From the NCBI RefSeq assembly GCF_030296055.1, contig NZ_AP027370.1, positions 124,001 to 188,000 on the forward strand: a stretch of 64,000 nucleotides of DNA. The letters are read 5' to 3'. The translations under genes were made by a program, and so were the position numbers. This DNA comes from Hydrogenimonas cancrithermarum. GTDB taxonomy: Bacteria; Campylobacterota; Campylobacteria; Campylobacterales; Hydrogenimonadaceae. Shown here piece by piece: positions 1 through 64,000 of this stretch (positions are counted from its first letter, which is position 1; every line of letters begins with the position of its first letter). The notes under the pieces are model-generated. The model had not been told where the DNA came from. It worked only from the letters and a program-made list of their open reading frames with translations, and did no database searches.

Positions 1-1
1 T

Positions 2-178
2 GCCGTGGAGGAGCCGCTGTTCAGACTGCTCAGAATGTTCAGTATTCCTTTCGAAAAGATCGGAGAAGCACACGAATATCTTCTGCGTTACCGCTATCCG
101 GCCCTTTTGGAGATGAAAGAGCTGGCAAAGGCCCATCCAAAGTTGTGCAGATTTAAAGAAAACGCCGCCTCTGAATAG
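2..178 (+). CDS. C-terminal fragment of an unknown protein, possibly GNAT-like acyltransferase
   Basis: An open frame enters from the left edge and runs 58 codons to a TAG at 176-178. The visible tail has hydrophobic and aromatic spacing (FRLLRMFSIPFEKIGEAHEY) that reminds me of the end of autoinducer-synthase-like or PEP-CTERM-associated acyltransferases of the GNAT fold, but the catalytic part lies outside the window. I therefore do not assign a function. It is followed by a short gap and a tRNA gene on the opposite strand. The frame could also be the end of another small cytoplasmic protein. Confidence 0.5.
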   Translation, partial: AVEEPLFRLLRMFSIPFEKIGEAHEYLLRYRYPALLEMKELAKAHPKLCRFKENAASE

Positions 179-231
179 ATGGTATCGGCCTTAAAGCTTG
201 GAGTATCGTGGATGTGTGATTCGCGTGAGAG

Positions 232-308
232 TGGAGCTGATGGCGGGACTCGAACCCGCGACCTCTTGATTACGAATCAAGTGCTCTAGCCGGCTGAGCT
301 ACATCAGC
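232..308 (-). tRNA. tRNA-Thr (anticodon CGT)
   Basis: The reverse strand folds as a full cloverleaf. The acceptor stem is GCTGATG with CATCAGC. The anticodon stem CTTGA/TCAAG closes the loop TTCGTAA, which places CGT at positions 34-36. The T-arm contains GGTTCGAGTCC. The CCA end is encoded at 234-232. CGT reads the threonine codon ACG. Confidence 0.96.
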
Positions 309-374
309 GCTTTCAGGGTTGCAATTTTACATCAATACTATAAAAAATTCAATACAAAATCAGATTATTTTAAG

Positions 375-380
375 TATAAT
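375..380 (+). promoter_or_regulatory. -10 box of the dapD promoter
   Basis: TATAAT lies 25 bases before the dapD ATG, with no convincing -35 hexamer, which is normal for sigma-70 promoters in Campylobacterota. Predicted transcription start is near 387. This leaves a short leader that just holds the ribosome site AGGAG at 395-399. Confidence 0.55.
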
Positions 381-404
381 CGCGTAAATTTTACAGGAGT
401 GATC

Positions 405-1613
405 ATGGCGATTGAAAAAGTTGAAACCAAAGAGGCATTTAAGAGTTTTATCGAAAGCGTGGAAGCGCAGGAGGGGTATCGCAAACCGGTGGCGTTTGGT
501 ATCTGCCGTGTCGACCGCGGACAGAAAAACCGCGACAAGATTCTTCAGGCTGTCTTTCCTCTCATCAATTGGAACGAGAACTTCGGTTCGGCGGTGGTTC
601 TGATCGCGGCTTTGCAAGAGAGTGGTGAAACGGTCGACTTCACGACAACCGAGCAAGTTTTCGACGTATCCGACGCAGTGGTCATCAACGCATTGGCCGC
701 TTTTTCTCCCTATCTCGCCGAGGCAAAGGGAGATGCGCATAAAAACGTTCAGGTCATCGCTACGTTGGCCGGAATCGCGGAAGCCGAATTGCTCGACGAC
801 AACTTTCGTATCGTTTTTCTGTTCGAAGATGCCGCGCCGCAGAGCGTCGAGGCGGTCTACATCAAGCTCTACGCCCTTTCGCTCGGCAAAGCGGCACTTC
901 GCAGCGTGAATCTGAACGGCGCGTTCGGTATTCTGCAGAATGTCGCATGGTTCGGCAACGAACCCTTCGAACTCGACTGGTTGCGTGAAAACGAGATCGA
1001 ATTGAAACTCAACGGTGCCTACCCCGAAATCGAGAGTGTCGACAAATTCCCGCGCTATCTGCAACACATTATCCCTGCGGACAACACGCGCATCCTCGAC
1101 AGTGCGAAAGTACGCATGGGCGCGCAGCTGCATCCGGGAACGACCGTCATGCCGGGTGCGAGCTACGTCAACTTCAATGCCGGCACCACCGGTGCCGTCA
1201 TGGTCGAAGGGCGAATCTCCAGTTCCGCGATCGTCGGGCCTGGTTCGGATGTCGGTGGCGGCGCGTCGATTCTCGGAGTTCTCAGCGGAACGAACGGCAA
1301 CCCCGTCACGATCGGAGAAAACGTGCTTCTCGGTGCCAACAGCGTTACGGGGATACCACTGGGTGACGGCTGCATCGTCGATGCAGGTATCGCGATTCTG
1401 GAAGGGACGAAAGTGGCGATCGGCCGTTCGGAGCTCGAGAAGATCAAAGAGGTCAATCCGTTCTGGGATGTCAAGGTCGAAGATGAAAACATTCTCAAAG
1501 GAGTCGAACTCGCCGGCAAAAATGGCATCCATTTCCGCCAAAACAGTATGACCGGCCAAATCATCGCGATGCGCAGCAGAAGAGAAGTCAAACTCAACGC
1601 AGAGCTACATTAA
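405..1613 (+). CDS. dapD: 2,3,4,5-tetrahydropyridine-2,6-dicarboxylate N-succinyltransferase
   Basis: DapD transfers a succinyl group from succinyl-CoA to tetrahydrodipicolinate in the lysine/meso-diaminopimelate branch, in the cytoplasm. The 402-residue product matches the long epsilonproteobacterial form. The C-terminal half (from about residue 240) is a left-handed beta-helix of hexapeptide repeats and carries the DapD-typical stretch PGASYVNFNAGTTG, followed by GPGSDVGGGASILG. I chose ATG 405 over the in-frame GTG at 399 because AGGAG (395-399) sits five bases before it. dapA of the same pathway is at 56632-57525. It ends one base before the stop of the convergent gene at 1614. Confidence 0.93.
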   Translation: MAIEKVETKEAFKSFIESVEAQEGYRKPVAFGICRVDRGQKNRDKILQAVFPLINWNENFGSAVVLIAALQESGETVDFTTTEQVFDVSDAVVINALAAFSPYLAEAKGDAHKNVQVIATLAGIAEAELLDDNFRIVFLFEDAAPQSVEAVYIKLYALSLGKAALRSVNLNGAFGILQNVAWFGNEPFELDWLRENEIELKLNGAYPEIESVDKFPRYLQHIIPADNTRILDSAKVRMGAQLHPGTTVMPGASYVNFNAGTTGAVMVEGRISSSAIVGPGSDVGGGASILGVLSGTNGNPVTIGENVLLGANSVTGIPLGDGCIVDAGIAILEGTKVAIGRSELEKIKEVNPFWDVKVEDENILKGVELAGKNGIHFRQNSMTGQIIAMRSRREVKLNAELH

Positions 1614-1913
1614 TTAATCGCAAATCCGCTTCGTCACGTACCATTTGAGTATGGCGGTGGCGGAGTGGGAAAGTTCGTGTTGGTTGAAGGGAATGTAGGC
1701 GATTTTCAGTTTACTGAGGATTATCATTCCTGCAAAGACAGCAGCCAGCCAGACAAGAAGGCCATAGAGCCAGCCGAATTCGAGCCATGCCCAGATACCA
1801 AGAAATATCGGTACGAGAGTGAATGCCGCACGTAAAAGTACGACGATCATTTGGCACTTTTTATTCAGCGGCGGCAGCAATTCGACGATCGGTTTCTCTT
1901 CTTGTTCATTCAT
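1614..1913 (-). CDS. small two-helix membrane protein of unknown function
   Basis: This 99-residue product has a charged N-terminus and two hydrophobic segments at about residues 22-42 and 46-66, then a polar tail with a NQHELSHSATA stretch. It should be an inner-membrane protein. I do not recognise a family. The stop codon abuts the end of dapD from the other strand, and its start faces the ArsC-like gene 30 bases away. No strong ribosome site is visible before the ATG, which lowers confidence in the exact start. Confidence 0.6.
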   Translation of the reverse strand: MNEQEEKPIVELLPPLNKKCQMIVVLLRAAFTLVPIFLGIWAWLEFGWLYGLLVWLAAVFAGMIILSKLKIAYIPFNQHELSHSATAILKWYVTKRICD

Positions 1914-1943
1914 ACCAAGAACTTTATCATAAAGGATTCAACA

Positions 1944-2300
1944 ATGGCAAACGAGGTGATCATCTGGCACAATCCGCGCTGTTCGAAGTCGCGCGAAGCA
2001 CTGAAACTTCTCAAAGAAAAGGGGATCGAACCCAAAATTTACAAATATCTCGACGAGCATCCGAGCAAAGAGCAGATTGAAGAGGTTTTGAAGATGCTTG
2101 GTGTTTCGCCGCGCGACATTATGCGTACCAAAGAGGCGATCTACAAAGAGTTGGGACTGGGGGACGTAGAGGATGATGAAAAATTGATCGAAGCGATGGT
2201 GGAACATCCGCGTCTTATCGAACGTCCCATCGTCATAAAAGAGGGCAAAGCGGTTCTCGGACGGCCGCCACAAAAAGTTATTGAATTGATAAAGGAATAA
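1944..2300 (+). CDS. arsC: ArsC-family reductase (arsenate reductase-like)
   Basis: The 118-residue protein has the thioredoxin-like ArsC fold with the N-terminal motif HNPRCSKSR (Cys13 as the nucleophile). A C-terminal basic patch (RLIERPIV, then GRPP) is where ArsC proteins keep their oxyanion-binding arginines. The family reduces arsenate with glutaredoxin and glutathione; some members (YfgD-like, SpxA-like) have other or unknown roles, and no arsenic-resistance genes lie nearby. I chose ATG 1944 because AAAGGA (1931-1936) precedes it and the extended frame before it lacks family similarity. It is followed seven bases later by an ABC-F gene, probably in one transcript. Confidence 0.85.
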   Translation: MANEVIIWHNPRCSKSREALKLLKEKGIEPKIYKYLDEHPSKEQIEEVLKMLGVSPRDIMRTKEAIYKELGLGDVEDDEKLIEAMVEHPRLIERPIVIKEGKAVLGRPPQKVIELIKE

Positions 2301-2307
2301 AAGAGAT

Positions 2308-3918
2308 ATGCTTCATACAAAAGATTTGACCAAACGTTTCGGCGGACGGGTCCTTTTCGAAAATGTCAACATCAAACTGGATGCGGGCAAGCGTTACGGT
2401 CTTATCGGCGCCAATGGAGCCGGCAAGAGTACCTTCCTTAAAATCGTCGCAGGCGAAGAGGATGCCTCCGGCGGCGAGATCATCATTGGCAGCGGTCTGA
2501 AACTCGGTGTCCTCGGGCAGAACCAGTATGCCTTCGAAGAGTTCACGATCGCCGATGCGGTGCTTTACGGGAACAAACGCCTCTACGATGCGATCAAAGA
2601 GAAAGAGCGTCTCTATATGGAGGGCAATTTCGACGATGACAAGGTCAACGAACGACTGGGCGAGTTGGAGATGGTTTGCGTCGAAGAGGATCCGATGTAC
2701 GAGTACGACGTGCGTATCAAGAAGATTCTCGAAGAGCTCGGCTTTCCGGAAGAGCAGCATACGGAACTGATGAGTTCGCTCCCGAGTGCGGACAAGTTCA
2801 AAGTGCTGTTGGCACAGGTGCTTTTTCCCAAACCCGATATTCTCTTCCTCGACGAGCCGACCAACAACCTCGACATCCATGCCATCGCATGGCTCGAAGA
2901 GCAGCTCAAGCGCCATGAAGGGACGATGATCGTCATTTCCCACGACCGCCACTTCCTCAACAGCGTCGTCACGCATATACTGGACCTCGATTTCAAGACG
3001 ATCAGAGAGTTTACCGGTAACTACGACGACTGGTACATCGCCAGCAATCTGCTGCAGAAACAGCGGGAGATGGATCGTGCGAAGAAACTCAAAGAGAAAG
3101 AGCAGCTCGAAAATTTTATCAGAAGGTTCAGTGCCAACGCATCCAAGGCAAAACAGGCGACAAGCCGTCAGAAACAGTTGGACAAACTCGATCTGAGCGC
3201 TCTTCAAACCTCCGCCCGACGCGACCCGAGCATCGTTTTTCGCAAAAAGCGTGAAATCGGGAAAGAGGCGCTGGAACTTCAAAACGTCAACAAAAAATTC
3301 GACGACCATGTCGTTTTCGAAAACCTGAACCTCAAGTTCAATCCGGGCGATAAAGTGGCGCTCATCGGCCCCAACGGCGTCGGTAAGACGACGCTATGCA
3401 AAATGATCATGGACGACGACCTGAAACCGGACGGCGGCGAGATCCGTTGGGGTGCGACGGTTGAGCCGAGCTACTTCCCTCAGGATACGACCGATCGCAT
3501 CAAGGGTACCGAAACTCTCTACGAGTGGCTCAGAAGCCACGACCGCGAAGCGGACATCTCAGAAATCCGTAACTGTCTGGGGCGTATGCTCTTTAGCGGT
3601 GAGGAGCAGGAGAAGAGCATAGAGAAGATCAGCGGAGGGGAGAAGCACCGCATGATGCTGAGCAAAATGATGCTGGAGCAGGGCAATTTCCTGGTCCTCG
3701 ACGAACCGACCAACCACCTCGACCTCGAAGCGATCATCGCGCTCGGCGAAGCGCTCTACACTTTCGACGGCAATGTCATCTGCGTCACCCACGACCGCGA
3801 ACTCATCGATGCCTTCGCCAATCGCATCATCGAGATCAAGCCGGACGGTGAGATCATCGATTTCAAAGGCAACTACGAAGAGTACGCCGAATATATCGGG
3901 GAGACGGCGACCGCCTGA
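2308..3918 (+). CDS. ABC-F family ATPase, YbiT-like
   Basis: ABC-F proteins are soluble twin ATPases that act on the ribosome rather than in transport. Domain 1 has Walker A GANGAGKST and Walker B ILFLDEPTNNLD. Domain 2 has GPNGVGKTT, signature ISGGEKHRMM and FLVLDEPTNHLD. The basic coiled linker between them (about residues 245-300, QKQREMDRAKKLKEKEQLE) is the ABC-F hallmark. The first signature motif is degenerate (LPSADKFKV instead of LSGGE), as in the YbiT/EttA-related group. There are no membrane segments. The stop overlaps the next ATG by one base (TGATG), which suggests coupled translation with a second translation-related gene. Confidence 0.9.
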   Translation: MLHTKDLTKRFGGRVLFENVNIKLDAGKRYGLIGANGAGKSTFLKIVAGEEDASGGEIIIGSGLKLGVLGQNQYAFEEFTIADAVLYGNKRLYDAIKEKERLYMEGNFDDDKVNERLGELEMVCVEEDPMYEYDVRIKKILEELGFPEEQHTELMSSLPSADKFKVLLAQVLFPKPDILFLDEPTNNLDIHAIAWLEEQLKRHEGTMIVISHDRHFLNSVVTHILDLDFKTIREFTGNYDDWYIASNLLQKQREMDRAKKLKEKEQLENFIRRFSANASKAKQATSRQKQLDKLDLSALQTSARRDPSIVFRKKREIGKEALELQNVNKKFDDHVVFENLNLKFNPGDKVALIGPNGVGKTTLCKMIMDDDLKPDGGEIRWGATVEPSYFPQDTTDRIKGTETLYEWLRSHDREADISEIRNCLGRMLFSGEEQEKSIEKISGGEKHRMMLSKMMLEQGNFLVLDEPTNHLDLEAIIALGEALYTFDGNVICVTHDRELIDAFANRIIEIKPDGEIIDFKGNYEEYAEYIGETATA

Positions 3919-4253
3919 TGGGACGCGGAACGAAAATAGAGATCGAATTCGGCAGTTTCGGTGGCGGTTGGGAGGCCGACAACAAAGCCGGCCCGGCCCA
4001 AGCCGACAAAGAGGTATTGCCACCCGAAAAACACAGCCTCGTCTTCAGGCGCGAAAAGCGCCGCGGCAAACCCGTCACGCTCGTCGGTGAATTCTTTCTG
4101 GACAAATCGAAGCAGAAAGCCCTCCTGAAGCGCATCAAAACCAGACTCGGCAGCGGTGGCACCTTCAAAAACGGCTGGATGGAACTGCAGGGCGAAAAAA
4201 CCGATCTCGTCCGCCCGCTTCTGGAAATGGAAAACTTCCGCTTCAAACGATAA
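3918..4253 (+). CDS. SUI1/eIF1-like translation factor, YciH family
   Basis: This 111-residue protein ends in a SUI1 domain: KRRGKPVTLVGEF, then LLKRIKTRLGSGGTFKNG and WMELQGE, the motif order of eIF1 and bacterial YciH. The family binds the small ribosomal subunit near the P site and influences start-codon choice; in bacteria its role is poorly defined. The N-terminal 40 residues are a Gly-rich linker. Translation is probably coupled to the ABC-F gene upstream by the one-base overlap, so the pair may act together on ribosomes. Confidence 0.87.
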   Translation: MGRGTKIEIEFGSFGGGWEADNKAGPAQADKEVLPPEKHSLVFRREKRRGKPVTLVGEFFLDKSKQKALLKRIKTRLGSGGTFKNGWMELQGEKTDLVRPLLEMENFRFKR

Positions 4254-4308
4254 ACCATAACCTAGCATTATCTCATCCAGAATTTTAATTTATAATAAAA
4301 TTTTATTC

Positions 4309-4322
4309 TTGATTTTTGTCAA
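4309..4322 (+). promoter_or_regulatory. FNR-like box upstream of the secreted Cys-rich protein
   Basis: TTGATTTTTGTCAA matches the FNR/ANR consensus TTGAT-N4-ATCAA at nine of ten positions. Its centre is about 41.5 bases before a start near 4357 predicted from a weak -10 (TATCAT, 4345-4350), the classic activating position. A perfect version of the box stands at 50214. Confidence 0.45.
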
Positions 4323-4382
4323 GCTATTAATAATTTTCATATAGTATCATTTTTTTGAAAAGTTTTTGAAAAGGATGAAAAG

Positions 4383-4958
4383 ATGAAAAAAAGTTTGATG
4401 GGTATGGCCGTGGCGGCACTTTTGGCATCCTCTCTTTCGGCGGAGATGAGACCGGTGGAAGCCTATAAATACATGACGGAAGTTCTCAAAGGAGAGTGGA
4501 CGATGTCTCCGAAAGAGAAGCAGACAGGCACCACCGGTGCACACGAACATCCCGCGGTCAAACGCCTGCTCGGTACCGACAAGACGGGGGTTGCCTACAA
4601 AATCATCGGGCGTGGAGCCACACTGCAAGAAGACCTGCTTCCCAATACGATGAAACAGATGGTGACGATGTACTACTGTGACGACTATGTCGACTGCAAC
4701 GAGCTTCAAGCGACGCACTACTGCGCCAAGCAGAACCATCCGGCGTTCGTTTTCAACGCCAAAGAGAGCACACCCACCAAGCTGGTCTTCGACTGTGATA
4801 TGGAGCGCTCGGAAGTGTGCGACTCCGACGAATCACACGTCCATCACATCATCCTCGAACTCTCCAACAACAAAAACCACCTGAAGTCTTCCTATCTCGT
4901 ATGGAAGGACGGCGAGTTGGCCACAAAGCACTCAATCTACCATTTCGACAGAAGATAG
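4383..4958 (+). CDS. exported Cys-rich protein of unknown function
   Basis: The 191-residue product starts with a clear signal peptide (Lys-rich start, hydrophobic core, cleavage probably after SLSA near residue 20) and should be periplasmic. The mature part has six cysteines in three clusters (YYCDDYVDC, HYCAKQ, CDMERSEVC) and many histidines, including a SHVHH stretch, so disulphides or metal or haem contacts are possible. I do not recognise a family. AAGGA precedes the ATG. An FNR-like box upstream and a strong terminator downstream show it is a single-gene unit, perhaps oxygen-regulated. Confidence 0.75.
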   Translation: MKKSLMGMAVAALLASSLSAEMRPVEAYKYMTEVLKGEWTMSPKEKQTGTTGAHEHPAVKRLLGTDKTGVAYKIIGRGATLQEDLLPNTMKQMVTMYYCDDYVDCNELQATHYCAKQNHPAFVFNAKESTPTKLVFDCDMERSEVCDSDESHVHHIILELSNNKNHLKSSYLVWKDGELATKHSIYHFDRR

Positions 4959-4963
4959 TCTTT

Positions 4964-4991
4964 AAAGATAGGGCGTTTCCGCTCTATCTTT
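4964..4991 (+). terminator. hairpin terminator
   Basis: Twelve-base arms (4964-4975 and 4980-4991) pair around a four-base TTTC loop with one G-U pair. The left arm starts with A-rich and the right arm ends with T-rich sequence. It lies just after the secreted-protein gene and before the convergent tolC-like gene, so it may stop transcription from both sides. Confidence 0.75.
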
Positions 4992-5018
4992 ATCGGAACC
5001 TCCAGGCAAAAAAGGGAT

Positions 5019-6326
5019 CTATTTTCTCGTGTCGTTTGGGAGAAAAGTCTTTTCGAAGACCTGCACTCCCGCCATCAGCCAGATCGTTGCCTGCTGGGTG
5101 AATATTTGGCTCTCTATAGCCGAGGCTTTGGCACGAGCGGCGGAGAGGTCGGCAATGGCGCGGCTCAGTTCGTCGGCGCTGGCAAGCTGGTTTTCGAAGC
5201 GTCCTTTCGTGAGCTTATAATACTCCTTCTGCGCTTTGACCTCCATTTTTGCACTCAGCAGCTTCGACTGCAGGGCGGCCAGCTCCAAAAATGCGTTTTC
5301 CAGTTCGGTTTTGACACGATTTTTGTAGTCGTTCAGTGCGGTGGTCTGCGCCAGGGTTTTGTAACGGGCCGCTTCGTAACTTTTTTTGTCGGCGAAACCG
5401 TTGAAGAGGTTCCACGAAAGGGCCGCACCGACATAGCTCTGGTCGGGGTTGGTGAAGCCGTCGCCGTTCAGTTCGGGAGTGTCGCCTCTGCGCTTGAGTT
5501 CCGCCGCCAGGCCGACGGTAGGGTAGTAGCGGCTTTTGGCAAGGGTTTCGACACTTTTGTCGATCTTCAATGCGCGCTGCAGGGCTGCGATATCCTCCCG
5601 GTTCCGCAAAGCGGCAGTAAGAATCTCGTGTCTGTCGAATTTTTCTGATCTGTTTGAAGAAAATTCAACCGATTCGACGGGATGGTCGAGGAGATAAGAG
5701 AGCTGGTTGAGGAGCTGATCTTTTCGGCTTTCGGCTCCGATGATCTCGGCCTCGATGGCATAGCGTTTCGCTTCGATGTTGTAGAGGTCGGCCGGCGGAA
5801 GCATGCCGTTGTCATAGAGCCCTTTTGCCTTGTTGTAGGCATCGTCGATCGCCTTTTTCGCCTCTTTTTTGGCATTGAATACCTCTTCGGCGGCGTGTAC
5901 TGCACCGAAAAGCCGCGTCGCCTGCAGATAGAGGTTGCGCTTGAGATCGAGCACTTCGAGCGTCGCTTTTTCATACTCGAACTTTGCTTTGTCGATGGAT
6001 GCGGTGACGGCATAACCGGTGAAGAGAGGGTAGGAGAGTTTCAGCGATCCCGTGAAGTTTCGTTTGGTCGCCATCGGTGCGGTCAGCGACGGGTTGCCCG
6101 GTATATGAAACGTCACCGTCGGCGTATCTTTTAGCCATGCGGCGCTGAATTGCGCATCGAGAGCCGGCAGATTTTTTCCTTTCGCCGCTTCTGCCATCGA
6201 CTTTGCGGCTTCCTGGAGCTGCCGGGCACTTTTGAGTGCGAGCGCGTTGTCCACATCGTGAATGATCTCCTGATAGGTTTGTGCATAGATCAGCGCAGGC
6301 AACAGCAGTAAAGAAAAGCGTCTCAT
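5019..6326 (-). CDS. TolC-family outer-membrane efflux protein
   Basis: The 435-residue protein has a short signal peptide (cleavage near residue 15, after IYA) and two long helical repeats rich in Ala, Lys and Glu, the TolC trimer architecture. The repeats are separated by strand-like segments (FTGSLKLSYPLFTGYAV; YVGAALSWNLFNGF), each with the paired aromatic turn typical of the OEP family. It provides the outer-membrane channel for tripartite efflux. Its ATG overlaps the stop of the MFS gene (ATGA) and has AAGGAG five bases upstream. It is the last gene of the leftward hlyD-MFS-tolC operon and may also serve the rightward exporters. Confidence 0.9.
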   Translation of the reverse strand: MRRFSLLLLPALIYAQTYQEIIHDVDNALALKSARQLQEAAKSMAEAAKGKNLPALDAQFSAAWLKDTPTVTFHIPGNPSLTAPMATKRNFTGSLKLSYPLFTGYAVTASIDKAKFEYEKATLEVLDLKRNLYLQATRLFGAVHAAEEVFNAKKEAKKAIDDAYNKAKGLYDNGMLPPADLYNIEAKRYAIEAEIIGAESRKDQLLNQLSYLLDHPVESVEFSSNRSEKFDRHEILTAALRNREDIAALQRALKIDKSVETLAKSRYYPTVGLAAELKRRGDTPELNGDGFTNPDQSYVGAALSWNLFNGFADKKSYEAARYKTLAQTTALNDYKNRVKTELENAFLELAALQSKLLSAKMEVKAQKEYYKLTKGRFENQLASADELSRAIADLSAARAKASAIESQIFTQQATIWLMAGVQVFEKTFLPNDTRK

Positions 6327-7885
6327 TTTTTCTCCTTCGCAGGTTTTATTTTAACAAAGAGAAGCAATACGAAAACGGAACCGAGAATGCCCCAGTATCC
6401 AGCGTGCATGAATGTATTGTAAAAACCGTAGTTGTAACTCATGAAAGTCTCATAGTTAATGAAGATCGCCTTGATCTGATCCATCGAAATCCCCAGCTGT
6501 TCCTGTATCGATGTCAGATAATGCCTGAGATATTCGATATTTTGCAGCTCCTCCATCCGAAGAAAGTGGAGGTTTTTGAAGTATTCCATGTTGTTCGTCG
6601 CGAGTGCGGTACCGAAACTTCCGCCAACGAATCGGAAGTAGTCCATCAGTACGATCGCGAGCTCCCCTTTGTGCGCCGGGGCGTTTTGGAGTACCATCAC
6701 CGTCACGGGAGCGAAAAAGAGGCCCATTCCGATACCGAAGGGGATCGTCAGAAGCATCGCCTGCGAAAGCGGCGTATAGTAGTTGAGCGACGGCAGAAAG
6801 GTGATGGAGGTGACGACGTAGAAGATCGAAGCGATAAAGACCGTGCGCTTCGCCCCGATCTTGTCAGACAATATACCTGCGAGTGGGGAGAAGAGGCCGA
6901 TGAAGATGGCGAACGCGAAGACGGCGATACCTGCATCGAGTGTCGGCAGCATCTTGATATGTTCGTAGTAGACGGGCAGAAGGTAGAAGTATTGGTACAT
7001 CGAAAAACCGAGGATGAAGAAGTAGATCATCATGCCGTTGGCGAACGCGGAGTTTTTGAAAAGCGAAAAATCGATGAGTTTGTACTTCGACCAGAGTTCG
7101 CTGAGCGCATAAAGAAGAAATCCGATGATGCTGAAAAGCAGCAACAAACCGATCAGCGAACTGTTGAACCACCCCATCTGCTGGCCGCGGCTGAGCATGA
7201 TCAGCAGCGAGACTGTCGCGAACGACAAAAGCAGGAAACTGATGAAGTTGAACTTCAGTTTTTGGAAAAAACTCTCTTTCGGAAGGTAGACGATCCCCGA
7301 AATTACGAGCAACAGTCCTACGGGTACGTTGATGAAAAAGACCATCCGCCAGTTGTAGTACTCGGTCAGATAGCCGCCGATGGTTGGGCCAAGGGCAGGT
7401 GCGAAACTGACGCCCAGACCGTAGAGGCCCATCGCCAAGCCTTGCTTTTCAGGCGGGAAGTAGCTGAAGATCATGATATGGCTGGTGACCATGATGAGCG
7501 CTTCTCCGACTCCTTGGATGACGCGGAAAATGATGATCTCCTCCAGTGTCGAAGAGAGGCCGCACATCAGTGACGCCGCTGTAAAGAGTGCGATACCCGA
7601 AAGAAAAACCGCTTTCGCCCCAAAGCGTTTGATCAGATATTCGGTAATGAGCAGCGCAATGGCTGCGGCTACCATATAGCTGGTGATGATCCACTGTACG
7701 CCGTACATGTCGCTTGCCAGGGGACCGGTCAGCTTGGGAACGATCACATCCACGACGGTTGTGTCCAAAATCGCCATGAATGCGCCTGCCATGACGATGA
7801 TGCTGAAGATGGCACGCTCTTTCGACGTAATCTCCCAAGGTTTTTTGCCTTCGGGTGTCGTGACGTCTCCAGCAGCCATTGCCAT
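6323..7885 (-). CDS. MFS drug:H+ antiporter of the DHA2 (EmrB) family
   Basis: About 520 residues with 14 predicted membrane helices, the DHA2 layout. Family motifs are visible: motif with LDTTVVDVIVPKL near the first helix, the QWIITSYMVAAA segment and the LITEYLIKRFGAKAVF loop, plus a helix-5 stretch around GPTIGGYLTEYYNWRMVF (conserved motif C region). EmrB-type pumps pass amphipathic compounds to an EmrA adaptor and a TolC channel; here all three genes are adjacent. I prefer ATG 7885, which has AGAGGA eight bases upstream, over GTG 7888 or ATG 7879. Confidence 0.92.
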   Translation of the reverse strand: MAMAAGDVTTPEGKKPWEITSKERAIFSIIVMAGAFMAILDTTVVDVIVPKLTGPLASDMYGVQWIITSYMVAAAIALLITEYLIKRFGAKAVFLSGIALFTAASLMCGLSSTLEEIIIFRVIQGVGEALIMVTSHIMIFSYFPPEKQGLAMGLYGLGVSFAPALGPTIGGYLTEYYNWRMVFFINVPVGLLLVISGIVYLPKESFFQKLKFNFISFLLLSFATVSLLIMLSRGQQMGWFNSSLIGLLLLFSIIGFLLYALSELWSKYKLIDFSLFKNSAFANGMMIYFFILGFSMYQYFYLLPVYYEHIKMLPTLDAGIAVFAFAIFIGLFSPLAGILSDKIGAKRTVFIASIFYVVTSITFLPSLNYYTPLSQAMLLTIPFGIGMGLFFAPVTVMVLQNAPAHKGELAIVLMDYFRFVGGSFGTALATNNMEYFKNLHFLRMEELQNIEYLRHYLTSIQEQLGISMDQIKAIFINYETFMSYNYGFYNTFMHAGYWGILGSVFVLLLFVKIKPAKEKK

Positions 7886-7888
7886 CAC

Positions 7889-9004
7889 TCAATTCCTCTC
7901 GATAGCAACGGTGGCTCCCATGCCTGCGCGCAATCCCTCGATCGTATCCAGTGTGATACGTACGACGAAGCGCTGGTCGAGTTTGGTGAATTCTCCGCTG
8001 GCGATATCGCGTGGGACAAGACTGAAGGTCGAAGCGGATGTCGGGGCGATCGACTCCACTTTGCCGTGATACTCTTTACCTTTAACCGCATCCACTTTGA
8101 TCGTCACATCGTTGCCCGGTTCGACGCCATGTAGTTTTTTCTCGGAAAGAAGCACTTCACAATAAAGTGTCTTCAAATCGGCAATGGCATAGACAGGAGA
8201 ACCTTTTTCGACAACGTGTGGCGCGTCGAACAGCTTCTTCGCGACGATGCCGTCGAAAGGGGCATAAAGTTTTGTATAACCGATCTTGTTTTCGATGGCT
8301 TCGAGCGATTTTGTCTGGGCTTTGAGCTGTTCCACCTGCGCTTCGATCTGCTTTTCGATCTCTTTGATCCGGTGAATATCGACGATGGAGAGTTGGTAGG
8401 CCTTTTGAACTTTCGACCGGTTGGCACTCAAAACCTCATACTTTTTTTCCATCGCTTCGATCTCGTCGGCGAGTGCGTCACGGTTCGTTTTGACACTCTC
8501 GTAATCGGTCGAAGCGATAAGCTTCTGCTCCAGCATCTTTTCGAAACGTTCGACATCCTTGTCCAGTTTTTTCAGCCGGGTTTTGGCAGCTTCGATGGTG
8601 TAACGAAGAGAGGCTTTCTCTTTATTTAGTATCTCGATGTCGGTTCCTGCGATCTGGCGTCGAAGCTCGAGGCTCTTTTCCAGTCTGATTTTTTTGAGGC
8701 GCATCGCTTCGATCGACTTTTCCAGGCTTTTGATCGAGTGGATCAGTTTCTCTTTCGTCGTAATGAAATCGACAGGATCGATAAGGGCGAGAAGTTCACC
8801 TTTTCGTACCGCTTCGTTCTCGTTCTTTTTCATCTCGATCACTTTGCCTCCCACTTTGAAGCCTACCATCGAGATGTTGTCGCTTTTGATAAATGCCGCA
8901 TCGCTGACGGCATTTTTCGAGCGGTAATGGAGATAATCGTATCCCATATAGGTAAAAAGGAGAATCAGGCCCAGAATGATGAAGCTACCGAGACGTTTTG
9001 ACAT
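7889..9004 (-). CDS. HlyD/EmrA-type membrane fusion protein
   Basis: This periplasmic adaptor links an inner-membrane pump to TolC. One N-terminal membrane helix (about residues 7-24) is followed by a lipoyl half-motif (VGGKVIEMKKNENEAVRKG), a long coiled coil (about residues 75-220), the second lipoyl half (LYAPFDGIVAKKLFDAP) and a beta-barrel domain. The second ATG (9004) is preferred because GAAGGA precedes it at proper spacing; the first ATG (9010) directly abuts that site. It starts the leftward operon and faces the TetR gene across a short control region. Confidence 0.9.
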   Translation of the reverse strand: MSKRLGSFIILGLILLFTYMGYDYLHYRSKNAVSDAAFIKSDNISMVGFKVGGKVIEMKKNENEAVRKGELLALIDPVDFITTKEKLIHSIKSLEKSIEAMRLKKIRLEKSLELRRQIAGTDIEILNKEKASLRYTIEAAKTRLKKLDKDVERFEKMLEQKLIASTDYESVKTNRDALADEIEAMEKKYEVLSANRSKVQKAYQLSIVDIHRIKEIEKQIEAQVEQLKAQTKSLEAIENKIGYTKLYAPFDGIVAKKLFDAPHVVEKGSPVYAIADLKTLYCEVLLSEKKLHGVEPGNDVTIKVDAVKGKEYHGKVESIAPTSASTFSLVPRDIASGEFTKLDQRFVVRITLDTIEGLRAGMGATVAIERN

Positions 9005-9019
9005 TCCCATCCTTCAGAA

Positions 9020-9034
9020 GTGAATCAAATTCAC
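9020..9034. promoter_or_regulatory. candidate TetR operator in the divergent control region
   Basis: A perfect inverted repeat, GTGAAT-CAA-ATTCAC, lies between the leftward efflux operon and the rightward TetR-led operon, 15 bases before the HlyD ATG. TetR-type regulators usually bind such 15-25 base palindromes next to their own gene. A second palindrome, ATCGATATCGAT (9083-9094), overlaps the TetR start region and is an alternative site. Confidence 0.5.
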
Positions 9035-9107
9035 AAAAATATTAACTAATTCCAGATTAAGAGTTTCTGATATAAAATCTAAATCGATATCGATGGATGG
9101 AGCAGTC

Positions 9108-9698
9108 GTGAAAGAGATTATCAAACAGAAAGTCCTGGAGACCAAAAAAAATCTGGTACTCGAAGAGATTTCCAAAATATTCGAGAGTGAAGGGTTCTCT
9201 TCAGTCAAAATGCAGGAGATCGCCAATAGGCTGGGAATATCGGTAGGCGCGCTCTACAAACTTTTCTCATCGAAAGAGGAGATGTACTATGCCTATATCG
9301 AATACCAGATCCATCGGTTCCATACGCTTCTGCTCCAGAAATGCTCTACATCATCGGATCCGAAAACATGTTTACAGCGTTACGTCGAGTTGAAGTTCGA
9401 AGTGTTCGCATCCAAACGCAAGGCTCTCGAAGACCCTGTTGTCGGAGACCCGCTCTTCTTCGTCAAGATGAACACCCAAAAAAACGACCCCGCCAAGCCG
9501 ATCTTCGGATTTCTCGCCGATCTTTTTCAGCGGCTCGACAGCGTCGAACCACTCAAAGAGAAAAACTACATGAAACTCGCCTATCTGTTCAATGCCTTCA
9601 CGATGGGATATGTCGAATACTGGATCCATTACGGTGAAAAGCTCGACGAGAATGCGGCAAGGGTACTCGAAGCGTTTCTGGAGGGGATGAAAGCATGA
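9108..9698 (+). CDS. TetR/AcrR-family transcriptional regulator
   Basis: A 196-residue regulator. The N-terminal helix-turn-helix reads VKMQEIANRLGISVGALYKLF followed within a few residues by KEEMYYAYIEYQ, the standard TetR DNA-binding module; the remainder is an all-helical ligand-binding domain. The family represses adjacent exporters until a ligand binds. I chose GTG 9108 because GGAG (9099-9102) lies five bases before it; the ATG at 9093 has no ribosome site. Its stop overlaps the patatin ATG (ATGA), so it heads the rightward operon and probably controls both arms. Confidence 0.9.
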   Translation: MKEIIKQKVLETKKNLVLEEISKIFESEGFSSVKMQEIANRLGISVGALYKLFSSKEEMYYAYIEYQIHRFHTLLLQKCSTSSDPKTCLQRYVELKFEVFASKRKALEDPVVGDPLFFVKMNTQKNDPAKPIFGFLADLFQRLDSVEPLKEKNYMKLAYLFNAFTMGYVEYWIHYGEKLDENAARVLEAFLEGMKA

Positions 9699-10561
9699 AA
9701 AAAATTTCACTGGTGCTCGGCAGCGGCGGCGCACGCGGATATGCCCATATCGGGGTCATCGAAGAGCTCGAAAAGCATGGATACGAAATCGTCTCGATCA
9801 GCGGCGCATCGATGGGTGCGCTGATAGGGGGGCTCTATGCCTGCGGGAAGTTGAATGCGTATAAAGCGTGGGTACTCGAACTCGACGCACTCGATGTCGC
9901 TTCGCTACTGGATATCTCTTTCTCCCGCGGCGGGATCATCGAAGGGGAGAAAGTGTTCGGCAAACTCTCCAAGATCATCGGCCGGCAGCGTATCGAGGAA
10001 CTACCTTTGAAATTTACCGCGGTTGCGACCGATATCGTGAAGCAGAAGGAGGTATGGTTTCAGCAAGGCGATCTGCTCGAGGCGATTCGTGCTTCCATCG
10101 CCATTCCTTCCGTCTTCACACCGGTCAAGATGGGAAAAATGGTTCTCGTCGACGGTGGTGCCCTGAACCCACTCCCCGTCGCGCCGACCCAGTCGGACCT
10201 GACCGATCTGACGATCGCGGTCAATCTGTACGGAGAGATTCCCAAACCGAAGCTGAAAACGGAAGCGACGGAGACAGCACGTAAAAACAAGATCGAGCGG
10301 GTCGTAAAAGATCTTTTTACAAAAGCGAAAGAAGATAAAAAATTTACGATGTTCGACGTTTTGGATAAGACGTTCGATACAATGCAGGATGCCTTGACGA
10401 GATACCGCATCGGTGGATATCCCCCCGACATCATGATCGACATCTCGATGCATGTGTGCAACACCTTCGATTTCCACAAAGCGGCCGAAGTGATCGAAGC
10501 GGGTCGTTTGGCGACGAGAGAGAGACTCAAAACAGTGAAGGAGAGTCGATGGAACGGCTGA
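9695..10561 (+). CDS. patatin-like phospholipase, RssA type
   Basis: A 288-residue cytoplasmic serine lipase-like protein. It has the oxyanion motif GSGGARGYAHIG at residues 8-19, the nucleophile elbow GASMG (Ser42) and the second catalytic residue in VDGGALNPLP. Patatins hydrolyse acyl chains from phospholipids or related lipids; the RssA-like bacterial group is poorly characterised. Translation is coupled to TetR (ATGA) and the end overlaps the next gene by 13 bases. The placement between a regulator and an exporter adaptor suggests membrane-lipid damage control or lipid export, which is inference. Confidence 0.9.
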   Translation: MKKISLVLGSGGARGYAHIGVIEELEKHGYEIVSISGASMGALIGGLYACGKLNAYKAWVLELDALDVASLLDISFSRGGIIEGEKVFGKLSKIIGRQRIEELPLKFTAVATDIVKQKEVWFQQGDLLEAIRASIAIPSVFTPVKMGKMVLVDGGALNPLPVAPTQSDLTDLTIAVNLYGEIPKPKLKTEATETARKNKIERVVKDLFTKAKEDKKFTMFDVLDKTFDTMQDALTRYRIGGYPPDIMIDISMHVCNTFDFHKAAEVIEAGRLATRERLKTVKESRWNG

Positions 10562-11706
10562 AGAAGTATTGGCTCGGGATCGTAGCGGTACTGCTGCTTG
10601 GCGTGGCAGCCGTGATGATCTACGAAAAACTGAATCCCAAACAAGTGCCTTCGAATCTGGTAGAGGGTGTCGGCCGCATCGACGGCGATCTTGTCGACCT
10701 CAATGTAAAATACCCCGGGCGGCTCGAGCAAGTAGCCGTCGAAGACGGCATGCCCATCAAAAAGGGCGATATTGTCGCCAGACTCAAAAGCTTGGAGTAT
10801 GAAGCGAAGCTGGCACAGGTGACGGCACAGCTTCGGGCGAAGCAAAAGGAACTGAATGCGAAAAAGACGGAACTGAACATCGCGAAAAAGACGATTCCTC
10901 TCGCACTCAGACGGGCCGATTCGGCACGAAAAACCCGCAGAGCGCAGCTCCAAGAGCTCGAAAAGAGTATCGAAGCACAAAAAAGAGTCGTAGAGCAGGA
11001 TGATCGCGACTACGAGCGAACGAAAAATCTCTATGAAAAACGACTGATCCAAAAAGAGCTTCTCGAGAAAGCGGCATTGAAAAGGGATACCGACAGAGAC
11101 AGACTCGCCGCACTCGGGCATAAAAGAGAACAGCTCCGTGCCGCCATCGAAATCGCCGAAGCGGACTTTGCGGAAGCGAAGGCCGCACAGCGAAAGATCG
11201 ACGCACTCGAAGAGGGGATAGAAGCGCTGAGGGAGGGGGTACAGGCGATGAAAGATGCACGCGGCGAAGTCGAAGCCGTGCTCGAGGAGATGACGATTCG
11301 CTCTCCGATCGACGGTTTTGTCGTAGAGAAGATCGCCAATGCAGGTGAAGTGCTCGGCGCCGGCATGCCTGTCGCATCGCTGATCGATCCCCACTCTCTC
11401 TATCTCAAAATCTTTGTCGATACGATTCAAAACGGCAAGATAAAAATCGGAGACAAAGCGGTCATTTTCCTCGATTCCTGGCCCGACCGGCCGATCGAAG
11501 CGAAGGTGGTACGCATCGCACAGAATGCCGAGTTCACCCCCAAAGAGGTGAGTGTACGCAGCGACCGCATTCAGCGTGTTTATGCCCTCCATCTCAAACC
11601 TTTGAAGGTCGATCCACTTCTGAAACTCGGCCTTCCCGCCATCGGAGTCGTTTCACTCGACGGCAAGGGCCTGCCAAAATCACTCCGTGAGCTGCCGCCC
11701 CTATGA
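10549..11706 (+). CDS. HlyD-family adaptor, YhiI-like
   Basis: A 385-residue membrane fusion protein: an N-terminal membrane helix (about residues 7-24), lipoyl halves around VDLNVKYPGRLEQVAVEDG and IRSPIDGFVVEKIANAGEV, and between them a very long Lys/Glu/Arg-rich coiled coil (about residues 80-245). This is the adaptor expected for the RbbA-like ABC exporter further down, as in the E. coli yhiI-rbbA-yhhJ operon, although three unrelated genes intervene. AAGGAG before ATG 10549 fixes the start inside the end of the patatin gene. Confidence 0.88.
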   Translation: MERLKKYWLGIVAVLLLGVAAVMIYEKLNPKQVPSNLVEGVGRIDGDLVDLNVKYPGRLEQVAVEDGMPIKKGDIVARLKSLEYEAKLAQVTAQLRAKQKELNAKKTELNIAKKTIPLALRRADSARKTRRAQLQELEKSIEAQKRVVEQDDRDYERTKNLYEKRLIQKELLEKAALKRDTDRDRLAALGHKREQLRAAIEIAEADFAEAKAAQRKIDALEEGIEALREGVQAMKDARGEVEAVLEEMTIRSPIDGFVVEKIANAGEVLGAGMPVASLIDPHSLYLKIFVDTIQNGKIKIGDKAVIFLDSWPDRPIEAKVVRIAQNAEFTPKEVSVRSDRIQRVYALHLKPLKVDPLLKLGLPAIGVVSLDGKGLPKSLRELPPL

Positions 11707-12866
11707 AAAAGATCGATAAAAATGTGGTGATGCTCGGATGGGTCAGCTTCTTCACCGATATGGCGTCGGCGATGATCAACCCCATTCTGCCCATTTTTGT
11801 CGTCACGATTCTGCACGAAGGGATGGACAAGCTCGGTATCATCGTCGCCGTCGCCACGTTTGTCTCCTATTCGCTGCGGTTGATTTCGGGCTATATCAGC
11901 GACAGGTACGGCATCGTCAAGCCGCTTGTCGTCGGAGGGTATGCGCTTTCGGCTTTCAGCAAGCCGCTTATCGGATTGACCCACAGTTACAAAGGGGTCG
12001 CGGCACTCAAGGCATTCGAGCGTTTCGGCAAGGGGCTGCGTTCCGCCCCCAAAGACCTGATGATCGCCCACTACAGCGAAAAGAGGGCGTCGGGCCGTAC
12101 GTTCGGATTCCATAAAACACTCGACATCGCCGGTGAACTCAGCGGCATACTGATTTTGCTGGGCCTTCTCTACACGCTGGGGCAGGGCGAAGCGGTCATG
12201 CGCAATATCTTCTTTGCCACACTCGTTCCCGGCGTGATCAGTCTCTTTATCGTCCTCTTTTTCGTTCGCGACATCCCAAAACCTTCCAAAAGAGAGGGCA
12301 AATCGCGTTTCAAATTCACCGCAAACGACAAAGCGGCCATCCGCTCGCTTCTGTTTTACTTCCTGTTTCTGCTCTTTGTCTTCAATGAAGCATTCTTCAC
12401 GATGCAGGCAAAAGGTATCGGGATCGCGACAGTGATGATACCGCTTCTATTTGTCGTATCGACCGGTATGCAGACCCTCACAAGCTACATCTTCGGTGTA
12501 TGGATCGACCGCTACGGTGTCAACCGCATTATGGCGATCGCCTATACATGCGGCGCAGCGGCACAACTGTTGCTATGGGTTCAAACCCCTCTTTTGACCT
12601 GGGTCGCCTACGGCTTCCTGGGCCTCTTTACCGTCGCTTCGCTCAATGCCAACCGGGCACTCATCGCGAAAAAAGCCGACAATCGCGGCTCTGTCTACGG
12701 TATTTTCTACGCTTCCGTAGCACTCTTCGGGGCACTCGGCGCCTACATCTGCGGAATGATATGGGAACACTTCGGTATGGATACGGCACTGATCTATGCT
12801 ATGAGCGGAACCGGGGTCATGACACTTCTTTTTTTGATGATAAAAGGGTGGCGGCATGCAGAGTGA
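11703..12866 (+). CDS. MFS transporter, 12-helix type
   Basis: A 387-residue membrane protein with about 12 helices. The cytoplasmic loop after helix 2 has the MFS motif A core GYISDRYG, and ERFGKGLRSAPKDLMIA followed by GRTFGFHKTLD is typical of a broad MFS group related to drug or sugar-phosphate transporters. Substrate is unknown. It overlaps the HlyD gene by four bases and the PAP2 gene by 11 bases, so it is firmly embedded in the operon. It could move a lipid product between leaflets or be a separate drug pump. Confidence 0.87.
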   Translation: MKKIDKNVVMLGWVSFFTDMASAMINPILPIFVVTILHEGMDKLGIIVAVATFVSYSLRLISGYISDRYGIVKPLVVGGYALSAFSKPLIGLTHSYKGVAALKAFERFGKGLRSAPKDLMIAHYSEKRASGRTFGFHKTLDIAGELSGILILLGLLYTLGQGEAVMRNIFFATLVPGVISLFIVLFFVRDIPKPSKREGKSRFKFTANDKAAIRSLLFYFLFLLFVFNEAFFTMQAKGIGIATVMIPLLFVVSTGMQTLTSYIFGVWIDRYGVNRIMAIAYTCGAAAQLLLWVQTPLLTWVAYGFLGLFTVASLNANRALIAKKADNRGSVYGIFYASVALFGALGAYICGMIWEHFGMDTALIYAMSGTGVMTLLFLMIKGWRHAE

Positions 12867-13494
12867 GATCCATCGCAAAAAAGTATTGCTGTTTTTGAAT
12901 CTTACCGGTCTGGCGCTTTTCCTCTCCATGGCTTCCACTGCACTGCAGGGAAAAGTTCCCTCTTTCGACAAGGTGGCCGCTGCATCTTTCGCATCTTTAC
13001 ATACCCCTTTTCTGGATAGATTTTTCGTCGTGACAACACATCTCAACGGTATGCTCGCCGTTTTACTCGTTTCGATTGCCGTTTCCATGCTGTTGATCGG
13101 AAAGAGACGATGGAAAGCACTGAAGCTCTATCTCTTTACCATCATAACGGCAGCGATGGTTGCATCGCTGTTGAAGCTCTTCATCTGCAGAGAGCGTCCG
13201 AAAGAGGGTTTGCTGGATCTTTCGAGCTACGCATTTCCGTCATGGCACGCTACACTCTCCGCAACACTTGCATTGATCGTATACACCCTTTTCGTGTCGA
13301 AAATCAGAAATGGTGCAGCAAGGATCTTCTTTGGTCTATTTCTTCTTTTTTGGCCCATGCTCATAGGATTCTCGAGGATCTATCTGAATCTTCATTGGAG
13401 TTCCGACGTTCTTGGCGGATGGGGATTGGGGCTTTTCATCGCTACGGGCTCGGTACTTCTTTTCGACATCTCCGGAGACAATGGCGATGGCTGA
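12856..13494 (+). CDS. PAP2-family membrane phosphatase
   Basis: A 212-residue membrane protein of about six helices carrying the three PAP2 signatures: KLFICRERP (KX6RP), PSWHA (the PSGH motif with Trp in place of Gly) and SRIYLNLHWSSDVLGG (SRX5HX3D). Family members remove phosphate from phosphatidic acid, undecaprenyl diphosphate or phosphatidylglycerophosphate at the periplasmic face. Together with the patatin it is the second lipid-active enzyme in this exporter operon. The gene overlaps both neighbours. Confidence 0.9.
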   Translation: MQSEIHRKKVLLFLNLTGLALFLSMASTALQGKVPSFDKVAAASFASLHTPFLDRFFVVTTHLNGMLAVLLVSIAVSMLLIGKRRWKALKLYLFTIITAAMVASLLKLFICRERPKEGLLDLSSYAFPSWHATLSATLALIVYTLFVSKIRNGAARIFFGLFLLFWPMLIGFSRIYLNLHWSSDVLGGWGLGLFIATGSVLLFDISGDNGDG

Positions 13495-15112
13495 CCTGGA
13501 TGTCAGGAACGTTACGGTCCGGCACAAAAAGGTCACGGCAATCGAGAATGCCTCCCTTTCGGCAGATCGGGGCGAAATTCTTGGATTCATCGGAGCTGAC
13601 GGGGCGGGTAAGAGTTCCTTGATGCACGCCATCGCCGGTGTAGGACGGTTCGAAGGTGAGATCACATTCGAAGGGACCGTCTACCATACACCCGATGAAG
13701 CGGAACCCCTGAAGTCCATGATCGGACTGATGCCGCAGGGAATCGGCCTGGTTCTTTACAAAAACCTGACTGTCGCCGAACACCTCGAATTTTTTGCAAG
13801 AATCAGGAATATCAGAGAGGATGAGGCGCATACAAGATACAGACGGAAGCTTTTGGAAATGGCAGGCCTCGAACCGTTCAGCGAGCGGCAGGCAGGCAAT
13901 CTCAGCGGCGGAATGATGCAGAAGCTTTCGCTTATATGTACGCTTCTGCACCGTCCGAAACTGCTGATTCTCGATGAACCGACTACGGGTGTCGATCCGC
14001 TCAGCCGGCTCGAGTTGTGGGAGATTCTGGAGGAGATACGTCACACGGAAGGAACCATCGCACTCGTCAGTACGGCCTATATGCAAGAAGCTGCGAAAAT
14101 GGACAGGGTCTACCTTTTCGACGAGGGAAGAATCATTGCGTCCGGAACGGGTGATGCACTTATCGATACCGTACGCGACTATACCTACGAACCGGCCGCC
14201 TGCCACAATGAACGATGTATCGGAACAGGCCACTACACCTATTCTCTCGATCCCCTCGATGTTCCGAAAAAGAGACCGAATCTCGAAGCGCTCTTCTTCG
14301 TCAACGCCTTGAAGCAGGGCAGAACACTTCCGCCGATCGTAGTGAGCGAACGTGAGAGTGAAGAGCCGATTCCTCCGGTCGTGATGGAAGCGAAAGGACT
14401 CACCAAGCGGTTCGGCAGTTTCATCGCGAACGACCATATCGACATGGAGCTTCGAAGCGGAGAGATCCTGGGTCTTTTGGGCGCCAACGGTGCGGGAAAG
14501 ACCACCTTTATCAAGATGCTTCTCGGCCTCTATCCGATCGATGAGGGGGAGTTGACACTTCTGGGCCGGCCGATACGCAGCGCGAAAGACCGCCGTGACC
14601 TCAAAGCGAAAATCGGGTATGTCAGCCAGCACTTTGCACTCTACAAAGATATGACGGTAAGAGAGAATCTTCTCTATTTTGCGAGTATGCACCAGATTCC
14701 GGCCGACAAGGCGATTCGCCGAATCGAACGCTATGCCGAAGAACTCGGTTTCAAATCTTTTATGGATATGCTTCCGACGGAGCTTCCACTTGGGATCAAC
14801 CAGCGCTTTTCGGTGGCGGCGGCATTGCTGCACGAACCGGTCGTTCTCTTTCTGGACGAACCCACCTCGGGGGTCGACACGATCGCAAGAAGCCAATTCT
14901 GGCAGATGCTGAGGCTTCTGAAAGAGCGGTGGGGCATTGCGATCCTCATTACAACCCACTATATGAGCGAAGCGGAGTTCTGTGACCGTGTGGTACTGCT
15001 GAAACAGGGCAGGAAAGTGGCCGACGACACTGTCGAAAACCTCTACAAAACCCATCCGGAAGCGAAGAGTTTCGAAGAGATTTTCCTCCACTATTACAAG
15101 GAGAGGGAATGA
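13481..15112 (+). CDS. twin ABC ATPase, YhiH/RbbA-like
   Basis: 543 residues with two ABC domains in one chain. Domain 1 has Walker A GADGAGKSS, signature LSGGMMQKLSL and Walker B LLILDEPTTGVDP. Domain 2 has GANGAGKTT, the altered signature LPLGINQRFSV and VVLFLDEPTSGVDT. The LPLG change is also what I expect of the second site in RbbA. Fused ATPases of this type power ABC-2 permeases with a HlyD adaptor. I chose ATG 13481 (GGAG four bases before) inside the end of the PAP2 gene. Its stop overlaps the first permease (ATGA). Confidence 0.9.
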   Translation: MAMADLDVRNVTVRHKKVTAIENASLSADRGEILGFIGADGAGKSSLMHAIAGVGRFEGEITFEGTVYHTPDEAEPLKSMIGLMPQGIGLVLYKNLTVAEHLEFFARIRNIREDEAHTRYRRKLLEMAGLEPFSERQAGNLSGGMMQKLSLICTLLHRPKLLILDEPTTGVDPLSRLELWEILEEIRHTEGTIALVSTAYMQEAAKMDRVYLFDEGRIIASGTGDALIDTVRDYTYEPAACHNERCIGTGHYTYSLDPLDVPKKRPNLEALFFVNALKQGRTLPPIVVSERESEEPIPPVVMEAKGLTKRFGSFIANDHIDMELRSGEILGLLGANGAGKTTFIKMLLGLYPIDEGELTLLGRPIRSAKDRRDLKAKIGYVSQHFALYKDMTVRENLLYFASMHQIPADKAIRRIERYAEELGFKSFMDMLPTELPLGINQRFSVAAALLHEPVVLFLDEPTSGVDTIARSQFWQMLRLLKERWGIAILITTHYMSEAEFCDRVVLLKQGRKVADDTVENLYKTHPEAKSFEEIFLHYYKERE

Positions 15113-16221
15113 ACATCGGTGTCGTTAAAGCCTATATGCTCAAAGAGTTCAAAGAGCTGATCCGATCGAAAATGATCATGATGGTGTATGTCATGCCGAC
15201 GATGATCATCATTCTTTTCGGATATGGCATCAGAATGGAGGTGACACATGCGAGGACGCTCATTATCGACAACGACCGGAGCAAAATATCGCACGACCTG
15301 ACGGCCCGTTTCGAGCACTCCAAATATTTCGATACGACCGTTGGGTGGATGAACGAGGATGCGGCGATGAACCGCATCAAAGCGGCGAAAACGGATATCG
15401 TGATCATCATTCCCGAAAGTTTCGAAAAGCGCCTTCTCCACCGTCAGCCGACGGAGATCGCCGTCTTTATCGACGGCGCTTTTCCTGTGCGTGCGGCAAC
15501 GATGGAGAACTACGTCAAAGGGGTTGTATTCAATGCCGCCACACAACTGGTACCGCAGATCCCCCGAAAGCTCATCACCATAGAGAACCGTAACCTTTTC
15601 AACCAGGCGATGCGGGACGAAAATGCAATCGTACCGGGATTGATCGGGCTCATTCTCCTCGTCGCGCCTGCCATACTTTCGGCACTGCTCATCGTCAAAG
15701 AGAAGGAGGAGGGGACCATCTTCAGCTTTTTCTCCTCACCCGTCAAAAAGAGCGAATTCATCATCGCCAAACTGGTGCCTGCACTTCTTCTTCATTCGGT
15801 TAACATCTTCATCCTGTTTCTGTGGGCGACCTGGCTTTTCGAGGTCCCGTTTCGCGGCAGTTTCACCCTCTACTGGTTCGCGAGCGAACTCTATGTGCTC
15901 ATCAGCCTGGGGGTAGGTATGATGGTCTCCATCATCACCCGGACGCAGATCGTCGCAATCGTGCTGACGATCATCATTACGATCATTCCGGGGTTTCTCT
16001 ACTCGGGAATGCTGATGCCGATCTCTTCGATGAGCGGTGAATCGAAGATCGAGGCACATATCTACCCTGTGATGTATTACAACCACCTCGTCTACGACAC
16101 CTTTTTGATCGGGCAGGGGCTCGATTCGCCCAAAAACCAGCTTTATCTTGCAATATTGGTAGGGTATGCCCTTTTTATCACGCTTCTTGGGTCCTGGCTC
16201 ATGAAAAAGGAGATACGATGA
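15109..16221 (+). CDS. ABC-2 type permease, YhhJ-like (first of two)
   Basis: A 370-residue permease with the ABC-2 layout: one N-terminal helix (about residues 21-40), a large periplasmic domain (about 45-175) and five further helices. The helix following VPGLIGLILLVAPAILSALLI leads into the conserved cytoplasmic KEKEEGTIFSFFSSPVK segment that contacts the ATPase. It should form the membrane channel with the next gene. Start and stop are coupled to both neighbours by four-base overlaps. Confidence 0.9.
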   Translation: MNIGVVKAYMLKEFKELIRSKMIMMVYVMPTMIIILFGYGIRMEVTHARTLIIDNDRSKISHDLTARFEHSKYFDTTVGWMNEDAAMNRIKAAKTDIVIIIPESFEKRLLHRQPTEIAVFIDGAFPVRAATMENYVKGVVFNAATQLVPQIPRKLITIENRNLFNQAMRDENAIVPGLIGLILLVAPAILSALLIVKEKEEGTIFSFFSSPVKKSEFIIAKLVPALLLHSVNIFILFLWATWLFEVPFRGSFTLYWFASELYVLISLGVGMMVSIITRTQIVAIVLTIIITIIPGFLYSGMLMPISSMSGESKIEAHIYPVMYYNHLVYDTFLIGQGLDSPKNQLYLAILVGYALFITLLGSWLMKKEIR

Positions 16222-17300
16222 TCCGTACCTTTTCGGCACTCGTAGCCAAGGAACTCATCGGTTTTTTCCGTTCCTGGGGCCTCGTGGCCGTCGTGCTCTA
16301 CAGTTTCACACTCGATATCTATATCGCGGGGAAGGGGATCGAGATGCAGGCGAAAAATATCGCTGTCGGATATGTCGACCGAAGTGGCGGCGGGATGAGT
16401 CGGAAAATTCTGAGCCGTCTGCATATGCCCGAATTCCAAAAACCGATCCCTTTCCCTTCACAGGAGGCGCTGAGCCGTGCCATCTTCAATCGTGAAATCA
16501 TGGTAGGGCTCATTTTCGGATCCGATTTTGAAAAAGATCTTAAAAAAAGAGGGCACGCAAAGCTCGATCTTCTTCTCGACTCGGTGGCGGCGACACAGAG
16601 TTTTCAAGCCCTTCAGTATCTACAAAACATTGTACTCGAATATGCGGACCTGCAGATGCCTGTGGTACTGAAAATTCATAAACTCTTCAATCAAAACGCG
16701 GAGACGGCATGGTTTATGGCGCTAGCCGAGATGCTTTCGGTCATCACGCTTCTGGGGGTTATCCTCACCGCAGCCGTGTTCGTGCGCGAAAAGGAGAACG
16801 GAACATGGGATATCATGCTGTTGACACCGATCGACCCGAAACTGATCATACTGGCAAAAAGTTTTTCACAAGTGCTCATCATCGTGGCAGGTGTCGTCAT
16901 CGCGACAGGTATCGTTCTGTTCGGGTCATTCGACATCCCAATCAATGGCTCGATATGGTCTTTTTTCCTTCTTTCGTTTTTCTATGCTTTTACGAGTGCG
17001 GGTATCGGCCTTTTCGTGGCTGCAATTTCGAAAAACATGCTTCAGGTCGCCCAATTCTCCATTCTTATCATGATGCCGCTTATCTTTCTCAGTGGAGCAT
17101 GGACACCTATTCATGCAATGGATCCCGTTTTGCAGAATCTTTCGCTCATCTCGCCCTTACGCTACTATATCGAGGGGAGTGAAAGCATTTTTTTCCGGGG
17201 TACGCCGTTTGACGGGCTCGGTAGCTATTTCGCCGGTGTCATTGGGCTTGGAAGTGTGTTATACTTTTACGGATTTCAAAAAATAGGAAAAGTGTTTTGA
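16218..17300 (+). CDS. ABC-2 type permease (second of two)
   Basis: 360 residues with the same architecture as the preceding gene: N-terminal helix, periplasmic domain (about 45-165), then hydrophobic segments, with the ATPase-contact motif VREKENGTWDIMLLTPI. The pair most likely forms a heterodimer around the twin ATPase. The coding region ends TGA at 17298-17300, overlapping the TTG start of the small downstream gene. Confidence 0.9.
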   Translation: MIRTFSALVAKELIGFFRSWGLVAVVLYSFTLDIYIAGKGIEMQAKNIAVGYVDRSGGGMSRKILSRLHMPEFQKPIPFPSQEALSRAIFNREIMVGLIFGSDFEKDLKKRGHAKLDLLLDSVAATQSFQALQYLQNIVLEYADLQMPVVLKIHKLFNQNAETAWFMALAEMLSVITLLGVILTAAVFVREKENGTWDIMLLTPIDPKLIILAKSFSQVLIIVAGVVIATGIVLFGSFDIPINGSIWSFFLLSFFYAFTSAGIGLFVAAISKNMLQVAQFSILIMMPLIFLSGAWTPIHAMDPVLQNLSLISPLRYYIEGSESIFFRGTPFDGLGSYFAGVIGLGSVLYFYGFQKIGKVF

Positions 17301-17521
17301 TAACCGAAGAGAAAGTGATACTGTTGGCGCTGTTGAAAAAAGAGGAAGGTGAAAACCTTCGCGACATTCTTGCGATGCTCGAAAACAACCGTGTCTTTAC
17401 GATGAAAGAGGGCAAACGGTTTGTGAAAATCCTGAAAAATGAAGGATACATCGAAGAAAACGAACTGACCCTCAAAGGCACGACTGCGGCACAGCATGCG
17501 GAAGCGGAATTTAAATTATAA
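17297..17521 (+). CDS. small winged-helix-like protein at the operon end
   Basis: A 74-residue product starting at TTG, which overlaps the permease stop by three bases; AGGAAA lies about seven bases upstream. Helix-rich sequence (EEKVILLALLKKEEGENLRD, then KRFVKILKNEGYIEENELTLKG) resembles a small winged helix domain of the kind found in hypothetical regulators. I cannot name a family. It may be a second regulator of the operon, or a structural subunit. Confidence 0.6.
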   Translation: MITEEKVILLALLKKEEGENLRDILAMLENNRVFTMKEGKRFVKILKNEGYIEENELTLKGTTAAQHAEAEFKL

Positions 17522-17526
17522 AATAA

Positions 17527-17532
17527 TATAAT
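17527..17532 (+). promoter_or_regulatory. -10 box of the chemoreceptor gene
   Basis: TATAAT is placed so that transcription would start near 17539. That leaves the AAAAGGA ribosome site (17548-17554) and ATG 17561 downstream and makes the earlier ATG at 17543 nearly leaderless, supporting the later start. Confidence 0.45.
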
Positions 17533-17560
17533 AATACATCAAATGGCAAAAGGATTGACG

Positions 17561-19150
17561 ATGCCAAGAACGATCCGTGGCAAATTTACAGTAATGCTTC
17601 TTACGACGCTCATTTCTGGCTCACTGCTTCTTACTGTTTACCTCTTCAATACCTTCAACAAGGTGGTGAGTGAATCGTCCCGCGATGCAATCAATACATT
17701 GAGCGATTCCATTTTTGTCGCGATCCGTACCAGTATGAATTTCGGTGATCCCGCCATCGTCGAAGATACCCTCCATACAGTCAAAAAAATCGAAGGCATC
17801 GAAAATATCCATATCGCGAAATCGAAAGAGGTGATCGAAGCGTTCGGCCTGAAGGCTTCGTTTACCGACGATCCCAATATTCGGAAAGTGTTTGCTTCCA
17901 GAAAAATAGAAGTCCTCGAAGACGATGGAGAATCCGGCCACAGAATGCGGCTTTTGAAACCGCTGCTTGCGACGAAAGAGTGTCTCTCCTGCCATACCAA
18001 TGTGAAGGAGAACGATGCTTTGGGTGTTATGGATCTGGAGGTTTCTCTCGAAAAGAGCGATGCCCAGATTCGTACGATGGAGATCGTCATCGTATCGGCT
18101 TTGATGATCGCTACGGTTGTCGCCATCGCCATGTTTCTTCTCTTTTTCAAGAAAAACGTTTTCAAACCTCTGGATATACTGAAAAAACGTGTAAAGGATA
18201 TCGCAAGTGGCGAAGGCGACCTGACGAAACGCCTCCATTTTGTCAAAAATGATGAAATCGCCGATGTCGGTTACTGGGTCGATGCTTTTATCGAGAAGAT
18301 GCAGAGTGCCATTGCGAACGCGAAAGAGTCGAGTCACACCAATCTGGCCATTGCCAAAGAGCTGCACACGGAATCCGAACGTGTCGATGCCCGTTCACAT
18401 CAGGGCATACACATCGTCGAAAATGCCGTGAAAACCGGTGAAATGATCCAAAAAGATCTCGAAAAAAATATACAGAGTGCACAACAGAGCTCACACGATG
18501 TGAAAGAGGCAAAAACACTCGTCTCGAACATTCAGAACGAAATCACCCATCTACTGAAGCAAATCGAAGTACAGGCGGAATCGGGCATCGAAATGGCCTC
18601 GCGTCTCAGCGAACTGACAAGCAATGCCGATGCGGCCAAAAACGTTCTGCAGTCGATCTCCGAAATCGCCGATCAGACCAACCTTCTCGCACTCAATGCC
18701 GCCATCGAAGCGGCACGTGCAGGAGAACATGGGCGCGGATTCGCCGTCGTCGCGGACGAGGTGAGGAAACTGGCCGAACAGACACAAAAAAGCCTTGGGG
18801 AGATAGATGCAACGATAGGTGTCATCGTTCAAGAGATCGCACACGCGAGTGACGCGATGAATAAAAATGCCAAACAGGTCGAAGCCTTGACCGATGCAGC
18901 CGGCCATACGGATAAAAGCATTCTCGAAGCGGTAAACTTTATGGACAGGGTCGACGATGTCAGCAGAAGCGCACTGGAGACATCGAGAGAACTCGGTACC
19001 AAAGTGAATCTGATACTCGAGGAGATCAAAGAGATCAAAAACTCTTCGGAAGAGAATATCGGGAGTGTCGAAAAGATTCGCCGTCTGAGCGACCGGCTAA
19101 ATCAGCTGGCCGAAGAACTAAACGAAGCGCTCGAGAGATTCAAGACGTAG
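17561..19150 (+). CDS. methyl-accepting chemotaxis protein with a periplasmic haem c motif
   Basis: A 529-residue chemoreceptor: membrane helix 1 (about 9-29), a periplasmic sensor of about 145 residues, helix 2 (about 175-197), a HAMP linker ([16 protein letters not shown]) and a cytoplasmic signalling rod. The hairpin tip carries the MCP-invariant sequence [20 protein letters not shown]. The sensor contains CLSCH (Cys141, Cys144, His145), a c-type haem attachment motif, directly before [14 protein letters not shown]. Haem-bearing MCP sensors are known in Geobacter and relatives. Likely inputs are redox state, oxygen or NO. The start is supported by the ribosome site and promoter position. 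Confidence 0.92.
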
Positions 19151-19316
19151 AAGTACACTTCTGTGCCTTCTCCTTCGCTTTGCGTTCAATTTCCCGAAGC
19201 GCCAGACCACGCATCCATTCGGAAAAATTGACATTCTGTTCCCGACAGAATTCGCCAATCTTTTTCATCTCTTCCATTGTTACCTTTACCTCCAGATCGA
19301 TCGTTTTTTCAGCCAT
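19140..19316 (-). CDS. 58-residue ribbon-helix-helix-like protein
   Basis: A short gene with strong support: AAGGAGG lies five bases before its ATG, and that ATG shares a base with the stop of the upstream ferredoxin gene (TGATG). The product has a beta strand (IDLEVKVT), then two helices separated by a turn ([30 protein letters not shown]), the Arc/MetJ-type RHH pattern. It should be a small DNA-binding regulator or an antitoxin-like protein. The 3' end overlaps the chemoreceptor gene by 11 bases in the opposite direction. It probably regulates, or is regulated with, msrA. Confidence 0.75.
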
Positions 19317-19537
19317 CACAGCCTCCTTTGTTTTACAAGCGACAAAACCATCGCCAATGAATAACCATCGTTTTCATATCCTTCTTCGAGACACGCTTCG
19401 CATTTATCACCCAATGGAATATCGACTTGATCGACCAGTTCCGTGAGCGTTTCGATACTGTTGGTTTTGATCAGTTCCACGATATCTCCTACCGTTTTGT
19501 CGTTACAGTAGCAGATGACTCTATCTCTGTCGATCAT
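19316..19537 (-). CDS. BFD-like [2Fe-2S] ferredoxin domain protein
   Basis: A 73-residue protein with CYC near residue 9 and CEAC about 33 residues later, the four-cysteine spacing of bacterioferritin-associated ferredoxin and related (2Fe-2S)-binding modules; KTVGDIVELIK and ETLTELVDQ are the usual helix segments. Such domains pass electrons or sit in larger oxidoreductases. ATG 19537 forms ATGA with the msrA stop, so it is preferred over GTG 19549. Operon position between MsrA and an RHH protein suggests a role in iron or oxidative stress. Confidence 0.85.
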   Translation of the reverse strand: MIDRDRVICYCNDKTVGDIVELIKTNSIETLTELVDQVDIPLGDKCEACLEEGYENDGYSLAMVLSLVKQRRL

Positions 19538-20148
19538 GGCTTGACCCACTCCTTGAAATGGTGTTTGAATTTTTCCACTTTCGGCGCGACGACCGCCTGG
19601 CAGTAGCCATGGTAGGGGTTGTTCCTGAAGTAATCCTGGTGGTATGCCTCGGCAGGCCAGAACTTTGTCTGTGTAACGATCTCCGTAACGATCGGAGCGG
19701 AAAAATGTTTTTGCACCTCTTGCCTGCTCGCTTCGGCAATTCGCTTCTGTCCGTCATCATGATAGAAAATAGCGGAGCGGTATTGCGTACCAGTATCGGC
19801 TCCCTGTCTGTTCAGCGTCGTCGGATCGTGAATCTTCCAGAAGATATCGAGAAGCTCTCTGTAGCTAACGACATTCGGATCATACGTGATCTGCACGACT
19901 TCCGCATGTCTGGTCGATCCGGAACAGACCGCTTCATAGCTTGGATTGTCGATATGGCCACCGGTATACCCGCTTACTACATCTTCAACACCTTTGACAT
20001 TTTCGAAAACTGCTTCCAGACACCAGAAGCAGCCCCCTCCAAAAGTCGCTTTTTCATAATTTTCAGACATTGTACATTCCTCTTTTGTATAGGCTGGGCT
20101 CCCAAAAAGAGCCATCAAAGTGATGATAACGGCAGTGATATTTTTCAT
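19534..20148 (-). CDS. msrA: peptide-methionine (S)-S-oxide reductase, exported form
   Basis: MsrA repairs methionine S-sulfoxide. The catalytic signature GGGCFWCLEAVF is at about residues 37-48, and the sequence continues in typical MsrA form (GYTGGHIDNPSYEAVCSG, HDPTT, QYRSAIF). The first 25 residues form a good signal peptide (hydrophobic core, cleavage near AYT-KEE), so the product should be periplasmic. A second start at Met27 with GAGGA eight bases upstream could give a cytoplasmic form. TACAAT at 20155-20160 would start transcription almost at the first ATG. Confidence 0.93.
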   Translation of the reverse strand: MKNITAVIITLMALFGSPAYTKEECTMSENYEKATFGGGCFWCLEAVFENVKGVEDVVSGYTGGHIDNPSYEAVCSGSTRHAEVVQITYDPNVVSYRELLDIFWKIHDPTTLNRQGADTGTQYRSAIFYHDDGQKRIAEASRQEVQKHFSAPIVTEIVTQTKFWPAEAYHQDYFRNNPYHGYCQAVVAPKVEKFKHHFKEWVKP

Positions 20149-20212
20149 ACAATGATTGTAGTGATAAAAAGATAAAAGAGATGTTGTCCAAAGATATTAA
20201 AAAAGAACGCAA

Positions 20213-20228
20213 AGGCGCCGAGGCGCCT
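20213..20228 (-). terminator. rho-independent terminator after the sqr unit
   Basis: Perfect seven-base arms AGGCGCC and GGCGCCT separated by two bases (effective loop larger), followed on the reverse strand by TTGCG and a run of T at 20206-20199. It lies 13 bases past the stop of the 55-residue gene. Confidence 0.85.
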
Positions 20229-20240
20229 CTGGTAGATAGG

Positions 20241-20408
20241 TCAGTGGTGAGATTTTAGAATGAGTTTCGTCATTCTTATATTGATAACGATGAAACGTAT
20301 AATCTGCCATAGAACGCAGGTTCTCAGGAACTTTACCAATCCACCTGGAATCATCGTTCCAGACTGCGGGCTATAGGGGTTGATATGTTTTACGTGTTCG
20401 TGTGCCAT
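20241..20408 (-). CDS. 55-residue basic protein cotranscribed with sulfide:quinone reductase
   Basis: A short gene starting at ATG 20408 with AAAGGA five bases upstream, 12 bases after the stop of the sulfide:quinone reductase gene and followed directly by a terminator. The product begins MAHEHVKHINPYSP, has several His residues, and ends in an amphipathic hydrophobic-basic helix (KFLRTCVLWQIIRFIVINIR). It may bind the membrane or the reductase. I do not recognise it. The ribosome site, spacing and terminator make it a real gene rather than a chance frame. Confidence 0.7.
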   Translation of the reverse strand: MAHEHVKHINPYSPQSGTMIPGGLVKFLRTCVLWQIIRFIVINIRMTKLILKSHH

Positions 20409-20420
20409 TTTTATCCTTTC

Positions 20421-21881
20421 TTATTCTGGGATGATTTTCCAGCCCGGCTTGAGCTGTGCTTTCCACATGAATGCGTAGTGGAGGAAATATTTGATCCAGT
20501 GTCCTGCGAGGCCGATCTCTCCCGTTGTATAGTCGAGATCACGTCCTACACCCGGGTATTTCTCATAATCGGGAACGACTGGATAGACCGTCATCGATAC
20601 CGCTTTTCCGTTAAGCATACTGCTTCCTGCAGATGCGACGCACGCTGCACCCATTTCCGCCATACTTGCCGTATGGGTCGGTTCTTTCGCACCACTCAAG
20701 ATCATGTCTTTGAGTGTTTGGGCGACCGCTTTTCCCATCATCGCCGACGGCATACCGGTTCTCGGAGGTGTCGGGTTGATCGGCGTACCGTTTGGATTTT
20801 TCATCGGTTTCGACATCAGGTGAGGGGGTGCGAACGCGATTCCCACGGCGAACATGTTTTTGTAATCCGGATTCTGCAGAGTTTTCGGCCAGTCGCTGGC
20901 TTTCCACTCTTCGTATGGCTTCGGCGTATAATCGGCATCCACCTTCATAAATCCGTTCGGTGCAAATACCTTATCGGTGATGTCGCCACCCTCTTTGTCG
21001 TAGGCTTTGAGGCCGACGCCGCCGAATGGAGGGATGAGCATGGAGAAGTCGAACTCCTGAACGTCCGTATCCCCGTCGAGGGTTTCATAATGGATCTTTC
21101 CCTCTTCGACTTTCGTAACATGTGTGCCGAGTATCCATTCCATATCGTGCTCGGCGAAGAGCGATTCGGCAAACACTTTGCTCGATGCGATGTAACCGCC
21201 ACGCCTGATATGCATCCCGCCCATTCCAAAGTCACCAAGGAAGGATTCGTTGGTGAGCCAGATCAATTCCGCTTTGTCGCGTACACCAGCTGCGCGCAGT
21301 TCGTAATCGATGTTGAAGATATATTCGAACGCCGCACCCTGGCATGTACACATGCCATGCCCCGTACCGATAACGAGTGTCTGTTTCTCTCCGGCTTTCA
21401 TCTTCGCGATACACTTTTGAAGCTCTTCATTCGCATGAATGGCATGGTCGGCCGTACATACTGAAACCGTGTGTCCGCCGTGCGGCCCCAGTCCTTCCGT
21501 AGCACCGAAATTGAGTTTCGGGCCTGTCGCATTGATAAGGTAATCGTAGGTTATCTCTTCCTTCTCTCCCTCTTTATCCTGTCCCGTATATTCTATCGTG
21601 ACATAAGGAGATTCACTCTCCTTGCTGCCTTCCGGATGAATGGAAAGGGCTTTGGCCTGTCGATAGTCGATACCGGCTTTTTTGTAAACCGGCCCAAGAT
21701 CGAAAACAACATCGTCTTTTTTCATTTTACCGACACCCACCCATATATTGGATGGAATCCAGTTCCATTTACTGTTTGGTGTAACGACGACCACTTCATG
21801 ATTGCTTCCTAGCCAATCTTTCAGAAATGTAGCCGCAGTATGTCCGGATACACCGCCGCCTAAAACAACTACTCTTGCCAT
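20421..21881 (-). CDS. sulfide:quinone oxidoreductase family flavoprotein
   Basis: A 486-residue FAD enzyme. Rossmann motif GGGVSGHTAA sits at residues 8-17, and YLINATGPK and a GVGLKAYDKEGG / MFAVGIAFAPP region match SQR/FCSD flavoproteins. Candidate redox cysteines are Cys142, Cys157, Cys178 and Cys180 (MCTC) and one in MGAACVASAG near residue 405. SQR oxidises sulfide to polysulfide and reduces quinone at the membrane; the C-terminal amphipathic region (HWIKYFLHYAFMWKAQLK) would be the membrane anchor. I cannot fix the SQR type. AAGGAG precedes ATG 21881. Confidence 0.85.
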   Translation of the reverse strand: MARVVVLGGGVSGHTAATFLKDWLGSNHEVVVVTPNSKWNWIPSNIWVGVGKMKKDDVVFDLGPVYKKAGIDYRQAKALSIHPEGSKESESPYVTIEYTGQDKEGEKEEITYDYLINATGPKLNFGATEGLGPHGGHTVSVCTADHAIHANEELQKCIAKMKAGEKQTLVIGTGHGMCTCQGAAFEYIFNIDYELRAAGVRDKAELIWLTNESFLGDFGMGGMHIRRGGYIASSKVFAESLFAEHDMEWILGTHVTKVEEGKIHYETLDGDTDVQEFDFSMLIPPFGGVGLKAYDKEGGDITDKVFAPNGFMKVDADYTPKPYEEWKASDWPKTLQNPDYKNMFAVGIAFAPPHLMSKPMKNPNGTPINPTPPRTGMPSAMMGKAVAQTLKDMILSGAKEPTHTASMAEMGAACVASAGSSMLNGKAVSMTVYPVVPDYEKYPGVGRDLDYTTGEIGLAGHWIKYFLHYAFMWKAQLKPGWKIIPE

Positions 21882-22048
21882 ATTTTGTCTCCTTAAAACT
21901 GGTAGTTCATTTGATTATAATCCTTACTAATTAAATGATAACTTAAAAGCTGAAAAAAGACTCAATTTTACTTCTTAAAATGGTTTTTTTTAATAAATAA
22001 TATAAATTACTGAATAGAAACTGCAAGTAAATTGATAAAGTTGATTAA

Positions 22049-22231
22049 AAAAAGATAGAACACACAACGGAAGCAATATCTTTGGAATTGGAATATGAAG
22101 AAAATCGTTGGAGTACAACGCTATATAGGGTATTCGGAAAGTTTCCGGAAGAGTATTTTGCAATAGTAACAATATATCAGCCGAAAGGAATAATTGAAAT
22201 TGAAATAGGAGATTGTAAGATTGAACTATAA
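22049..22231 (+). pseudogene. remnant reading frame in AT-rich DNA
   Basis: An open stretch of 60 codons ends at TAA 22229-22231 and has no ATG start. The conceptual sequence is protein-like (SLELEYEENRWSTTLYRVFG, then KGIIEIEIGDCKIEL) with beta-strand periodicity. It resembles small immunity-type or toxin-associated proteins in character only. A second open stretch follows in another frame, which suggests one gene broken by frameshifts. Confidence 0.3.
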
Positions 22232-22284
22232 TTTTGTGGTTAAATGGTTGGCGTTTTAAAAAAGTCTGAATTAATGGTTCATAA

Positions 22285-22437
22285 AGGATTGGTTGCGGTC
22301 AACATAAGAAAAAATGCATTGATTTAAATGAACTTAAAGAATTCTTAGAAGTTACTTTTAATCAAGATATTGACTTTAGTGATTTTGACGCTATCTTCCA
22401 AGACACCTCTGAACAAATAGTACCAATTCCAGATTAA
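22285..22437 (+). pseudogene. second remnant frame, possibly the end of the same broken gene
   Basis: Fifty open codons with no start, ending at TAA 22435-22437. The acidic tail (NELKEFLEVTFNQDIDFSDF) reads as real protein sequence. It is in a different frame from the remnant ending at 22231, 53 bases upstream, so together they may be the two halves of one frameshifted gene. Chance cannot be excluded in AT-rich DNA. Confidence 0.25.
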
Positions 22438-22652
22438 GAGAAGGCTCTTTTTTAAGAGCTTTTCCTTTCATTAAACTAATCACCATAAATTTATTTTTAA
22501 GACATTTATTAAAAAAGGAACTAAGAACAGTTTCAATTTAGAGGGAAAAATATATTATTTTTAACTATAAACTATGTAGATTTTCCTTACTATATTTAAA
22601 ATAAAAATATTATAAAATGAATGGGCAAGAAAAAGGGTTTATGCCCTCTTTC

Positions 22653-23123
22653 TTATATCTTCCAAAGAAACATACCAGGAATACTAGACTTGAAGTAAGA
22701 AACCTTCAAATTTAAAGCACCATTTTTAATAATAGCGTCTCGTCCGGAACCCTGAATTGCTTTAGGATTATAGTTTTTTGTTTTATAAAGGGACAAATAT
22801 TTTTTCATGCTTCTACTATCATTGATAGGGAACCCCGAAAGGTTATTTGTTCCTTCATTCACAATAGCCATATATTTATAACCATTTGCTTTTCCATATC
22901 TCTTTGCAAAATCAATTGCCCTCATTGCAACAGAAACTCGCTCAGAAGGTTTCCATTTATGCAATTCAGAAGTCCTAATATTGTAAACTCTGTTTCCTTT
23001 ATCAATAACCTTAAATTCACTTCCAAGATTAGAAGGAACTTTTACTCTTGTACCTGAAGCAGCACAACCTATAAAACTAATTGCAGCAAATGCAACCATT
23101 ACCAACATAGTAATTTTTTTCAT
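22653..23123 (-). CDS. small lipoprotein of unknown function
   Basis: A 156-residue protein with a lipoprotein signal (hydrophobic stretch ending in FIGC, lipid-modified Cys20). The mature part has a KPSERVSVAMRAIDFAKRYG stretch followed by GYKYMAIVNEG, resembling the helix-strand pattern of small periplasmic domains that combine with surface or secretion systems, but I cannot name it. Codon use is AT-rich, unlike the flanking chromosome. It is 15 bases downstream of the next exported protein, likely one operon. Acquired by transfer is likely. Confidence 0.75.
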   Translation of the reverse strand: MKKITMLVMVAFAAISFIGCAASGTRVKVPSNLGSEFKVIDKGNRVYNIRTSELHKWKPSERVSVAMRAIDFAKRYGKANGYKYMAIVNEGTNNLSGFPINDSRSMKKYLSLYKTKNYNPKAIQGSGRDAIIKNGALNLKVSYFKSSIPGMFLWKI

Positions 23124-23138
23124 TTTTATATCTCCTTT

Positions 23139-23609
23139 TTATTTATTTCTCAAAATTGAATGGATTTGCTCAGCAGAAAGACTAGGGTGCTTATCTCCAA
23201 CAAAGAATACAGCCCTCAAAGCTTTTCTTCCTTCTCCAAGATCAACACTCTTAACAAGAATATACTCTTGATCTGCATACATATCCATTACAATAGGATC
23301 AAGCAAAGCAATACCGATACCGATAGCTGCACCTGCACCTACGTACTTAAGTCCCTCACCATAGAATCCTCTGGCAAGTGCTTGAGCACCTGTACTCATT
23401 CCATTAATTGCACCAATTGTTCCATGTTCCGCAATATTTTTTGCGATCTCAGTTTGAGCTTCAGAATAGTCAGCAAGTGTTCCAAAGAAAATCTCTTTTT
23501 CTGAACCTTCAGTATAAGGAATACTCTTTGTTACAAATACCGTATAGTCAGCCATAAGTGCAGTAACAGACAGAATCATTGATACCGTTAGTATTTTTAA
23601 TGTGTTCAT
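23139..23609 (-). CDS. exported protein with a Gly/Ala-rich hydrophobic segment, unknown
   Basis: A 156-residue product with a signal peptide (cleavage probably after ALMA near residue 20). A glycine- and alanine-rich segment from about residue 70 to 103 (INGMSTGAQALARGFYGEGL, then VGAGAAIGIGIALLDPIV) looks able to insert in a membrane, reminiscent of glycine-zipper proteins. The end (AVFFVGDKHPSLSAEQIHSI) is soluble-like. It is the first gene of a two-gene AT-rich operon with the lipoprotein. GGAGAA precedes its ATG. No family recognised. Confidence 0.75.
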   Translation of the reverse strand: MNTLKILTVSMILSVTALMADYTVFVTKSIPYTEGSEKEIFFGTLADYSEAQTEIAKNIAEHGTIGAINGMSTGAQALARGFYGEGLKYVGAGAAIGIGIALLDPIVMDMYADQEYILVKSVDLGEGRKALRAVFFVGDKHPSLSAEQIHSILRNK

Positions 23610-24198
23610 TTTTGTTCTCCTTTTTTGATTTTTATTTGTTTGAACAACATATTGTTGAAGAATGAAATTTTATCTTTTATAAACATAAAATTTCCTTATT
23701 TTTATTGTTTTTTTTAGATATTTTAAATACAAAAAGTATTAATATAAAAATCATAAAACAATTAAACTTCAGTATAGATGATTAGTTCAAATCCAAGAAA
23801 CAATAACGACGGTTTTTTTGGTGTCAGGACCTTGTTATTACAGATCTGACCCCAAATTTGAAGCTATTGCTCTTGTCATTTCTTCGAACGAAAACCATGC
23901 CAAAAATTTTGATTATTTTGCTTTATACAAAGAGGAATTTTATTATCCCATTTTTCACCGAAAAGTACTTGAGGACACTTAGAACCGTAGGATTCAAGCA
24001 AATCATATAGAAGATTTTTATATCGTCTTTGTGCTTTTTATATCGCCCAATTAAGTTTAAAGTGCAACAAAATCAAAGGAGAATAACTGACGATCGATCG
24101 AGACATCGATTTAACGTATGATCCATATACCCAGGGTACACAAAGAAAAACTTAAGTTTTTTAAAGTGCTTTGAAGTTCGAATTTTAGGGGGTTTAAT
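23610..24198. other. AT-rich intergenic stretch before the tRNA pair
   Basis: This 590-base gap holds the promoter of the two exported-protein genes (reverse strand, T-rich), an odd GTGTCAGGACC...GATCTGACCCC segment at 23821-23854 and one decayed frame (23848-23982). Nothing else convincing was found. It ends at the tRNA-fMet gene, a typical spot for integration of foreign DNA, though I could not find duplicated tRNA ends marking an attachment site. Confidence 0.5.
23848..23982 (+). pseudogene. remnant frame, weakly Uma2-endonuclease-like
   Basis: Forty-four open codons without a start end at TAG 23980-23982. The conceptual sequence (FEAIALVISSNENHAKNFDY, then YKEEFYYPIFHRKVLEDT) has the hydrophobic-strand, SxxN/D, LYKE, aromatic-strand order of Uma2-type endonuclease cores, but it is far too short. 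It begins right at the GATCTGACCCC motif. I regard it as debris, not an active gene. Confidence 0.25.
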
Positions 24199-24275
<77 letters not shown>

Positions 24276-24286
24276 ACAGAAGAAAG

Positions 24287-24361
24287 TGGATGGGGTGGAG
24301 GGATTCGAACCCCCGAATGACTGGACCAAAACCAGTTGCCTTACCACTTGGCGACACCCCA
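24287..24361 (-). tRNA. tRNA-Gln (anticodon TTG)
   Basis: Acceptor stem TGGGGTG/CACCCCA, anticodon stem ACTGG/CCAGT around the loop TTTTGGT (anticodon TTG, codon CAA), T-arm GGTTCGAATCC and encoded CCA. It lies 11 bases upstream of tRNA-fMet on the same strand and is probably cotranscribed with it. Confidence 0.95.
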
Positions 24362-24435
24362 TTCAAGGAGAGGCTATTGCCTGTTTGTGGGCAGAATTAT
24401 AATGCAAAAACGCACCGTTGTCAAGAGTTTTTCGC

Positions 24436-24441
24436 TATAAT
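24436..24441 (+). promoter_or_regulatory. -10 box of the ribBA-like gene
   Basis: TATAAT 32 bases before the ATG predicts transcription from near 24448, with a leader of about 25 bases containing AGAGGA. There is no room for an FMN riboswitch. Confidence 0.5.
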
Positions 24442-24473
24442 TTTTCAAAATTTAAAAAAGAGGACGACAAGCG

Positions 24474-25499
24474 ATGCCGATTCAACGTGTTCAACGGGCA
24501 ATAGAAGATATCAAACATGGGAAAATGGTCGTAATGATAGACGATGAAGACCGGGAAAACGAAGGCGATCTGGTCTATGCCGCGACATTTTCGACACCGG
24601 AGAAAGTCAACTTTATGGCGACGGAAGCAAAGGGGCTCATCTGCGTCGCTATCTCGAAAGAGATCGCCGATAGGCTTCATCTTCAACCGATGGTACAGCA
24701 CAACGACTCTCAGCATGAGACGGCATTTACCGTTTCTGTCGATGCGAAAGACGCCACGACAGGTATTTCCGCCTTTGAGAGAGACATGACCATCAAACTC
24801 CTGGCAAGTCCCATCAGTACACCCCAGGATCTGGTTCGCCCAGGACACATCTTTCCTCTCATAGCGAAAGAGGGCGGTGTTCTCGTACGCACCGGACATA
24901 CGGAAGGTTCCGTCGATATCTGCAAACTGGCCGGCGTGGCTCCGAGTGCGGTCATCTGTGAAATCATGCGTGAAGATGGACAGATGGCACGACGGGACGA
25001 CCTGGAGCTTTTCGCGAAAAAGCACGATCTCAATATCGTCTATATCTCCGATATCGTGGAATACCGCCTTCGCAATGAAAGGCTGGTTCACCTCGCCGAG
25101 GAGGAGGAGATCGAATTTTTCGATACGAAAGTCGAGAAGAAACTCTTTATCGATCACCAGGGGAAGAGACATTACGCCATAGTCTTTTACAGACTTCATG
25201 AAACGGAAAATGTAAAATTCCATAATATAGGCAGGGATGTCGATCTTCTTTTAAATCAACACCGTTACGGCCAGCTCATAAAATCGATCGATTATCTCAA
25301 ACACAATGGAGGTGTCATCGTTTTTCTCGATGCTGAAGATGCCACGGGTGGCGATACGATGAAAGAGTATGGTATCGGTGCTCAAATCCTCTCCGAACTT
25401 GGCATCAAAAATATCAAACTGCTCGTTTCGAGCAAAGGCAAGGAGTTCGTCGGGCTCGGAGGTTTCGGTCTCGATATCGTCGAGGAGATCGAAATCTGA
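24474..25499 (+). CDS. ribBA: 3,4-dihydroxy-2-butanone 4-phosphate synthase with a degenerate GTP cyclohydrolase II-like domain
   Basis: Residues 1-200 are a complete RibB domain that makes the riboflavin precursor DHBP from ribulose 5-phosphate, with acidic motif DDEDRENEGDL (23-33) and RTGHTEGSVD (about 139-148). Residues 205-341 keep the outline of RibA (GRDVDLLLNQHRYGQ, EYGIGAQILSELGI) but lack the three zinc cysteines of active GTP cyclohydrolase II, so that half is probably inactive. The same state is reported for Helicobacter-type RibBA, where a separate RibA does the second reaction. The stop overlaps the next ATG by one base. Confidence 0.92.
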   Translation: MPIQRVQRAIEDIKHGKMVVMIDDEDRENEGDLVYAATFSTPEKVNFMATEAKGLICVAISKEIADRLHLQPMVQHNDSQHETAFTVSVDAKDATTGISAFERDMTIKLLASPISTPQDLVRPGHIFPLIAKEGGVLVRTGHTEGSVDICKLAGVAPSAVICEIMREDGQMARRDDLELFAKKHDLNIVYISDIVEYRLRNERLVHLAEEEEIEFFDTKVEKKLFIDHQGKRHYAIVFYRLHETENVKFHNIGRDVDLLLNQHRYGQLIKSIDYLKHNGGVIVFLDAEDATGGDTMKEYGIGAQILSELGIKNIKLLVSSKGKEFVGLGGFGLDIVEEIEI

Positions 25500-25879
25500 T
25501 GGAGTTCCGTGTCTATTACGAGGATACCGATGCGGCCGGCATCGTCTACTATGCCAACTATCTGAAATTCTGCGAAAGGGCCCGCAGCGAGCTCTTCTTT
25601 TCAAACGGTCTCTCTCCTCAAAGCGAGGAGGGATACTTTGTCGTGAAGAGTATCGAGGCATCGTACGAAAAACCAGCCAAACTGGGGGACATCGTCGTTG
25701 TAAATACGCGGATGATCGAGAAAAAAGCGGTTTCGATCACTCTTTTGCAAACAGTCTCTAGAGATTCCGATACACTTTTTACAATGCGTGTACGCCTCGC
25801 TTACCTGATCCATGACAAACCGGCCAGGATTCCGGTGCAAATCTACTCACTCATCTCATCCTGGGAGTCCGGAGAGTAG
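25499..25879 (+). CDS. YbgC-like acyl-CoA thioesterase
   Basis: A 126-residue hot-dog-fold thioesterase. The catalytic motif YYEDTDAAGIVYYANYLKF lies at residues 6-24, with the active-site Asp in the DTD element typical of YbgC and 4-hydroxybenzoyl-CoA thioesterases. Family members hydrolyse short or medium acyl-CoA or acyl-ACP and in many bacteria act with the Tol-Pal system or phospholipid synthesis. Translation is coupled to ribBA (TGATG). Its last 12 codons overlap the convergent gene at 25843. Confidence 0.88.
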   Translation: MEFRVYYEDTDAAGIVYYANYLKFCERARSELFFSNGLSPQSEEGYFVVKSIEASYEKPAKLGDIVVVNTRMIEKKAVSITLLQTVSRDSDTLFTMRVRLAYLIHDKPARIPVQIYSLISSWESGE

Positions 25880-27105
25880 AACTGCTCTTCGATTGTCTCG
25901 ATCCGCTCCTCTGCGGGATAGGGAACCTCTTTGGGTACGAAACGGTAGAGTCCCGCTTCATAGAGGTAGACATTGTATTCGAGCGATCCATCCACGAACA
26001 CTTCGTTCGCCAGTCTCTCTTCCGATGTCGATATGGAAAATTCATTGTCGATTCCTGCAATGGTCGCATAGTTGAGCCAATTGAATCGGATATCCTGATT
26101 GATAAGGGCGATATTCTCCGTCAAAGTCGAATCCATCGGACCGATCGAGCTTGCAAGCACCATATTTTCTCTGTCATGGTACTGTGTCAATGTCAGCAGC
26201 AGGGGAGAGTAGTTGATCTGCGTACTGAGAACCTGCTGCGGTTTGTAGTCGGCCAGGGTCAGCTGGGAAAGAAAAAGGCTGCTTTTGACGACGGGAGTGT
26301 TCAGAAAGATTGTCGACTGATTGAGGTCTTCATGTTTCAAAATAAGGTCTTTGTAATACCCACTCTGGCCAAGAACGATGGTGTCGTCGACATCGACGAT
26401 ATTGTAAACGGTCTGTGAAAGCATTCGTGAGATGGCGGAGTTGTCCGAAACGGTGACGGTCGTGGCATTGGATTCGACCAGATAGGAGAGTGTTTCGATC
26501 TGTCCGGTATAGTCGATTCCTCCAAAGTAGACCTTCTCATTATCACACTCAATCCTGTTTTTATGCAGCGTGGGTATAAAAATTTTCGTCAAACCGTTTT
26601 GGCTACAGAGGTAACTGGCACCTTTTTGGGTCACTGGGGCGACGACCAGATCGAATCTCTTCTCATCGATGGTATCGAGAGCGCTTTGCAACGATGTGTT
26701 CTCTTCGTCGTCGATGGCGAAAAGTTCCATTTCGAAAGGAATACCGCGATTGAGAAGATAACCGAGGGCTGTATTGGATGTGGAGTAGGCATATTTCCCA
26801 ATGACTTTATAAGGCACGATGAAAGCGAGCCTGAATGCCGATGTCGTATAAATCCTGTGTGTCAGGGAAAAGAGTGTCATATAACTCTGGCGCAACGATG
26901 AAAGTTCAGGGTTTTTTGTATGTTTCGATTTTGCGATAAATGTAAATACCTTCCCATTTGCCAGCGCAGTTTCAAGCATGGCATCGTCATACGGTTCGGG
27001 ATCCAGATCGATAATGACTGTCGAGGGCACCGGAATGGGAGAGAGCAGCTGGCTCTGGGCCAAAAGTACAACATACAAAAGTGTCAACGGTATCAATTTT
27101 CGCAT
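25843..27105 (-). CDS. exported periplasmic-binding-fold-like protein, unknown
   Basis: A 420-residue protein with a signal peptide (residues 1-16, cleavage near LAQS). The sequence alternates strands and helices in the way of type I periplasmic-binding folds (FRLAFIVPYKVIGKYAYS, RFDLVVAPVTQKGASYL, NATTVTVSDNSA), somewhat like LpoA/LppC or receptor-type domains, but no family motif lets me name it. The acidic tail (about residues 390-420) is likely disordered. Its start overlaps the end of the uracil-DNA glycosylase gene by 13 bases, so the two are cotranscribed. Confidence 0.7.
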   Translation of the reverse strand: MRKLIPLTLLYVVLLAQSQLLSPIPVPSTVIIDLDPEPYDDAMLETALANGKVFTFIAKSKHTKNPELSSLRQSYMTLFSLTHRIYTTSAFRLAFIVPYKVIGKYAYSTSNTALGYLLNRGIPFEMELFAIDDEENTSLQSALDTIDEKRFDLVVAPVTQKGASYLCSQNGLTKIFIPTLHKNRIECDNEKVYFGGIDYTGQIETLSYLVESNATTVTVSDNSAISRMLSQTVYNIVDVDDTIVLGQSGYYKDLILKHEDLNQSTIFLNTPVVKSSLFLSQLTLADYKPQQVLSTQINYSPLLLTLTQYHDRENMVLASSIGPMDSTLTENIALINQDIRFNWLNYATIAGIDNEFSISTSEERLANEVFVDGSLEYNVYLYEAGLYRFVPKEVPYPAEERIETIEEQFYSPDSQDEMSE

Positions 27106-27758
27106 AGCAACCTCTTGATTTTCAGAAGATCCTGATAAACTTCTTTTTTGGCAGATGGATTTCTTAAAAGATAACTGGGATGATAGGTCGGTACCAACTT
27201 GAAGCCGTCCATCTCTATCACTTCGCCCCGTACCTTCGAGATTCCGGTCTTGTCGCCAGTCAGATAGTGGTAGGCGGTCGCACCCAGTGCAACAATGATA
27301 CGCGGGCTTACCAATTCGATCTGCTTCTGTAGATAGGGAAGGCAGGTGTAGGCCTCTTCAGGTGTCGGGACACGATTGTTCGGAGGACGGCATTTGACGA
27401 TATTGGTGATATAAACCTCGCTCCTCGGTATTTCGATCGCATTTTCAATCATTTTCGTCAATAACTCTCCGGCTCTTCCGACAAAAGGACGCCCGGAGGT
27501 ATCTTCCTGCGCACCGGGTCCCTCACCGACGAACATCAGCTCTGCATTCGGGTTGCCTTCGCCAAAGACCGTTTTCGTCCGTGTTTTGCTCAACGAACAG
27601 AGTTGACACTGTGAAACGATCTGCTCCAACGCTTTGAGGTCAGAAGGAAGGGATCTTTGTACGGATGCTCTTTTTTCCACGAGCGGTACATATTGAACCC
27701 CGAGTTGTTTAAGCTGATAAAGGCGTTTGAGCTGTAATGCGTTATAGAGGCGATTCAT
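27093..27758 (-). CDS. uracil-DNA glycosylase, family 4 (Fe-S type)
   Basis: A 221-residue DNA repair enzyme that removes uracil from DNA. The four cluster cysteines of family 4 are present: Cys51, Cys54, Cys123 and Cys139. Motif 1 reads GEGPGAQED (79-86) and motif 2 HPSYLL near residue 193. The family is common in thermophiles and is related to the N-terminal region of some phage polymerases. It is the first gene of a leftward pair with the periplasmic protein. Confidence 0.92.
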   Translation of the reverse strand: MNRLYNALQLKRLYQLKQLGVQYVPLVEKRASVQRSLPSDLKALEQIVSQCQLCSLSKTRTKTVFGEGNPNAELMFVGEGPGAQEDTSGRPFVGRAGELLTKMIENAIEIPRSEVYITNIVKCRPPNNRVPTPEEAYTCLPYLQKQIELVSPRIIVALGATAYHYLTGDKTGISKVRGEVIEMDGFKLVPTYHPSYLLRNPSAKKEVYQDLLKIKRLLCEN

Positions 27759-27785
27759 GGGAGATAGTTTAGGTCAAAAGGGGTT

Positions 27786-27815
27786 AAAAAGAGGTTAGGG
27801 CATCCGAAAATGCCC
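27786..27815 (-). terminator. terminator downstream of superoxide reductase
   Basis: On the reverse strand GGGCAT and ATGCCC pair around a six-base loop (27798-27815), followed by CTCTTTTT at 27793-27786. It lies about 55 bases after the superoxide reductase stop. Confidence 0.6.
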
Positions 27816-27846
27816 CTCTGTGCAAATTTATTAGAGAGTTACTAAG

Positions 27847-27869
27847 TCAAAGAAGCGGAGCTTCTTTGA
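27847..27869 (-). terminator. perfect 10-base hairpin abutting the superoxide reductase stop
   Basis: Arms TCAAAGAAGC and GCTTCTTTGA around a three-base loop start at the base next to the stop codon. There is no T-run after it on the reverse strand, so it may protect the 3' end or act together with the terminator at 27786. Confidence 0.5.
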
Positions 27870-28250
27870 TTATTCTACTACGACTTTGACCGGATCGCTT
27901 TCCCACAGGCCGTGCTTGGTGCAGTAGCTCATGGCAGTCAATGTCAGGTTTTTCTGAGGAATGATATAGAAATCTACTTCGACCTGGCTCTTCTCGTTGC
28001 CAAGTGTTCCCGGTGTAAATGTCGCCTGTCCGAGCAGTGTTTCACCGTTCCAAAGCTGCACGTATGCGATGTAATGATCGAAATCATCCGGGTGAGCGTA
28101 CTCTTCACCGACTTTCACTTTCACTTTGAACTTTTCACCTTTTTTGGCACTGCTTTCGCAATGAACGAACGGCGAATGGCGATCGATATAATCTTTTTTC
28201 GCTTCTCTTTCTACGGTATCGATGTCAACATATCGGTTAATCTTAGGCAT
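27870..28250 (-). CDS. superoxide reductase, neelaredoxin/desulfoferrodoxin C-domain type
   Basis: A 126-residue single-domain superoxide reductase that reduces superoxide to peroxide in the cytoplasm. All five iron ligands of the catalytic centre can be placed: His25, His53, His59, Cys110 and His113 (motifs HSPFVH, HPDDFDHYI and YCTKHGLW). The usual Glu-Lys pair before the first ligand (EKH in characterised enzymes) is replaced by Asp23-Arg24. There is no N-terminal desulforedoxin domain. AAGGAGG precedes the ATG. The gene stands alone with its own downstream hairpins. Confidence 0.9.
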   Translation of the reverse strand: MPKINRYVDIDTVEREAKKDYIDRHSPFVHCESSAKKGEKFKVKVKVGEEYAHPDDFDHYIAYVQLWNGETLLGQATFTPGTLGNEKSQVEVDFYIIPQKNLTLTAMSYCTKHGLWESDPVKVVVE

Positions 28251-28355
28251 GTTGGCCTCCTTTTCTTAATTTTGTTAAAGCTATTCTATCATAGTGTTGT
28301 TAAAGAAGATAAATTTTGTCTGATTTGCTGATTTGGTTAAGAAAATAGTAAGAAA

Positions 28356-28394
28356 AGTCACCAAGGACGGGGCAGGCCCCGCGCTCTTGTGACT
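28356..28394 (-). terminator. strong terminator of the sdhABE operon
   Basis: A long hairpin with outer arms AGTCAC/GTGACT and an inner CGGGGC/GCCCCG stem starts within the sdhE stop codon; the reverse strand continues TTTTCTT. It closes the operon. Confidence 0.85.
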
Positions 28395-29352
28395 ATACGA
28401 AGTTGACTTCTGCGACGTTGTGCTTCAGTCCGAGCTCTTTGGGGTCGATGCCGAGTGCGAGACCGATGAGCTGAGGAAGATGGAGAACGGGCAGACTGAT
28501 GTCTCGCCCCATCTCTTTGGCGACCGTATGCTGTTTGACGTCCATATTCAGATGGCAAAGCGGGCAGGGTGTGACCATCATGTCCGCATCGTTGTCGATC
28601 GCGTCGAGTAGTGCCGTCCCGGTGAGACGGTTGGCCGTTTTCGGAGACTGAAGGTCGGCATGGAAGCCGCAACATTTGTTCTTGCTTTCGTAATCGACAC
28701 TTTTGCCCTGAAGCGCTTCAATGAGGCGGTCGAGTGATGTCGGATTGTAGGGGTTTTCATTGTCGTTGTATCTGGCGAGCAGTTCCGTTGTGTCGAACGC
28801 CTGCTCTCCGCCGCCTTCTCCGACATCCTTTTCGATGACTTTTGCGTTATGGACATGGTGGATATGGCTTGGGCGAATGTTGTGACATCCGTAAAATGCT
28901 GCGACGTTGAAGTCGTTGAGCGGTTTCACCACTTGCTCGGCCAGTTTGTCGAGCCCGTAATCATCGATGATTGCATAGAGAAAATGTCGGACGGAACTCG
29001 TCCCTTTATATTCCAGGCCCACTTCGGCAAGTTTTTCATTCACTTGGGATTTGAGATTTTCGTCACTGTCGAGACGCTCTTTTGTCATGACGGTATTGAG
29101 CTGACATGTGTTACATATCGTCAGCATCGGCAGTTCCTGCTTTTCTGCATAACAGATATTGCGAGCGTTGAGTACGAGAGACAAAAAATCGTCGAAATCC
29201 TGCAGGTGGCTCGCACCACAACAGCTCGCCTCGTCCAGAAGGATCAGTTCGATACCCAGCTTTTTCGCGACTGCCATCGTCGACATCAACAGTTCGGGGG
29301 TCGATTCTCGTGCCGTACATCCCGTGTAGAGTGCATATTTTAATTCTGCCAT
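28393..29352 (-). CDS. sdhE: SdhE-type (HdrB-like) subunit with two CCG domains
   Basis: A 319-residue protein with two cysteine-rich CCG domains. The first has Cys residues in YTGCTA, EASCCGASH and CNTC; the second in YGCHN, NKCCGFH and CPLC. These domains bind non-cubane Fe-S clusters in heterodisulfide reductase HdrB and in the SdhE/MfrE subunit of non-classical succinate dehydrogenases. It replaces the haem-containing membrane anchor and passes electrons to or from (methyl)menaquinone. Last gene of sdhA-sdhB-sdhE; the stop lies in the terminator hairpin. Confidence 0.9.
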   Translation of the reverse strand: MAELKYALYTGCTARESTPELLMSTMAVAKKLGIELILLDEASCCGASHLQDFDDFLSLVLNARNICYAEKQELPMLTICNTCQLNTVMTKERLDSDENLKSQVNEKLAEVGLEYKGTSSVRHFLYAIIDDYGLDKLAEQVVKPLNDFNVAAFYGCHNIRPSHIHHVHNAKVIEKDVGEGGGEQAFDTTELLARYNDNENPYNPTSLDRLIEALQGKSVDYESKNKCCGFHADLQSPKTANRLTGTALLDAIDNDADMMVTPCPLCHLNMDVKQHTVAKEMGRDISLPVLHLPQLIGLALGIDPKELGLKHNVAEVNFV

Positions 29353-29363
29353 AGTCGTTCCCC

Positions 29364-30347
29364 TTAAAATTTAACTTTCGATGATGTTTTGATGAGTGTT
29401 TTGATCTCATCGAGATTTTTGGATTTCGGCATATTCCACGGCATGACGATTTTGCCTTTTTTGAACATGGCAATCGCTTCCGGAAGGTGTTTCATGACAC
29501 CGATATTGCCTTCGGAGTATCGGACCAATTCGCCCTCGTCCAGAAGTCCATGTTTTTTGATGGAGTGTTTGAATCCAACCGCATGACGTGTCGCGACATT
29601 GTCCTGTGCCAGCCCCTCTTCGAAAAGCTGGTTGTGTAGCTTGGTGATTTTTCCGATCGGATCGACATCTTTCGGACACGCTTCGGCACACTCGAAACAT
29701 TTGACACAATCCCAGATTCCCGGTCCCATCTCGCGAACGGTTTCGAGACGTTCACGTTTGGCGGTGTCACGAACATCGGCATTGAATCGGAATGCCTTGG
29801 CGAACTGTGCCGGTCCGAAAAACTCTTCATTCACTTCGACGGCCGGGCATGCATAGTAACAGTTCCCGCACTGAATGCAGTAGTCGGCCTCGAGAAGTGC
29901 TTCCGCTTCTTCCGGGGAGACACGGATCTCCGCTTCCGGATGCTCGTCGATCTCCGCTTCGAGCCAAGGCTTGACCGCTTTGTGCTTGTCCCAGAAATCT
30001 TTCTTGTCGATAATCATATCTTTGACGACACGTTTTTTGCTCTGAGGTTCCAGCAGCAACGTATCGGTGCCGAAAATCTCCACCAACTCCCAGACATTCT
30101 GTTTGCACGAAAGAACCGGTTTTCCATTCACCTTGATCGAACAGCTTCCGCAGATACCGTGACGGCAGCTTCGGCGATAGCTGAAACTTCCGTCGAATTC
30201 CCATTTGATGCGGTTGAGGATATCCAGAACCAGTTCATCCTTGCCCACTTCCATCTCATAGGTTTTGAAATAGGGCAGAAAATCGGTCTCCGCATTGAAG
30301 CGGAAAGTTTTAAAAGTCAGTTTTTTTGTAATGCGTTCAGTACTCAT
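29364..30347 (-). CDS. sdhB: succinate dehydrogenase/fumarate reductase iron-sulfur subunit, SdhABE type
   Basis: A 327-residue Fe-S subunit. The N-terminal [2Fe-2S] motif is CRHGICGSCSIKVNG followed by LSC; the C-terminal half has CIQCGNCYYACP and CVKCFECAEACP, which hold the [4Fe-4S] and further clusters. The long C-terminal extension (about 80 residues) is typical of the SdhABE/Mfr class rather than the classical enzyme. ATG 30347 with AAGGA six bases upstream is preferred to the TTG at 30353. It sits nine bases behind sdhA. Confidence 0.92.
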   Translation of the reverse strand: MSTERITKKLTFKTFRFNAETDFLPYFKTYEMEVGKDELVLDILNRIKWEFDGSFSYRRSCRHGICGSCSIKVNGKPVLSCKQNVWELVEIFGTDTLLLEPQSKKRVVKDMIIDKKDFWDKHKAVKPWLEAEIDEHPEAEIRVSPEEAEALLEADYCIQCGNCYYACPAVEVNEEFFGPAQFAKAFRFNADVRDTAKRERLETVREMGPGIWDCVKCFECAEACPKDVDPIGKITKLHNQLFEEGLAQDNVATRHAVGFKHSIKKHGLLDEGELVRYSEGNIGVMKHLPEAIAMFKKGKIVMPWNMPKSKNLDEIKTLIKTSSKVKF

Positions 30348-30356
30348 ACCCAATCC

Positions 30357-32075
30357 TTAATATGTTCGCTCTTGCGGCTCAAATTTTCCGAGTGTTACAT
30401 CACCGTATTCGAGGTTGATGTTCCCCCCTTCATCCATCGTTGCGAAGGTGTGTTTGAGGAAATTTTCGTCGTCGCGCGTCGGGTAGTCTTCACGGTAATG
30501 CGCACCACGGCTCTCTTTTCGTGCAATGGCACCTTCAACGATAAACGTAGCGTAATCGAGCATATGACCAAGCTCGATGGCTTCCTGCAAATCGGTGTTG
30601 AAAATTTTACTCTTGTCGTCGATACGAATGTTTTTATAGCGTTCACGAAGCTCTACAAGAATCGCCCGTTGTTTGAGCAGTGTCTCTTCTGTACGGAAAA
30701 CACCTGCATTTTCGGTCATCGTCTGCTGCAGTTCGCTGCGAAGTTTCGGTACCGACTCGGTGCCGTTGTTGTTCATGCAGAACTTGATCTCCTCGAGCAT
30801 GCGGTCGGCATCGGCCGCGTTCACCCCATGGCACTCGAGTCTGTCGCTTTCGAGATCTTCGATGATATGCTGTCCGACGTGGCGGCCGAAGAAGAGGGCT
30901 TCGAGCAGCGAGTTCGCACCCAGTCGGTTGGCACCATGGACGCTGACACAAGCACACTCGCCCGCCGCGTAGAAACCGCGAACGATCTCGTTCGGGTTTT
31001 TCTTGACGTGACCGTCGATGTCGACGGGAATGCCACCCATCGAGTAGTGCGCCGTCGCAGCGATATGAATCGGCTCTTTGATCATGTCCTGCCCGAGGAA
31101 TGTGAGCGCGAGGTCGCGAAGTTCAGGAAGGCGCTCCATGATGATCTCTTCACCGAGATGGGTCAGGTCGATGGCGACGGCGTCTTTGTTCGGTCCGACA
31201 CCGCGTCCTTCGAGGATCTCTTTGGTAATCGCACGGCTGACGACGTCACGCGGAGCGAGCTCCATCTTTTCGGGAGCGTATTTTTCCATAAAGCGTTCGC
31301 CGAGGCTGTTGTAGAGACGTCCACCTTCTCCGCGGGCCGCTTCGGAGATAAGGATACCGCTTCCGGCGAGGCCGGTCGGATGGAACTGGACGAACTCCAT
31401 ATCTTCGAGTGGAAGGCCGTGGCGTGCGACGATCGAGAGGCCATCACCCGTATTGGCGTGCGCGTTGGAGCTGATTTTGAAGGCGCGGGCGTAACCACCC
31501 GTAGCGAACATAACCGCTCTGGCATTGAAAATGGCCGGTTCGAGATCGCGAATATTGTAGGCGACGACACCTTTTACAAGCCCATCTTCATAGACGATAT
31601 CGGCAACGTACCACTCGTCGAAAAAGGTAACGTTTTCCCGGTCGGCCTGCTCGTAAATCGTTTGCAGGAGCGTCAGGCCGGTTCGGTCTTTGGCGTAGCA
31701 GGCGCGGGGCTTGGACTGGCCTCCGAACGGCCGCTGGGCGATCGTACCATCCTCTTTGCGGCTGAATGCGGCACCGGAGTTGGCGATCCAGCGGATCGTT
31801 TCCGGGGCTTTGGAACACATCAGCTCGACCGCATCCTGGTCTGCGAGATAGTCACTTCCCTTGACGGTATCGAACATATGCAGTTCGATATCGTCGTCTT
31901 CACTCAGTGCGGCGTTGACCCCACCCTGCGCGGCACCGGAATGGCTTCGCAGCGGGTGAAGTTTGGTCAACACGGCCACTTTCTTGCCGGCACGCTGCAG
32001 TTCGCGCGCGGCGGCCAGGCCCGCAAGTCCGGCACCGACAATCACAACATCGTATTTATGTATCTGTACACTCAT
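30357..32075 (-). CDS. sdhA: succinate dehydrogenase/fumarate reductase flavoprotein, SdhABE type
   Basis: A 572-residue FAD subunit: Rossmann [14 protein letters not shown], the flavinylation loop [15 protein letters not shown] and active-site elements [13 protein letters not shown] and HYSMGGI are all present. No twin-arginine signal is seen, unlike the periplasmic Mfr enzymes of Campylobacter and Wolinella, so the active site should face the cytoplasm. ATG 32075 is chosen because the promoter -10 box at 32117-32122 lies within the longer frame. The operon could run as succinate dehydrogenase, opposite to the neighbouring fumarate reductase. Confidence 0.92.
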
Positions 32076-32116
32076 TGAGACGCATCCTTTTGTTAATAGC
32101 ATAGGAATATAGGCCA

Positions 32117-32122
32117 ATTATA
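32117..32122 (-). promoter_or_regulatory. -10 box of the sdhABE operon
   Basis: TATAAT on the reverse strand, about 42 bases before the sdhA ATG. Transcription would begin near 32110. It separates sdhABE from the upstream frd operon, so the two enzymes can be expressed independently. Confidence 0.5.
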
Positions 32123-32159
32123 CATACTTAGTCTATAAAATAGTTTAATTCTCCGAAGG

Positions 32160-32214
32160 GGTTTGGCGCAGAGGTTTCAAAATGTTACGGATGGATGCAA
32201 AGCACTGCCAAACC
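32160..32214 (-). other. inverted repeat after frdB
   Basis: GGTTTGGC and GCCAAACC form eight-base arms separated by 39 bases and starting at the frdB stop. It may be a weak terminator or processing hairpin between the frd and sdh operons; no T-run follows. Confidence 0.35.
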
Positions 32215-32957
32215 TACTTCTTCATTCCGATCTTCACCATCTGGCGCCTCAGATAGGCGATTTTGGATTGCAACGGCAGCTTTTTGGGGCAGACATCTTC
32301 GCAACCCAGAAGCGTCATGCATCCGAATACGCCATTTTCGTCACCTACCAGTTCGTAGTAGTCGGCATCGTCGCGCTTGTCTCTCGGATCGAGGGCGTAG
32401 CGGGCGATTTTGTTCATGCCGACCGCCCCGACGAAGTTTTCGTTCATCTGGATCGTCCCGCACCCGGCGATGCAGCATCCGCACTCGATACAGCGGTCGA
32501 GTTCGTAGATCTCTTCCGCAAGCTCCGGTTCCATCGGCTTCTCGAGACGGTGGATATCCCGGATCTCATCCTCTTTGTTATGGATCCACGTTTCGAGCCG
32601 TTCGTTCATCCCACGCATCCACTTGCCGGTAAAGACCGAAAGGTCGCCGATCAGTTCGAAAACGGGTAGCGGGGCGAGATTGATCTCCTCGGGCAATTTG
32701 GAGGTTAGGGTGCTGCAGGCGAGTCCCGGTTTGCCGTTGATGATCATCCCGCAGCTTCCGCAGATGCCGGCACGGCAGACGAAGTCGAACTTGAGCGATG
32801 CATCGTAGTGTTCGCGGATATCGTTCAGAACGATAAAGAGTGTCATGCCCGGCGCCTCTTCGATCTCGAACGTTTCGATATGGGGGGTGTCGCCTTTTTG
32901 ATGCGGATCGTATCGGAAAATATTGATTTTCAGTCTTCGTGGTTTTGTCTCATTCAT
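32214..32957 (-). CDS. frdB: fumarate reductase iron-sulfur subunit
   Basis: A 247-residue subunit with [2Fe-2S] motif [15 protein letters not shown] plus LAC, and the C-terminal [11 protein letters not shown] and [16 protein letters not shown] motifs that bind the [4Fe-4S] and [3Fe-4S] clusters. Length and order match Wolinella FrdB. It carries electrons from FrdC haems to the FAD of FrdA. The ATG overlaps the frdA stop (ATGA). Third gene of frdC-frdA-frdB. Confidence 0.94.
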
Positions 32958-34963
32958 TGTTTTGCCTTCTCATCGTCGAATCGCTCGTAGAGTCGTTCGT
33001 TGCGCCCCCTGTATTTTTCGGGCAACAGATGCTCGTAGGGCATCAAAGCGTTCTGGATTTCGAACCGGTCGGCGCCGTGTTTGAGCAGCTCGTTCCGGAT
33101 CGCGTCGATTTTCGCCTGCTGAATGGCGCTCTGCCGATTTTCGATAATATTTTTCTTTCCGTATCCGCGGAAACCCGGCGGCAGCTCCATATGGGAGATT
33201 TCGATCGGCTCGTAGGTAACCGTCGGGAGGGTCCGCTCCGGGTCCGGCCACGAGGTGATCGTACGTTTGAGCCAGTTGACATCGTCACGCATCGGGTAGT
33301 CTTCCCGAGCGTGAGCACCCCGGCTTTCGGTGCGAAGCAGTGCGCCGTAGGCGACGGTGAGTGCCACTTTGATCATCTTCTGCGTCCGGTAGGCGATCAC
33401 CAGTGCCGGATTGGCGGCATAGGATTTGGAACGCGAAACCGTGATATTCCTACTACGGACGAGTAGCCGCTCGAGCCGCTCGACCGCTTCTTGCAGATCG
33501 TTGCCGTTACGGAAAATACCCACCTTCTCCATCATGATGCTCTCCATCTCCCTTCGCAACACGTAGGCGTCTTCACCCCCTTCGTGTGTCAACAGTCGAT
33601 GAATCTTCTCCTTTTCGGCCCGAATGAACGCTTCGACAACCGCCGTCGAGATATCGATGCTGCTCTGCGGCGAGTCGCAGAAGTCGGAAATGTATTCTGC
33701 GACGAGCATTCCGGAAACGACCGTTTCACTCACCGAGTTGCCTCCTAAACGGTTGAAGCCGTGCAGGTCCCAGCAAGCCGCTTCGCCGCAGGCGTAGAGT
33801 CCTTTCATCGTCTGCGATTCACCCGTATGTTTGGTACGGATGCCACCCATCGAATAGTGCTGGGTCGGGCGTACCGGGATCCACTCTTCGGCCGGGTCGA
33901 TGCCGAGAAAGTTTTCACAGATATCTTTGACTTCCCGCAGATTCTTTTCGATGTGTTCACGCCCCAGAATCGTTATGTCGAGCCAGAGGTGGTCACCGTA
34001 GCGGGAGGGAACCCCTTTGCCTTTTCGGATATGCTCGATCATACGGCGGGAGACGACGTCGCGCGATGCAAGCTCCTTCTTTTCCGGTTCGTAGTCGGGC
34101 ATAAAGCGGTAGCCGTCGACATCACGCAGCACCCCGCCGTCGCCCCGGCACCCCTCTGTCGTCAAAATGCCGACCGGTACGATCGCTGTCGGGTGAAACT
34201 GTACCGCTTCCATGTTTCCAAGCGTCGCGACGCCGCTCTCGAGTGCCAGGGCCTGTCCGGTTCCCTGGCAGATGATGGCATTGGTCGTGACGGCGTAGAT
34301 GCGGCCGTATCCGCCTGTGGCGATAGTCGTCGCTTTGGCGACATAGGCGACGATCTCGCCGTCCATCAGGTTTCGTGCGACGACCCCGTAGCAGCGGCCG
34401 TCTTTGTGGATGAGCGCCATCGCCTCCATCCGTTCATGGATCATCACCCGGTCTTCGTGCGCTTTGTTGTCCATGGCGTAGAGCATACTGTGCCCGGTCC
34501 CGTCGGAAGTGTAGCAGGTACGCCACTTCTTTGTGCCGCCGAAATCTCGTGCAGTGATGAGACCGTGCGCCTCGTCCCGCTCTTCGATGAGCACTTTTTG
34601 CGCATTGATGATCGCTTCGTGTTTCCCTTTGCGTACTCTGTTCCACGGCACACCGTAATGCGTAAGCTCCCGAATCGCCTTCGGAGCCGTGTTGACGAAC
34701 ATCCGAACGACCTGCTGGTCCGCACCCCAGTCACTCCCTTTGACCGTATCTTCGAAGTGAATATCTTCGTTGTCGCCCCATCCCATCGCACAGTTGCCGA
34801 GCGATGCTTGCATGCCGCCTTGGGCCGCCGCCGAATGGGAACGTTTGGGCGGGACCAGCGAAAGGACGATCGTGCGGTGCCCGCGCTCCTGTACGCCCGT
34901 AGCCACGCGAAGCCCAGCCAGTCCGCCGCCGACAACCAGTACATCGGTATAGATGATCTTCAT
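32954..34963 (-). CDS. frdA: fumarate reductase flavoprotein subunit
   Basis: A 669-residue cytoplasmic FAD subunit, longer than enterobacterial FrdA as is usual in the Wolinella type. Present are Rossmann [14 protein letters not shown], the flavinylation stretch [25 protein letters not shown], the active-site HYSMGG and [13 protein letters not shown]. It reduces fumarate to succinate with electrons from menaquinol, supporting fumarate respiration and the reductive TCA cycle. Coupled by ATGA overlaps to frdC and frdB. Confidence 0.95.
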
Positions 34964-35664
34964 GGTTCAACCTTTACGGAGCCGTTCTTGATGTCGAGGC
35001 CGATCGAGACATAGGCCGAAAGCGATGCGAGACCGATCACGATATACAAAACGATGGAAGCCCGAAGAATCTGTTTCATCGCTTTTCTGCTTTTTCTATA
35101 GTTTCTCCCCTCGAACCATCCCCATTTGAGCGCGAGTCGGTAGAGTCCCACGAATGCGTGCAGTACGACACAGAAGAGCAGTACCAGATAGAGCGGCCAC
35201 ATCCAGCCCTCGACGACACGCTGGGCGGAGAGATAAGGGCCGATTTTGGAGGGGTTCGCCATCATCATATAGATATGCACGGGGGCCAGAAAGAACATCG
35301 CGAATCCCGTCATCACCTGGACCATCCATAAAGAGGTATCTTCATGCCTGAATCGCTTCATATGGTTCCGAAAAGTCCGATACTGCCGCCATGTCGACGG
35401 AATCTTTCTCACAGCCAGTGCCGCATGGACGACAAAGAGTGTAAAGATGATCGCCGCCAGTATCGTGACAATCGCCGGATGCCTCTCCCCGAACAGGTAG
35501 TAGCCTTCGAAAAAGAGTGTCATACGCTCCATCGCATCGGGCCCGAAAAGGATGGAAGCTTCAAAGAGAATATGCCCTACGATAAAGAGTGCCAGAAGAA
35601 GACCTGTGAATCCCTGGAGAAAGTCGAGATAGGCCGGTGCACGGCTACGGTGAGTTGTCAACAT
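34960..35664 (-). CDS. frdC: fumarate reductase di-haem cytochrome b subunit
   Basis: A 234-residue membrane anchor with five helices, Wolinella FrdC type, which oxidises menaquinol. Candidate axial His ligands for two haems b lie one per core helix: in [23 protein letters not shown] and VLHAFVG. First gene of the frdCAB operon, with AAGGA in front of the ATG. The 98-base gap to thiL must contain divergent promoters. Confidence 0.93.
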
Positions 35665-35749
35665 AAACAGTTCCTTGCAAAGAGAAAACGGAATTATCTC
35701 ATAATGAAGTTTTCATTTCCTTGATATCCGATGAAATGGCGAGATTGGA

Positions 35750-35755
35750 TATAAT
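35750..35755 (+). promoter_or_regulatory. -10 box of thiL, predicted leaderless
   Basis: TATAAT preceded by TTGGA ends seven bases before the ATG at 35763, so the predicted start of transcription is the A of the start codon or one base upstream. No ribosome site is present. Confidence 0.45.
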
Positions 35756-35762
35756 CGCATCC

Positions 35763-36584
35763 ATGAACAAAGAAGACTACTTTATCGGCTGTTTTGCCGA
35801 AACTCCTTTCATCGGCGACGATGCGGCCATATTGAACGATATGTGCATCAGTCAGGACGCCTTTTTCGAAAATGTCCATTTCAAACGCGAATGGATGAGC
35901 CTCTACGAGATCGCCAGAAAAGCGATGCTCGTCAACATCTCCGACGCAATCGTGATGAACGGCAGGCCGAAATATGCGCTTCTTACGGTCGCCATTCCCA
36001 AACACTACACCCGCAAAGAGCTCAAAGAGCTCGCCCGCGGCTTTCAGGAAACGGCGGACGCTTTTGGGATCACGATCATCGGTGGCGACACGATTGCCAA
36101 CATCAAGCTCGACATCTCGATTACAATCATGGCCGAATGCAGCCGACCGATTCTGCGAAGCGGCATGAAAGAGGGTGATCTTCTCGCTTACACCGGCAGA
36201 CTGGGAGAGAGCCGGCGCGATCTGCAGAGGTTGCTGCGCGGCGCCTCGGTCAACCCCGGCTCGCGATTCGTCCATCCCGTTCTTCGGGACCGGTTTTTCT
36301 ACAAAGCGGCGCCCTTTATCCGCAGTGCGATGGACATCTCCGACGGGCTCTTCCACGATCTGGAAAAACTGCACCGCGCCAACCGGCTGGGTTTCGACTT
36401 TTTCGTTCCCATTCCCAAACCTGTCGGATGCAGCGGTGAAGAGTTCGAAGTGCTTTTTGCCTTTGATCCGCGCCATGAAAAGAGGATCCGGCATATTGCC
36501 CGACTTACACGCACACCATTGACCGTTTTTGCCAGGGCGGTGCGAAAACCCTATCACAATCTTTGCAGACCAAACCACTTTTAG
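35763..36584 (+). CDS. thiL: thiamine-monophosphate kinase
   Basis: ThiL phosphorylates thiamine monophosphate to the active cofactor. The product of 273 residues begins MNKEDYFIG, then FIGDDAAI, the ATP/Mg-binding aspartate motif; ISDAIVMNG, IIGGDTIAN and AMDISDGLFHDLEKL are further AIR-synthase-superfamily motifs. It is shorter than enterobacterial ThiL, as in other epsilons. ATG 35763 fits family starts and a TATAAT box that would make the mRNA leaderless. truD follows 10 bases after the stop. Confidence 0.88.
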   Translation: MNKEDYFIGCFAETPFIGDDAAILNDMCISQDAFFENVHFKREWMSLYEIARKAMLVNISDAIVMNGRPKYALLTVAIPKHYTRKELKELARGFQETADAFGITIIGGDTIANIKLDISITIMAECSRPILRSGMKEGDLLAYTGRLGESRRDLQRLLRGASVNPGSRFVHPVLRDRFFYKAAPFIRSAMDISDGLFHDLEKLHRANRLGFDFFVPIPKPVGCSGEEFEVLFAFDPRHEKRIRHIARLTRTPLTVFARAVRKPYHNLCRPNHF

Positions 36585-36594
36585 GAACCAAACG

Positions 36595-37683
36595 ATGAAA
36601 TTAGACAGACTCTATCCACTATCGCATGCACCGGTCCATTTTCATTTCAGACAGACACCGGCCGATTTCGTCGTCACCGAGATCCCGCTTTACGAATTCA
36701 GCGGTGAGGGAGAACACCTGATCCTAAGAGTCCGCAAAAAGGCGCTGACGACATGGCAGATGTTGGAGATACTCAGCAGCCATCTGGGAATTCGCGTCCG
36801 CGACTTCGGATACGCGGGACTCAAAGACAAAGATGCGATGACGATCCAGTACATCTCCGTGCACAAAAAGCACGAGGAGGCGCTGAAGAACTTCTCGCAC
36901 GATCAGATCAAAATTCTCGAAACGACCTACCATAATAACAAGCTCCGGATCGGTCATCTCAAAGGAAACCGTTTCTTCATCCGTCTCAAAAAAGTGAGCC
37001 CGACCGATGCGACGAAGATCGGTTCGCTCCTTAAGTGGATTGCCGAAAACGGAATGCCCAACTATTTCGGCTGGCAGCGTTTCGGCCGAGAGGGCGACAA
37101 CTACGAAACGGCGCGCGAGATCATCGAAGGAAAGCGAAAGATGCGTGACAGGAAAAAGCGCGATTTTTTGATGAGCGCCTACCAGTCACATCTTTTCAAC
37201 CTATGGCTGAGCAAACGCATCGAAATTTCGCGCCTCTTCGACGGACTGAAGCCCAAAGAGCTCAAAGATGTCTTTGTCTGGAACGATGAAATCATCCAGG
37301 CCGTCCACAAAGAACCGCATTTTTTCAAACTGCTGCCCGGTGACGTGCTTCAGCATTACCCCCACGGCAAACTCTTCATTGCCGAGGAGTTGCACGAAGA
37401 TGCCGGACGCTTCAAACATCGCGATGTCAGCCCGACGGGTCTTCTGAGCGGGCAGAAGGCGAAGCACGCCACGGGCCTTGCATGGGAAATCGAAAAGGAG
37501 TTCGTGGAAGAGGTTCCGGCCCAGGGCGGCCGTCGCTACGCCTGGATCTGGCCCGAAGGGATCGAGGGCCACTACAAAAAAGAGGAGTGGCACTACGAAC
37601 TTCACTTCACGCTCCCCAAAGGAAGCTACGCGACCGTCATGCTCGAAATGATCGCCAACCGGGAGGTAAGGGGAAGAGGGTAA
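36595..37683 (+). CDS. truD: tRNA pseudouridine(13) synthase
   Basis: A 362-residue member of the TruD family that makes pseudouridine 13 in tRNA-Glu and others. The family motif GYAGLKDKDAMTIQYIS includes catalytic Asp80 in the same position as in E. coli; NYFGWQRFGREGDN and the TruD insertion region follow. The ATG at 36595 has AGGA eight bases upstream; the longer frame has no support. Together with thiL it forms a two-gene unit. Confidence 0.93.
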   Translation: MKLDRLYPLSHAPVHFHFRQTPADFVVTEIPLYEFSGEGEHLILRVRKKALTTWQMLEILSSHLGIRVRDFGYAGLKDKDAMTIQYISVHKKHEEALKNFSHDQIKILETTYHNNKLRIGHLKGNRFFIRLKKVSPTDATKIGSLLKWIAENGMPNYFGWQRFGREGDNYETAREIIEGKRKMRDRKKRDFLMSAYQSHLFNLWLSKRIEISRLFDGLKPKELKDVFVWNDEIIQAVHKEPHFFKLLPGDVLQHYPHGKLFIAEELHEDAGRFKHRDVSPTGLLSGQKAKHATGLAWEIEKEFVEEVPAQGGRRYAWIWPEGIEGHYKKEEWHYELHFTLPKGSYATVMLEMIANREVRGRG

Positions 37684-37879
37684 TGACGAACCTGCTTCTC
37701 TTTTCCGATCGAAAAACCCTCTCCTCTCCATGATACGGAGGCTTCATCCCTGATCGTCCAGCCCATCTCCCTGTCGGTCTCGTTGAAAAAACGATAGAGG
37801 CCGTTGCACTTTCTCCCTTCCTCTTTTTTAACCAAAACCCAAAGACACAGAATGCAACAAATATGCAACATTTGGATTT

Positions 37880-37885
37880 TATAAT
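37880..37885 (+). promoter_or_regulatory. -10 box of the outer-membrane protein gene
   Basis: TATAAT 21 bases before the ATG, with an AAGGAGG ribosome site between. Just upstream the octamer ATGCAACA is repeated 11 bases apart (37852 and 37863), a possible activator site. The rest of the 222-base gap after truD shows nothing recognisable. Confidence 0.5.
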
Positions 37886-37905
37886 GTTGAAAAAAGGAGG
37901 AATGC

Positions 37906-38511
37906 ATGAAAAAATCGACACTTGCCTTCTCTATGCTTTGTATCTTGTCCACTGTGGCAAATGCGGGAGATGGGAATGTAGAACGGGAAGAGACGATGAG
38001 TGCACGGACCGCCCAAACGCGTCCGTTTTATGTAGGTATCGGAGTGGGGCAGGGATTCGTCTACGACGATACGACCGATGAGGAGATGAAGAGCCGTACG
38101 TTGTTGCTTCAAGCAGGCTACCAGTACAACCGTTATTTCGCTCTCGAAGGGAGATATACATACGGTTTCACCATGTCATACGACCCGGGTCGCACGAACA
38201 ACAGTTCCAGCGATTACGACGGGGATTTCTGGAGCTGGGGGATCTATCTGAAACCTTCGTATCCAATCGACAGATTCAGTCTCTACGCACTACTGGGCTA
38301 CGGTGGCGTCATGCTCGAGAGCCTGGAGGGTGGAGACGCTTATGAAAGCGGTTTTCAATGGGGTGTAGGCGCCGCATATTCCATCTCGGAGAATCTCTCT
38401 TTTTTCGCGGATTATGTGCGTCTTTACGACGATACCGGGTTCGACTACAGAGCGAAACTCGATGATGTGAAATCCGATACGTGGGCTGTGGGCCTTTCGT
38501 ATAAATTTTGA
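37906..38511 (+). CDS. outer-membrane beta-barrel protein (OmpW/OmpA-barrel-like)
   Basis: A 201-residue protein with a signal peptide (cleavage after ANA, near residue 21). Alternating aromatic strands (PFYVGIGVGQGFVYD, LLLQAGYQYNRYFALEGRYTY, FQWGVGAAYSISENLSFFA) and a C-terminal strand ending in Phe (WAVGLSYKF) are the marks of an eight-stranded outer-membrane barrel inserted by BamA. AAGGAGG precedes the ATG, suggesting high expression. It is 15 bases before the large lipoprotein and probably cotranscribed. Confidence 0.87.
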   Translation: MKKSTLAFSMLCILSTVANAGDGNVEREETMSARTAQTRPFYVGIGVGQGFVYDDTTDEEMKSRTLLLQAGYQYNRYFALEGRYTYGFTMSYDPGRTNNSSSDYDGDFWSWGIYLKPSYPIDRFSLYALLGYGGVMLESLEGGDAYESGFQWGVGAAYSISENLSFFADYVRLYDDTGFDYRAKLDDVKSDTWAVGLSYKF

Positions 38512-38526
38512 TGGTAAGGAAAGAAA

Positions 38527-41500
38527 ATGGGACAGTTTAATTTCAAAACGCTTATAACGGTTTTTTCGGTCTCTGCAACGATATTGATCGGCGGGTGCGG
38601 CTCCACCGGCACGAAATCGGATCACCAGCTCGTGGGTGGCGACAATCCATCGGTACCAACCATGTATACGATTGGCGGAACCTCCACCAATGTAAAAGGA
38701 GATGTCGTACTTCAGAACAACGGTGGGGACGACCTCACGGTCCATGCGGGTGACAACTCTTTCACGTTCGCCACACCGATGAGGGAGGGGAGCGGTTACA
38801 ATGTCACCATCCTCTCCGCTCCCACGGATCAGGACTGTACACTCTCCAACGCCAGTGGAACGGTTGCAAATTCCGATGTCACGGACATCACGCTTACCTG
38901 TGTCGACAAGAGCTATACGGTCGGTGGAACACTCGCCGGCCTCGACAGCGGCAATGATGTCGTACTGCAAAACAACGGTGGGGACAACCTCTCCCTGCAC
39001 GCCGATGGCACTTTCACCTTCGCTACGGCACTCCATACGGGGGAGCGTTACAACGTCACGGTCCAGACGCAGCCTGTGGGACAGGAGTGCAGCGTCGAAA
39101 ACGGCAGCGGTACGATCGTATCTTCCAACGTCACCGATATCAAAGTGACTTGTAACGACCTGACCAGTGTCGCACAGCTCGGTTATCTGGCTGGAGCCGA
39201 AGTCAAAATCTACGAAGTCGCAAGTGATGGAACGAAAACGCTCCTCTTCACCGAAACGACAAGCGAAGGGGATATTTCCACGAGCGGGCGGTTCGACGGC
39301 CATGCGGCGGATCTGGAAGATGGAAAGTGGTATCTCTACGAAGTGAGCGGCGGCAACGATATCGATGCCGACGACGACGGTTCGCTCGACACTACACCCA
39401 CGATCAACCGTGGAGTCGTCCACCTCTTCGCGAAAGGGAGCGACATTCGTGAGCACGGTTATGTACGCGTTACGATGGTGTCGGACGTTCTTTATCAGAA
39501 ATTCTGGCACGAAATCGCCACCAACCCCTATGCCATCGCCGAATCGGAATGGCAAGAGACTTTCGCGAAAATCATCGGCGAAGATCTCGACGGAGACGGG
39601 GCCGTCGGGTGGAGCGACGTGCTGGGTTTCGACCCCGTCTCGCACAAAAAGAAAATGCGTTACGCCTACCGATTGCGGCAGGCGGAGATCCTCGGCGAGA
39701 TCCACGCCGGCAACGGGTTTTACGAAGTGGGGGGACTCTTCTCTCTGGGCAGTCTCGGGGCGATCGATATGGTCAGTGAGATCGGCAACAACCATGACAT
39801 CCGGTTTGGCCGCGACGGCAGCCGACTCTATCTGACAGGGTATCAGGGAAATGAGAGGGGATTTTACATTCTCGATCTCGAACCCGATGCCTCCCACGCG
39901 GCGACCATGGCCGAAAAGGTGATCATCGACGAAGCCCGGGGGTTCGCCCTTTCATCCGACGAAAAGATCGCCTACGTAGCGGCGGGTGACGGCGGTGTCA
40001 AACGGGTGGACCTCTCCGTTTCGCCCGCTGCCGTCGGCGATTTGAACACGACCCTGGGTAACGCCCGGATCGTCGCCGTTTCTCCCGACGGAACCGCCCT
40101 CTATGTCGCCACCAAGGAGAAAATCTTCCTGCTCGACGCCGCCACGGGTGCCTCGCTGGGTTCGGCGCCTCTGGACGAAAACGTCAAGCAGCTGGTGCCG
40201 GATGCAGAGACGAAACGGCTTCTCGCCCTTTCGGGGTACGCCTCCTCCAGGCTGCAGGTCTACGACCTCTCCGATCCGGCCAATCCGGCGCGAAGTTACA
40301 CGCCGCTGGGCTTGGAGACCCACCGGTTCGCCTACTGCCGCGACGGTGCCAAAGCCTACATCGCGCTGGCCGGAGTACGGGAGAGCCATGCCGCCATCGA
40401 AATTGTGGATTTGACCGACCCGGCCGATCCCCAACCCCTCGGATCGTTCGCCAGCAGCGAAATGATCGGGAGCACCCAGCCCTTCTTCAGCGGCATCGCC
40501 TTCGCACCCGGCTGCAACAGGCTCTACACCTCGGGCCCGGGGGACTACATCGCACGCAACCTGACGGCGTTCGACGTCACGGACAAAAGCGCCCCGAAGG
40601 TGTTGGCGACATACACCCGTAGGAACATTAGCTACGATCATATCGTCCTCTCGCCCGACGGAAGCCTGATCGCCGGAATCAACGACTATCACCAACCTTC
40701 CGTCGTCGCGATCGAGGATCTGAACAAAAGCCGCATTCTCGGCACCAATGTCATTAGAGGGGGGATCATCGCCCTCAAGAAGGATGAAAGCCACCTCTAC
40801 CTGGCCAATTACAACAACTTTTTCGTCTACGACACAAGCCGCCGACCTGCCATCGACGGCAACGAAACGATCCTCGCGACGCTATCTTATGGCGGCGCAT
40901 ACCCCGGGGCCATTGCCCTTTCAGACGACGAGAGCCGTGCCTACGTCACCACCCGCGACAATGGCCTGGTGATCGTCGACCTGAACGAAACGAACCTGCA
41001 TGTGGTCGCCCAGACCGGCAAGACGGCACTCGGGGGCGAAGCGAAGGCACTTGCTCTCTCCGAAGATGGCAAATATGCCTATGTTGGCACCTGGAACCAC
41101 CTGCTCAAGGTCGTGAAGATCGATGACGAATCGAACGTGACGGTGGTCGGTTCGCTCGATCTGGAAAACGGCCAGTGCCTCGACATGGCTTTCGACGACA
41201 CGCGAAAGATACTTCATGTGGCCTGCGCGGGCGGAGGGGTCTATGTGGTCGACCTCTCGTCACCGGCAGATCCCGTCAAACGGTCGGAGTATACCGAGGG
41301 AGCATCCAACCTCAAAAACGTGGCACTCTCGCCCGACGGCAAAACACTCTATGTAGCCTACAACCGATCCACAGACGCCCTGGTCGTACTGGATACGAGC
41401 GATCCCGACGCTCCCGCCGTCGTGGCCCGGTCTGGCACCGATTTCGAGCTCAAGCCCCAAGAGACGCTTCTCTCTCCCGACGGGCGGCGCCTCTATGTCG

Positions 41501-41688
41501 CCGACCAGGGCTACTACAGCGGCTACGAAGCCAAGATTGTCGATGTGGAAGATCGCGAACACCCCCGGCTGATCGGACGGCTGCCCCACACCAACCGAAG
41601 CAGCAACGGGCTCGCCCTCGGCGGCGACGGCTCGCGGCTCTACGTGGGCGGTGGAAGCGGCGTGCTGCTGCTCGACGTTCGGGAGTGA
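38527..41688 (+). CDS. large lipoprotein with two Ig-like repeats and a beta-propeller-like region
   Basis: A 1,053-residue lipoprotein (signal ends LIGGC, Cys24). Two tandem modules of about 77 residues follow, each with YTVGGT/YTIGGT, DVVLQNNGGD, FTFAT and a cysteine pair (CTLSNASGT...LTC; CSVENGSGT...VTC). Residues around 245-380 form a separate domain. From about residue 400 the protein is made of repeated ALSPDGxxLYV / VVDLSDPADP blades, a YVTN/LVIVD-like beta-propeller. It should be displayed on the outer membrane or cell surface and bind a ligand or partner; function unknown. A strong hairpin follows. Confidence 0.82.
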   Translation: MGQFNFKTLITVFSVSATILIGGCGSTGTKSDHQLVGGDNPSVPTMYTIGGTSTNVKGDVVLQNNGGDDLTVHAGDNSFTFATPMREGSGYNVTILSAPTDQDCTLSNASGTVANSDVTDITLTCVDKSYTVGGTLAGLDSGNDVVLQNNGGDNLSLHADGTFTFATALHTGERYNVTVQTQPVGQECSVENGSGTIVSSNVTDIKVTCNDLTSVAQLGYLAGAEVKIYEVASDGTKTLLFTETTSEGDISTSGRFDGHAADLEDGKWYLYEVSGGNDIDADDDGSLDTTPTINRGVVHLFAKGSDIREHGYVRVTMVSDVLYQKFWHEIATNPYAIAESEWQETFAKIIGEDLDGDGAVGWSDVLGFDPVSHKKKMRYAYRLRQAEILGEIHAGNGFYEVGGLFSLGSLGAIDMVSEIGNNHDIRFGRDGSRLYLTGYQGNERGFYILDLEPDASHAATMAEKVIIDEARGFALSSDEKIAYVAAGDGGVKRVDLSVSPAAVGDLNTTLGNARIVAVSPDGTALYVATKEKIFLLDAATGASLGSAPLDENVKQLVPDAETKRLLALSGYASSRLQVYDLSDPANPARSYTPLGLETHRFAYCRDGAKAYIALAGVRESHAAIEIVDLTDPADPQPLGSFASSEMIGSTQPFFSGIAFAPGCNRLYTSGPGDYIARNLTAFDVTDKSAPKVLATYTRRNISYDHIVLSPDGSLIAGINDYHQPSVVAIEDLNKSRILGTNVIRGGIIALKKDESHLYLANYNNFFVYDTSRRPAIDGNETILATLSYGGAYPGAIALSDDESRAYVTTRDNGLVIVDLNETNLHVVAQTGKTALGGEAKALALSEDGKYAYVGTWNHLLKVVKIDDESNVTVVGSLDLENGQCLDMAFDDTRKILHVACAGGGVYVVDLSSPADPVKRSEYTEGASNLKNVALSPDGKTLYVAYNRSTDALVVLDTSDPDAPAVVARSGTDFELKPQETLLSPDGRRLYVADQGYYSGYEAKIVDVEDREHPRLIGRLPHTNRSSNGLALGGDGSRLYVGGGSGVLLLDVRE

Positions 41689-41692
41689 GCGC

Positions 41693-41725
41693 AACCTTTT
41701 CCGGTCCAGGACCGGAAAAAGGGTT
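41693..41725 (+). terminator. hairpin after the propeller lipoprotein
   Basis: A long stem (arms from AACC TTTTCCGGTCC and its complement GGACCGGAAAAAGGGTT) begins six bases after the stop. The A- and T-rich arm ends on both sides would allow termination. The next gene starts 90 bases later. Confidence 0.7.
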
Positions 41726-41815
41726 ACCCGTATGTTCACCTGTGGGTAGGAGAGTCTTTTTGGCTTTTTCTCATGCCGACATGCTAAAATATGGCATCAG
41801 CAACAGGTGGAAACA

Positions 41816-44179
41816 ATGCAAAATTTCGAAACGTTCGCGAAACAAGAGATGATCGGGCAGGAGAGAGCCTTGGGGTTTCTCTCTCCTGTCGTCGAAAGGG
41901 TGGGGCGGCTTAGGCTGTTCGATGGTGTCGAAGGGCTCATCACACTGGCCGGGCCGCCGGCATGTGGCAAAAATTTCGCGGCGAAACTCATCGGACGCTA
42001 CCTCCAGCGCGAGATACTCGTACTTCATATGGGAGAATACGCTTTTTCGGACGATATCGGCCGTCTTGTCGGAAAAGAGGGGGTTCTGGAAAAGTGGATC
42101 GCGGAACATCCCAACGGTGTCGTGATCTGTGAAGATATCGACAAGGCGGACCATTCGATCCAACGGACACTCGCCAGCATCGTCGCAGACGGTGCACCCG
42201 ACGATGTCAGACGCTACCGGCAATCACTCTTTCTCTTCACTTTTACGCTCGGCGATCCCGCATGGTATGAAAAAAAGTTCGTCGACAGCTATTATGAAAA
42301 CCCGCTTTTGAGGCAGGGGAAGTTTTTCGAAGAGATCGCCAAGGTCGCATCACACGATGAAGATGGAAACCTCATATCCCTCTTCGACGCACAGATTCTC
42401 ACGGTACTGAGTGAAGGTGACCTCGCACTCTTCTATGCTCTGGATATCAAAGCACTTTGGCAGATAAGCGAGCGCATACTGCAACGGACCGTCAGCCGGC
42501 TCAATGCCGTCACCCTGACCCAAATCGAAATAAAATCGCCCGAAACTCTGGCACTCGGGCTTCTGCTCGGTTTCTCCCCCTACCTCAATGCCAAGCGTAT
42601 CGCTCACAAGCTTCCCGCACTTCTTGCCGACAGACTCTTGTTAAGCTGTGAAGGTGCCGAAACGTGTCGATTCAACGTCTCGGCAAAAGCCGAAAAATGG
42701 ATGCGGAGCTTTTTCGATCTCTCGTTCGATCTGAAATATTTCGTCAAATTCGAACGCCGTTTCGAACTCACATGGAAAGTGCAGAAGAGAAAGAACAGTG
42801 TCAGCGTAACGCTCGATTCGCTCCGTGAAGTCGAAACGCAAAAGCCGGACCAGAGAACCGCCTATGCCGACAGGCTCGCCATCAAGGCGTCCCATATAGG
42901 ATTCAAGGATGTAGCGGGGCAGGTTAGAGTCAAAAAGGAGCTCAAGTCGATTATCGAAGTCCTTCAAAACGAAAAAGGGTTGAGACATTTTCATATCTCT
43001 CTTCCCAAAGGACTGCTCCTCTACGGCCCGGAAGGAGTTGGCAAGACGATGCTCGTCAAAGCTTTCGCGAAAGAAGCGGGGTTGCCTTATATCTATCTGC
43101 GCAACATCGATCTTTTCGACGAATTGTTGATTCAGGAAGTGTATGCCAGGGCACGTATCGCGGCACCCGTCATCGTCGTGCTCGAAGGCGTCGACACAAA
43201 AGGTGTCGTCGATGGAAACTACACCCATATCCCCACGGGTGTCCTGTGCGAGATGATCGACCATGTGCCGTCCGAGCCCGACAACTATATTTTTACCGTC
43301 GCGACAGCCAGAGAGATCGAAGAGGTCCCGGAAGACCTGACCCATCCGGGACGTATCGACCAGAGTGTCGAGGTCCCGGAACTCGATCGTGAAGCGCGTC
43401 GCTTCTTCGCGAAGAAGATACTCGAAAAACCGCATGAAGAGGGGATCGACATCGACCGTATCACCCGTTACATGACGGGAATGAACGGCTACGAGCTTGG
43501 ACGCATCGCCAAAGAGGCGGCACTCGACGCCTTGAGAGCGGGCAAAGAGAAGCTGACCGAAGCCATCATCATCGACCGAATCAACACGATCAAATATGGC
43601 CACAAACTCGAAAAGAAGCGGTTTAAGAACTTCGAAGAGGACTTGAAAAAGAGTGCCTGGCACGAAGCGGCGCATGCCGTCACCTCGCTACGGCTGCTTC
43701 CCGATGTGGAGATCGAGCAGGTCACAGTGATCCCGAGAAGCGAAGCCCTCGGCTTGGTCTCCTACATGCAAGACGCCATCGAGACCAACATGAGCAAAGA
43801 GGACATCGAAGGCAACATCGCCGTTCTGCTGGCGGGACGCCTGGCGACGATCAAAAAATTCGGCAAAGAGAAGGGACTCGAAACCGGTGCCTACAACGAT
43901 TTGCAAGAGGCATCGCTCTATGCTTACAGTGCCGTGGCACAGTTCGGCATGGATGAGGAGCTTTTGAATATCAGTATCGAACTACTGCTTCAAAACATCA
44001 ACAACAATCTTTTTAAAGAGAAGATCGAATCACGTATCGCCCACTGGATCGAAAAGGGGACGAAGCGTGCCGAAGCGGTCATCGAAAAAGAGTGGAAAAC
44101 AATCGAAAAGATCGCCAAAAAGCTGCTGAAAGAGGAGGTCATCGAAGGCAGCGAGCTGAAGGAGATGGTGAAGGGATGA
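41816..44179 (+). CDS. soluble Clp-like AAA + FtsH-like AAA/M41 metalloprotease fusion
   Basis: A 787-residue protein without membrane helices. Residues 1-180 look like a Clp D2-type AAA module: Walker A-like GPPACGKN (46-53) and VVICEDIDKAD (102-112) where Clp has DEIEKAH. Residues about 370-590 are an FtsH-like AAA domain with Walker A GPEGVGKT (403-410), but Walker B reads VIVVLEGVD, so the DE pair is Glu-Gly, and the arginine-finger region is HPGRID. Residues 600-787 are an M41 zinc protease with HEAAH (616-620) and third ligand Asp695 (GAYNDLQEA). It resembles the soluble second FtsH homologue of Helicobacter (HP0286) but with an added N-terminal module. Start ATG 41816 has GGTGGA upstream. 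Confidence 0.88.
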   Translation: MQNFETFAKQEMIGQERALGFLSPVVERVGRLRLFDGVEGLITLAGPPACGKNFAAKLIGRYLQREILVLHMGEYAFSDDIGRLVGKEGVLEKWIAEHPNGVVICEDIDKADHSIQRTLASIVADGAPDDVRRYRQSLFLFTFTLGDPAWYEKKFVDSYYENPLLRQGKFFEEIAKVASHDEDGNLISLFDAQILTVLSEGDLALFYALDIKALWQISERILQRTVSRLNAVTLTQIEIKSPETLALGLLLGFSPYLNAKRIAHKLPALLADRLLLSCEGAETCRFNVSAKAEKWMRSFFDLSFDLKYFVKFERRFELTWKVQKRKNSVSVTLDSLREVETQKPDQRTAYADRLAIKASHIGFKDVAGQVRVKKELKSIIEVLQNEKGLRHFHISLPKGLLLYGPEGVGKTMLVKAFAKEAGLPYIYLRNIDLFDELLIQEVYARARIAAPVIVVLEGVDTKGVVDGNYTHIPTGVLCEMIDHVPSEPDNYIFTVATAREIEEVPEDLTHPGRIDQSVEVPELDREARRFFAKKILEKPHEEGIDIDRITRYMTGMNGYELGRIAKEAALDALRAGKEKLTEAIIIDRINTIKYGHKLEKKRFKNFEEDLKKSAWHEAAHAVTSLRLLPDVEIEQVTVIPRSEALGLVSYMQDAIETNMSKEDIEGNIAVLLAGRLATIKKFGKEKGLETGAYNDLQEASLYAYSAVAQFGMDEELLNISIELLLQNINNNLFKEKIESRIAHWIEKGTKRAEAVIEKEWKTIEKIAKKLLKEEVIEGSELKEMVKG

Positions 44180-44307
44180 GGGTGTGATTTTTATAAAGAA
44201 CATTTTTTAATAAGGTGATCGGGAAAATATACAGAATTCAAAATTCAAGCCCTCATTTGACTTTGACCCCATTTGACTTCGACTCGAAACGAAGCGTGTT
44301 TTGAGCT

Positions 44308-45231
44308 CTACTCATTCTCAAAATAATCCGAATCGAGTTTTTTGATCTCATATATCCCGACAGTAGTTACTCCGACATTATGTTCGACCATGAGTTTCGC
44401 CAGGCGCTCGCCATCAATGAGAATTATTTTCGATTCAATACGCGAGACATATTTTATCGCTTCTTTTGTAAATGATGACGTCGTGATAAATACACCCTTT
44501 TTAGCACGCTGGCCCTGCAAAGCTCCTGCAAATTTCTGAATTTCAGGGCGGCCAACTGTACCCTCACTCCAGCGCTTTGCTTGAATATAAATGACATCCA
44601 ATCCAAGCCGGTCTTCATTGATGATGCCGTCAATGCCGCCATCCCCGCTTTTCCCGAGTGCCTTTCCGGCATCTTGGCGGCTTCCTCCATATCCCATTTT
44701 TACAAGTAAATCGACAACCAAACGTTCAAAAAACGAAGGGGATGCCTCTTTGACAACATTGATCACTTCTGATTCAAGAGCTGATCGAAGCAATTTATAC
44801 GCTTCTGCAAGAGAATCTTCCGGGGTTAAGTCGGAATCTTGTCCTGTAGATATTTCTATTTGGGCATCGTTTTCGCTTTTTGTCTTTTTTCGCTTTTTGA
44901 ACTCAATAAACTCGGGATACTGTTCAAGGACAGATACATCTATTTTGACTGGATTTGTGCTGAGCAATTCCAGTCCTTTTGGAGTAATGGTGAAAAAGCC
45001 TCTTCTTGGCGATTCGAGCAGACCTGCTTGTTTGAGATATGAACGTGCCCAGCCAACACGATTGTTAAAAACAGGTTGACTTCCGCTAGGAAGAAGCTCG
45101 TTTCTTTCTTCAGCCGTTAAATTGAATTCATTCGCCAATTCTTCCACTGCTTGACTGAATTTGTGTTCCTTGCCGTCTGAGGCCAATTTTAGAAGTGGTA
45201 ACATAATTGTTTGATAATTTGGTATAGCCAC
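44308..45231 (-). CDS. mrr: Mrr-family type IV restriction endonuclease
   Basis: A 307-residue Mrr-like nuclease that would cut methylated DNA. The N-terminal Mrr_N winged helix starts VAIPNYQTIMLPLL. The C-terminal PD-(D/E)XK domain has GDGGIDGIINEDRLG followed by VIYIQAKRW, the D-QxK active site. GTG 45231 gives the family length; the longer frame begins with TTG and lacks family similarity. The gene stands alone between two repeat-like segments, in the accessory region that also holds HepT/MntA. Confidence 0.9.
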   Translation of the reverse strand: MAIPNYQTIMLPLLKLASDGKEHKFSQAVEELANEFNLTAEERNELLPSGSQPVFNNRVGWARSYLKQAGLLESPRRGFFTITPKGLELLSTNPVKIDVSVLEQYPEFIEFKKRKKTKSENDAQIEISTGQDSDLTPEDSLAEAYKLLRSALESEVINVVKEASPSFFERLVVDLLVKMGYGGSRQDAGKALGKSGDGGIDGIINEDRLGLDVIYIQAKRWSEGTVGRPEIQKFAGALQGQRAKKGVFITTSSFTKEAIKYVSRIESKIILIDGERLAKLMVEHNVGVTTVGIYEIKKLDSDYFENE

Positions 45232-45336
45232 AGTTCTAAATATCCCTTTTAATCTATAGATAATTTTTTTAAATCCAATATTACTCAATAAAAACTTAAA
45301 TAAGTGAGTAAGGGAGAGGGTAAAAGAGAACTATAG

Positions 45337-45366
45337 GGGTCAGGGGTTGAATTTCGACTTTTGAAA
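45337..45366 (+). repeat. GGGTCAGGG-type repeat, copy 1
   Basis: GGGTCAGGG followed 11 bases later by ACTTTTGAAA. The same two blocks, 12 bases apart, recur at 46453-46483. The surroundings (45232-45488) contain no gene. The form recalls sequences flanking REP-associated tyrosine transposases, but no transposase is present. Confidence 0.5.
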
Positions 45367-45488
45367 CTTTGATATGTCGCATCGGGAGTCCAATTTTCGA
45401 ATGAGTTGCTTACAGGCTCTGGCTTTCGAAGCCGAATAGGTCGATAGGGTGGGCGAATGCTTGTGAAGTATTTCCGGTTTCGGAGAAA

Positions 45489-45851
45489 TTATCCACAAGC
45501 TTCCAACGCTTTTTTTGCCGACTTTTCGATGATCGGCAGGCGTGACGTTATGACATCCTCCACGATGTAGAGATCCACACCTTCGTAATCATGGGCGATG
45601 AAATTGCGAAGATCGTAACTGCCTTTGATATCCTGTTTGTCGAAATAGGCGAGTAGCTCGACTTCGCCGTTATGCAGGAGTTTGTCAAACTGCTCGGCGA
45701 TGCTCGTGAGGTGCATCAAAATCGCTGCGCGACTTTCGGCTTCGTCTGCCAGGGCGTTTTCGATCGAACCGTGTTTTTGGATGATGGTATCGATAAAACC
45801 GATCTTTTTAAGTATCGTTTCGATCCGGTGCAGCGCTTTGGGGTCACACAT
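45489..45851 (-). CDS. hepT: HepT-like HEPN ribonuclease toxin
   Basis: A 120-residue helical HEPN protein with the RNase motif RNFIAHDY (Arg82, His87, Tyr89), the R-X4-6-H-X-Y form typical of HepT toxins. HepT cleaves RNA and is neutralised by AMP transfer to the Tyr of this motif by the MNT partner. The gene overlaps the upstream mntA gene by eight bases, the normal order for this toxin-antitoxin system. Chromosomal stability or anti-phage defence are the usual proposals. Confidence 0.88.
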   Translation of the reverse strand: MCDPKALHRIETILKKIGFIDTIIQKHGSIENALADEAESRAAILMHLTSIAEQFDKLLHNGEVELLAYFDKQDIKGSYDLRNFIAHDYEGVDLYIVEDVITSRLPIIEKSAKKALEACG

Positions 45852-46158
45852 CGATCAGCTCACGTTGGATGCGTTTACGTAGAGGACTTTGGCTGTCCAG
45901 GTCGAAAAGGTCGACGGGGCGATGCAGCCGTTTTTGTAGAGTGTCACGGAGGAATCGAAGCGTGTCGAAGTAGTCGTATCCGCTGAAATGTTTTCGATAG
46001 TCGGCTCTTTTGCCGAAGGCGATATCGATGTCGCTGTAGACATTTTGCCTGCCGGTGGCGTAACTGCCGAAGAGTCCTATCTTTTCGATCCCTCGGGCTG
46101 CCAGAGAGGCTTTGATCTCTGTGAGCACTTCCAAAATCTCGTTTCGTGTCGGTTTCAT
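45844..46158 (-). CDS. mntA: MntA-like minimal nucleotidyltransferase antitoxin
   Basis: A 104-residue protein of the DNA polymerase beta superfamily: GSYATGRQNVYSDIDIAFG (residues 31-49) contains the GSX10DXD motif with Ser32, Asp43 and Asp45. In characterised pairs MntA adds AMP to the HEPN tyrosine of HepT. Its overlap with hepT ensures both are made together. The start codon ATG 46158 precedes the typical NEILEVLTEIK helix. Confidence 0.9.
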   Translation of the reverse strand: MKPTRNEILEVLTEIKASLAARGIEKIGLFGSYATGRQNVYSDIDIAFGKRADYRKHFSGYDYFDTLRFLRDTLQKRLHRPVDLFDLDSQSPLRKRIQRELIDV

Positions 46159-46245
46159 GGAACAATTATATCATAGGCACAAAAGTGTGGGAATGGGAGG
46201 AAGGCTAGGATTCGCAGTGGCTTGGACGAAGGGCGGGGTGGGCGG

Positions 46246-46431
46246 TTACCCCAGCTCTTCCACCACCTTTTCGACGAGCGCTTCCATCTTCGGCAGGAGG
46301 TCTTTGCGGAAATCTTCACTGTAGCGCGCTTTGATGATGCGGATGTCTTCGACGAACTGGTCGAACTCTTCGTCTTCGTACATTTCGGTCGTTTCGAAAT
46401 GGATCTCGATCTCCTCCTGCAAATCGTCCAT
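46246..46431 (-). pseudogene. truncated copy of the acidic protein gene at 47217-47648
   Basis: The 61-residue frame is a clear duplicate of the C-terminal part of the 143-residue protein encoded 780 bases away: both contain TEMYEDEEFDQFVED and RIIKARY at the same spacing. Thirty-eight bases (46346-46383) are identical to 47317-47354. Similarity extends about six codons before the Met (FYFFKE against FSFFEA) and then stops at a GGGTCAGGG motif at 46453. It might still make a short protein but looks like a broken copy. Confidence 0.65.
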
Positions 46432-46452
46432 GATTTCTTTGAAAAAATAAAA

Positions 46453-46483
46453 GGGTCAGGGATTAACTTATTAACTTTTGAAA
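46453..46483 (+). repeat. GGGTCAGGG-type repeat, copy 2 (left junction)
   Basis: GGGTCAGGG then ACTTTTGAAA, as in the copy at 45337. It lies exactly where similarity between the truncated and complete acidic genes ends. Between it and the next gene, 46502-46663 is open for 53 codons without a start codon; I see no other content. Confidence 0.5.
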
Positions 46484-46666
46484 TTTGTTTGAAAATTTTG
46501 AAAAAAAAGACATAGATTACCAAAATTCAGAGATGGCCACTCATTTGTCGAAGTACCTGGCCTACGGAAAGCTTTCAAAGTTATATTTCAAATATCTTCT
46601 AAAGTGAATGTAAAGAAATTCAAGGCTATTATTTCCGGTGCAAGGTTTGTTTTTAAAGGATGAGCT

Positions 46667-47203
46667 GTGGATTTAAAGATGAAAGAGGTCAATGACGAAA
46701 TACTTAGACATTTCGCGAATCCCCGAAACTACGGGGAAATGAAGGATGCAGACGGTGTGGGGACGGGAGTCGACAACGCCACCAAAAACTATGCTACCAT
46801 CTATCTGAAAATCGACAACGGTACCATTGAGAAAGCCACATATGTCGCTCACGGGTCGGAAGATACGCTCATTCTGGGCTCCGTACTGACCGAAATGATA
46901 GAAGGCGATACATTGCGAAATGCGATGGAAAGGGTCAGCGCCCTTGAGGGTGAGGTGGCGGAAGCCTATAATCAGATTGAACCACCAAAAATCGATCTCT
47001 CAAAGCCGGAGGGGGAGCAAGTATCTCCCGTTTCAACGGAATCACAGGACAGTGCCAATATCGTCTTGACCGCTTTCAGGGCCGCAGTACGTCATATGGA
47101 GCGTAAAAAAGAGGGGATTATCGAAGAGTATTTCACTATGAATATCGCCAAGCGCTGCCCATATTCAAATACGGACTGCGCTTTCGTCGCCAAAGCGCCC
47201 TGA
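46667..47203 (+). CDS. IscU/NifU-like protein lacking the cluster-binding cysteines
   Basis: A 178-residue protein whose first 95 residues follow the IscU/NifU scaffold fold: HFANPRNYGEMKDADGVG, then YLKIDNGTIEKATYVAHGSED and GSVLTEMIEGDTL. The three scaffold cysteines are absent: the usual PxCGD site is GVDNATKN and the GCGSAIAS site is GSEDTLIL. Two cysteines occur only near the end (CPYSNTDC). It cannot be a normal Fe-S scaffold. GTG 46667 has AAAGGA six bases upstream. Inverted GGGTCAGGG motifs flank it, and the right one overlaps its stop. Confidence 0.78.
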   Translation: MDLKMKEVNDEILRHFANPRNYGEMKDADGVGTGVDNATKNYATIYLKIDNGTIEKATYVAHGSEDTLILGSVLTEMIEGDTLRNAMERVSALEGEVAEAYNQIEPPKIDLSKPEGEQVSPVSTESQDSANIVLTAFRAAVRHMERKKEGIIEEYFTMNIAKRCPYSNTDCAFVAKAP

Positions 47204-47206
47204 CCC
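47198..47206 (-). repeat. GGGTCAGGG motif, inverted copy (right junction)
   Basis: CCCTGACCC on the + strand, overlapping the stop of the IscU-like gene. It is the inverted partner of 46453-46461, so the IscU-like gene is bracketed by a nine-base inverted repeat and lies between two copies of the acidic-protein gene. Confidence 0.45.
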
Positions 47207-47216
47207 TGACTTTGTA

Positions 47217-47648
47217 TTATGCCAGGTCGTCCAAAACGGTTTTCACAAAATCGTTCATCTTCTCTTTGTACTCGTTTTCGAAAATTTCACCGTAACGGGC
47301 TTTGATGATCCTCATATCTTCGACGAACTGGTCGAACTCTTCGTCTTCGTACATCTCGGTTACTTCGAAAAATAGCTCGATCTCCTCCTGCAGGTCCTTC
47401 ATGAACGCTTCGAAAAAGGAAAAGGCTTCGGGGTAGCGCCGAATGAGAAGATCGGCCTGTTCCTTCAGGGGAAGAGAGACCTCTCCGAAATAGGGATCGA
47501 GATCGATTATCTGCATAAAACCGTTTTTTTCGATCTCTTTCAAAATCGCATCGAGGGCGACGAGCGGGGAAAATTTCTCATCCTCCGGGTTTTCGGCAGC
47601 TTTTTTCAGAACTTTTTCCAGCCTCTCTCTCATTTGCGGTTCTATCAC
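47217..47648 (-). CDS. acidic helical protein of unknown function, complete copy
   Basis: A 143-residue, mostly helical acidic protein (MIEPQMRERLEKVLKKAAEN start, TEMYEDEEFDQFVED and RIIKARYGEIFENEY near the end). No membrane segment or catalytic motif is evident; I do not recognise the family. The start overlaps the stop of the upstream zinc protein (ATGA), so the two are translated together and may interact. A truncated copy is at 46246-46431. Confidence 0.75.
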   Translation of the reverse strand: MIEPQMRERLEKVLKKAAENPEDEKFSPLVALDAILKEIEKNGFMQIIDLDPYFGEVSLPLKEQADLLIRRYPEAFSFFEAFMKDLQEEIELFFEVTEMYEDEEFDQFVEDMRIIKARYGEIFENEYKEKMNDFVKTVLDDLA

Positions 47649-48226
47649 TTTTCGTCTCCTTCAAAATCTATTTTGCATCCGTAGTCGTTGTCCAAAAAAA
47701 GCTTCACTTTTCTCTCCGAGCCGTCGAACGCGCGTATCGTCACATCCGTCACCCCTTTTGCCAGAAGCTCTTTGGCTTTTGTTTTACTCAGCATTTTACC
47801 GCCGAAACGCTTAATCGAATTTTTGAAAATAGCGAAGTCGCACCCTTCCTCCCATCGGGAACAGCCAAAACAGAGCGGACTCTCCACGACGTCGGCCCCG
47901 CAGAGCGGGCATGCGCCAAGAACCTCCAGTTCGCCGCCCGCCTCGAAATCGATCCACGGACGCCATTTGCCATCGACTTTCTTGAGTTCTACATCGAAGA
48001 TACGTTCCACGCCGCTGGAGGTCTTGAATATCATGCGTGCGTGACCCTTGAGAAGTTTGCGCATCTGTTTCGGGCTGATACAGTAATGACCAAGTTCCGC
48101 CAACGCATGGACCGAGACGGTAAAATCGCATCCTTCACGAAAGCCTTCGCATCCGTAAAAATCGCCCCGGTTGACAATGTCGCTGCCGCATTCGGGACAC
48201 GTTCCAAGTTTTCCTGCTGCTTTCAT
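47645..48226 (-). CDS. protein of two topoisomerase-tail zinc repeats
   Basis: A 193-residue protein built of two modules resembling the C-terminal repeats of DNA topoisomerase III. Each has a CPxCG knuckle (residues 10-14, and CPLCG in the second), then GC...GC (YGCEGFREGCDF; FGCSRWEEGCDF), then a lysine-rich strand-helix part (KQMRKLLKGHA; KAKELLAKGV). There is no topoisomerase catalytic domain. Such orphan repeats may bind nucleic acid. It heads the leftward pair with the acidic protein. Confidence 0.75.
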   Translation of the reverse strand: MKAAGKLGTCPECGSDIVNRGDFYGCEGFREGCDFTVSVHALAELGHYCISPKQMRKLLKGHARMIFKTSSGVERIFDVELKKVDGKWRPWIDFEAGGELEVLGACPLCGADVVESPLCFGCSRWEEGCDFAIFKNSIKRFGGKMLSKTKAKELLAKGVTDVTIRAFDGSERKVKLFLDNDYGCKIDFEGDEK

Positions 48227-48331
48227 ACGAAAAATCTCCTTTCTTCACGAACGATTCCGTAAAGAAATTTCCATCATTGAAGTTTTCACCCGAGGGCGAG
48301 AACAGTGTTCGGATTTTATCTTATTTTTGGA

Positions 48332-48337
48332 TATAAT
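48332..48337 (+). promoter_or_regulatory. -10 box of dbpA
   Basis: TATAAT preceded by TTTTTGGA predicts transcription from about 48344. This lies inside the longest open frame and shows that translation must begin downstream of it. Confidence 0.5.
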
Positions 48338-48364
48338 CGGCGTATATCACTTCAAAGAAATCAA

Positions 48365-49750
48365 TTGCAATCCAACCTATCCTTTTCCACCCTCCCGCTT
48401 TCGAAAGAGATCCTGAAAAATCTCGCTTCGCTGGGCTACAGCTCCATGACACAGATACAGGCGCGGAGTCTGCCCCATATCCTTAAAAACAGGGACGTCA
48501 TCGCCAAAGCCAAAACCGGCAGCGGCAAGACGGCGGCATTCGGCATCGGCCTGCTCGACAAGCTGGATGTCAAAGCGTTCCGTATCCAGGAGATCGTACT
48601 CTGCCCGACCCGTGAACTTGCAGACCAGGTGGCCAAAGAGCTTCGCCGTCTGGCACGCTTTACGCACAATGTCAAGATTCTGACACTTTGCGGAGGCATG
48701 CCCTTCGGCCCTCAACGCCGCTCCCTCGAACATGGTGCCCACATTATCGTCGGTACGCCCGGACGCATTCAGGATCATCTGGGCAAAGGGACACTGCTGC
48801 TGGACAATGTCCATACGCTCGTGCTCGACGAAGCCGACCGCATGCTCGATATGGGATTTCACGATGCGATCTTGAAGATCGTTTCCAACATACCAAAACT
48901 GCGCCAGACACTCCTTTTTTCGGCGACATTCCCAAAAAATATCGAGGCAATGAGCAAAAAAGTACAAAACGACGCTGTCACCGTCATACCCGATGAGGCG
49001 GCTTATGAAAACAAAATCGCGCAATACAGCGTTCGAACGCGAAGAGAGGACAAAACGGAGTGCGTCCTGCATCTTCTCAGCGACTACCGCCCCAAATCGG
49101 CCATGCTTTTTTGCAACACCAAGCTCGACGTTCAGGAAGTGGCCCGCACACTGCAAAATGGCGGTATTCATGCCAAAGCCCTTCACGGGGACCTCGAACA
49201 GCTCGAACGCACCGAGGTACTGGTACAGTTTTCGAACGGGAGCACGCCCGTGCTGGTCGCGACGGATGTGGCGGCGCGCGGATTGGACATCGCGAATCTC
49301 GATATGGTCATCAATTACGACCTTCCGCACGACCCGGAAGTCTATCTGCACCGTATCGGACGGACGGGACGTGCCGGAAACGAGGGTATGGCCATCAGTC
49401 TGAGGGCTCCTTACGATGAAAAAAAGCTGAAAACGATCGAGGGGTATCAGAAAAAAACGCTTGAAGAGATCGCGATGCCGGAGCGCGAAACCAAAAAAGA
49501 ACCCCTACCGCTGCCGCAGATGCAGACACTCTGCATTTTCGGTGGGAAAAAAGAGAAGTTGCGGCCGGGCGACATTCTGGGGGCTTTGGCGAAAGATGCA
49601 GGGATCGAGGGGCGAAATATCGGGAAAATCGATATTTTCGACGTTTACAGCTATGTCGCCGTAGTACGCTCGGAGATCGAACGTGCAGTCAAGCACTTCG
49701 AAAACGGCAAAATCAAGGGACGGGCATTCAAAACCAAGGTGTGTGACTGA
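48365..49750 (+). CDS. dbpA: ATP-dependent RNA helicase of the DbpA type
   Basis: A DEAD-box helicase acting in assembly of the large ribosomal subunit. Motifs in order: YSSMTQIQ (Q motif), AKTGSGKTAAFG, PTRELA, DEAD, SAT, RGLDIA and HRIGRTGRAG. The last 75 residues (QTLCIFGGKKEKLRPGDILG, IGKIDIFDVYSYVAV) form the DbpA-type RNA-binding domain that recognises 23S rRNA. I chose TTG 48365 because it lies after the predicted transcription start and gives 461 residues, the family length; the ribosome site is weak, so the exact start is uncertain. The stop overlaps the next ATG by one base. Confidence 0.9.
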   Translation: MQSNLSFSTLPLSKEILKNLASLGYSSMTQIQARSLPHILKNRDVIAKAKTGSGKTAAFGIGLLDKLDVKAFRIQEIVLCPTRELADQVAKELRRLARFTHNVKILTLCGGMPFGPQRRSLEHGAHIIVGTPGRIQDHLGKGTLLLDNVHTLVLDEADRMLDMGFHDAILKIVSNIPKLRQTLLFSATFPKNIEAMSKKVQNDAVTVIPDEAAYENKIAQYSVRTRREDKTECVLHLLSDYRPKSAMLFCNTKLDVQEVARTLQNGGIHAKALHGDLEQLERTEVLVQFSNGSTPVLVATDVAARGLDIANLDMVINYDLPHDPEVYLHRIGRTGRAGNEGMAISLRAPYDEKKLKTIEGYQKKTLEEIAMPERETKKEPLPLPQMQTLCIFGGKKEKLRPGDILGALAKDAGIEGRNIGKIDIFDVYSYVAVVRSEIERAVKHFENGKIKGRAFKTKVCD

Positions 49751-50202
49751 TGCATATTTTCGTCGACGGCGATGCCTTTCCCAACCTTTTGAAACCTATT
49801 GTCGTACGGGCGGTAGAGCGGCTGGAGCTTCCGGTCGTGCTTGTCTCCAACAAAAAGGTGAGTCTTGGAAAATCGAAGCGGGTCACGGCACACATCGTGG
49901 AAGCGGGTGCGGACAAAGCGGATGACCTGATCGTACAGATGGCCGAACCCGGCGACCTTGTCATCACGGCCGACATTCCCCTTGCCGACCGGGTCCTTGA
50001 AAAGGGTGCCCATGCCATCGACCACAGAGGCGAACGTTACACCAAAGAGAATATCAAACAGTACCTTACCATGCGCAATCTGATGGAGGAACTTCGTGAC
50101 GGCGGTGTCGTCACCGGCGGGCCTGCCGCATTCACGAAAAAAGATGTCCATGCATTCGCCAATACATTGAACGCCTTTTTTACAAAACATTTGAAAAAAT
50201 GA
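49750..50202 (+). CDS. YaiI/YqxD family protein (UPF0178, DUF188)
   Basis: A 150-residue protein of the DUF188 family with a PIN-like nuclease look: FVDGDAFPN near the N-terminus, GADKADDLIV and DLVITADIPLADRVLEKGA carry the acidic residues expected at the active centre, and a conserved GGP...F follows. Function is not established; RNA processing is a guess from the fold. Coupled to dbpA (TGATG), which fits an RNA-related role. Confidence 0.88.
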   Translation: MHIFVDGDAFPNLLKPIVVRAVERLELPVVLVSNKKVSLGKSKRVTAHIVEAGADKADDLIVQMAEPGDLVITADIPLADRVLEKGAHAIDHRGERYTKENIKQYLTMRNLMEELRDGGVVTGGPAAFTKKDVHAFANTLNAFFTKHLKK

Positions 50203-50213
50203 TACTTTTTACT

Positions 50214-50227
50214 TTGATATATATCAA
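50214..50227 (+). promoter_or_regulatory. perfect FNR-type box before the di-haem cytochrome gene
   Basis: TTGAT-ATAT-ATCAA is an exact match to the FNR/ANR consensus. Its centre lies 41.5 bases before the A of the cytochrome ATG; a TACACT hexamer at 50250-50255 could be the -10, giving a class II activation layout with an almost leaderless mRNA. A Crp/Fnr-family regulator for low-oxygen control is inferred. Confidence 0.65.
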
Positions 50228-50261
50228 TTGAAATTATCGTTATTTTCATTACACTGTGGGT

Positions 50262-50921
50262 ATGAAAAAGTTGGTTTCGACACTTCTATGCATATTTATG
50301 GCAGCTTTTCCACTTTTTGCAAAAGAGGGATTCAGCTTGGAAGACGAAAAGAGGTATCTGAAAACGCTCGAGTCCATCATGAAAAAGATCGACAAAAAAC
50401 ACCTTACCGAGATGGGCAGAGCGCTCTACATTCGAAAGTGCGCCTTCTGTCACGGCAAAGATGGCAGAGGCCGCAACGGATTCGCCGCCGACCTCACGCG
50501 AAGAATCTCGCAAGAGAGCGCCAAATACACAATCCAAAACGGCGGGCACAACTTCAAAAAGAGTTTTCCCGGAAGCATGCCGCCGATGGTTCCGGAACCC
50601 TCACGCGCGGAGGTCATCGCCGACTATGTAGCCAAAGGTTTTCCAAACGGACATCCCGGCAAAACGATTTTCGTCAAGGCCTACTGTGCCAGATGCCACG
50701 GTACCGATGGCCGTGGAATACGATTTCGTGCGCCGAATATCCGGCATTTCGACACATCTACCATTGCCGCCGTTTTGAGAAACGGTAAAAAAGGGGTCAT
50801 CGGCAGGATGCCTGCTTACACGCACTTTTCCGCCTCCCAGGTTACGATGCTCTCTTACTTCATCATGACCCTTTCCGAGCGACCGGCTGTAAAAATCCGA
50901 AAAATAACGACGGATCGTTAG
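50262..50921 (+). CDS. exported di-haem cytochrome c
   Basis: A 219-residue periplasmic cytochrome with signal peptide (cleavage after LFA, residue 20). Two CXXCH motifs, CAFCH (Cys60-His64) and CARCH (Cys142-His146), lie in tandem cytochrome c4/c553-like domains; GSMPPM and GRMPAY supply the likely Met axial ligands. It would carry electrons to a terminal oxidase or reductase. An FNR box directly upstream suggests control by oxygen. ATG 50262 is preferred to the GTG at 50256 because the signal peptide then begins MKK. Confidence 0.9.
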   Translation: MKKLVSTLLCIFMAAFPLFAKEGFSLEDEKRYLKTLESIMKKIDKKHLTEMGRALYIRKCAFCHGKDGRGRNGFAADLTRRISQESAKYTIQNGGHNFKKSFPGSMPPMVPEPSRAEVIADYVAKGFPNGHPGKTIFVKAYCARCHGTDGRGIRFRAPNIRHFDTSTIAAVLRNGKKGVIGRMPAYTHFSASQVTMLSYFIMTLSERPAVKIRKITTDR

Positions 50922-50976
50922 CGACGATTTAACACTGTGATGCTATCATTATGCATCAACACAAAAAGGCTCTACC

Positions 50977-51570
50977 ATGAAAAAGCGATATTCGACTCTG
51001 CTTGTTTTGATACTCTCGCTCATGTTCGGATTGACAGGATGTGCGCAAAAACCCAAAGTGAGTATCTCTTTCGATCCGTTTACACCCAATCCCGCCGTCC
51101 TTCAAAAAAGCGGAACGATCTATCTCGCCAGAGTGACCGATGCGAGAAAAAACAAAAATGTGGTCGGGAAAATCATCCAGAGCGGCAAACCCGTCACGAC
51201 GATCCTCACCGACGATTCGATCGACAGATGGTTCGCCGATGCGCTTGTCAAGGCACTCGATGTGGAAGGATGCAAAGTCGTCAGGAAGCCTGTCAACAAC
51301 TCCAAAGTGGCACAGGTCAAAATCCGCATCGACGAACTCGAAGCTCTCCTTGATCGAAGCGAACTGACCAAAGAGAACCTGACGGCAACGGCGAAGGTGA
51401 CGCTTTTTATCAAACAGGGCAATGTCCAAATCACCAAGCATGTCGGACTGACACAGAAAAAATGGGTTCCCCCGTTTTCGGGAGAAGGCACCGTCAAATC
51501 CTACCTCCAGGAGACACTCGAGCAGCTGGTCGAAAGCGTGCGCGAACATATCGACGAATATCGCTTTTAA
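50977..51570 (+). CDS. YajG-like lipoprotein
   Basis: A 197-residue outer-membrane lipoprotein precursor (signal ending LTGC, Cys22). The mature part follows the YajG pattern: IYLARVTDARKN, ILTDDSIDRWFADALVKALD, then a beta-rich half with VKIRIDELEA and TATAKVTLFI. YajG-like proteins are of unknown function; the fold resembles lipoproteins of LPS or pilus assembly. It precedes a membrane protein by three bases and probably forms an operon with it. Confidence 0.8.
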   Translation: MKKRYSTLLVLILSLMFGLTGCAQKPKVSISFDPFTPNPAVLQKSGTIYLARVTDARKNKNVVGKIIQSGKPVTTILTDDSIDRWFADALVKALDVEGCKVVRKPVNNSKVAQVKIRIDELEALLDRSELTKENLTATAKVTLFIKQGNVQITKHVGLTQKKWVPPFSGEGTVKSYLQETLEQLVESVREHIDEYRF

Positions 51571-51573
51571 TCG

Positions 51574-52236
51574 ATGCGTTTATACAGTAGACTCTTTTGG
51601 CTGGCGCTCTGGGGTATCTCTTTTGCCTACATCGAAAGTTCGGTTGTCGTCTATCTAAGAAAAATCTACTATCCCCAAGGGTTCTCTTTTCCGCTCGTTC
51701 CGATAGAGTCTCATATCCTTTCGACCGAAACGATCCGTGAAGCGATGACGCTCATCATCATGTGGGCGACTGTAACGCTGACCTTCGAACGGCTTCAAAG
51801 TAAAATTGCCGCCTACCTCATTCTTTTCGGAGTATGGGACATCTTTTACTACATTTTTTTGAAACTGCTGCTCGACTGGCCTGCCTCGGTCACGACATGG
51901 GATATACTTTTTCTCATTCCCTCACCATGGGTTGGGCCTGTTTGGGCTCCCGTCGTCGTTTCTATGGCCCTCATCTTTGCGGGAGTCGTGCTGTTGAAAA
52001 GGGCGGAAGAGAAGCGTTTCCTGCGTTTCGGCCTGAAATTTTTCATAGGAGAGCTGCTCGCCGGAGCGCTCATCATTCTCTCTTTTCTGATTCCAGGAGC
52101 CGATGTTTTGAAAGAGGGTGTCCCATCACATTTCCCCGCATCGATTTTTTGGTCCGGTTTTTCATTGGGAACAGCGATATTTCTCTATACCGTCTTTGGG
52201 GATGATCTATTTCACAAACAGAAGGCTACAACGTAG
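51574..52236 (+). CDS. multi-helix membrane protein of unknown function
   Basis: A 220-residue inner-membrane protein with about six hydrophobic segments (for example WLALWGISFAYIESSVVVYL, ILFGVWDIFYYIFLKLLLDW, FGLKFFIGELLAGALIILSF). A conserved-looking IESSVVVYLRKIYYPQGF and PSPWVGPVWAPV suggest a real family, but I cannot name it. Translation probably follows from the YajG-like gene, three bases upstream. The C-terminus is charged and cytoplasmic or periplasmic. Confidence 0.75.
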   Translation: MRLYSRLFWLALWGISFAYIESSVVVYLRKIYYPQGFSFPLVPIESHILSTETIREAMTLIIMWATVTLTFERLQSKIAAYLILFGVWDIFYYIFLKLLLDWPASVTTWDILFLIPSPWVGPVWAPVVVSMALIFAGVVLLKRAEEKRFLRFGLKFFIGELLAGALIILSFLIPGADVLKEGVPSHFPASIFWSGFSLGTAIFLYTVFGDDLFHKQKATT

Positions 52237-52247
52237 AAAGAATGGTG

Positions 52248-52253
52248 TATAAT
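52248..52253 (+). promoter_or_regulatory. -10 box of the gene at 52304
   Basis: TATAAT predicts a transcript starting near 52260, which rules out the GTG at 52256 as the start codon and favours ATG 52304. Confidence 0.45.
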
Positions 52254-52303
52254 GCGTGCAAAATCATCATGCATACTATCGTTCAGTGAAAGGCTTTTTC
52301 CAA

Positions 52304-52963
52304 ATGCAACATACGATCAAATATGTCGGTCCGAAACCGATCTGTTCCCAGCATGGCGTCGAATTCGACCATGCAAAAGAGGATCGATTCATCTTCATCG
52401 AAACCATCATCCAGCTCATCGAGGCACTCGACAGGGAAACGCACGAAGATGCAACGCTCCACTTCAGTATCAAATACCATACACTGGATTCCAATCTCAT
52501 CATGGAGAAGGTCAGAAAGTATCATCCCGATATCGATAAACGCATCGAAAAGGAGATCGCCGAAAAAGAGAGAGAGCTCTCGGATGAGATGAAGTATGTC
52601 GAAGAAAACCCTTTCCTCTCGGAGCGAGAGAGGGAAGCGTGGATGAAAAACATCCGTATCATGCACGACTACGTCATCCAGCGTCTAATCAACAAGACCG
52701 TTTATCATACGCTTATCTCGACCCTTGCCGAAGAGCTGCTCAAAGATCGCATTCGCTACATCGTTCTTCCTATGCACGGAAATTTCCATCATGTGGCGAA
52801 AACGCTTTCCTATGCACTCGAACACAGATCCCCTCCGGTCTCGTCTCATGCGGAGATCGTCGAAACGAAAGAGGGGCTCGCTTTGCGATTCAACGTCTCC
52901 GCAGGGGTGGAAGCTTCCACCCCGTACTTTGTCATGCCCGCTCCCGTTCCCACCTCTTCATAA
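52304..52963 (+). CDS. cytoplasmic protein of unknown function
   Basis: A 219-residue soluble protein. The first 50 residues look globular (IKYVGPKPICSQHGVEFDHA, FIFIETIIQLIEALD). The middle is a charged helical region (residues about 78-118, EKEIAEKERELSDEMKYVEE) and the end returns to helix and strand (YIVLPMHGNFHHVAKTLSYA). No known motif is seen. The start is chosen from the promoter position; a ribosome site is not obvious. Its last 32 bases overlap the end of the convergent phosphoribosyltransferase gene. Confidence 0.7.
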   Translation: MQHTIKYVGPKPICSQHGVEFDHAKEDRFIFIETIIQLIEALDRETHEDATLHFSIKYHTLDSNLIMEKVRKYHPDIDKRIEKEIAEKERELSDEMKYVEENPFLSEREREAWMKNIRIMHDYVIQRLINKTVYHTLISTLAEELLKDRIRYIVLPMHGNFHHVAKTLSYALEHRSPPVSSHAEIVETKEGLALRFNVSAGVEASTPYFVMPAPVPTSS

Positions 52964-53570
52964 TCTCGAGAACCTCTTCGTCGCTGACATCGTACCAGTT
53001 TTCGTATGCGTCGGCGACCGCCCGGAAATAGGGTGGAGTGGAGAGAATGACGACATCGTCGACGATCTGCTCGAGCTCTTCTTTGATGGAAGGGCTCCCT
53101 ACAGGTGCCGCAACGACGATCTTGGCGGCATGTTGGTGTTTGCTGAAAGCGATGGCGGCATGCATCGTCGAACCCATCGCGATGCCGTCATCGACGAGTA
53201 TGACCGTTCGTCCGGCGAGCGGAGTGATGGACCTGCCGCCACGCAGACGTACGATACGGCGGCGAATTTCCTCCTGCTGGCGGGCGATGATCGATTCGAT
53301 CAAAACAGGATCGAGCATCTTGGCATAGGCAGGAATCAGGTAGAGCGATCCATCTTCGGCGAGTGCGCCGAAACCGGATTCGGGATTGTCGGGAAACGGA
53401 AGTTTGCGGGCGATGAGAATATCGAAGTCGGCATTGAGTGCTTTGGCCACTTCAAAGCCAACCTCGGTCCCACCACGGGGAATCGCAAGAACGAGAGGAT
53501 GCTCCGCCTTGTAGTGCAGCAGGGCACGTGCCAGGTGCCGCCCTGCATCCTGCCTGTCTCTGAAAACCAT
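52932..53570 (-). CDS. phosphoribosyltransferase-like protein
   Basis: A 212-residue type I PRTase fold protein with PRPP-binding loop VILVDDGIAMGSTM near residue 122, preceded by AIPRGGTEVG and LIARKLPFPDNPE. It belongs to the predicted phosphoribosyltransferases often found next to stress or alpha/beta-hydrolase genes; the substrate is unknown. It lies nine bases after yggS as the last gene of the leftward pyrD operon. Confidence 0.85.
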   Translation of the reverse strand: MVFRDRQDAGRHLARALLHYKAEHPLVLAIPRGGTEVGFEVAKALNADFDILIARKLPFPDNPESGFGALAEDGSLYLIPAYAKMLDPVLIESIIARQQEEIRRRIVRLRGGRSITPLAGRTVILVDDGIAMGSTMHAAIAFSKHQHAAKIVVAAPVGSPSIKEELEQIVDDVVILSTPPYFRAVADAYENWYDVSDEEVLEIMKRWERERA

Positions 53571-53579
53571 CTTCCGCGA

Positions 53580-54257
53580 CTACTTGAACAGAAGTGACCC
53601 GATACGGATCATATTCGAGCCGCACTCGATGGCGAGTTCGAAGTCATGGCTCATACCCATCGAACAGATCTCGGCTCCTTCACCTTTGAGTCTATCGAAG
53701 ATCGCATAGGTCGTTTCGAAACTCTTTCTGATCATCGCTTCGTCCTCGACATGCGCGCCGATCGTCATCACACCACGCAGGTCGATGTTGGGACACTTCT
53801 CCTTGATCATCAGGTAGATCTCTTCCGCTTCTTCGGGCATCACACCGGCTTTTGTCTCCTCTTTGGCGCTGTTGATCTGCATCAAACACTCCATCGTGAC
53901 ATCCTGTTCCGCCAGACGTTTCTGCATCGCGGCCGCCAGTTCGAGCGAATCGAGCGACTGCATCATGAAAGGGTTGGCACGAATCAGATGGTTGATCTTG
54001 TTTTTCTGTAGACGGCCTATGAAATGCCACTCGATCGGCAGGTCCTCGAGCAGATCGACACGCTCCTGAAGCATCTGCACCTTGTTTTCGCCGAATGCCC
54101 GCTGCCCAAGATCGTAGAGCATACGAATCTGTGCCTCGTCGGCGTACTTGCTCACTGCGACCATTTTGACGATGTGGTGCTCACTTCGCCTGATCCGCGC
54201 CTCTTCGACTCTCCAGATAAGACGGTCGAGTCTCTCTTGCATCTGTGCTCTATCCAT
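53580..54257 (-). CDS. yggS: YggS/PLPHP family pyridoxal phosphate homeostasis protein
   Basis: A 225-residue single-domain TIM-barrel protein that binds PLP through Lys37 (motif MVAVSKYA). Further family motifs are FGENKVQ, WHFIGRLQKNK, QINSAKEETKAGV, SMGMSHDFELAI and the final RIGSLLF. It keeps free PLP and amino-acid pools balanced. The start overlaps the rseP stop by eight bases. Genes of this family often sit with cell-envelope genes, as here. Confidence 0.92.
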   Translation of the reverse strand: MDRAQMQERLDRLIWRVEEARIRRSEHHIVKMVAVSKYADEAQIRMLYDLGQRAFGENKVQMLQERVDLLEDLPIEWHFIGRLQKNKINHLIRANPFMMQSLDSLELAAAMQKRLAEQDVTMECLMQINSAKEETKAGVMPEEAEEIYLMIKEKCPNIDLRGVMTIGAHVEDEAMIRKSFETTYAIFDRLKGEGAEICSMGMSHDFELAIECGSNMIRIGSLLFK

Positions 54258-55305
54258 TTGTAATCCTTGTGATGTCGTTGTAAATGGTAAAGGCCATCAG
54301 CGTCAGCAGAAGCGCCCACCCTCCAAGCGTAAGTCTGTAGACGACCTCTTCGTTGAGCGGCCTTCGGAAAATCATCTCGTACAGCGTAAAGATGATGTGT
54401 CCTCCGTCGAGTGCCGGAATCGGAAGAAGATTCAAAACACCGAGGTTGACGGAGATGAGTGCCGTCAGTGCCAACAGTGCGACGAGGCCATGCTGACTCG
54501 CCTCCGCCGTCACTTGAACGATGGCGATGACGCCTCCCATATCTTTGGCCGGCACCACCCCTTCGATCAGTTTTTCGACACTGACGACGATCAGCTTGCT
54601 CGCTTCGACCGTCCTCTCCCATGCATACGTCAGTGCATGGAATGGGTCGTAATGAATGGTGACGATATCTCCGCTTGGAGCGATACCGACCATACGCCGT
54701 CTGACACTCTCACCGAACATATTCTTCGCCTCGAGAACGCGCGGTACGACCGTCAAAGAGAGAATGGTTCCATTTCGATCCACCAACATTCCGATCGGGC
54801 CATCCGACGCCTTGATCGTTTCGCTCAGGTCGTCCCATATTTCGATGGGATGATTGTTGATCTCGACGATTCTATCCCCTTTTTTCAAACCGACCTCGGC
54901 TGCGGGAGAGTCGGGCTGTACCATGCCTACCACGGGTTTCAGGGCATTGGCTCCAAGCAGGGCGATGGCATAGTAGAGAACGAAGGCGAGCAGAAAGTTG
55001 AAAAAGGGGCCGCCGAGCAGAATGAGGATACGCTGCCACGGCGGCTTGACGTTGTAGCTGTCGGGATCGTAGCTGATCTTTGTCGGATCGGCGTCATCCT
55101 GGCCTTTCATCTTGACATAACCGCCGAGCGGAATCGCACTCAACGCATATTCGGTACCGTTGACGACTTTGGAAAAGACCACCTTACCGAATCCGATGGA
55201 GAAGCGCTCCACATGGACCCCGAAAAAGCGAGCTGCCAGAAAGTGGCCCAGTTCGTGAAAAAAGATCAGAAAAGAAAGGACCAGAAGGGAAACGAGCATA
55301 CCCAT
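54250..55305 (-). CDS. rseP: RseP-type site-2 zinc metalloprotease
   Basis: A 351-residue intramembrane protease. HELGH at residues 17-21 lies in the first helix, and LDGGH near the C-terminus gives the third zinc ligand. One PDZ domain is recognisable around QPDSPAAEVGLKKGDRIVEIN; single-PDZ length matches Gram-negative epsilons rather than E. coli (two PDZ). It would cleave anti-sigma factors or signal peptide remnants. The ATG shares a base with the pgsA stop (TAATG), with AGGA upstream. Confidence 0.93.
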   Translation of the reverse strand: MGMLVSLLVLSFLIFFHELGHFLAARFFGVHVERFSIGFGKVVFSKVVNGTEYALSAIPLGGYVKMKGQDDADPTKISYDPDSYNVKPPWQRILILLGGPFFNFLLAFVLYYAIALLGANALKPVVGMVQPDSPAAEVGLKKGDRIVEINNHPIEIWDDLSETIKASDGPIGMLVDRNGTILSLTVVPRVLEAKNMFGESVRRRMVGIAPSGDIVTIHYDPFHALTYAWERTVEASKLIVVSVEKLIEGVVPAKDMGGVIAIVQVTAEASQHGLVALLALTALISVNLGVLNLLPIPALDGGHIIFTLYEMIFRRPLNEEVVYRLTLGGWALLLTLMAFTIYNDITRITNG

Positions 55306-55844
55306 TATCTGTTCCTTGCATAGTCGCGGATATATTCGTACCCACTGTAGAGAGTAATCGCCACAGCGAGCCAGAGCAACGCCGTACCGCCTGGCCAGTC
55401 CATCGTCAAAAAGCCGATGGCGAACATCTGCGAAACCGTTTTGACCTTGCCCATCCAAGATGCCGCGACATCCCGGCCTTCACTGACGATCATCACCCGC
55501 AGGCCCGTGATGAAAAATTCACGGCTGAGAATGAGAAAGATCGCGAAAACATCGGCGCGTTCCAGCACGACAAGTCCAAGAAAGGCAGCGAGCGTAAGCA
55601 TCTTGTCCGCCAACGGGTCGATGATCTTCCCGAGTGTCGTAATCTGATCGCACATGCGGGCGATATAGCCATCGAAAAAGTCGGTGACACTCGCCAGAAC
55701 GAAGACCAGTGCCGCAAAATAGTCGAGCCAGCTGGTATGGATTCCCTGCAGCGGTGCCGTGTCACGATAGGCGAGCAGCCAAAGAAGCAGCGGTGCCATC
55801 AGAAGGCGTGAAAAAGCGAGGATGTTCGGAAGGTTGAGGGTCAT
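55305..55844 (-). CDS. pgsA: CDP-diacylglycerol-glycerol-3-phosphate 3-phosphatidyltransferase
   Basis: A 179-residue membrane enzyme that makes phosphatidylglycerophosphate, the first step to phosphatidylglycerol and cardiolipin. The CDP-alcohol phosphotransferase motif DGYIARMCDQITTLGKIIDP follows the DGX2ARX8GX3D pattern, completed by LADK. Start NLPNILAFSRLL is the usual PgsA N-terminus. ATG 55844 forms ATGA with the SDR gene stop; upstream in-frame Mets are not supported. Confidence 0.93.
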   Translation of the reverse strand: MTLNLPNILAFSRLLMAPLLLWLLAYRDTAPLQGIHTSWLDYFAALVFVLASVTDFFDGYIARMCDQITTLGKIIDPLADKMLTLAAFLGLVVLERADVFAIFLILSREFFITGLRVMIVSEGRDVAASWMGKVKTVSQMFAIGFLTMDWPGGTALLWLAVAITLYSGYEYIRDYARNR

Positions 55845-56626
55845 TGAAAGCTTGTGCCTCCGTCGATGACGATGGTCTGTCCAGTCAGCCACGAACATTC
55901 GTCGGTACACAGAAACCAGCACATACCGGCGAGATCTTCCGCTTCTCCCATGCGATTCAGTGGAGAACGTGCGACGACTTCGGCCTTCACCTCTTCGTAG
56001 TTGGGGAATTTTTTCAGTGCGTCGGTATCGATCGGGCCGCCACTGACGGCGTTGACCCGGATACCCTTTTCACCGAGTTCGGCCGCGGCATATTTGACCA
56101 TCGTCTCGACCGCCGCTTTGTTGCTGCCATGGCCCGCATAGTTGGGTGTGTAAACGAGGTTGCCCGTGGAGCTGAGAGAAATGATACTTCCGCCACCCAC
56201 TTTTTCCATACGTTTTGCCGCCTCCTGCGCACCGACGACGAACGCCGTAACGGTTGCGGTATAGATGTTGCACAGCCCTTTGGGTTTCAGGCGCATAAAG
56301 GGTCCGAAGCCTCCGACGACGGAACGGCCGGAGATGATGGCGTTGGAGATGAAGAAATCGATCCGCGAAAAATCTTCGTCGATCTGTTTGAAAAGATCTT
56401 TGTAGGTTTCCGGTTCGAGGATATTGAGCTGATAGGGAATGGCACGAACGCCAAACTTCTCTTTGACATCCTGTGCGATCTTTTCGGCCTCTTCGGCATT
56501 GGAATTGTAGGTAAAGGCGATGTCCGCCCCCGCCTTGGCGAAACGGTAGAGAATCGCTTTACCGATGCCACGTGTCGCACCGCTGATAACGAGGGTTTTT
56601 CCCTTCATACTTTCACATTGACTCAT
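55841..56626 (-). CDS. SDR oxidoreductase, enoyl-ACP reductase (FabI/FabL)-like
   Basis: A 261-residue short-chain dehydrogenase. The NAD(P) motif is GATRGIGKA (residues 16-24) and the active site has Tyr163 and Lys170 in YX6K spacing, characteristic of enoyl-ACP reductases FabI and FabL rather than the usual YXXXK. The GXXXGXG form resembles FabL. Cj0807 of Campylobacter holds the same place beside dapA. A role in fatty acid synthesis is likely but not proven. It lies five bases after dapA and overlaps pgsA. Confidence 0.82.
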   Translation of the reverse strand: MSQCESMKGKTLVISGATRGIGKAILYRFAKAGADIAFTYNSNAEEAEKIAQDVKEKFGVRAIPYQLNILEPETYKDLFKQIDEDFSRIDFFISNAIISGRSVVGGFGPFMRLKPKGLCNIYTATVTAFVVGAQEAAKRMEKVGGGSIISLSSTGNLVYTPNYAGHGSNKAAVETMVKYAAAELGEKGIRVNAVSGGPIDTDALKKFPNYEEVKAEVVARSPLNRMGEAEDLAGMCWFLCTDECSWLTGQTIVIDGGTSFQ

Positions 56627-56631
56627 AATGG

Positions 56632-57525
56632 CTATACTCCTGGAATTTCATATTGTTTGATGACCATTTCGATCTGGCGCATATGTTCGGCGGTCGGCGG
56701 GGTCAAAGGCAGACGGTACTCGAGGGTATCGATGAGTCCCGCGATATACATCGCCGCTTTGATCGGGATCGGGTTGCTCTCGACGAAAAGAACCTTGTTG
56801 ATGTCGTAGAGATGGTCGCTTATCGCTTTGGCAGAGGCGAAATCGTTCTCCTGTGCCGAGTGGATCAAGTCGGCAATCATATTGGGCAGCAAATTCGAAG
56901 TGACAGAGATGCATCCGTTGCCGCCGGTCGCCATGATCGGATAATTGATCGCATCGTCACCGCTGATGACGGCGAGAAGCGGACGTTTCGCTTTGAGGTG
57001 CAGCGTACGCTCCATCGAACCGGTCGCCTCTTTGATAGCGTAGATGTTCGCCACTTCGTCGAAGAGGCGGAAGACGGTATCGGGTGCGATATCGAGCGCC
57101 GTTCTTCCCGGGACATTGTAGAGCATCACCGGAATCTCCACACTCTCTGCAATCGCCTTGTAGTGCTGAAAAATTCCTTCCTGTGTCGGCTTGTTGTAGT
57201 AAGGGCAGACCGACAGGATCGCGTCGGCACCCGCTTTTTGCGCGAACTTGGCCAGGTCGATCGCTTCGAGCGTGCTGTTGCTTCCCGCACCGGCGACCAC
57301 TTTGACGTTGGTACCCTTGCAGACATCGACGGCCGTTTCGATACACGCTTTGTGCTCGTCATGGCTGAGTGTAGCGCTCTCACCGGTCGTACCCACGGGA
57401 ACGACGGCATCGATGCCGTTTCCGATCTGACGTTCGATCAACTTCGCGAACTGTTCATGATCCACCTGGCCGTTTTTAAAAGGGGTTACAAGCGCCGTCA
57501 TCGCGCCGATAATTATTTCACTCAT
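56632..57525 (-). CDS. dapA: 4-hydroxy-tetrahydrodipicolinate synthase
   Basis: A 297-residue TIM-barrel aldolase that condenses pyruvate with aspartate semialdehyde at the start of the lysine and diaminopimelate pathway. [13 protein letters not shown] (41-53) carries the conserved threonine pair, Tyr136 lies in MLYNVPGRT and the Schiff-base Lys165 in AIKEATGS. The ATG overlaps the stop of the M16 peptidase gene (ATGA). Together with dapD at 405-1613 it supplies peptidoglycan precursors. Confidence 0.95.
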
Positions 57526-58847
57526 TTCGTCTCACCTTTCCGTAGAATGACTGTCACAGATTTCTCCTTGTCGAGGTAGCGTTCAGCGACCTTTTCGATC
57601 ATCGCGGGCTCGAGCTTTTCGATATTCTCTTCATAGTGCAGCAACGGTTCGATATCGCCGCGTGCGAGATAGCTTCCAAACAGGTCGGCGACGTTGCTGG
57701 AGTTTTCCATACTGAAAATGAAGTCCGCCCGCGTGTTGACTTTCACTTTTTTCAGTTCCTCCTCGCTGACACCCTCTTTCTTGATGCGTTCGATCTGCTT
57801 CCAGATCTCCTTTTCGACATCTTCGGCTTTGACACCGGGATTGCAGACGGCGAGGAAAAGGAAGATGCCCGGGTCTTTGAGCTCCATGTTGTAGGCGTAG
57901 AGTTGGTTGACCATCTTCTTTTTGTCGACGAGCTCTTCGATCAGGCGGCTGCTCTTTCCGTGGCTGAGCAGTTCGCTGAGTGCGGAGAGTGCCGGCTGAT
58001 CCTCATGCTGAAAGTTGGGGATCGGAAAAGCGATCGCGACGATTTCGACTTCACTCTCTTTGTAGAGGACAACACGTTTTGGCCCGTCGGGGTCCGGCTC
58101 GACCTGATGCACTTTCGGAATATCGCAGCAGTTTTCGATGTTTCCGAATCGTTTTTTGGCGGCTTCGAAAACCGCTTCGGGCTCCACGTCACCGGCAACG
58201 ACAATGATGGAATTCTGCGGCTGGTAGAAGGTCTTGTGAAACTCGCGGATATCCTCGATCGACCAGTTGAGGATATCGTTCATGAACCCGATTGGCGTCC
58301 AGTGGTAGGGATGGTAGATGTAGGCGTTGTTGAAAAGCCGGAAATAGAGGTAACCGACAGGATTGTTGTCGGTACGCCAACGGCGCTCTTCGGCGACCAC
58401 TTTGCGTTCGGGCTGGAACTCTTCGTCTTTGAGGCTCAGGTTCGCCATCATATCGGCGAATAGAGAAAGCGATTTGTCCAGATTTTTACTCGAGCTTTTG
58501 ATGAAGTAGTGGGTGTAGTCGAACCCCGTCGAAGCGTTGTCGATGCCGCCGAAACGCTTGACGATCTTGTCGAACTCGCCCGCTTTCATATTTTCGGTCG
58601 ACTTGAAATTCATGTGCTCGAGCATATGGGCGATACCGCTCTTGCCCATCGTCTCGTTGCGGCTTCCGACTCTGTAGAAAATGTCGGTCGTAATGACACC
58701 GCTTTCGTTTTTCAGCGGAATGACGACCACTTCAAGGCCATTTTTCAAAGTTTTGGTGTAATAGTTGGGCAGACTGCTTGCCATCAGGGCTCCTGTTGTT
58801 AATGTGAGAAGTAGAAAGTGAAAAGCGAGACGTTTCATTATCTTCAT
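57522..58847 (-). CDS. M16-family zinc peptidase, exported
   Basis: A 441-residue periplasmic metalloprotease of the insulinase (M16B) family. A signal peptide covers about residues 1-23. The inverted zinc motif HXXEH is HMLEH (His74, Glu77, His78), within [14 protein letters not shown], and a downstream Glu-rich helix supplies the third ligand. The second half (residues 200-430) is the non-catalytic M16 domain. It stands between pyrD and dapA as in Campylobacter (Cj0805). The start overlaps the pyrD stop (ATGA). Confidence 0.92.
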
Positions 58848-59899
58848 TTTCTGTCGGCTCCGATCGCGTCTTTAATGCTGGCGAAGCCGTCTTTTTCCAG
58901 AAGTTTGAGCAGCGTACGGTTGATGTTTCCTGCCAGCTCGGGGCCTTTGAAAATGAGGCCTGTGAGAACCTGGACGAGACTGGCGCCAGCCCGGATGCGG
59001 CGATAGGCTTCATAGCCGCTGTCGATGCCGCCGACGCTGATCAGAACCGTTTTTCCGAAAAGTTCGTCCGCGACGGCGTCGAAGATCTCGAAACTCTTTT
59101 CGCGAATGACGCGTCCGCTGATGCCGCCCACCTCTTTGGGCTCTTTGACCAGCGAATAGTCGATACTGGTGTTGGTGGCGATGATACCGTCCGCACCCGC
59201 TTCGACCGCTCTGGCACAGAGTGCGACAGCCTCTTCTTTGGCCATATCGGGAGCGATCTTGAGCAGGATCGGCTTGTCGGTCAGCGATTTGCCCATATCG
59301 AACAATGCGTCGATAAAGGCTTCGTTCTGAAGGTCGCGAAGGCCGGGCGTATTGGGGGAGGAGATGTTGATGACCAGATAGTCGCATAACTCCCTGAACG
59401 CTTTGATGCCGTGCTCGTAATCTTTCAGCGCATCCTTTTCGGGTGTCACTTTGTTTTTTCCGATATTGACACCGATCGGCGTGACGTAGGGGTAACGCTT
59501 TTCGAGCTTTATCTGCATATGGTAGCTTCCCTTGTTGTTGAAGCCCATCGCGTTTTGCAGCGCCTCTTCCTGGATATGGCGCCACAGACGCGGTTTCGGG
59601 TTGCCGGGCTGCGGCTTGGGCGTGACGGTGCCGACCTCCGTAAAACCGAAACCCATCGCCGTCATCGACCGGATCAGTTCCGCATCTTTGTCGAAACCGG
59701 CGGCGAGGCCGACGGGATTGAGGAATGTCCGCCCGAAAAGTTCCTGATGGAGCCGCGCATCGTCGACGAAATTTCTCTTCACCCACGGGTTGAAAAGCTG
59801 AGGAACAGCCTCGCCGATCTGAAGCGCTCCGGTCACGAGATGATGGGCGTCTTCCGGATCGAGACGGAAAAAAAGAGGTTTAATTTTTTCATAATCCAT
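58844..59899 (-). CDS. pyrD: dihydroorotate dehydrogenase (quinone), class 2
   Basis: A 351-residue membrane-associated FMN enzyme that oxidises dihydroorotate with quinone in pyrimidine synthesis. The N-terminal amphipathic helix (MDYEKIKPLFFRLDPEDAHH) and NPVGLAAGFDKDAEL are class 2 features; the catalytic serine is in INISSPNTPGLR, and GGIDSGYEAYRRIRAGA binds FMN phosphate. ATG 59899 matches the family start; an ATG at 59923 is an alternative. First gene of the eight-gene leftward operon. Confidence 0.93.
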   Translation of the reverse strand: MDYEKIKPLFFRLDPEDAHHLVTGALQIGEAVPQLFNPWVKRNFVDDARLHQELFGRTFLNPVGLAAGFDKDAELIRSMTAMGFGFTEVGTVTPKPQPGNPKPRLWRHIQEEALQNAMGFNNKGSYHMQIKLEKRYPYVTPIGVNIGKNKVTPEKDALKDYEHGIKAFRELCDYLVINISSPNTPGLRDLQNEAFIDALFDMGKSLTDKPILLKIAPDMAKEEAVALCARAVEAGADGIIATNTSIDYSLVKEPKEVGGISGRVIREKSFEIFDAVADELFGKTVLISVGGIDSGYEAYRRIRAGASLVQVLTGLIFKGPELAGNINRTLLKLLEKDGFASIKDAIGADRK

Positions 59900-60105
59900 G
59901 GTCGTAATCGTCCGTTCTATCATAAAATTGGTGTTGATTATACTAAAAAAGTGCCAAACGGAGCTTTAAGCCGAAGGAGAAGCCTCCTAACGAAAACAAA
60001 TTATTGATAGATGGGCACCTCTGAAAACCATAGATTGCCCATATGCCATATCAGCAGTGGCGCGATTTTTGATACAATGAGTCGAAAGAAGTATAAGGAT
60101 TTCGG

Positions 60106-62055
60106 ATGAGAGTCACAGAACGGTTCACTCTGGATGAAACATTCAAAAAAAAGCTCTATAGCAGCAGACCGCATTTTGGCTTCAACGGTTTTGGCGAAGT
60201 GATCTACTACCGTACCTACAGCCGGAAAAAAGCGGACGGATCGCAGGAGCGGTGGGCCGATACCGTGATCCGTGTCGTCGAAGGGATCCTTTCGATCCGA
60301 AAAAACCACTACAAAGAGCAAGGCCTCGCCTGGGACGACGGGAGATGGAAGCCTTTCGCGGAACGGATGGCGGAGAGCTGTTTTTCGATGCACTGGCTTC
60401 CGCCGGGACGCGGCCTTTGGATCATGGGGACCGACTATATCTACGAGCGTGGCAGTGCGGCACTCTACAACTGCGGTGCGGTCGACACGAGCGACCTCGT
60501 CGATTCCGCCGACTGGGCGATGGATATGCTGATGAGCGGGGTAGGAGTCGGCTTCAACACGGCATGGAGCGGCGACGCTTCGATACCCGACAAAAGCGTT
60601 CCGAAATGCTACGTCATCGAAGACAGTAAAGAGGGATGGGTCAAATCGGTCCGGCTGATACTGGAGAGTTACTGCCGCAGCGGCCCCTTCTACCGCTTCG
60701 ACTACTCCCACATCCGGCCTGCCGGATCGCCGATTCACGGTTTCGGCGGCACGGCATCGGGCCCGGAGCCTTTGAAAGCGCTGCATCGGCGCCTTGAAAC
60801 CATCATGGATCGATACTGCAGGCACGAGATCGACAAGACGCGCTGCGTTGCCGACGTTTTCAACGCCATCGGTGTATGTGTCGTCGCAGGAAACGTACGA
60901 AGGTCCGCCGAAATCGCGTTGGGATCGCCTCATGACGAAACCTTCCTTCATCTCAAAGATTACGAACGTTTTCCCGACAGAAAGGAGATCGGATGGATGT
61001 CCAACAACTCGGTCCTGCTCGAGACACACGAAGATTTCGAAAAGCTTCCTGAAATCGCGGAACTGATCCGCCATAACGGCGAACCCGGCATTTTGAATCT
61101 GGTCAATGTCCAAAAATACGGCCGCTTCGGAAAAGAGATCCCCGACCGCGCATGGCTGACCAACCCCTGTGGCGAGATCGCCCTCGAGAGTTTCGAGCTC
61201 TGCAACCTGGCCGAAATCTTTCCTACGCGATGCCGGAACGAAGAGGATTTCAAGGCAGCTGTGGAGTTCGCAACGTTCTACGCCGTCACCGTCTCGTTGC
61301 TGCCGACGCATCGAAGCGAAACCAATGCCGTTATCGCACGCAACCGCCGGACAGGGGTGAGCATCTCCGGCATCACCGACTGGATCGAGAAGATCGGCGT
61401 GACCCGCATGACGCGTATCCTGCGCGACACCTACAAAGCCGTTAGACGAACCAACGAAAGACTCGCCAAAGCGTCGGGGATCCCCGTCTCTTTGAAAGTG
61501 ACGGCGATCAAACCGTCGGGTACCATCAGCCTGCTCGCGGGGGTGAGCCCCGGAATGCACTATCCCGTCAGCCGCTACGCGATCCGCAGGCTCCGCATCG
61601 GAAACCGTTCCAAAATCACGCAGTTTCTAAAAGAGGCGGGCGTACCGAATATGCCCGATCTCTACAGCCGAAACACAACCGTCTTTGAATTTCCGATCCG
61701 TTACGACAACAGCCGGTCCGTCGAAGACGTTTCGGCGTGGGAGCAGTTTTCCCTGCTCGCCATGCTGCAGCGTGAATGGTCCGACAACATGGTCTCCTGC
61801 ACGATCAGTTTCGATGAAGAGATCGAGGGAGAACAGATCGAACATATGTTGGCGATGTTCGCCCCGGTGATCAAATCGGCGTCGATGCTTCCGCGAAAAG
61901 AGAAAGAGCCCTATATGCAGATGCCGATCGAACCGATTTCGCAAGACGAATATGAAAAGAGAGTGAAAGAGATGCCGAAGATCGATTGGAGCGCTTTCGA
62001 GGGAAGCGACGGAGCGGGAGAGGGGTACTGTTCCATTCTGGCATGTAACGTATAG
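60106..62055 (+). CDS. adenosylcobalamin-dependent (class II) ribonucleotide reductase, monomeric type
   Basis: A 649-residue class II reductase resembling the Lactobacillus RTPR type. Active-site residues: Cys123 (LYNCGAV), the thiyl-radical motif NPCGEIALESFELCNLAE with Cys355, Glu357 and Cys366, and the redox shuttle pair Cys642/Cys647 in the C-terminal tail CSILAC. It makes deoxynucleotides with a B12 radical and no oxygen requirement. The gene stands alone, with a GGATTTCGG region before the ATG. Nothing nearby indicates B12 synthesis. Confidence 0.92.
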   Translation: MRVTERFTLDETFKKKLYSSRPHFGFNGFGEVIYYRTYSRKKADGSQERWADTVIRVVEGILSIRKNHYKEQGLAWDDGRWKPFAERMAESCFSMHWLPPGRGLWIMGTDYIYERGSAALYNCGAVDTSDLVDSADWAMDMLMSGVGVGFNTAWSGDASIPDKSVPKCYVIEDSKEGWVKSVRLILESYCRSGPFYRFDYSHIRPAGSPIHGFGGTASGPEPLKALHRRLETIMDRYCRHEIDKTRCVADVFNAIGVCVVAGNVRRSAEIALGSPHDETFLHLKDYERFPDRKEIGWMSNNSVLLETHEDFEKLPEIAELIRHNGEPGILNLVNVQKYGRFGKEIPDRAWLTNPCGEIALESFELCNLAEIFPTRCRNEEDFKAAVEFATFYAVTVSLLPTHRSETNAVIARNRRTGVSISGITDWIEKIGVTRMTRILRDTYKAVRRTNERLAKASGIPVSLKVTAIKPSGTISLLAGVSPGMHYPVSRYAIRRLRIGNRSKITQFLKEAGVPNMPDLYSRNTTVFEFPIRYDNSRSVEDVSAWEQFSLLAMLQREWSDNMVSCTISFDEEIEGEQIEHMLAMFAPVIKSASMLPRKEKEPYMQMPIEPISQDEYEKRVKEMPKIDWSAFEGSDGAGEGYCSILACNV

Positions 62056-62061
62056 GAGAAA

Positions 62062-62610
62062 TTACCAGTAGCGCACGCGGCCAGTATCGACATGGATGAA
62101 GCCCGATTTCGGGTAGTATCCGACGCCCCCGCGTTTCAGATGGCGGGCGGCAAGCCTCAGGTCGTTCAGATGCGCACCCGGAAGATTGATATCGATCGCC
62201 TTTCCCTGCATGTGAAGACTCCGTTTGGCGACGCCGTTCGTACGTCTTCGAAGTGTTTCGTTGGTTTTCGCGGAGCGGTATCCCGAGATGACATGAAAAG
62301 GTTTTCGGCAATGGTCGAACCGGCAGCTGAGATCATAAAGAAGATCGAAGAGGGCAAGGTCCATGGCATGCGTCTCTCCGGTGCGGAAATCACGCAGCAG
62401 CCGGTTGAGCGATTCGATCTCTTCGGCGATGTATCGCCCATCCGCCCAGTAGGTCGCCTTTGCCAGCTCTCCCGTGTGAATGTTGTAGAGCGTCACCTTT
62501 TTCTCGAGTTTTTTGGTTGCACCGTTAGCCAAAATGATATTTGGAAAAGCACAGAGTGCCAGTGCACCTGCACTTTTTTTCAGAAAATCCCTGCGTGTCG
62601 TTTTCTTCAT
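62062..62610 (-). CDS. mepK: MepK/YcbK-like peptidoglycan endopeptidase, Tat-exported
   Basis: A 182-residue protein with a twin-arginine signal (KTTRRDFLKK, hydrophobic region to about residue 28). The mature domain is the DUF882/M15-like zinc peptidase: SGYRSAKTN, HMQGKAID and FIHVDTG carry the metal ligands. In E. coli MepK cleaves the 3-3 crosslinks made by L,D-transpeptidases, and its gene lies beside ldtD, as here. Its end is seven bases from the convergent RNR gene. Confidence 0.9.
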   Translation of the reverse strand: MKKTTRRDFLKKSAGALALCAFPNIILANGATKKLEKKVTLYNIHTGELAKATYWADGRYIAEEIESLNRLLRDFRTGETHAMDLALFDLLYDLSCRFDHCRKPFHVISGYRSAKTNETLRRRTNGVAKRSLHMQGKAIDINLPGAHLNDLRLAARHLKRGGVGYYPKSGFIHVDTGRVRYW

Positions 62611-62678
62611 CGTTTCGCTCTCAAAGTGTCGTTATTTAAAACTATTTTACCCAAAAAAGTTCCATTTCGCCACTTCGC

Positions 62679-63929
62679 TTAATCTCCGTTCATATATTCG
62701 ACCATTCGACGGTCATACCCGTAGATATCTTTTACGAAGTGAATCTCGCCCGCTTCATCCACGAAAGCCGTCATGTAGAGGATATATATCGGCAACGGTC
62801 GTGGCAATCCGACGAGTTTCTCCTCTTTTTTCAGAAGTTCTTCGACGATCCTCTTGTAACGCCATACGCCCGTACCATTCTCGTAAAGTGCGTGAAAGAG
62901 CTCTATCGGTTTTTCTACGCGAATGCATCCCGAGCTTTTCGCCCGGTTGTCGTATCGGAAAAGATAGTCGTCCGGCGTATCGTGGATATAGACGTCGAAT
63001 TCGTTGGGGAACATGAACTTGACGAATCCCAGATAGTTTTTCTCTCCCGGTTTCTGCAAAAAGATATAGGGGATATCCGCGTTATCGTAACGATGCCAGT
63101 CGATACTTCTCATATCGATCGAGTCGTTGCCGTCGGCACGCTGGGTCACGACGATACCGATACTCTCCAAATAGTCGAACCGGCCCGCTTTCAGCTTGGG
63201 AAGAATATCTTCCGCGACAATGGTTTTCGGTGCTCGCCAGTATGGGTTGAGCACCGCATAGGTCAGCGTATCCGAAATCATCGGGGTGGCCCTCTCTTTC
63301 CGTCCGACCACCGTTTTCATCGAAAGCACACACCTGTTATCACGATAGAGCGCCAGTGTAAAGGTTGGAATGTTCGCAGCGATGAAGTCATGGCTGCCAG
63401 TCGTCAGCCAGCGAAGCCGAACGATATTGATTTTGATCGTTTCGACTCTTTTTTGTACCGGGACATTCATGGCTTCGAGGGTATCGGGCCCGACGATCCC
63501 GTCGGCTTTGAGAGCGTGGCGGAGCTGAAAACGGCGCACTGCATCGGCAAGTTCCCTGTCGAAGGTTCGGTTCGCATCAAGCGAACAGTTATAGTCGCCG
63601 GTGACACAGAGGCGCGATCTTATGGCAGGGACCGCATCGTGCAGGTCGCCCGTTTTCAGGATCGGAAAATTGTCGGGAATGACGGGCCAGCCACCATCGA
63701 ATGCGATATTTTCATACTTCGAAAGGGCATTTTCAAGACGCTGAAGCAGAATGTTCTCTCCATTCGAAGAGAGATTGGCTTCACGTTTGTCGATGCCGAT
63801 CTGTCCAGGGTAGACGGCATATGGGTCGAGTTTTTCGTAACCTTCGCCGATCCATTTCGATCCGCTCCCGGCAAACAGGCAGATGCCACCTAAAAGAAGC
63901 AAAGAGGCAAGCGTTCGGCAAAGGGACAT
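62679..63929 (-). CDS. ldtD: L,D-transpeptidase of the YcbB/LdtD type
   Basis: A 416-residue exported cell-wall enzyme. Signal peptide to about residue 22; a peptidoglycan-binding domain around AVRRFQLRHALKADGIVGPD; a YkuD catalytic domain in which IHDTPDDYLF and SSGCIRVEKP hold the catalytic His and Cys. It forms 3-3 crosslinks. It lies upstream of mepK on the same strand, 68 bases apart, pairing a crosslink-forming and a crosslink-cutting enzyme. It starts five bases after the preceding cysS-like stop. Confidence 0.93.
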   Translation of the reverse strand: MSLCRTLASLLLLGGICLFAGSGSKWIGEGYEKLDPYAVYPGQIGIDKREANLSSNGENILLQRLENALSKYENIAFDGGWPVIPDNFPILKTGDLHDAVPAIRSRLCVTGDYNCSLDANRTFDRELADAVRRFQLRHALKADGIVGPDTLEAMNVPVQKRVETIKINIVRLRWLTTGSHDFIAANIPTFTLALYRDNRCVLSMKTVVGRKERATPMISDTLTYAVLNPYWRAPKTIVAEDILPKLKAGRFDYLESIGIVVTQRADGNDSIDMRSIDWHRYDNADIPYIFLQKPGEKNYLGFVKFMFPNEFDVYIHDTPDDYLFRYDNRAKSSGCIRVEKPIELFHALYENGTGVWRYKRIVEELLKKEEKLVGLPRPLPIYILYMTAFVDEAGEIHFVKDIYGYDRRMVEYMNGD

Positions 63930-63934
63930 GCCGG

Positions 63935-64000
63935 CTACTCTCTCTTCTCCCAGACAGTCCCCTGCGGCGTATCCATCAGCTCGATCCCCATCTGTGCCAA
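63935..64000 (-). CDS. cysS: C-terminal tail of cysteinyl-tRNA synthetase (partial)
   Basis: Twenty-one codons enter from the right edge and end at TAG 63937-63935. The tail MGIELMDTPQGTVWEK matches the ending I know from CysS proteins (GI-x-x-x-DTPQGTxW). Only this part is visible, so the call rests on one short motif. It ends five bases before the ldtD ATG, suggesting one transcript. Confidence 0.6.
   Translation of the reverse strand: MAQMGIELMDTPQGTVWEKRE

Follow-up and report, generated by a model that had tools for sequence, protein, structure and literature searches.

The window, by which we mean the whole 64,000 nt stretch of Hydrogenimonas cancrithermarum DNA analyzed here, contains a genuine open reading frame on the plus strand at positions 41816–44179. 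It starts with the ATG at 41816, ends with the stop codon at 44177–44179 and encodes a protein of 787 aa. A GTG is found in frame at 41807, ahead of this ATG, and a promoter scan upstream of the gene gave nothing convincing. Pfam matched the 787 aa protein to AAA_2 (residues 42–126, weakly), AAA (400–521) and Peptidase_M41 (609–783), and a profile of the first-module family matched the D2 structures of ClpB with an E-value of 1e-43. These matches bear out the domain order given in an earlier note on this DNA, namely a Clp D2-like module followed by an FtsH AAA module and an M41 protease. The complete gene can be divided into a Clp-D2-like AAA+ core (about residues 9–160, positions 41840–42295), a lid/linker between the two AAA modules, which is the least conserved part (about residues 161–355, 42296–42880), an FtsH-type AAA module (about residues 356–600, 42881–43615) and the M41 zinc protease domain (residues 609–785, 43640–44170), all on the plus strand. 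The protein is soluble as far as can be told from its hydropathy: no transmembrane segment was found, and the best 19-residue value is 1.38, compared with 2.53 for the canonical FtsH and 3.23 for the HP0286-type FtsH of the same genome. The absence of a membrane anchor, also claimed in the earlier note, thus holds. Against TIGR01241 the protein scores 194.3 bits, where the family cut-off is 600.

Both ATPase sites deviate from the canonical motifs. In the first module the Walker A motif reads GPPACGKN (residues 46–53, 41951–41974, +), with Asn in place of Thr/Ser, and the Walker B motif reads VVICEDID (residues 102–109, 42119–42142, +), with ED (106–107) in place of DE. In the second module Walker A (GPEGVGKT, residues 404–411, 43025–43048, +) is intact, and Walker B reads LEGVD (residues 456–460, 43181–43195, +). 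This aligns with I-D-E-I-D of FtsH, so that Asp is changed to Glu and the catalytic Glu to Gly. The same alterations had been noted before, together with the caveat that the Walker B residues might align differently and be intact; they were altered in every alignment made. The sensor-1 Asn and two of the three FtsH arginines of the second region of homology (SRH) are lost, and the remaining one, R513, is found in HPGRIDQ (residues 510–516, 43343–43363, +). Alignment with relatives further showed that the two loops that grip the substrate, the Clp GYVG-type and the FtsH FVG pore loop, are both absent. The first is deleted at residues 87–88 (42074–42079, +), leaving an 8-residue gap relative to the long forms described below, and the second at residues 435–436 (43118–43123, +), leaving a 6-residue gap relative to FtsH. 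The zinc protease site is intact, as previously stated, with HEAAH at residues 616–620 (H616, E617 and H620; 43661–43675, +) and the third zinc ligand D695 at 43898–43900 (+).

To predict the fold of the C-terminal part we used AlphaFold2 on residues 350–787 (438 residues) with FtsH sequences from viral contigs in the alignment, which gave a pLDDT of 85.6 and a pTM of 0.68. In VIA-align the model matched FtsH from T. maritima (2ce7; Z 32.5, 394 residues aligned, rmsd 5.8) and from B. burgdorferi (7zbh; Z 31.8, 355 residues aligned, rmsd 4.2). Foldseek agreed, and this part of the protein thus has the FtsH cytosolic fold. A whole-protein AlphaFold model built with a single close relative reached a pLDDT of only 35, so that where the Clp layer sits is something that we infer. 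An alignment that included viral Clp segments was dropped, as MAFFT placed these segments on the second AAA module (AAA2) rather than on the first.

Compared with FtsH (HflB; MEROPS M41/TIGR01241), the protein shares the order of AAA and M41, the fold of residues 350–787 and an M41 domain with HEXXH and the third Asp, but it lacks the anchor, a competent AAA site with the catalytic Glu, and the FVG loop, and it carries an additional Clp-D2-like module. This first module belongs to the same sequence family as the D2 AAA+ modules of ClpA, ClpB and ClpC. It differs from them in being fused to FtsH/M41 and in having no ClpP docking, and the functional Walker motifs and GYVG-type loop of Clp/Hsp100 proteins are degenerate or missing.

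In order to assess the distribution of the family we surveyed 397 Campylobacterota genomes, in which a clear score gap separates the members from ordinary FtsH. The family was present in 39 of them. According to our reading of the survey table it comprises 26 resident full-length copies of the window type (∼790 aa; the window's own copy and a frameshifted one are included), seven short forms of ∼450 aa that lack the Clp module, and six long forms of 874–1092 aa. All five sampled genomes of the window genus have kept the gene, and it is also found in other families of the phylum. The first-module profile gave family-level matches solely in the 32 genomes that have fused copies. The module is hence confined to the fused family and is not a common FtsH2 domain, and it is absent from HP0286-type FtsH2 across the 397 phylum genomes, in line with the earlier note. 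No family-level copy of the module was found elsewhere in the short-form genomes. The idea that the short forms have their Clp module as a separate gene was ruled out, as there is none elsewhere in the genomes or in the flanking ORFs. Outside the phylum, the search covered plasmids, phages and viral contigs along with one close-relative scan of genome contigs. No fused relative was found among the plasmids, phages and viral contigs, where the viral matches were ordinary FtsH or Clp-like proteins. We also found no paper on an M41-Clp fusion. The frameshifted resident copy (L061 6880–8862, genome G146) stops within M41 after HEAGH and has lost the third zinc ligand. The truncation is apparently due to a frameshift, which makes it a pseudogene or a sequencing error.

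The three forms differ in how much of the motor is left. In the long forms both Walker A motifs, the DE pair of AAA2 (6/6) and an aromatic Clp pore loop are preserved, and the FtsH pore loop is the only loop that is gone. Judged by these motifs, a reasonable reading is that the long form has a Clp ring that would pull substrate into an FtsH-M41 ring. The Clp GY..-type loop region, present in the six long forms, is deleted in 26/26 resident full-length proteins. In the same 26 proteins one of N, K, V, R or H takes the place of the Thr in the first Walker A motif. DE is never found in their first Walker B motif, and the catalytic position of the Clp module is Asp in the whole group. His occupies the Walker A Thr position in six resident members (GKHY). 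The DE pair of AAA2 is lost in 27 of 32 resident proteins (EG, ES, EN, DN or ED) and survives in one resident lineage, L013–L017. Common to all 38 family proteins inspected is a six-residue deletion of the FVG loop. This loop is present in the window genome's own FtsH and HP0286-type FtsH and in 57 of 58 unrelated FtsH homologues from viral contigs, all of which have HExxH and DEID. The protease motif HExxH is kept in 37/38 family proteins. The exception is a long form (L057 6587–9211, −) with YEAGH as its zinc motif and DA in its first Walker B motif, and it comes from a genome without DUF4062, a domain considered below. A set of 25 resident full-length proteins has, without exception, the P-loop Gly and Lys in each module, D107, R513 and the zinc ligands.

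A tree of the C-terminal region was built with IQ-TREE. The resident full-length and short forms make up one clade (support 100/99) with the long forms outside. Support for the long forms as a single group was 69/56, and some deeper nodes had bootstrap values of 80–90. As the L013–L017 lineage with its DE pair nests among altered lineages, the catalytic Glu of AAA2 was probably lost more than once. The motifs of the outgroup and the tree together suggest that the long form is closer to the ancestor and that the window type is a resident derivative. For unsaturated pairs, pairwise dN/dS was about 0.02–0.06 in AAA2 and about 0.01–0.07 in M41, compared with 0.06–0.18 in the Clp core and 0.04–0.21 in the linker region. 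The low values in AAA2 and M41 speak for strong purifying selection and indicate that neither region is decaying and, along with the conservation in the genus and in other families, that the altered protein is more than a chance event. The degenerate AAA2 is as constrained as the protease, and the P-loop residues of both modules, D107 and R513 are invariant, which speaks against decay and for a role in structure or in the binding of nucleotide.

As both ATP-powered engines lack key parts while the cutting site is kept, energy-free cutting of unfolded proteins is probable. The reading that we favor, with somewhat more confidence than doubt, is that the gene product is a soluble zinc protease, probably a hexamer, which descends from a single-chain Clp-D2/FtsH ancestor, has lost its motor and works independently of ATP. 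The two AAA layers would still bind nucleotide, keep the ring assembled and serve as its antechamber or gate, without being able to pull. Chains that are unfolded or unstructured would diffuse in, and the M41 ring would cut them with no need for ATP hydrolysis. The earlier note had suggested a protease with a regulatory or ATP-independent unfolding mode. Its observation is confirmed and its interpretation partly supported: an ATP-independent or regulatory protease is plausible, but since both pore loops are deleted, we would rather predict that the protein does no active unfolding.

The closest experimentally studied precedent for such a protein is LonC from Meiothermus taiwanensis, which has the Walker A sequence GPPSLGKHE and no catalytic Glu, forms a hexamer that binds six nucleotides but has no ATPase activity, and cuts unfolded but not folded substrates independently of ATP (PMC3391209). 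The protease site and the AAA module are retained in both proteins, and both have lost the Walker B Glu, the sensors and the Walker A Thr. LonC is a Ser-Lys Lon protease with one AAA module, whereas the window protein has a zinc M41 domain and two such modules, and its activity is a prediction. By analogy, we predict that the window protein resembles LonC in the way it works, though it does not belong to the LonC family, and it may be regarded as a putative counterpart of ATP-independent LonC in the FtsH lineage.

The invariant P-loop lysines in both modules and the retained R513 could also mean that the protein is still an ATP-dependent unfoldase-protease, with non-canonical sites that hydrolyze ATP slowly or by means of other residues and with other surfaces that grip the substrate. 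That L013–L017 keep the DE pair of AAA2 counts against a dead motor, and the Asp at the catalytic position, found in the Clp module of the resident full-length forms and in several lineages, may leave slow hydrolysis. We nevertheless consider ATP-driven unfolding unlikely for the window protein, in which AAA2 has Gly at the catalytic position and no sensor-1 Asn, Asn replaces the Walker A Thr in module one and both pore loops are absent.

The window genome has three M41-type genes, i.e., canonical FtsH (L001), an HP0286-like gene (L003 199–1848) for a membrane-anchored protein of 549 aa, and the window gene. We take this second FtsH to be the equivalent of Helicobacter HP0286; no paper that joins HP0286 with FtsH was found in the literature searched. 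HP0286-type FtsH was detected in 60 of 61 sampled genomes of the phylum. In all 30 sequences examined (L003 and L066–L094) HEXXH is replaced by YQxxK, or once by YKxxK, and the Walker A and B motifs and the pore loop are kept. Going by these motifs, the HP0286-type FtsH is apparently a phylum-wide pseudo-protease. HP0286 had been named in the earlier note as the nearest thing to the window protein, which did not hold up. Orthology is ruled out by the separate L003 in the same genome and by the opposite degeneracy. The two share the FtsH family and the genome, but the HP0286-type protein is a mirror image of the window protein and not the parent of it, with a membrane anchor, no Clp module, an intact ATPase and pore loop, and HEXXH lost. 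Plant FtsHi and the Ycf2-FtsHi complex (PMC8197885; PDB 8xku) are likewise degenerate FtsH relatives under selection, but they have lost the protease site, which the window protein keeps next to a degenerate ATPase.

This complementary degeneracy within one genome, a motor-dead protein next to a protease-dead FtsH2, raises the idea of a mixed complex, in which an ATPase-competent partner would use the protease sites of the window protein, the most obvious candidate being the HP0286-type FtsH2. Alternatively, the window protein might modulate canonical FtsH. FtsH complexes of plants do combine active with inactive subunits (PMC8197885). Such an arrangement is rather improbable here. The window protein is soluble and has an additional Clp layer, and the genes were not seen to be linked. 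As nearly all genomes of the phylum have FtsH2 but just 39/397 have the window family, FtsH2 can do without it.

The surroundings of the gene are conserved within the genus (TruD upstream, among others). Across genera no conserved operon partner was found, and neighbors are kept just within the genus or close genera. In the window itself, a gene for a 1053 aa LVIVD-repeat beta-propeller protein lies immediately upstream (38527–41688, +), which was not found beside the protease in relatives. Just downstream is an Mrr-type restriction endonuclease with Mrr_N and Mrr_cat (44308–45288, −), followed by a HepT-like (HEPN)/nucleotidyltransferase (MNT) pair, likely a toxin-antitoxin module (45489–45851 and 45844–46158, −).

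The long forms are found in other company. Four of the six directly adjoin genes for DUF4062 and STAND/NPHP3-like NTPases, and some of the loci also carry TIR, TrkA-N or SLOG-like genes, the last of these read by eye. DUF4062 was detected in 4/6 long-form carriers as against 3/98 non-carrier genomes in a sample of the phylum (Fisher P ∼1e-4, or ∼1e-3 with two near-identical carriers counted once). It was found in none of the 18 resident-form genomes tested and is absent from the window genome. Operon-like clusters surround the long Clp-FtsH protease at L055 6649–17001, L058 1–14788, L059 1–13999 and L060 6961–15396, with DUF4062-STAND giants, a TIR protein, TrkA-N proteins and a SLOG-like protein, and we regard these as candidate antiphage operons. 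PADLOC did not match the clusters as a unit, and its matches to the protease were only generic AAA ones. Directly upstream of two long-form genes (L055 6649–7191 and L056 6709–7341) lies a gene for a protein of 180–210 aa, which has no Pfam match and looks YbjN-like by eye, and the protease gene of L056 is followed by one for an ankyrin-repeat protein. A 2026 preprint has shown DUF4062 to be a TIR-like NADase in the antiphage system Swarozyc and notes further DUF4062 proteins that share their operons with a variety of enzymes; FtsH and AAA proteins are not mentioned in its main text (PMC13174449). Swarozyc thus shares DUF4062 with the neighbor genes of the long forms, while the window gene is outside any such locus.

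From this context, the long form with its intact ATPase sites would act in DUF4062-STAND defense operons, and the window type would be a resident derivative of it. In a broader scenario, a new family of three-tier single-chain Clp-FtsH proteases, with an ATP-driven Clp ring that feeds an FtsH-M41 ring, would have arisen in DUF4062/TIR-type antiphage operons. Campylobacterota would then have domesticated it as a protease that needs no energy and whose dead AAA rings form a nucleotide-sensing gate. This scenario is tentative and less likely than not. The DUF4062-STAND, TIR and SLOG-like neighbors of the long forms, and P-loops that are invariant though the hydrolysis residues are lost, would also fit a signal-gated protease, in which the AAA modules are sensors of nucleotide or stress that open the protease, a trait of the defense-linked ancestor. 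We find this doubtful for the window protein, whose gene stands alone without such neighbors and whose relatives of the resident form yielded no DUF4062 in the 18 genomes tested; PADLOC reported generic AAA matches only. A decaying, functionless, pseudogene-like remnant, as the many lost canonical motifs and the frameshifted relative L061 might suggest, is highly improbable and already contradicted by dN/dS values well below 0.1 in AAA2 and M41, the invariant zinc ligands and a frame that is open across genera.

Descriptions of FtsH present it as a membrane protease that depends on ATP. The family of the window protein, for which we favor ATP-independent cutting of unfolded chains, is a conserved soluble branch of FtsH, in which the motor degenerates and the protease stays. 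The series from the long form over the degenerate full-length form to the short form offers a natural set of intermediates with which the contribution of AAA rings to a chambered protease, besides pulling, can be studied. Together with the mirror-image HP0286-type pseudo-protease, both halves of FtsH appear to have been separately inactivated in one phylum. The long form, finally, suggests that DUF4062-NADase defense operons can include an AAA+ protease component.
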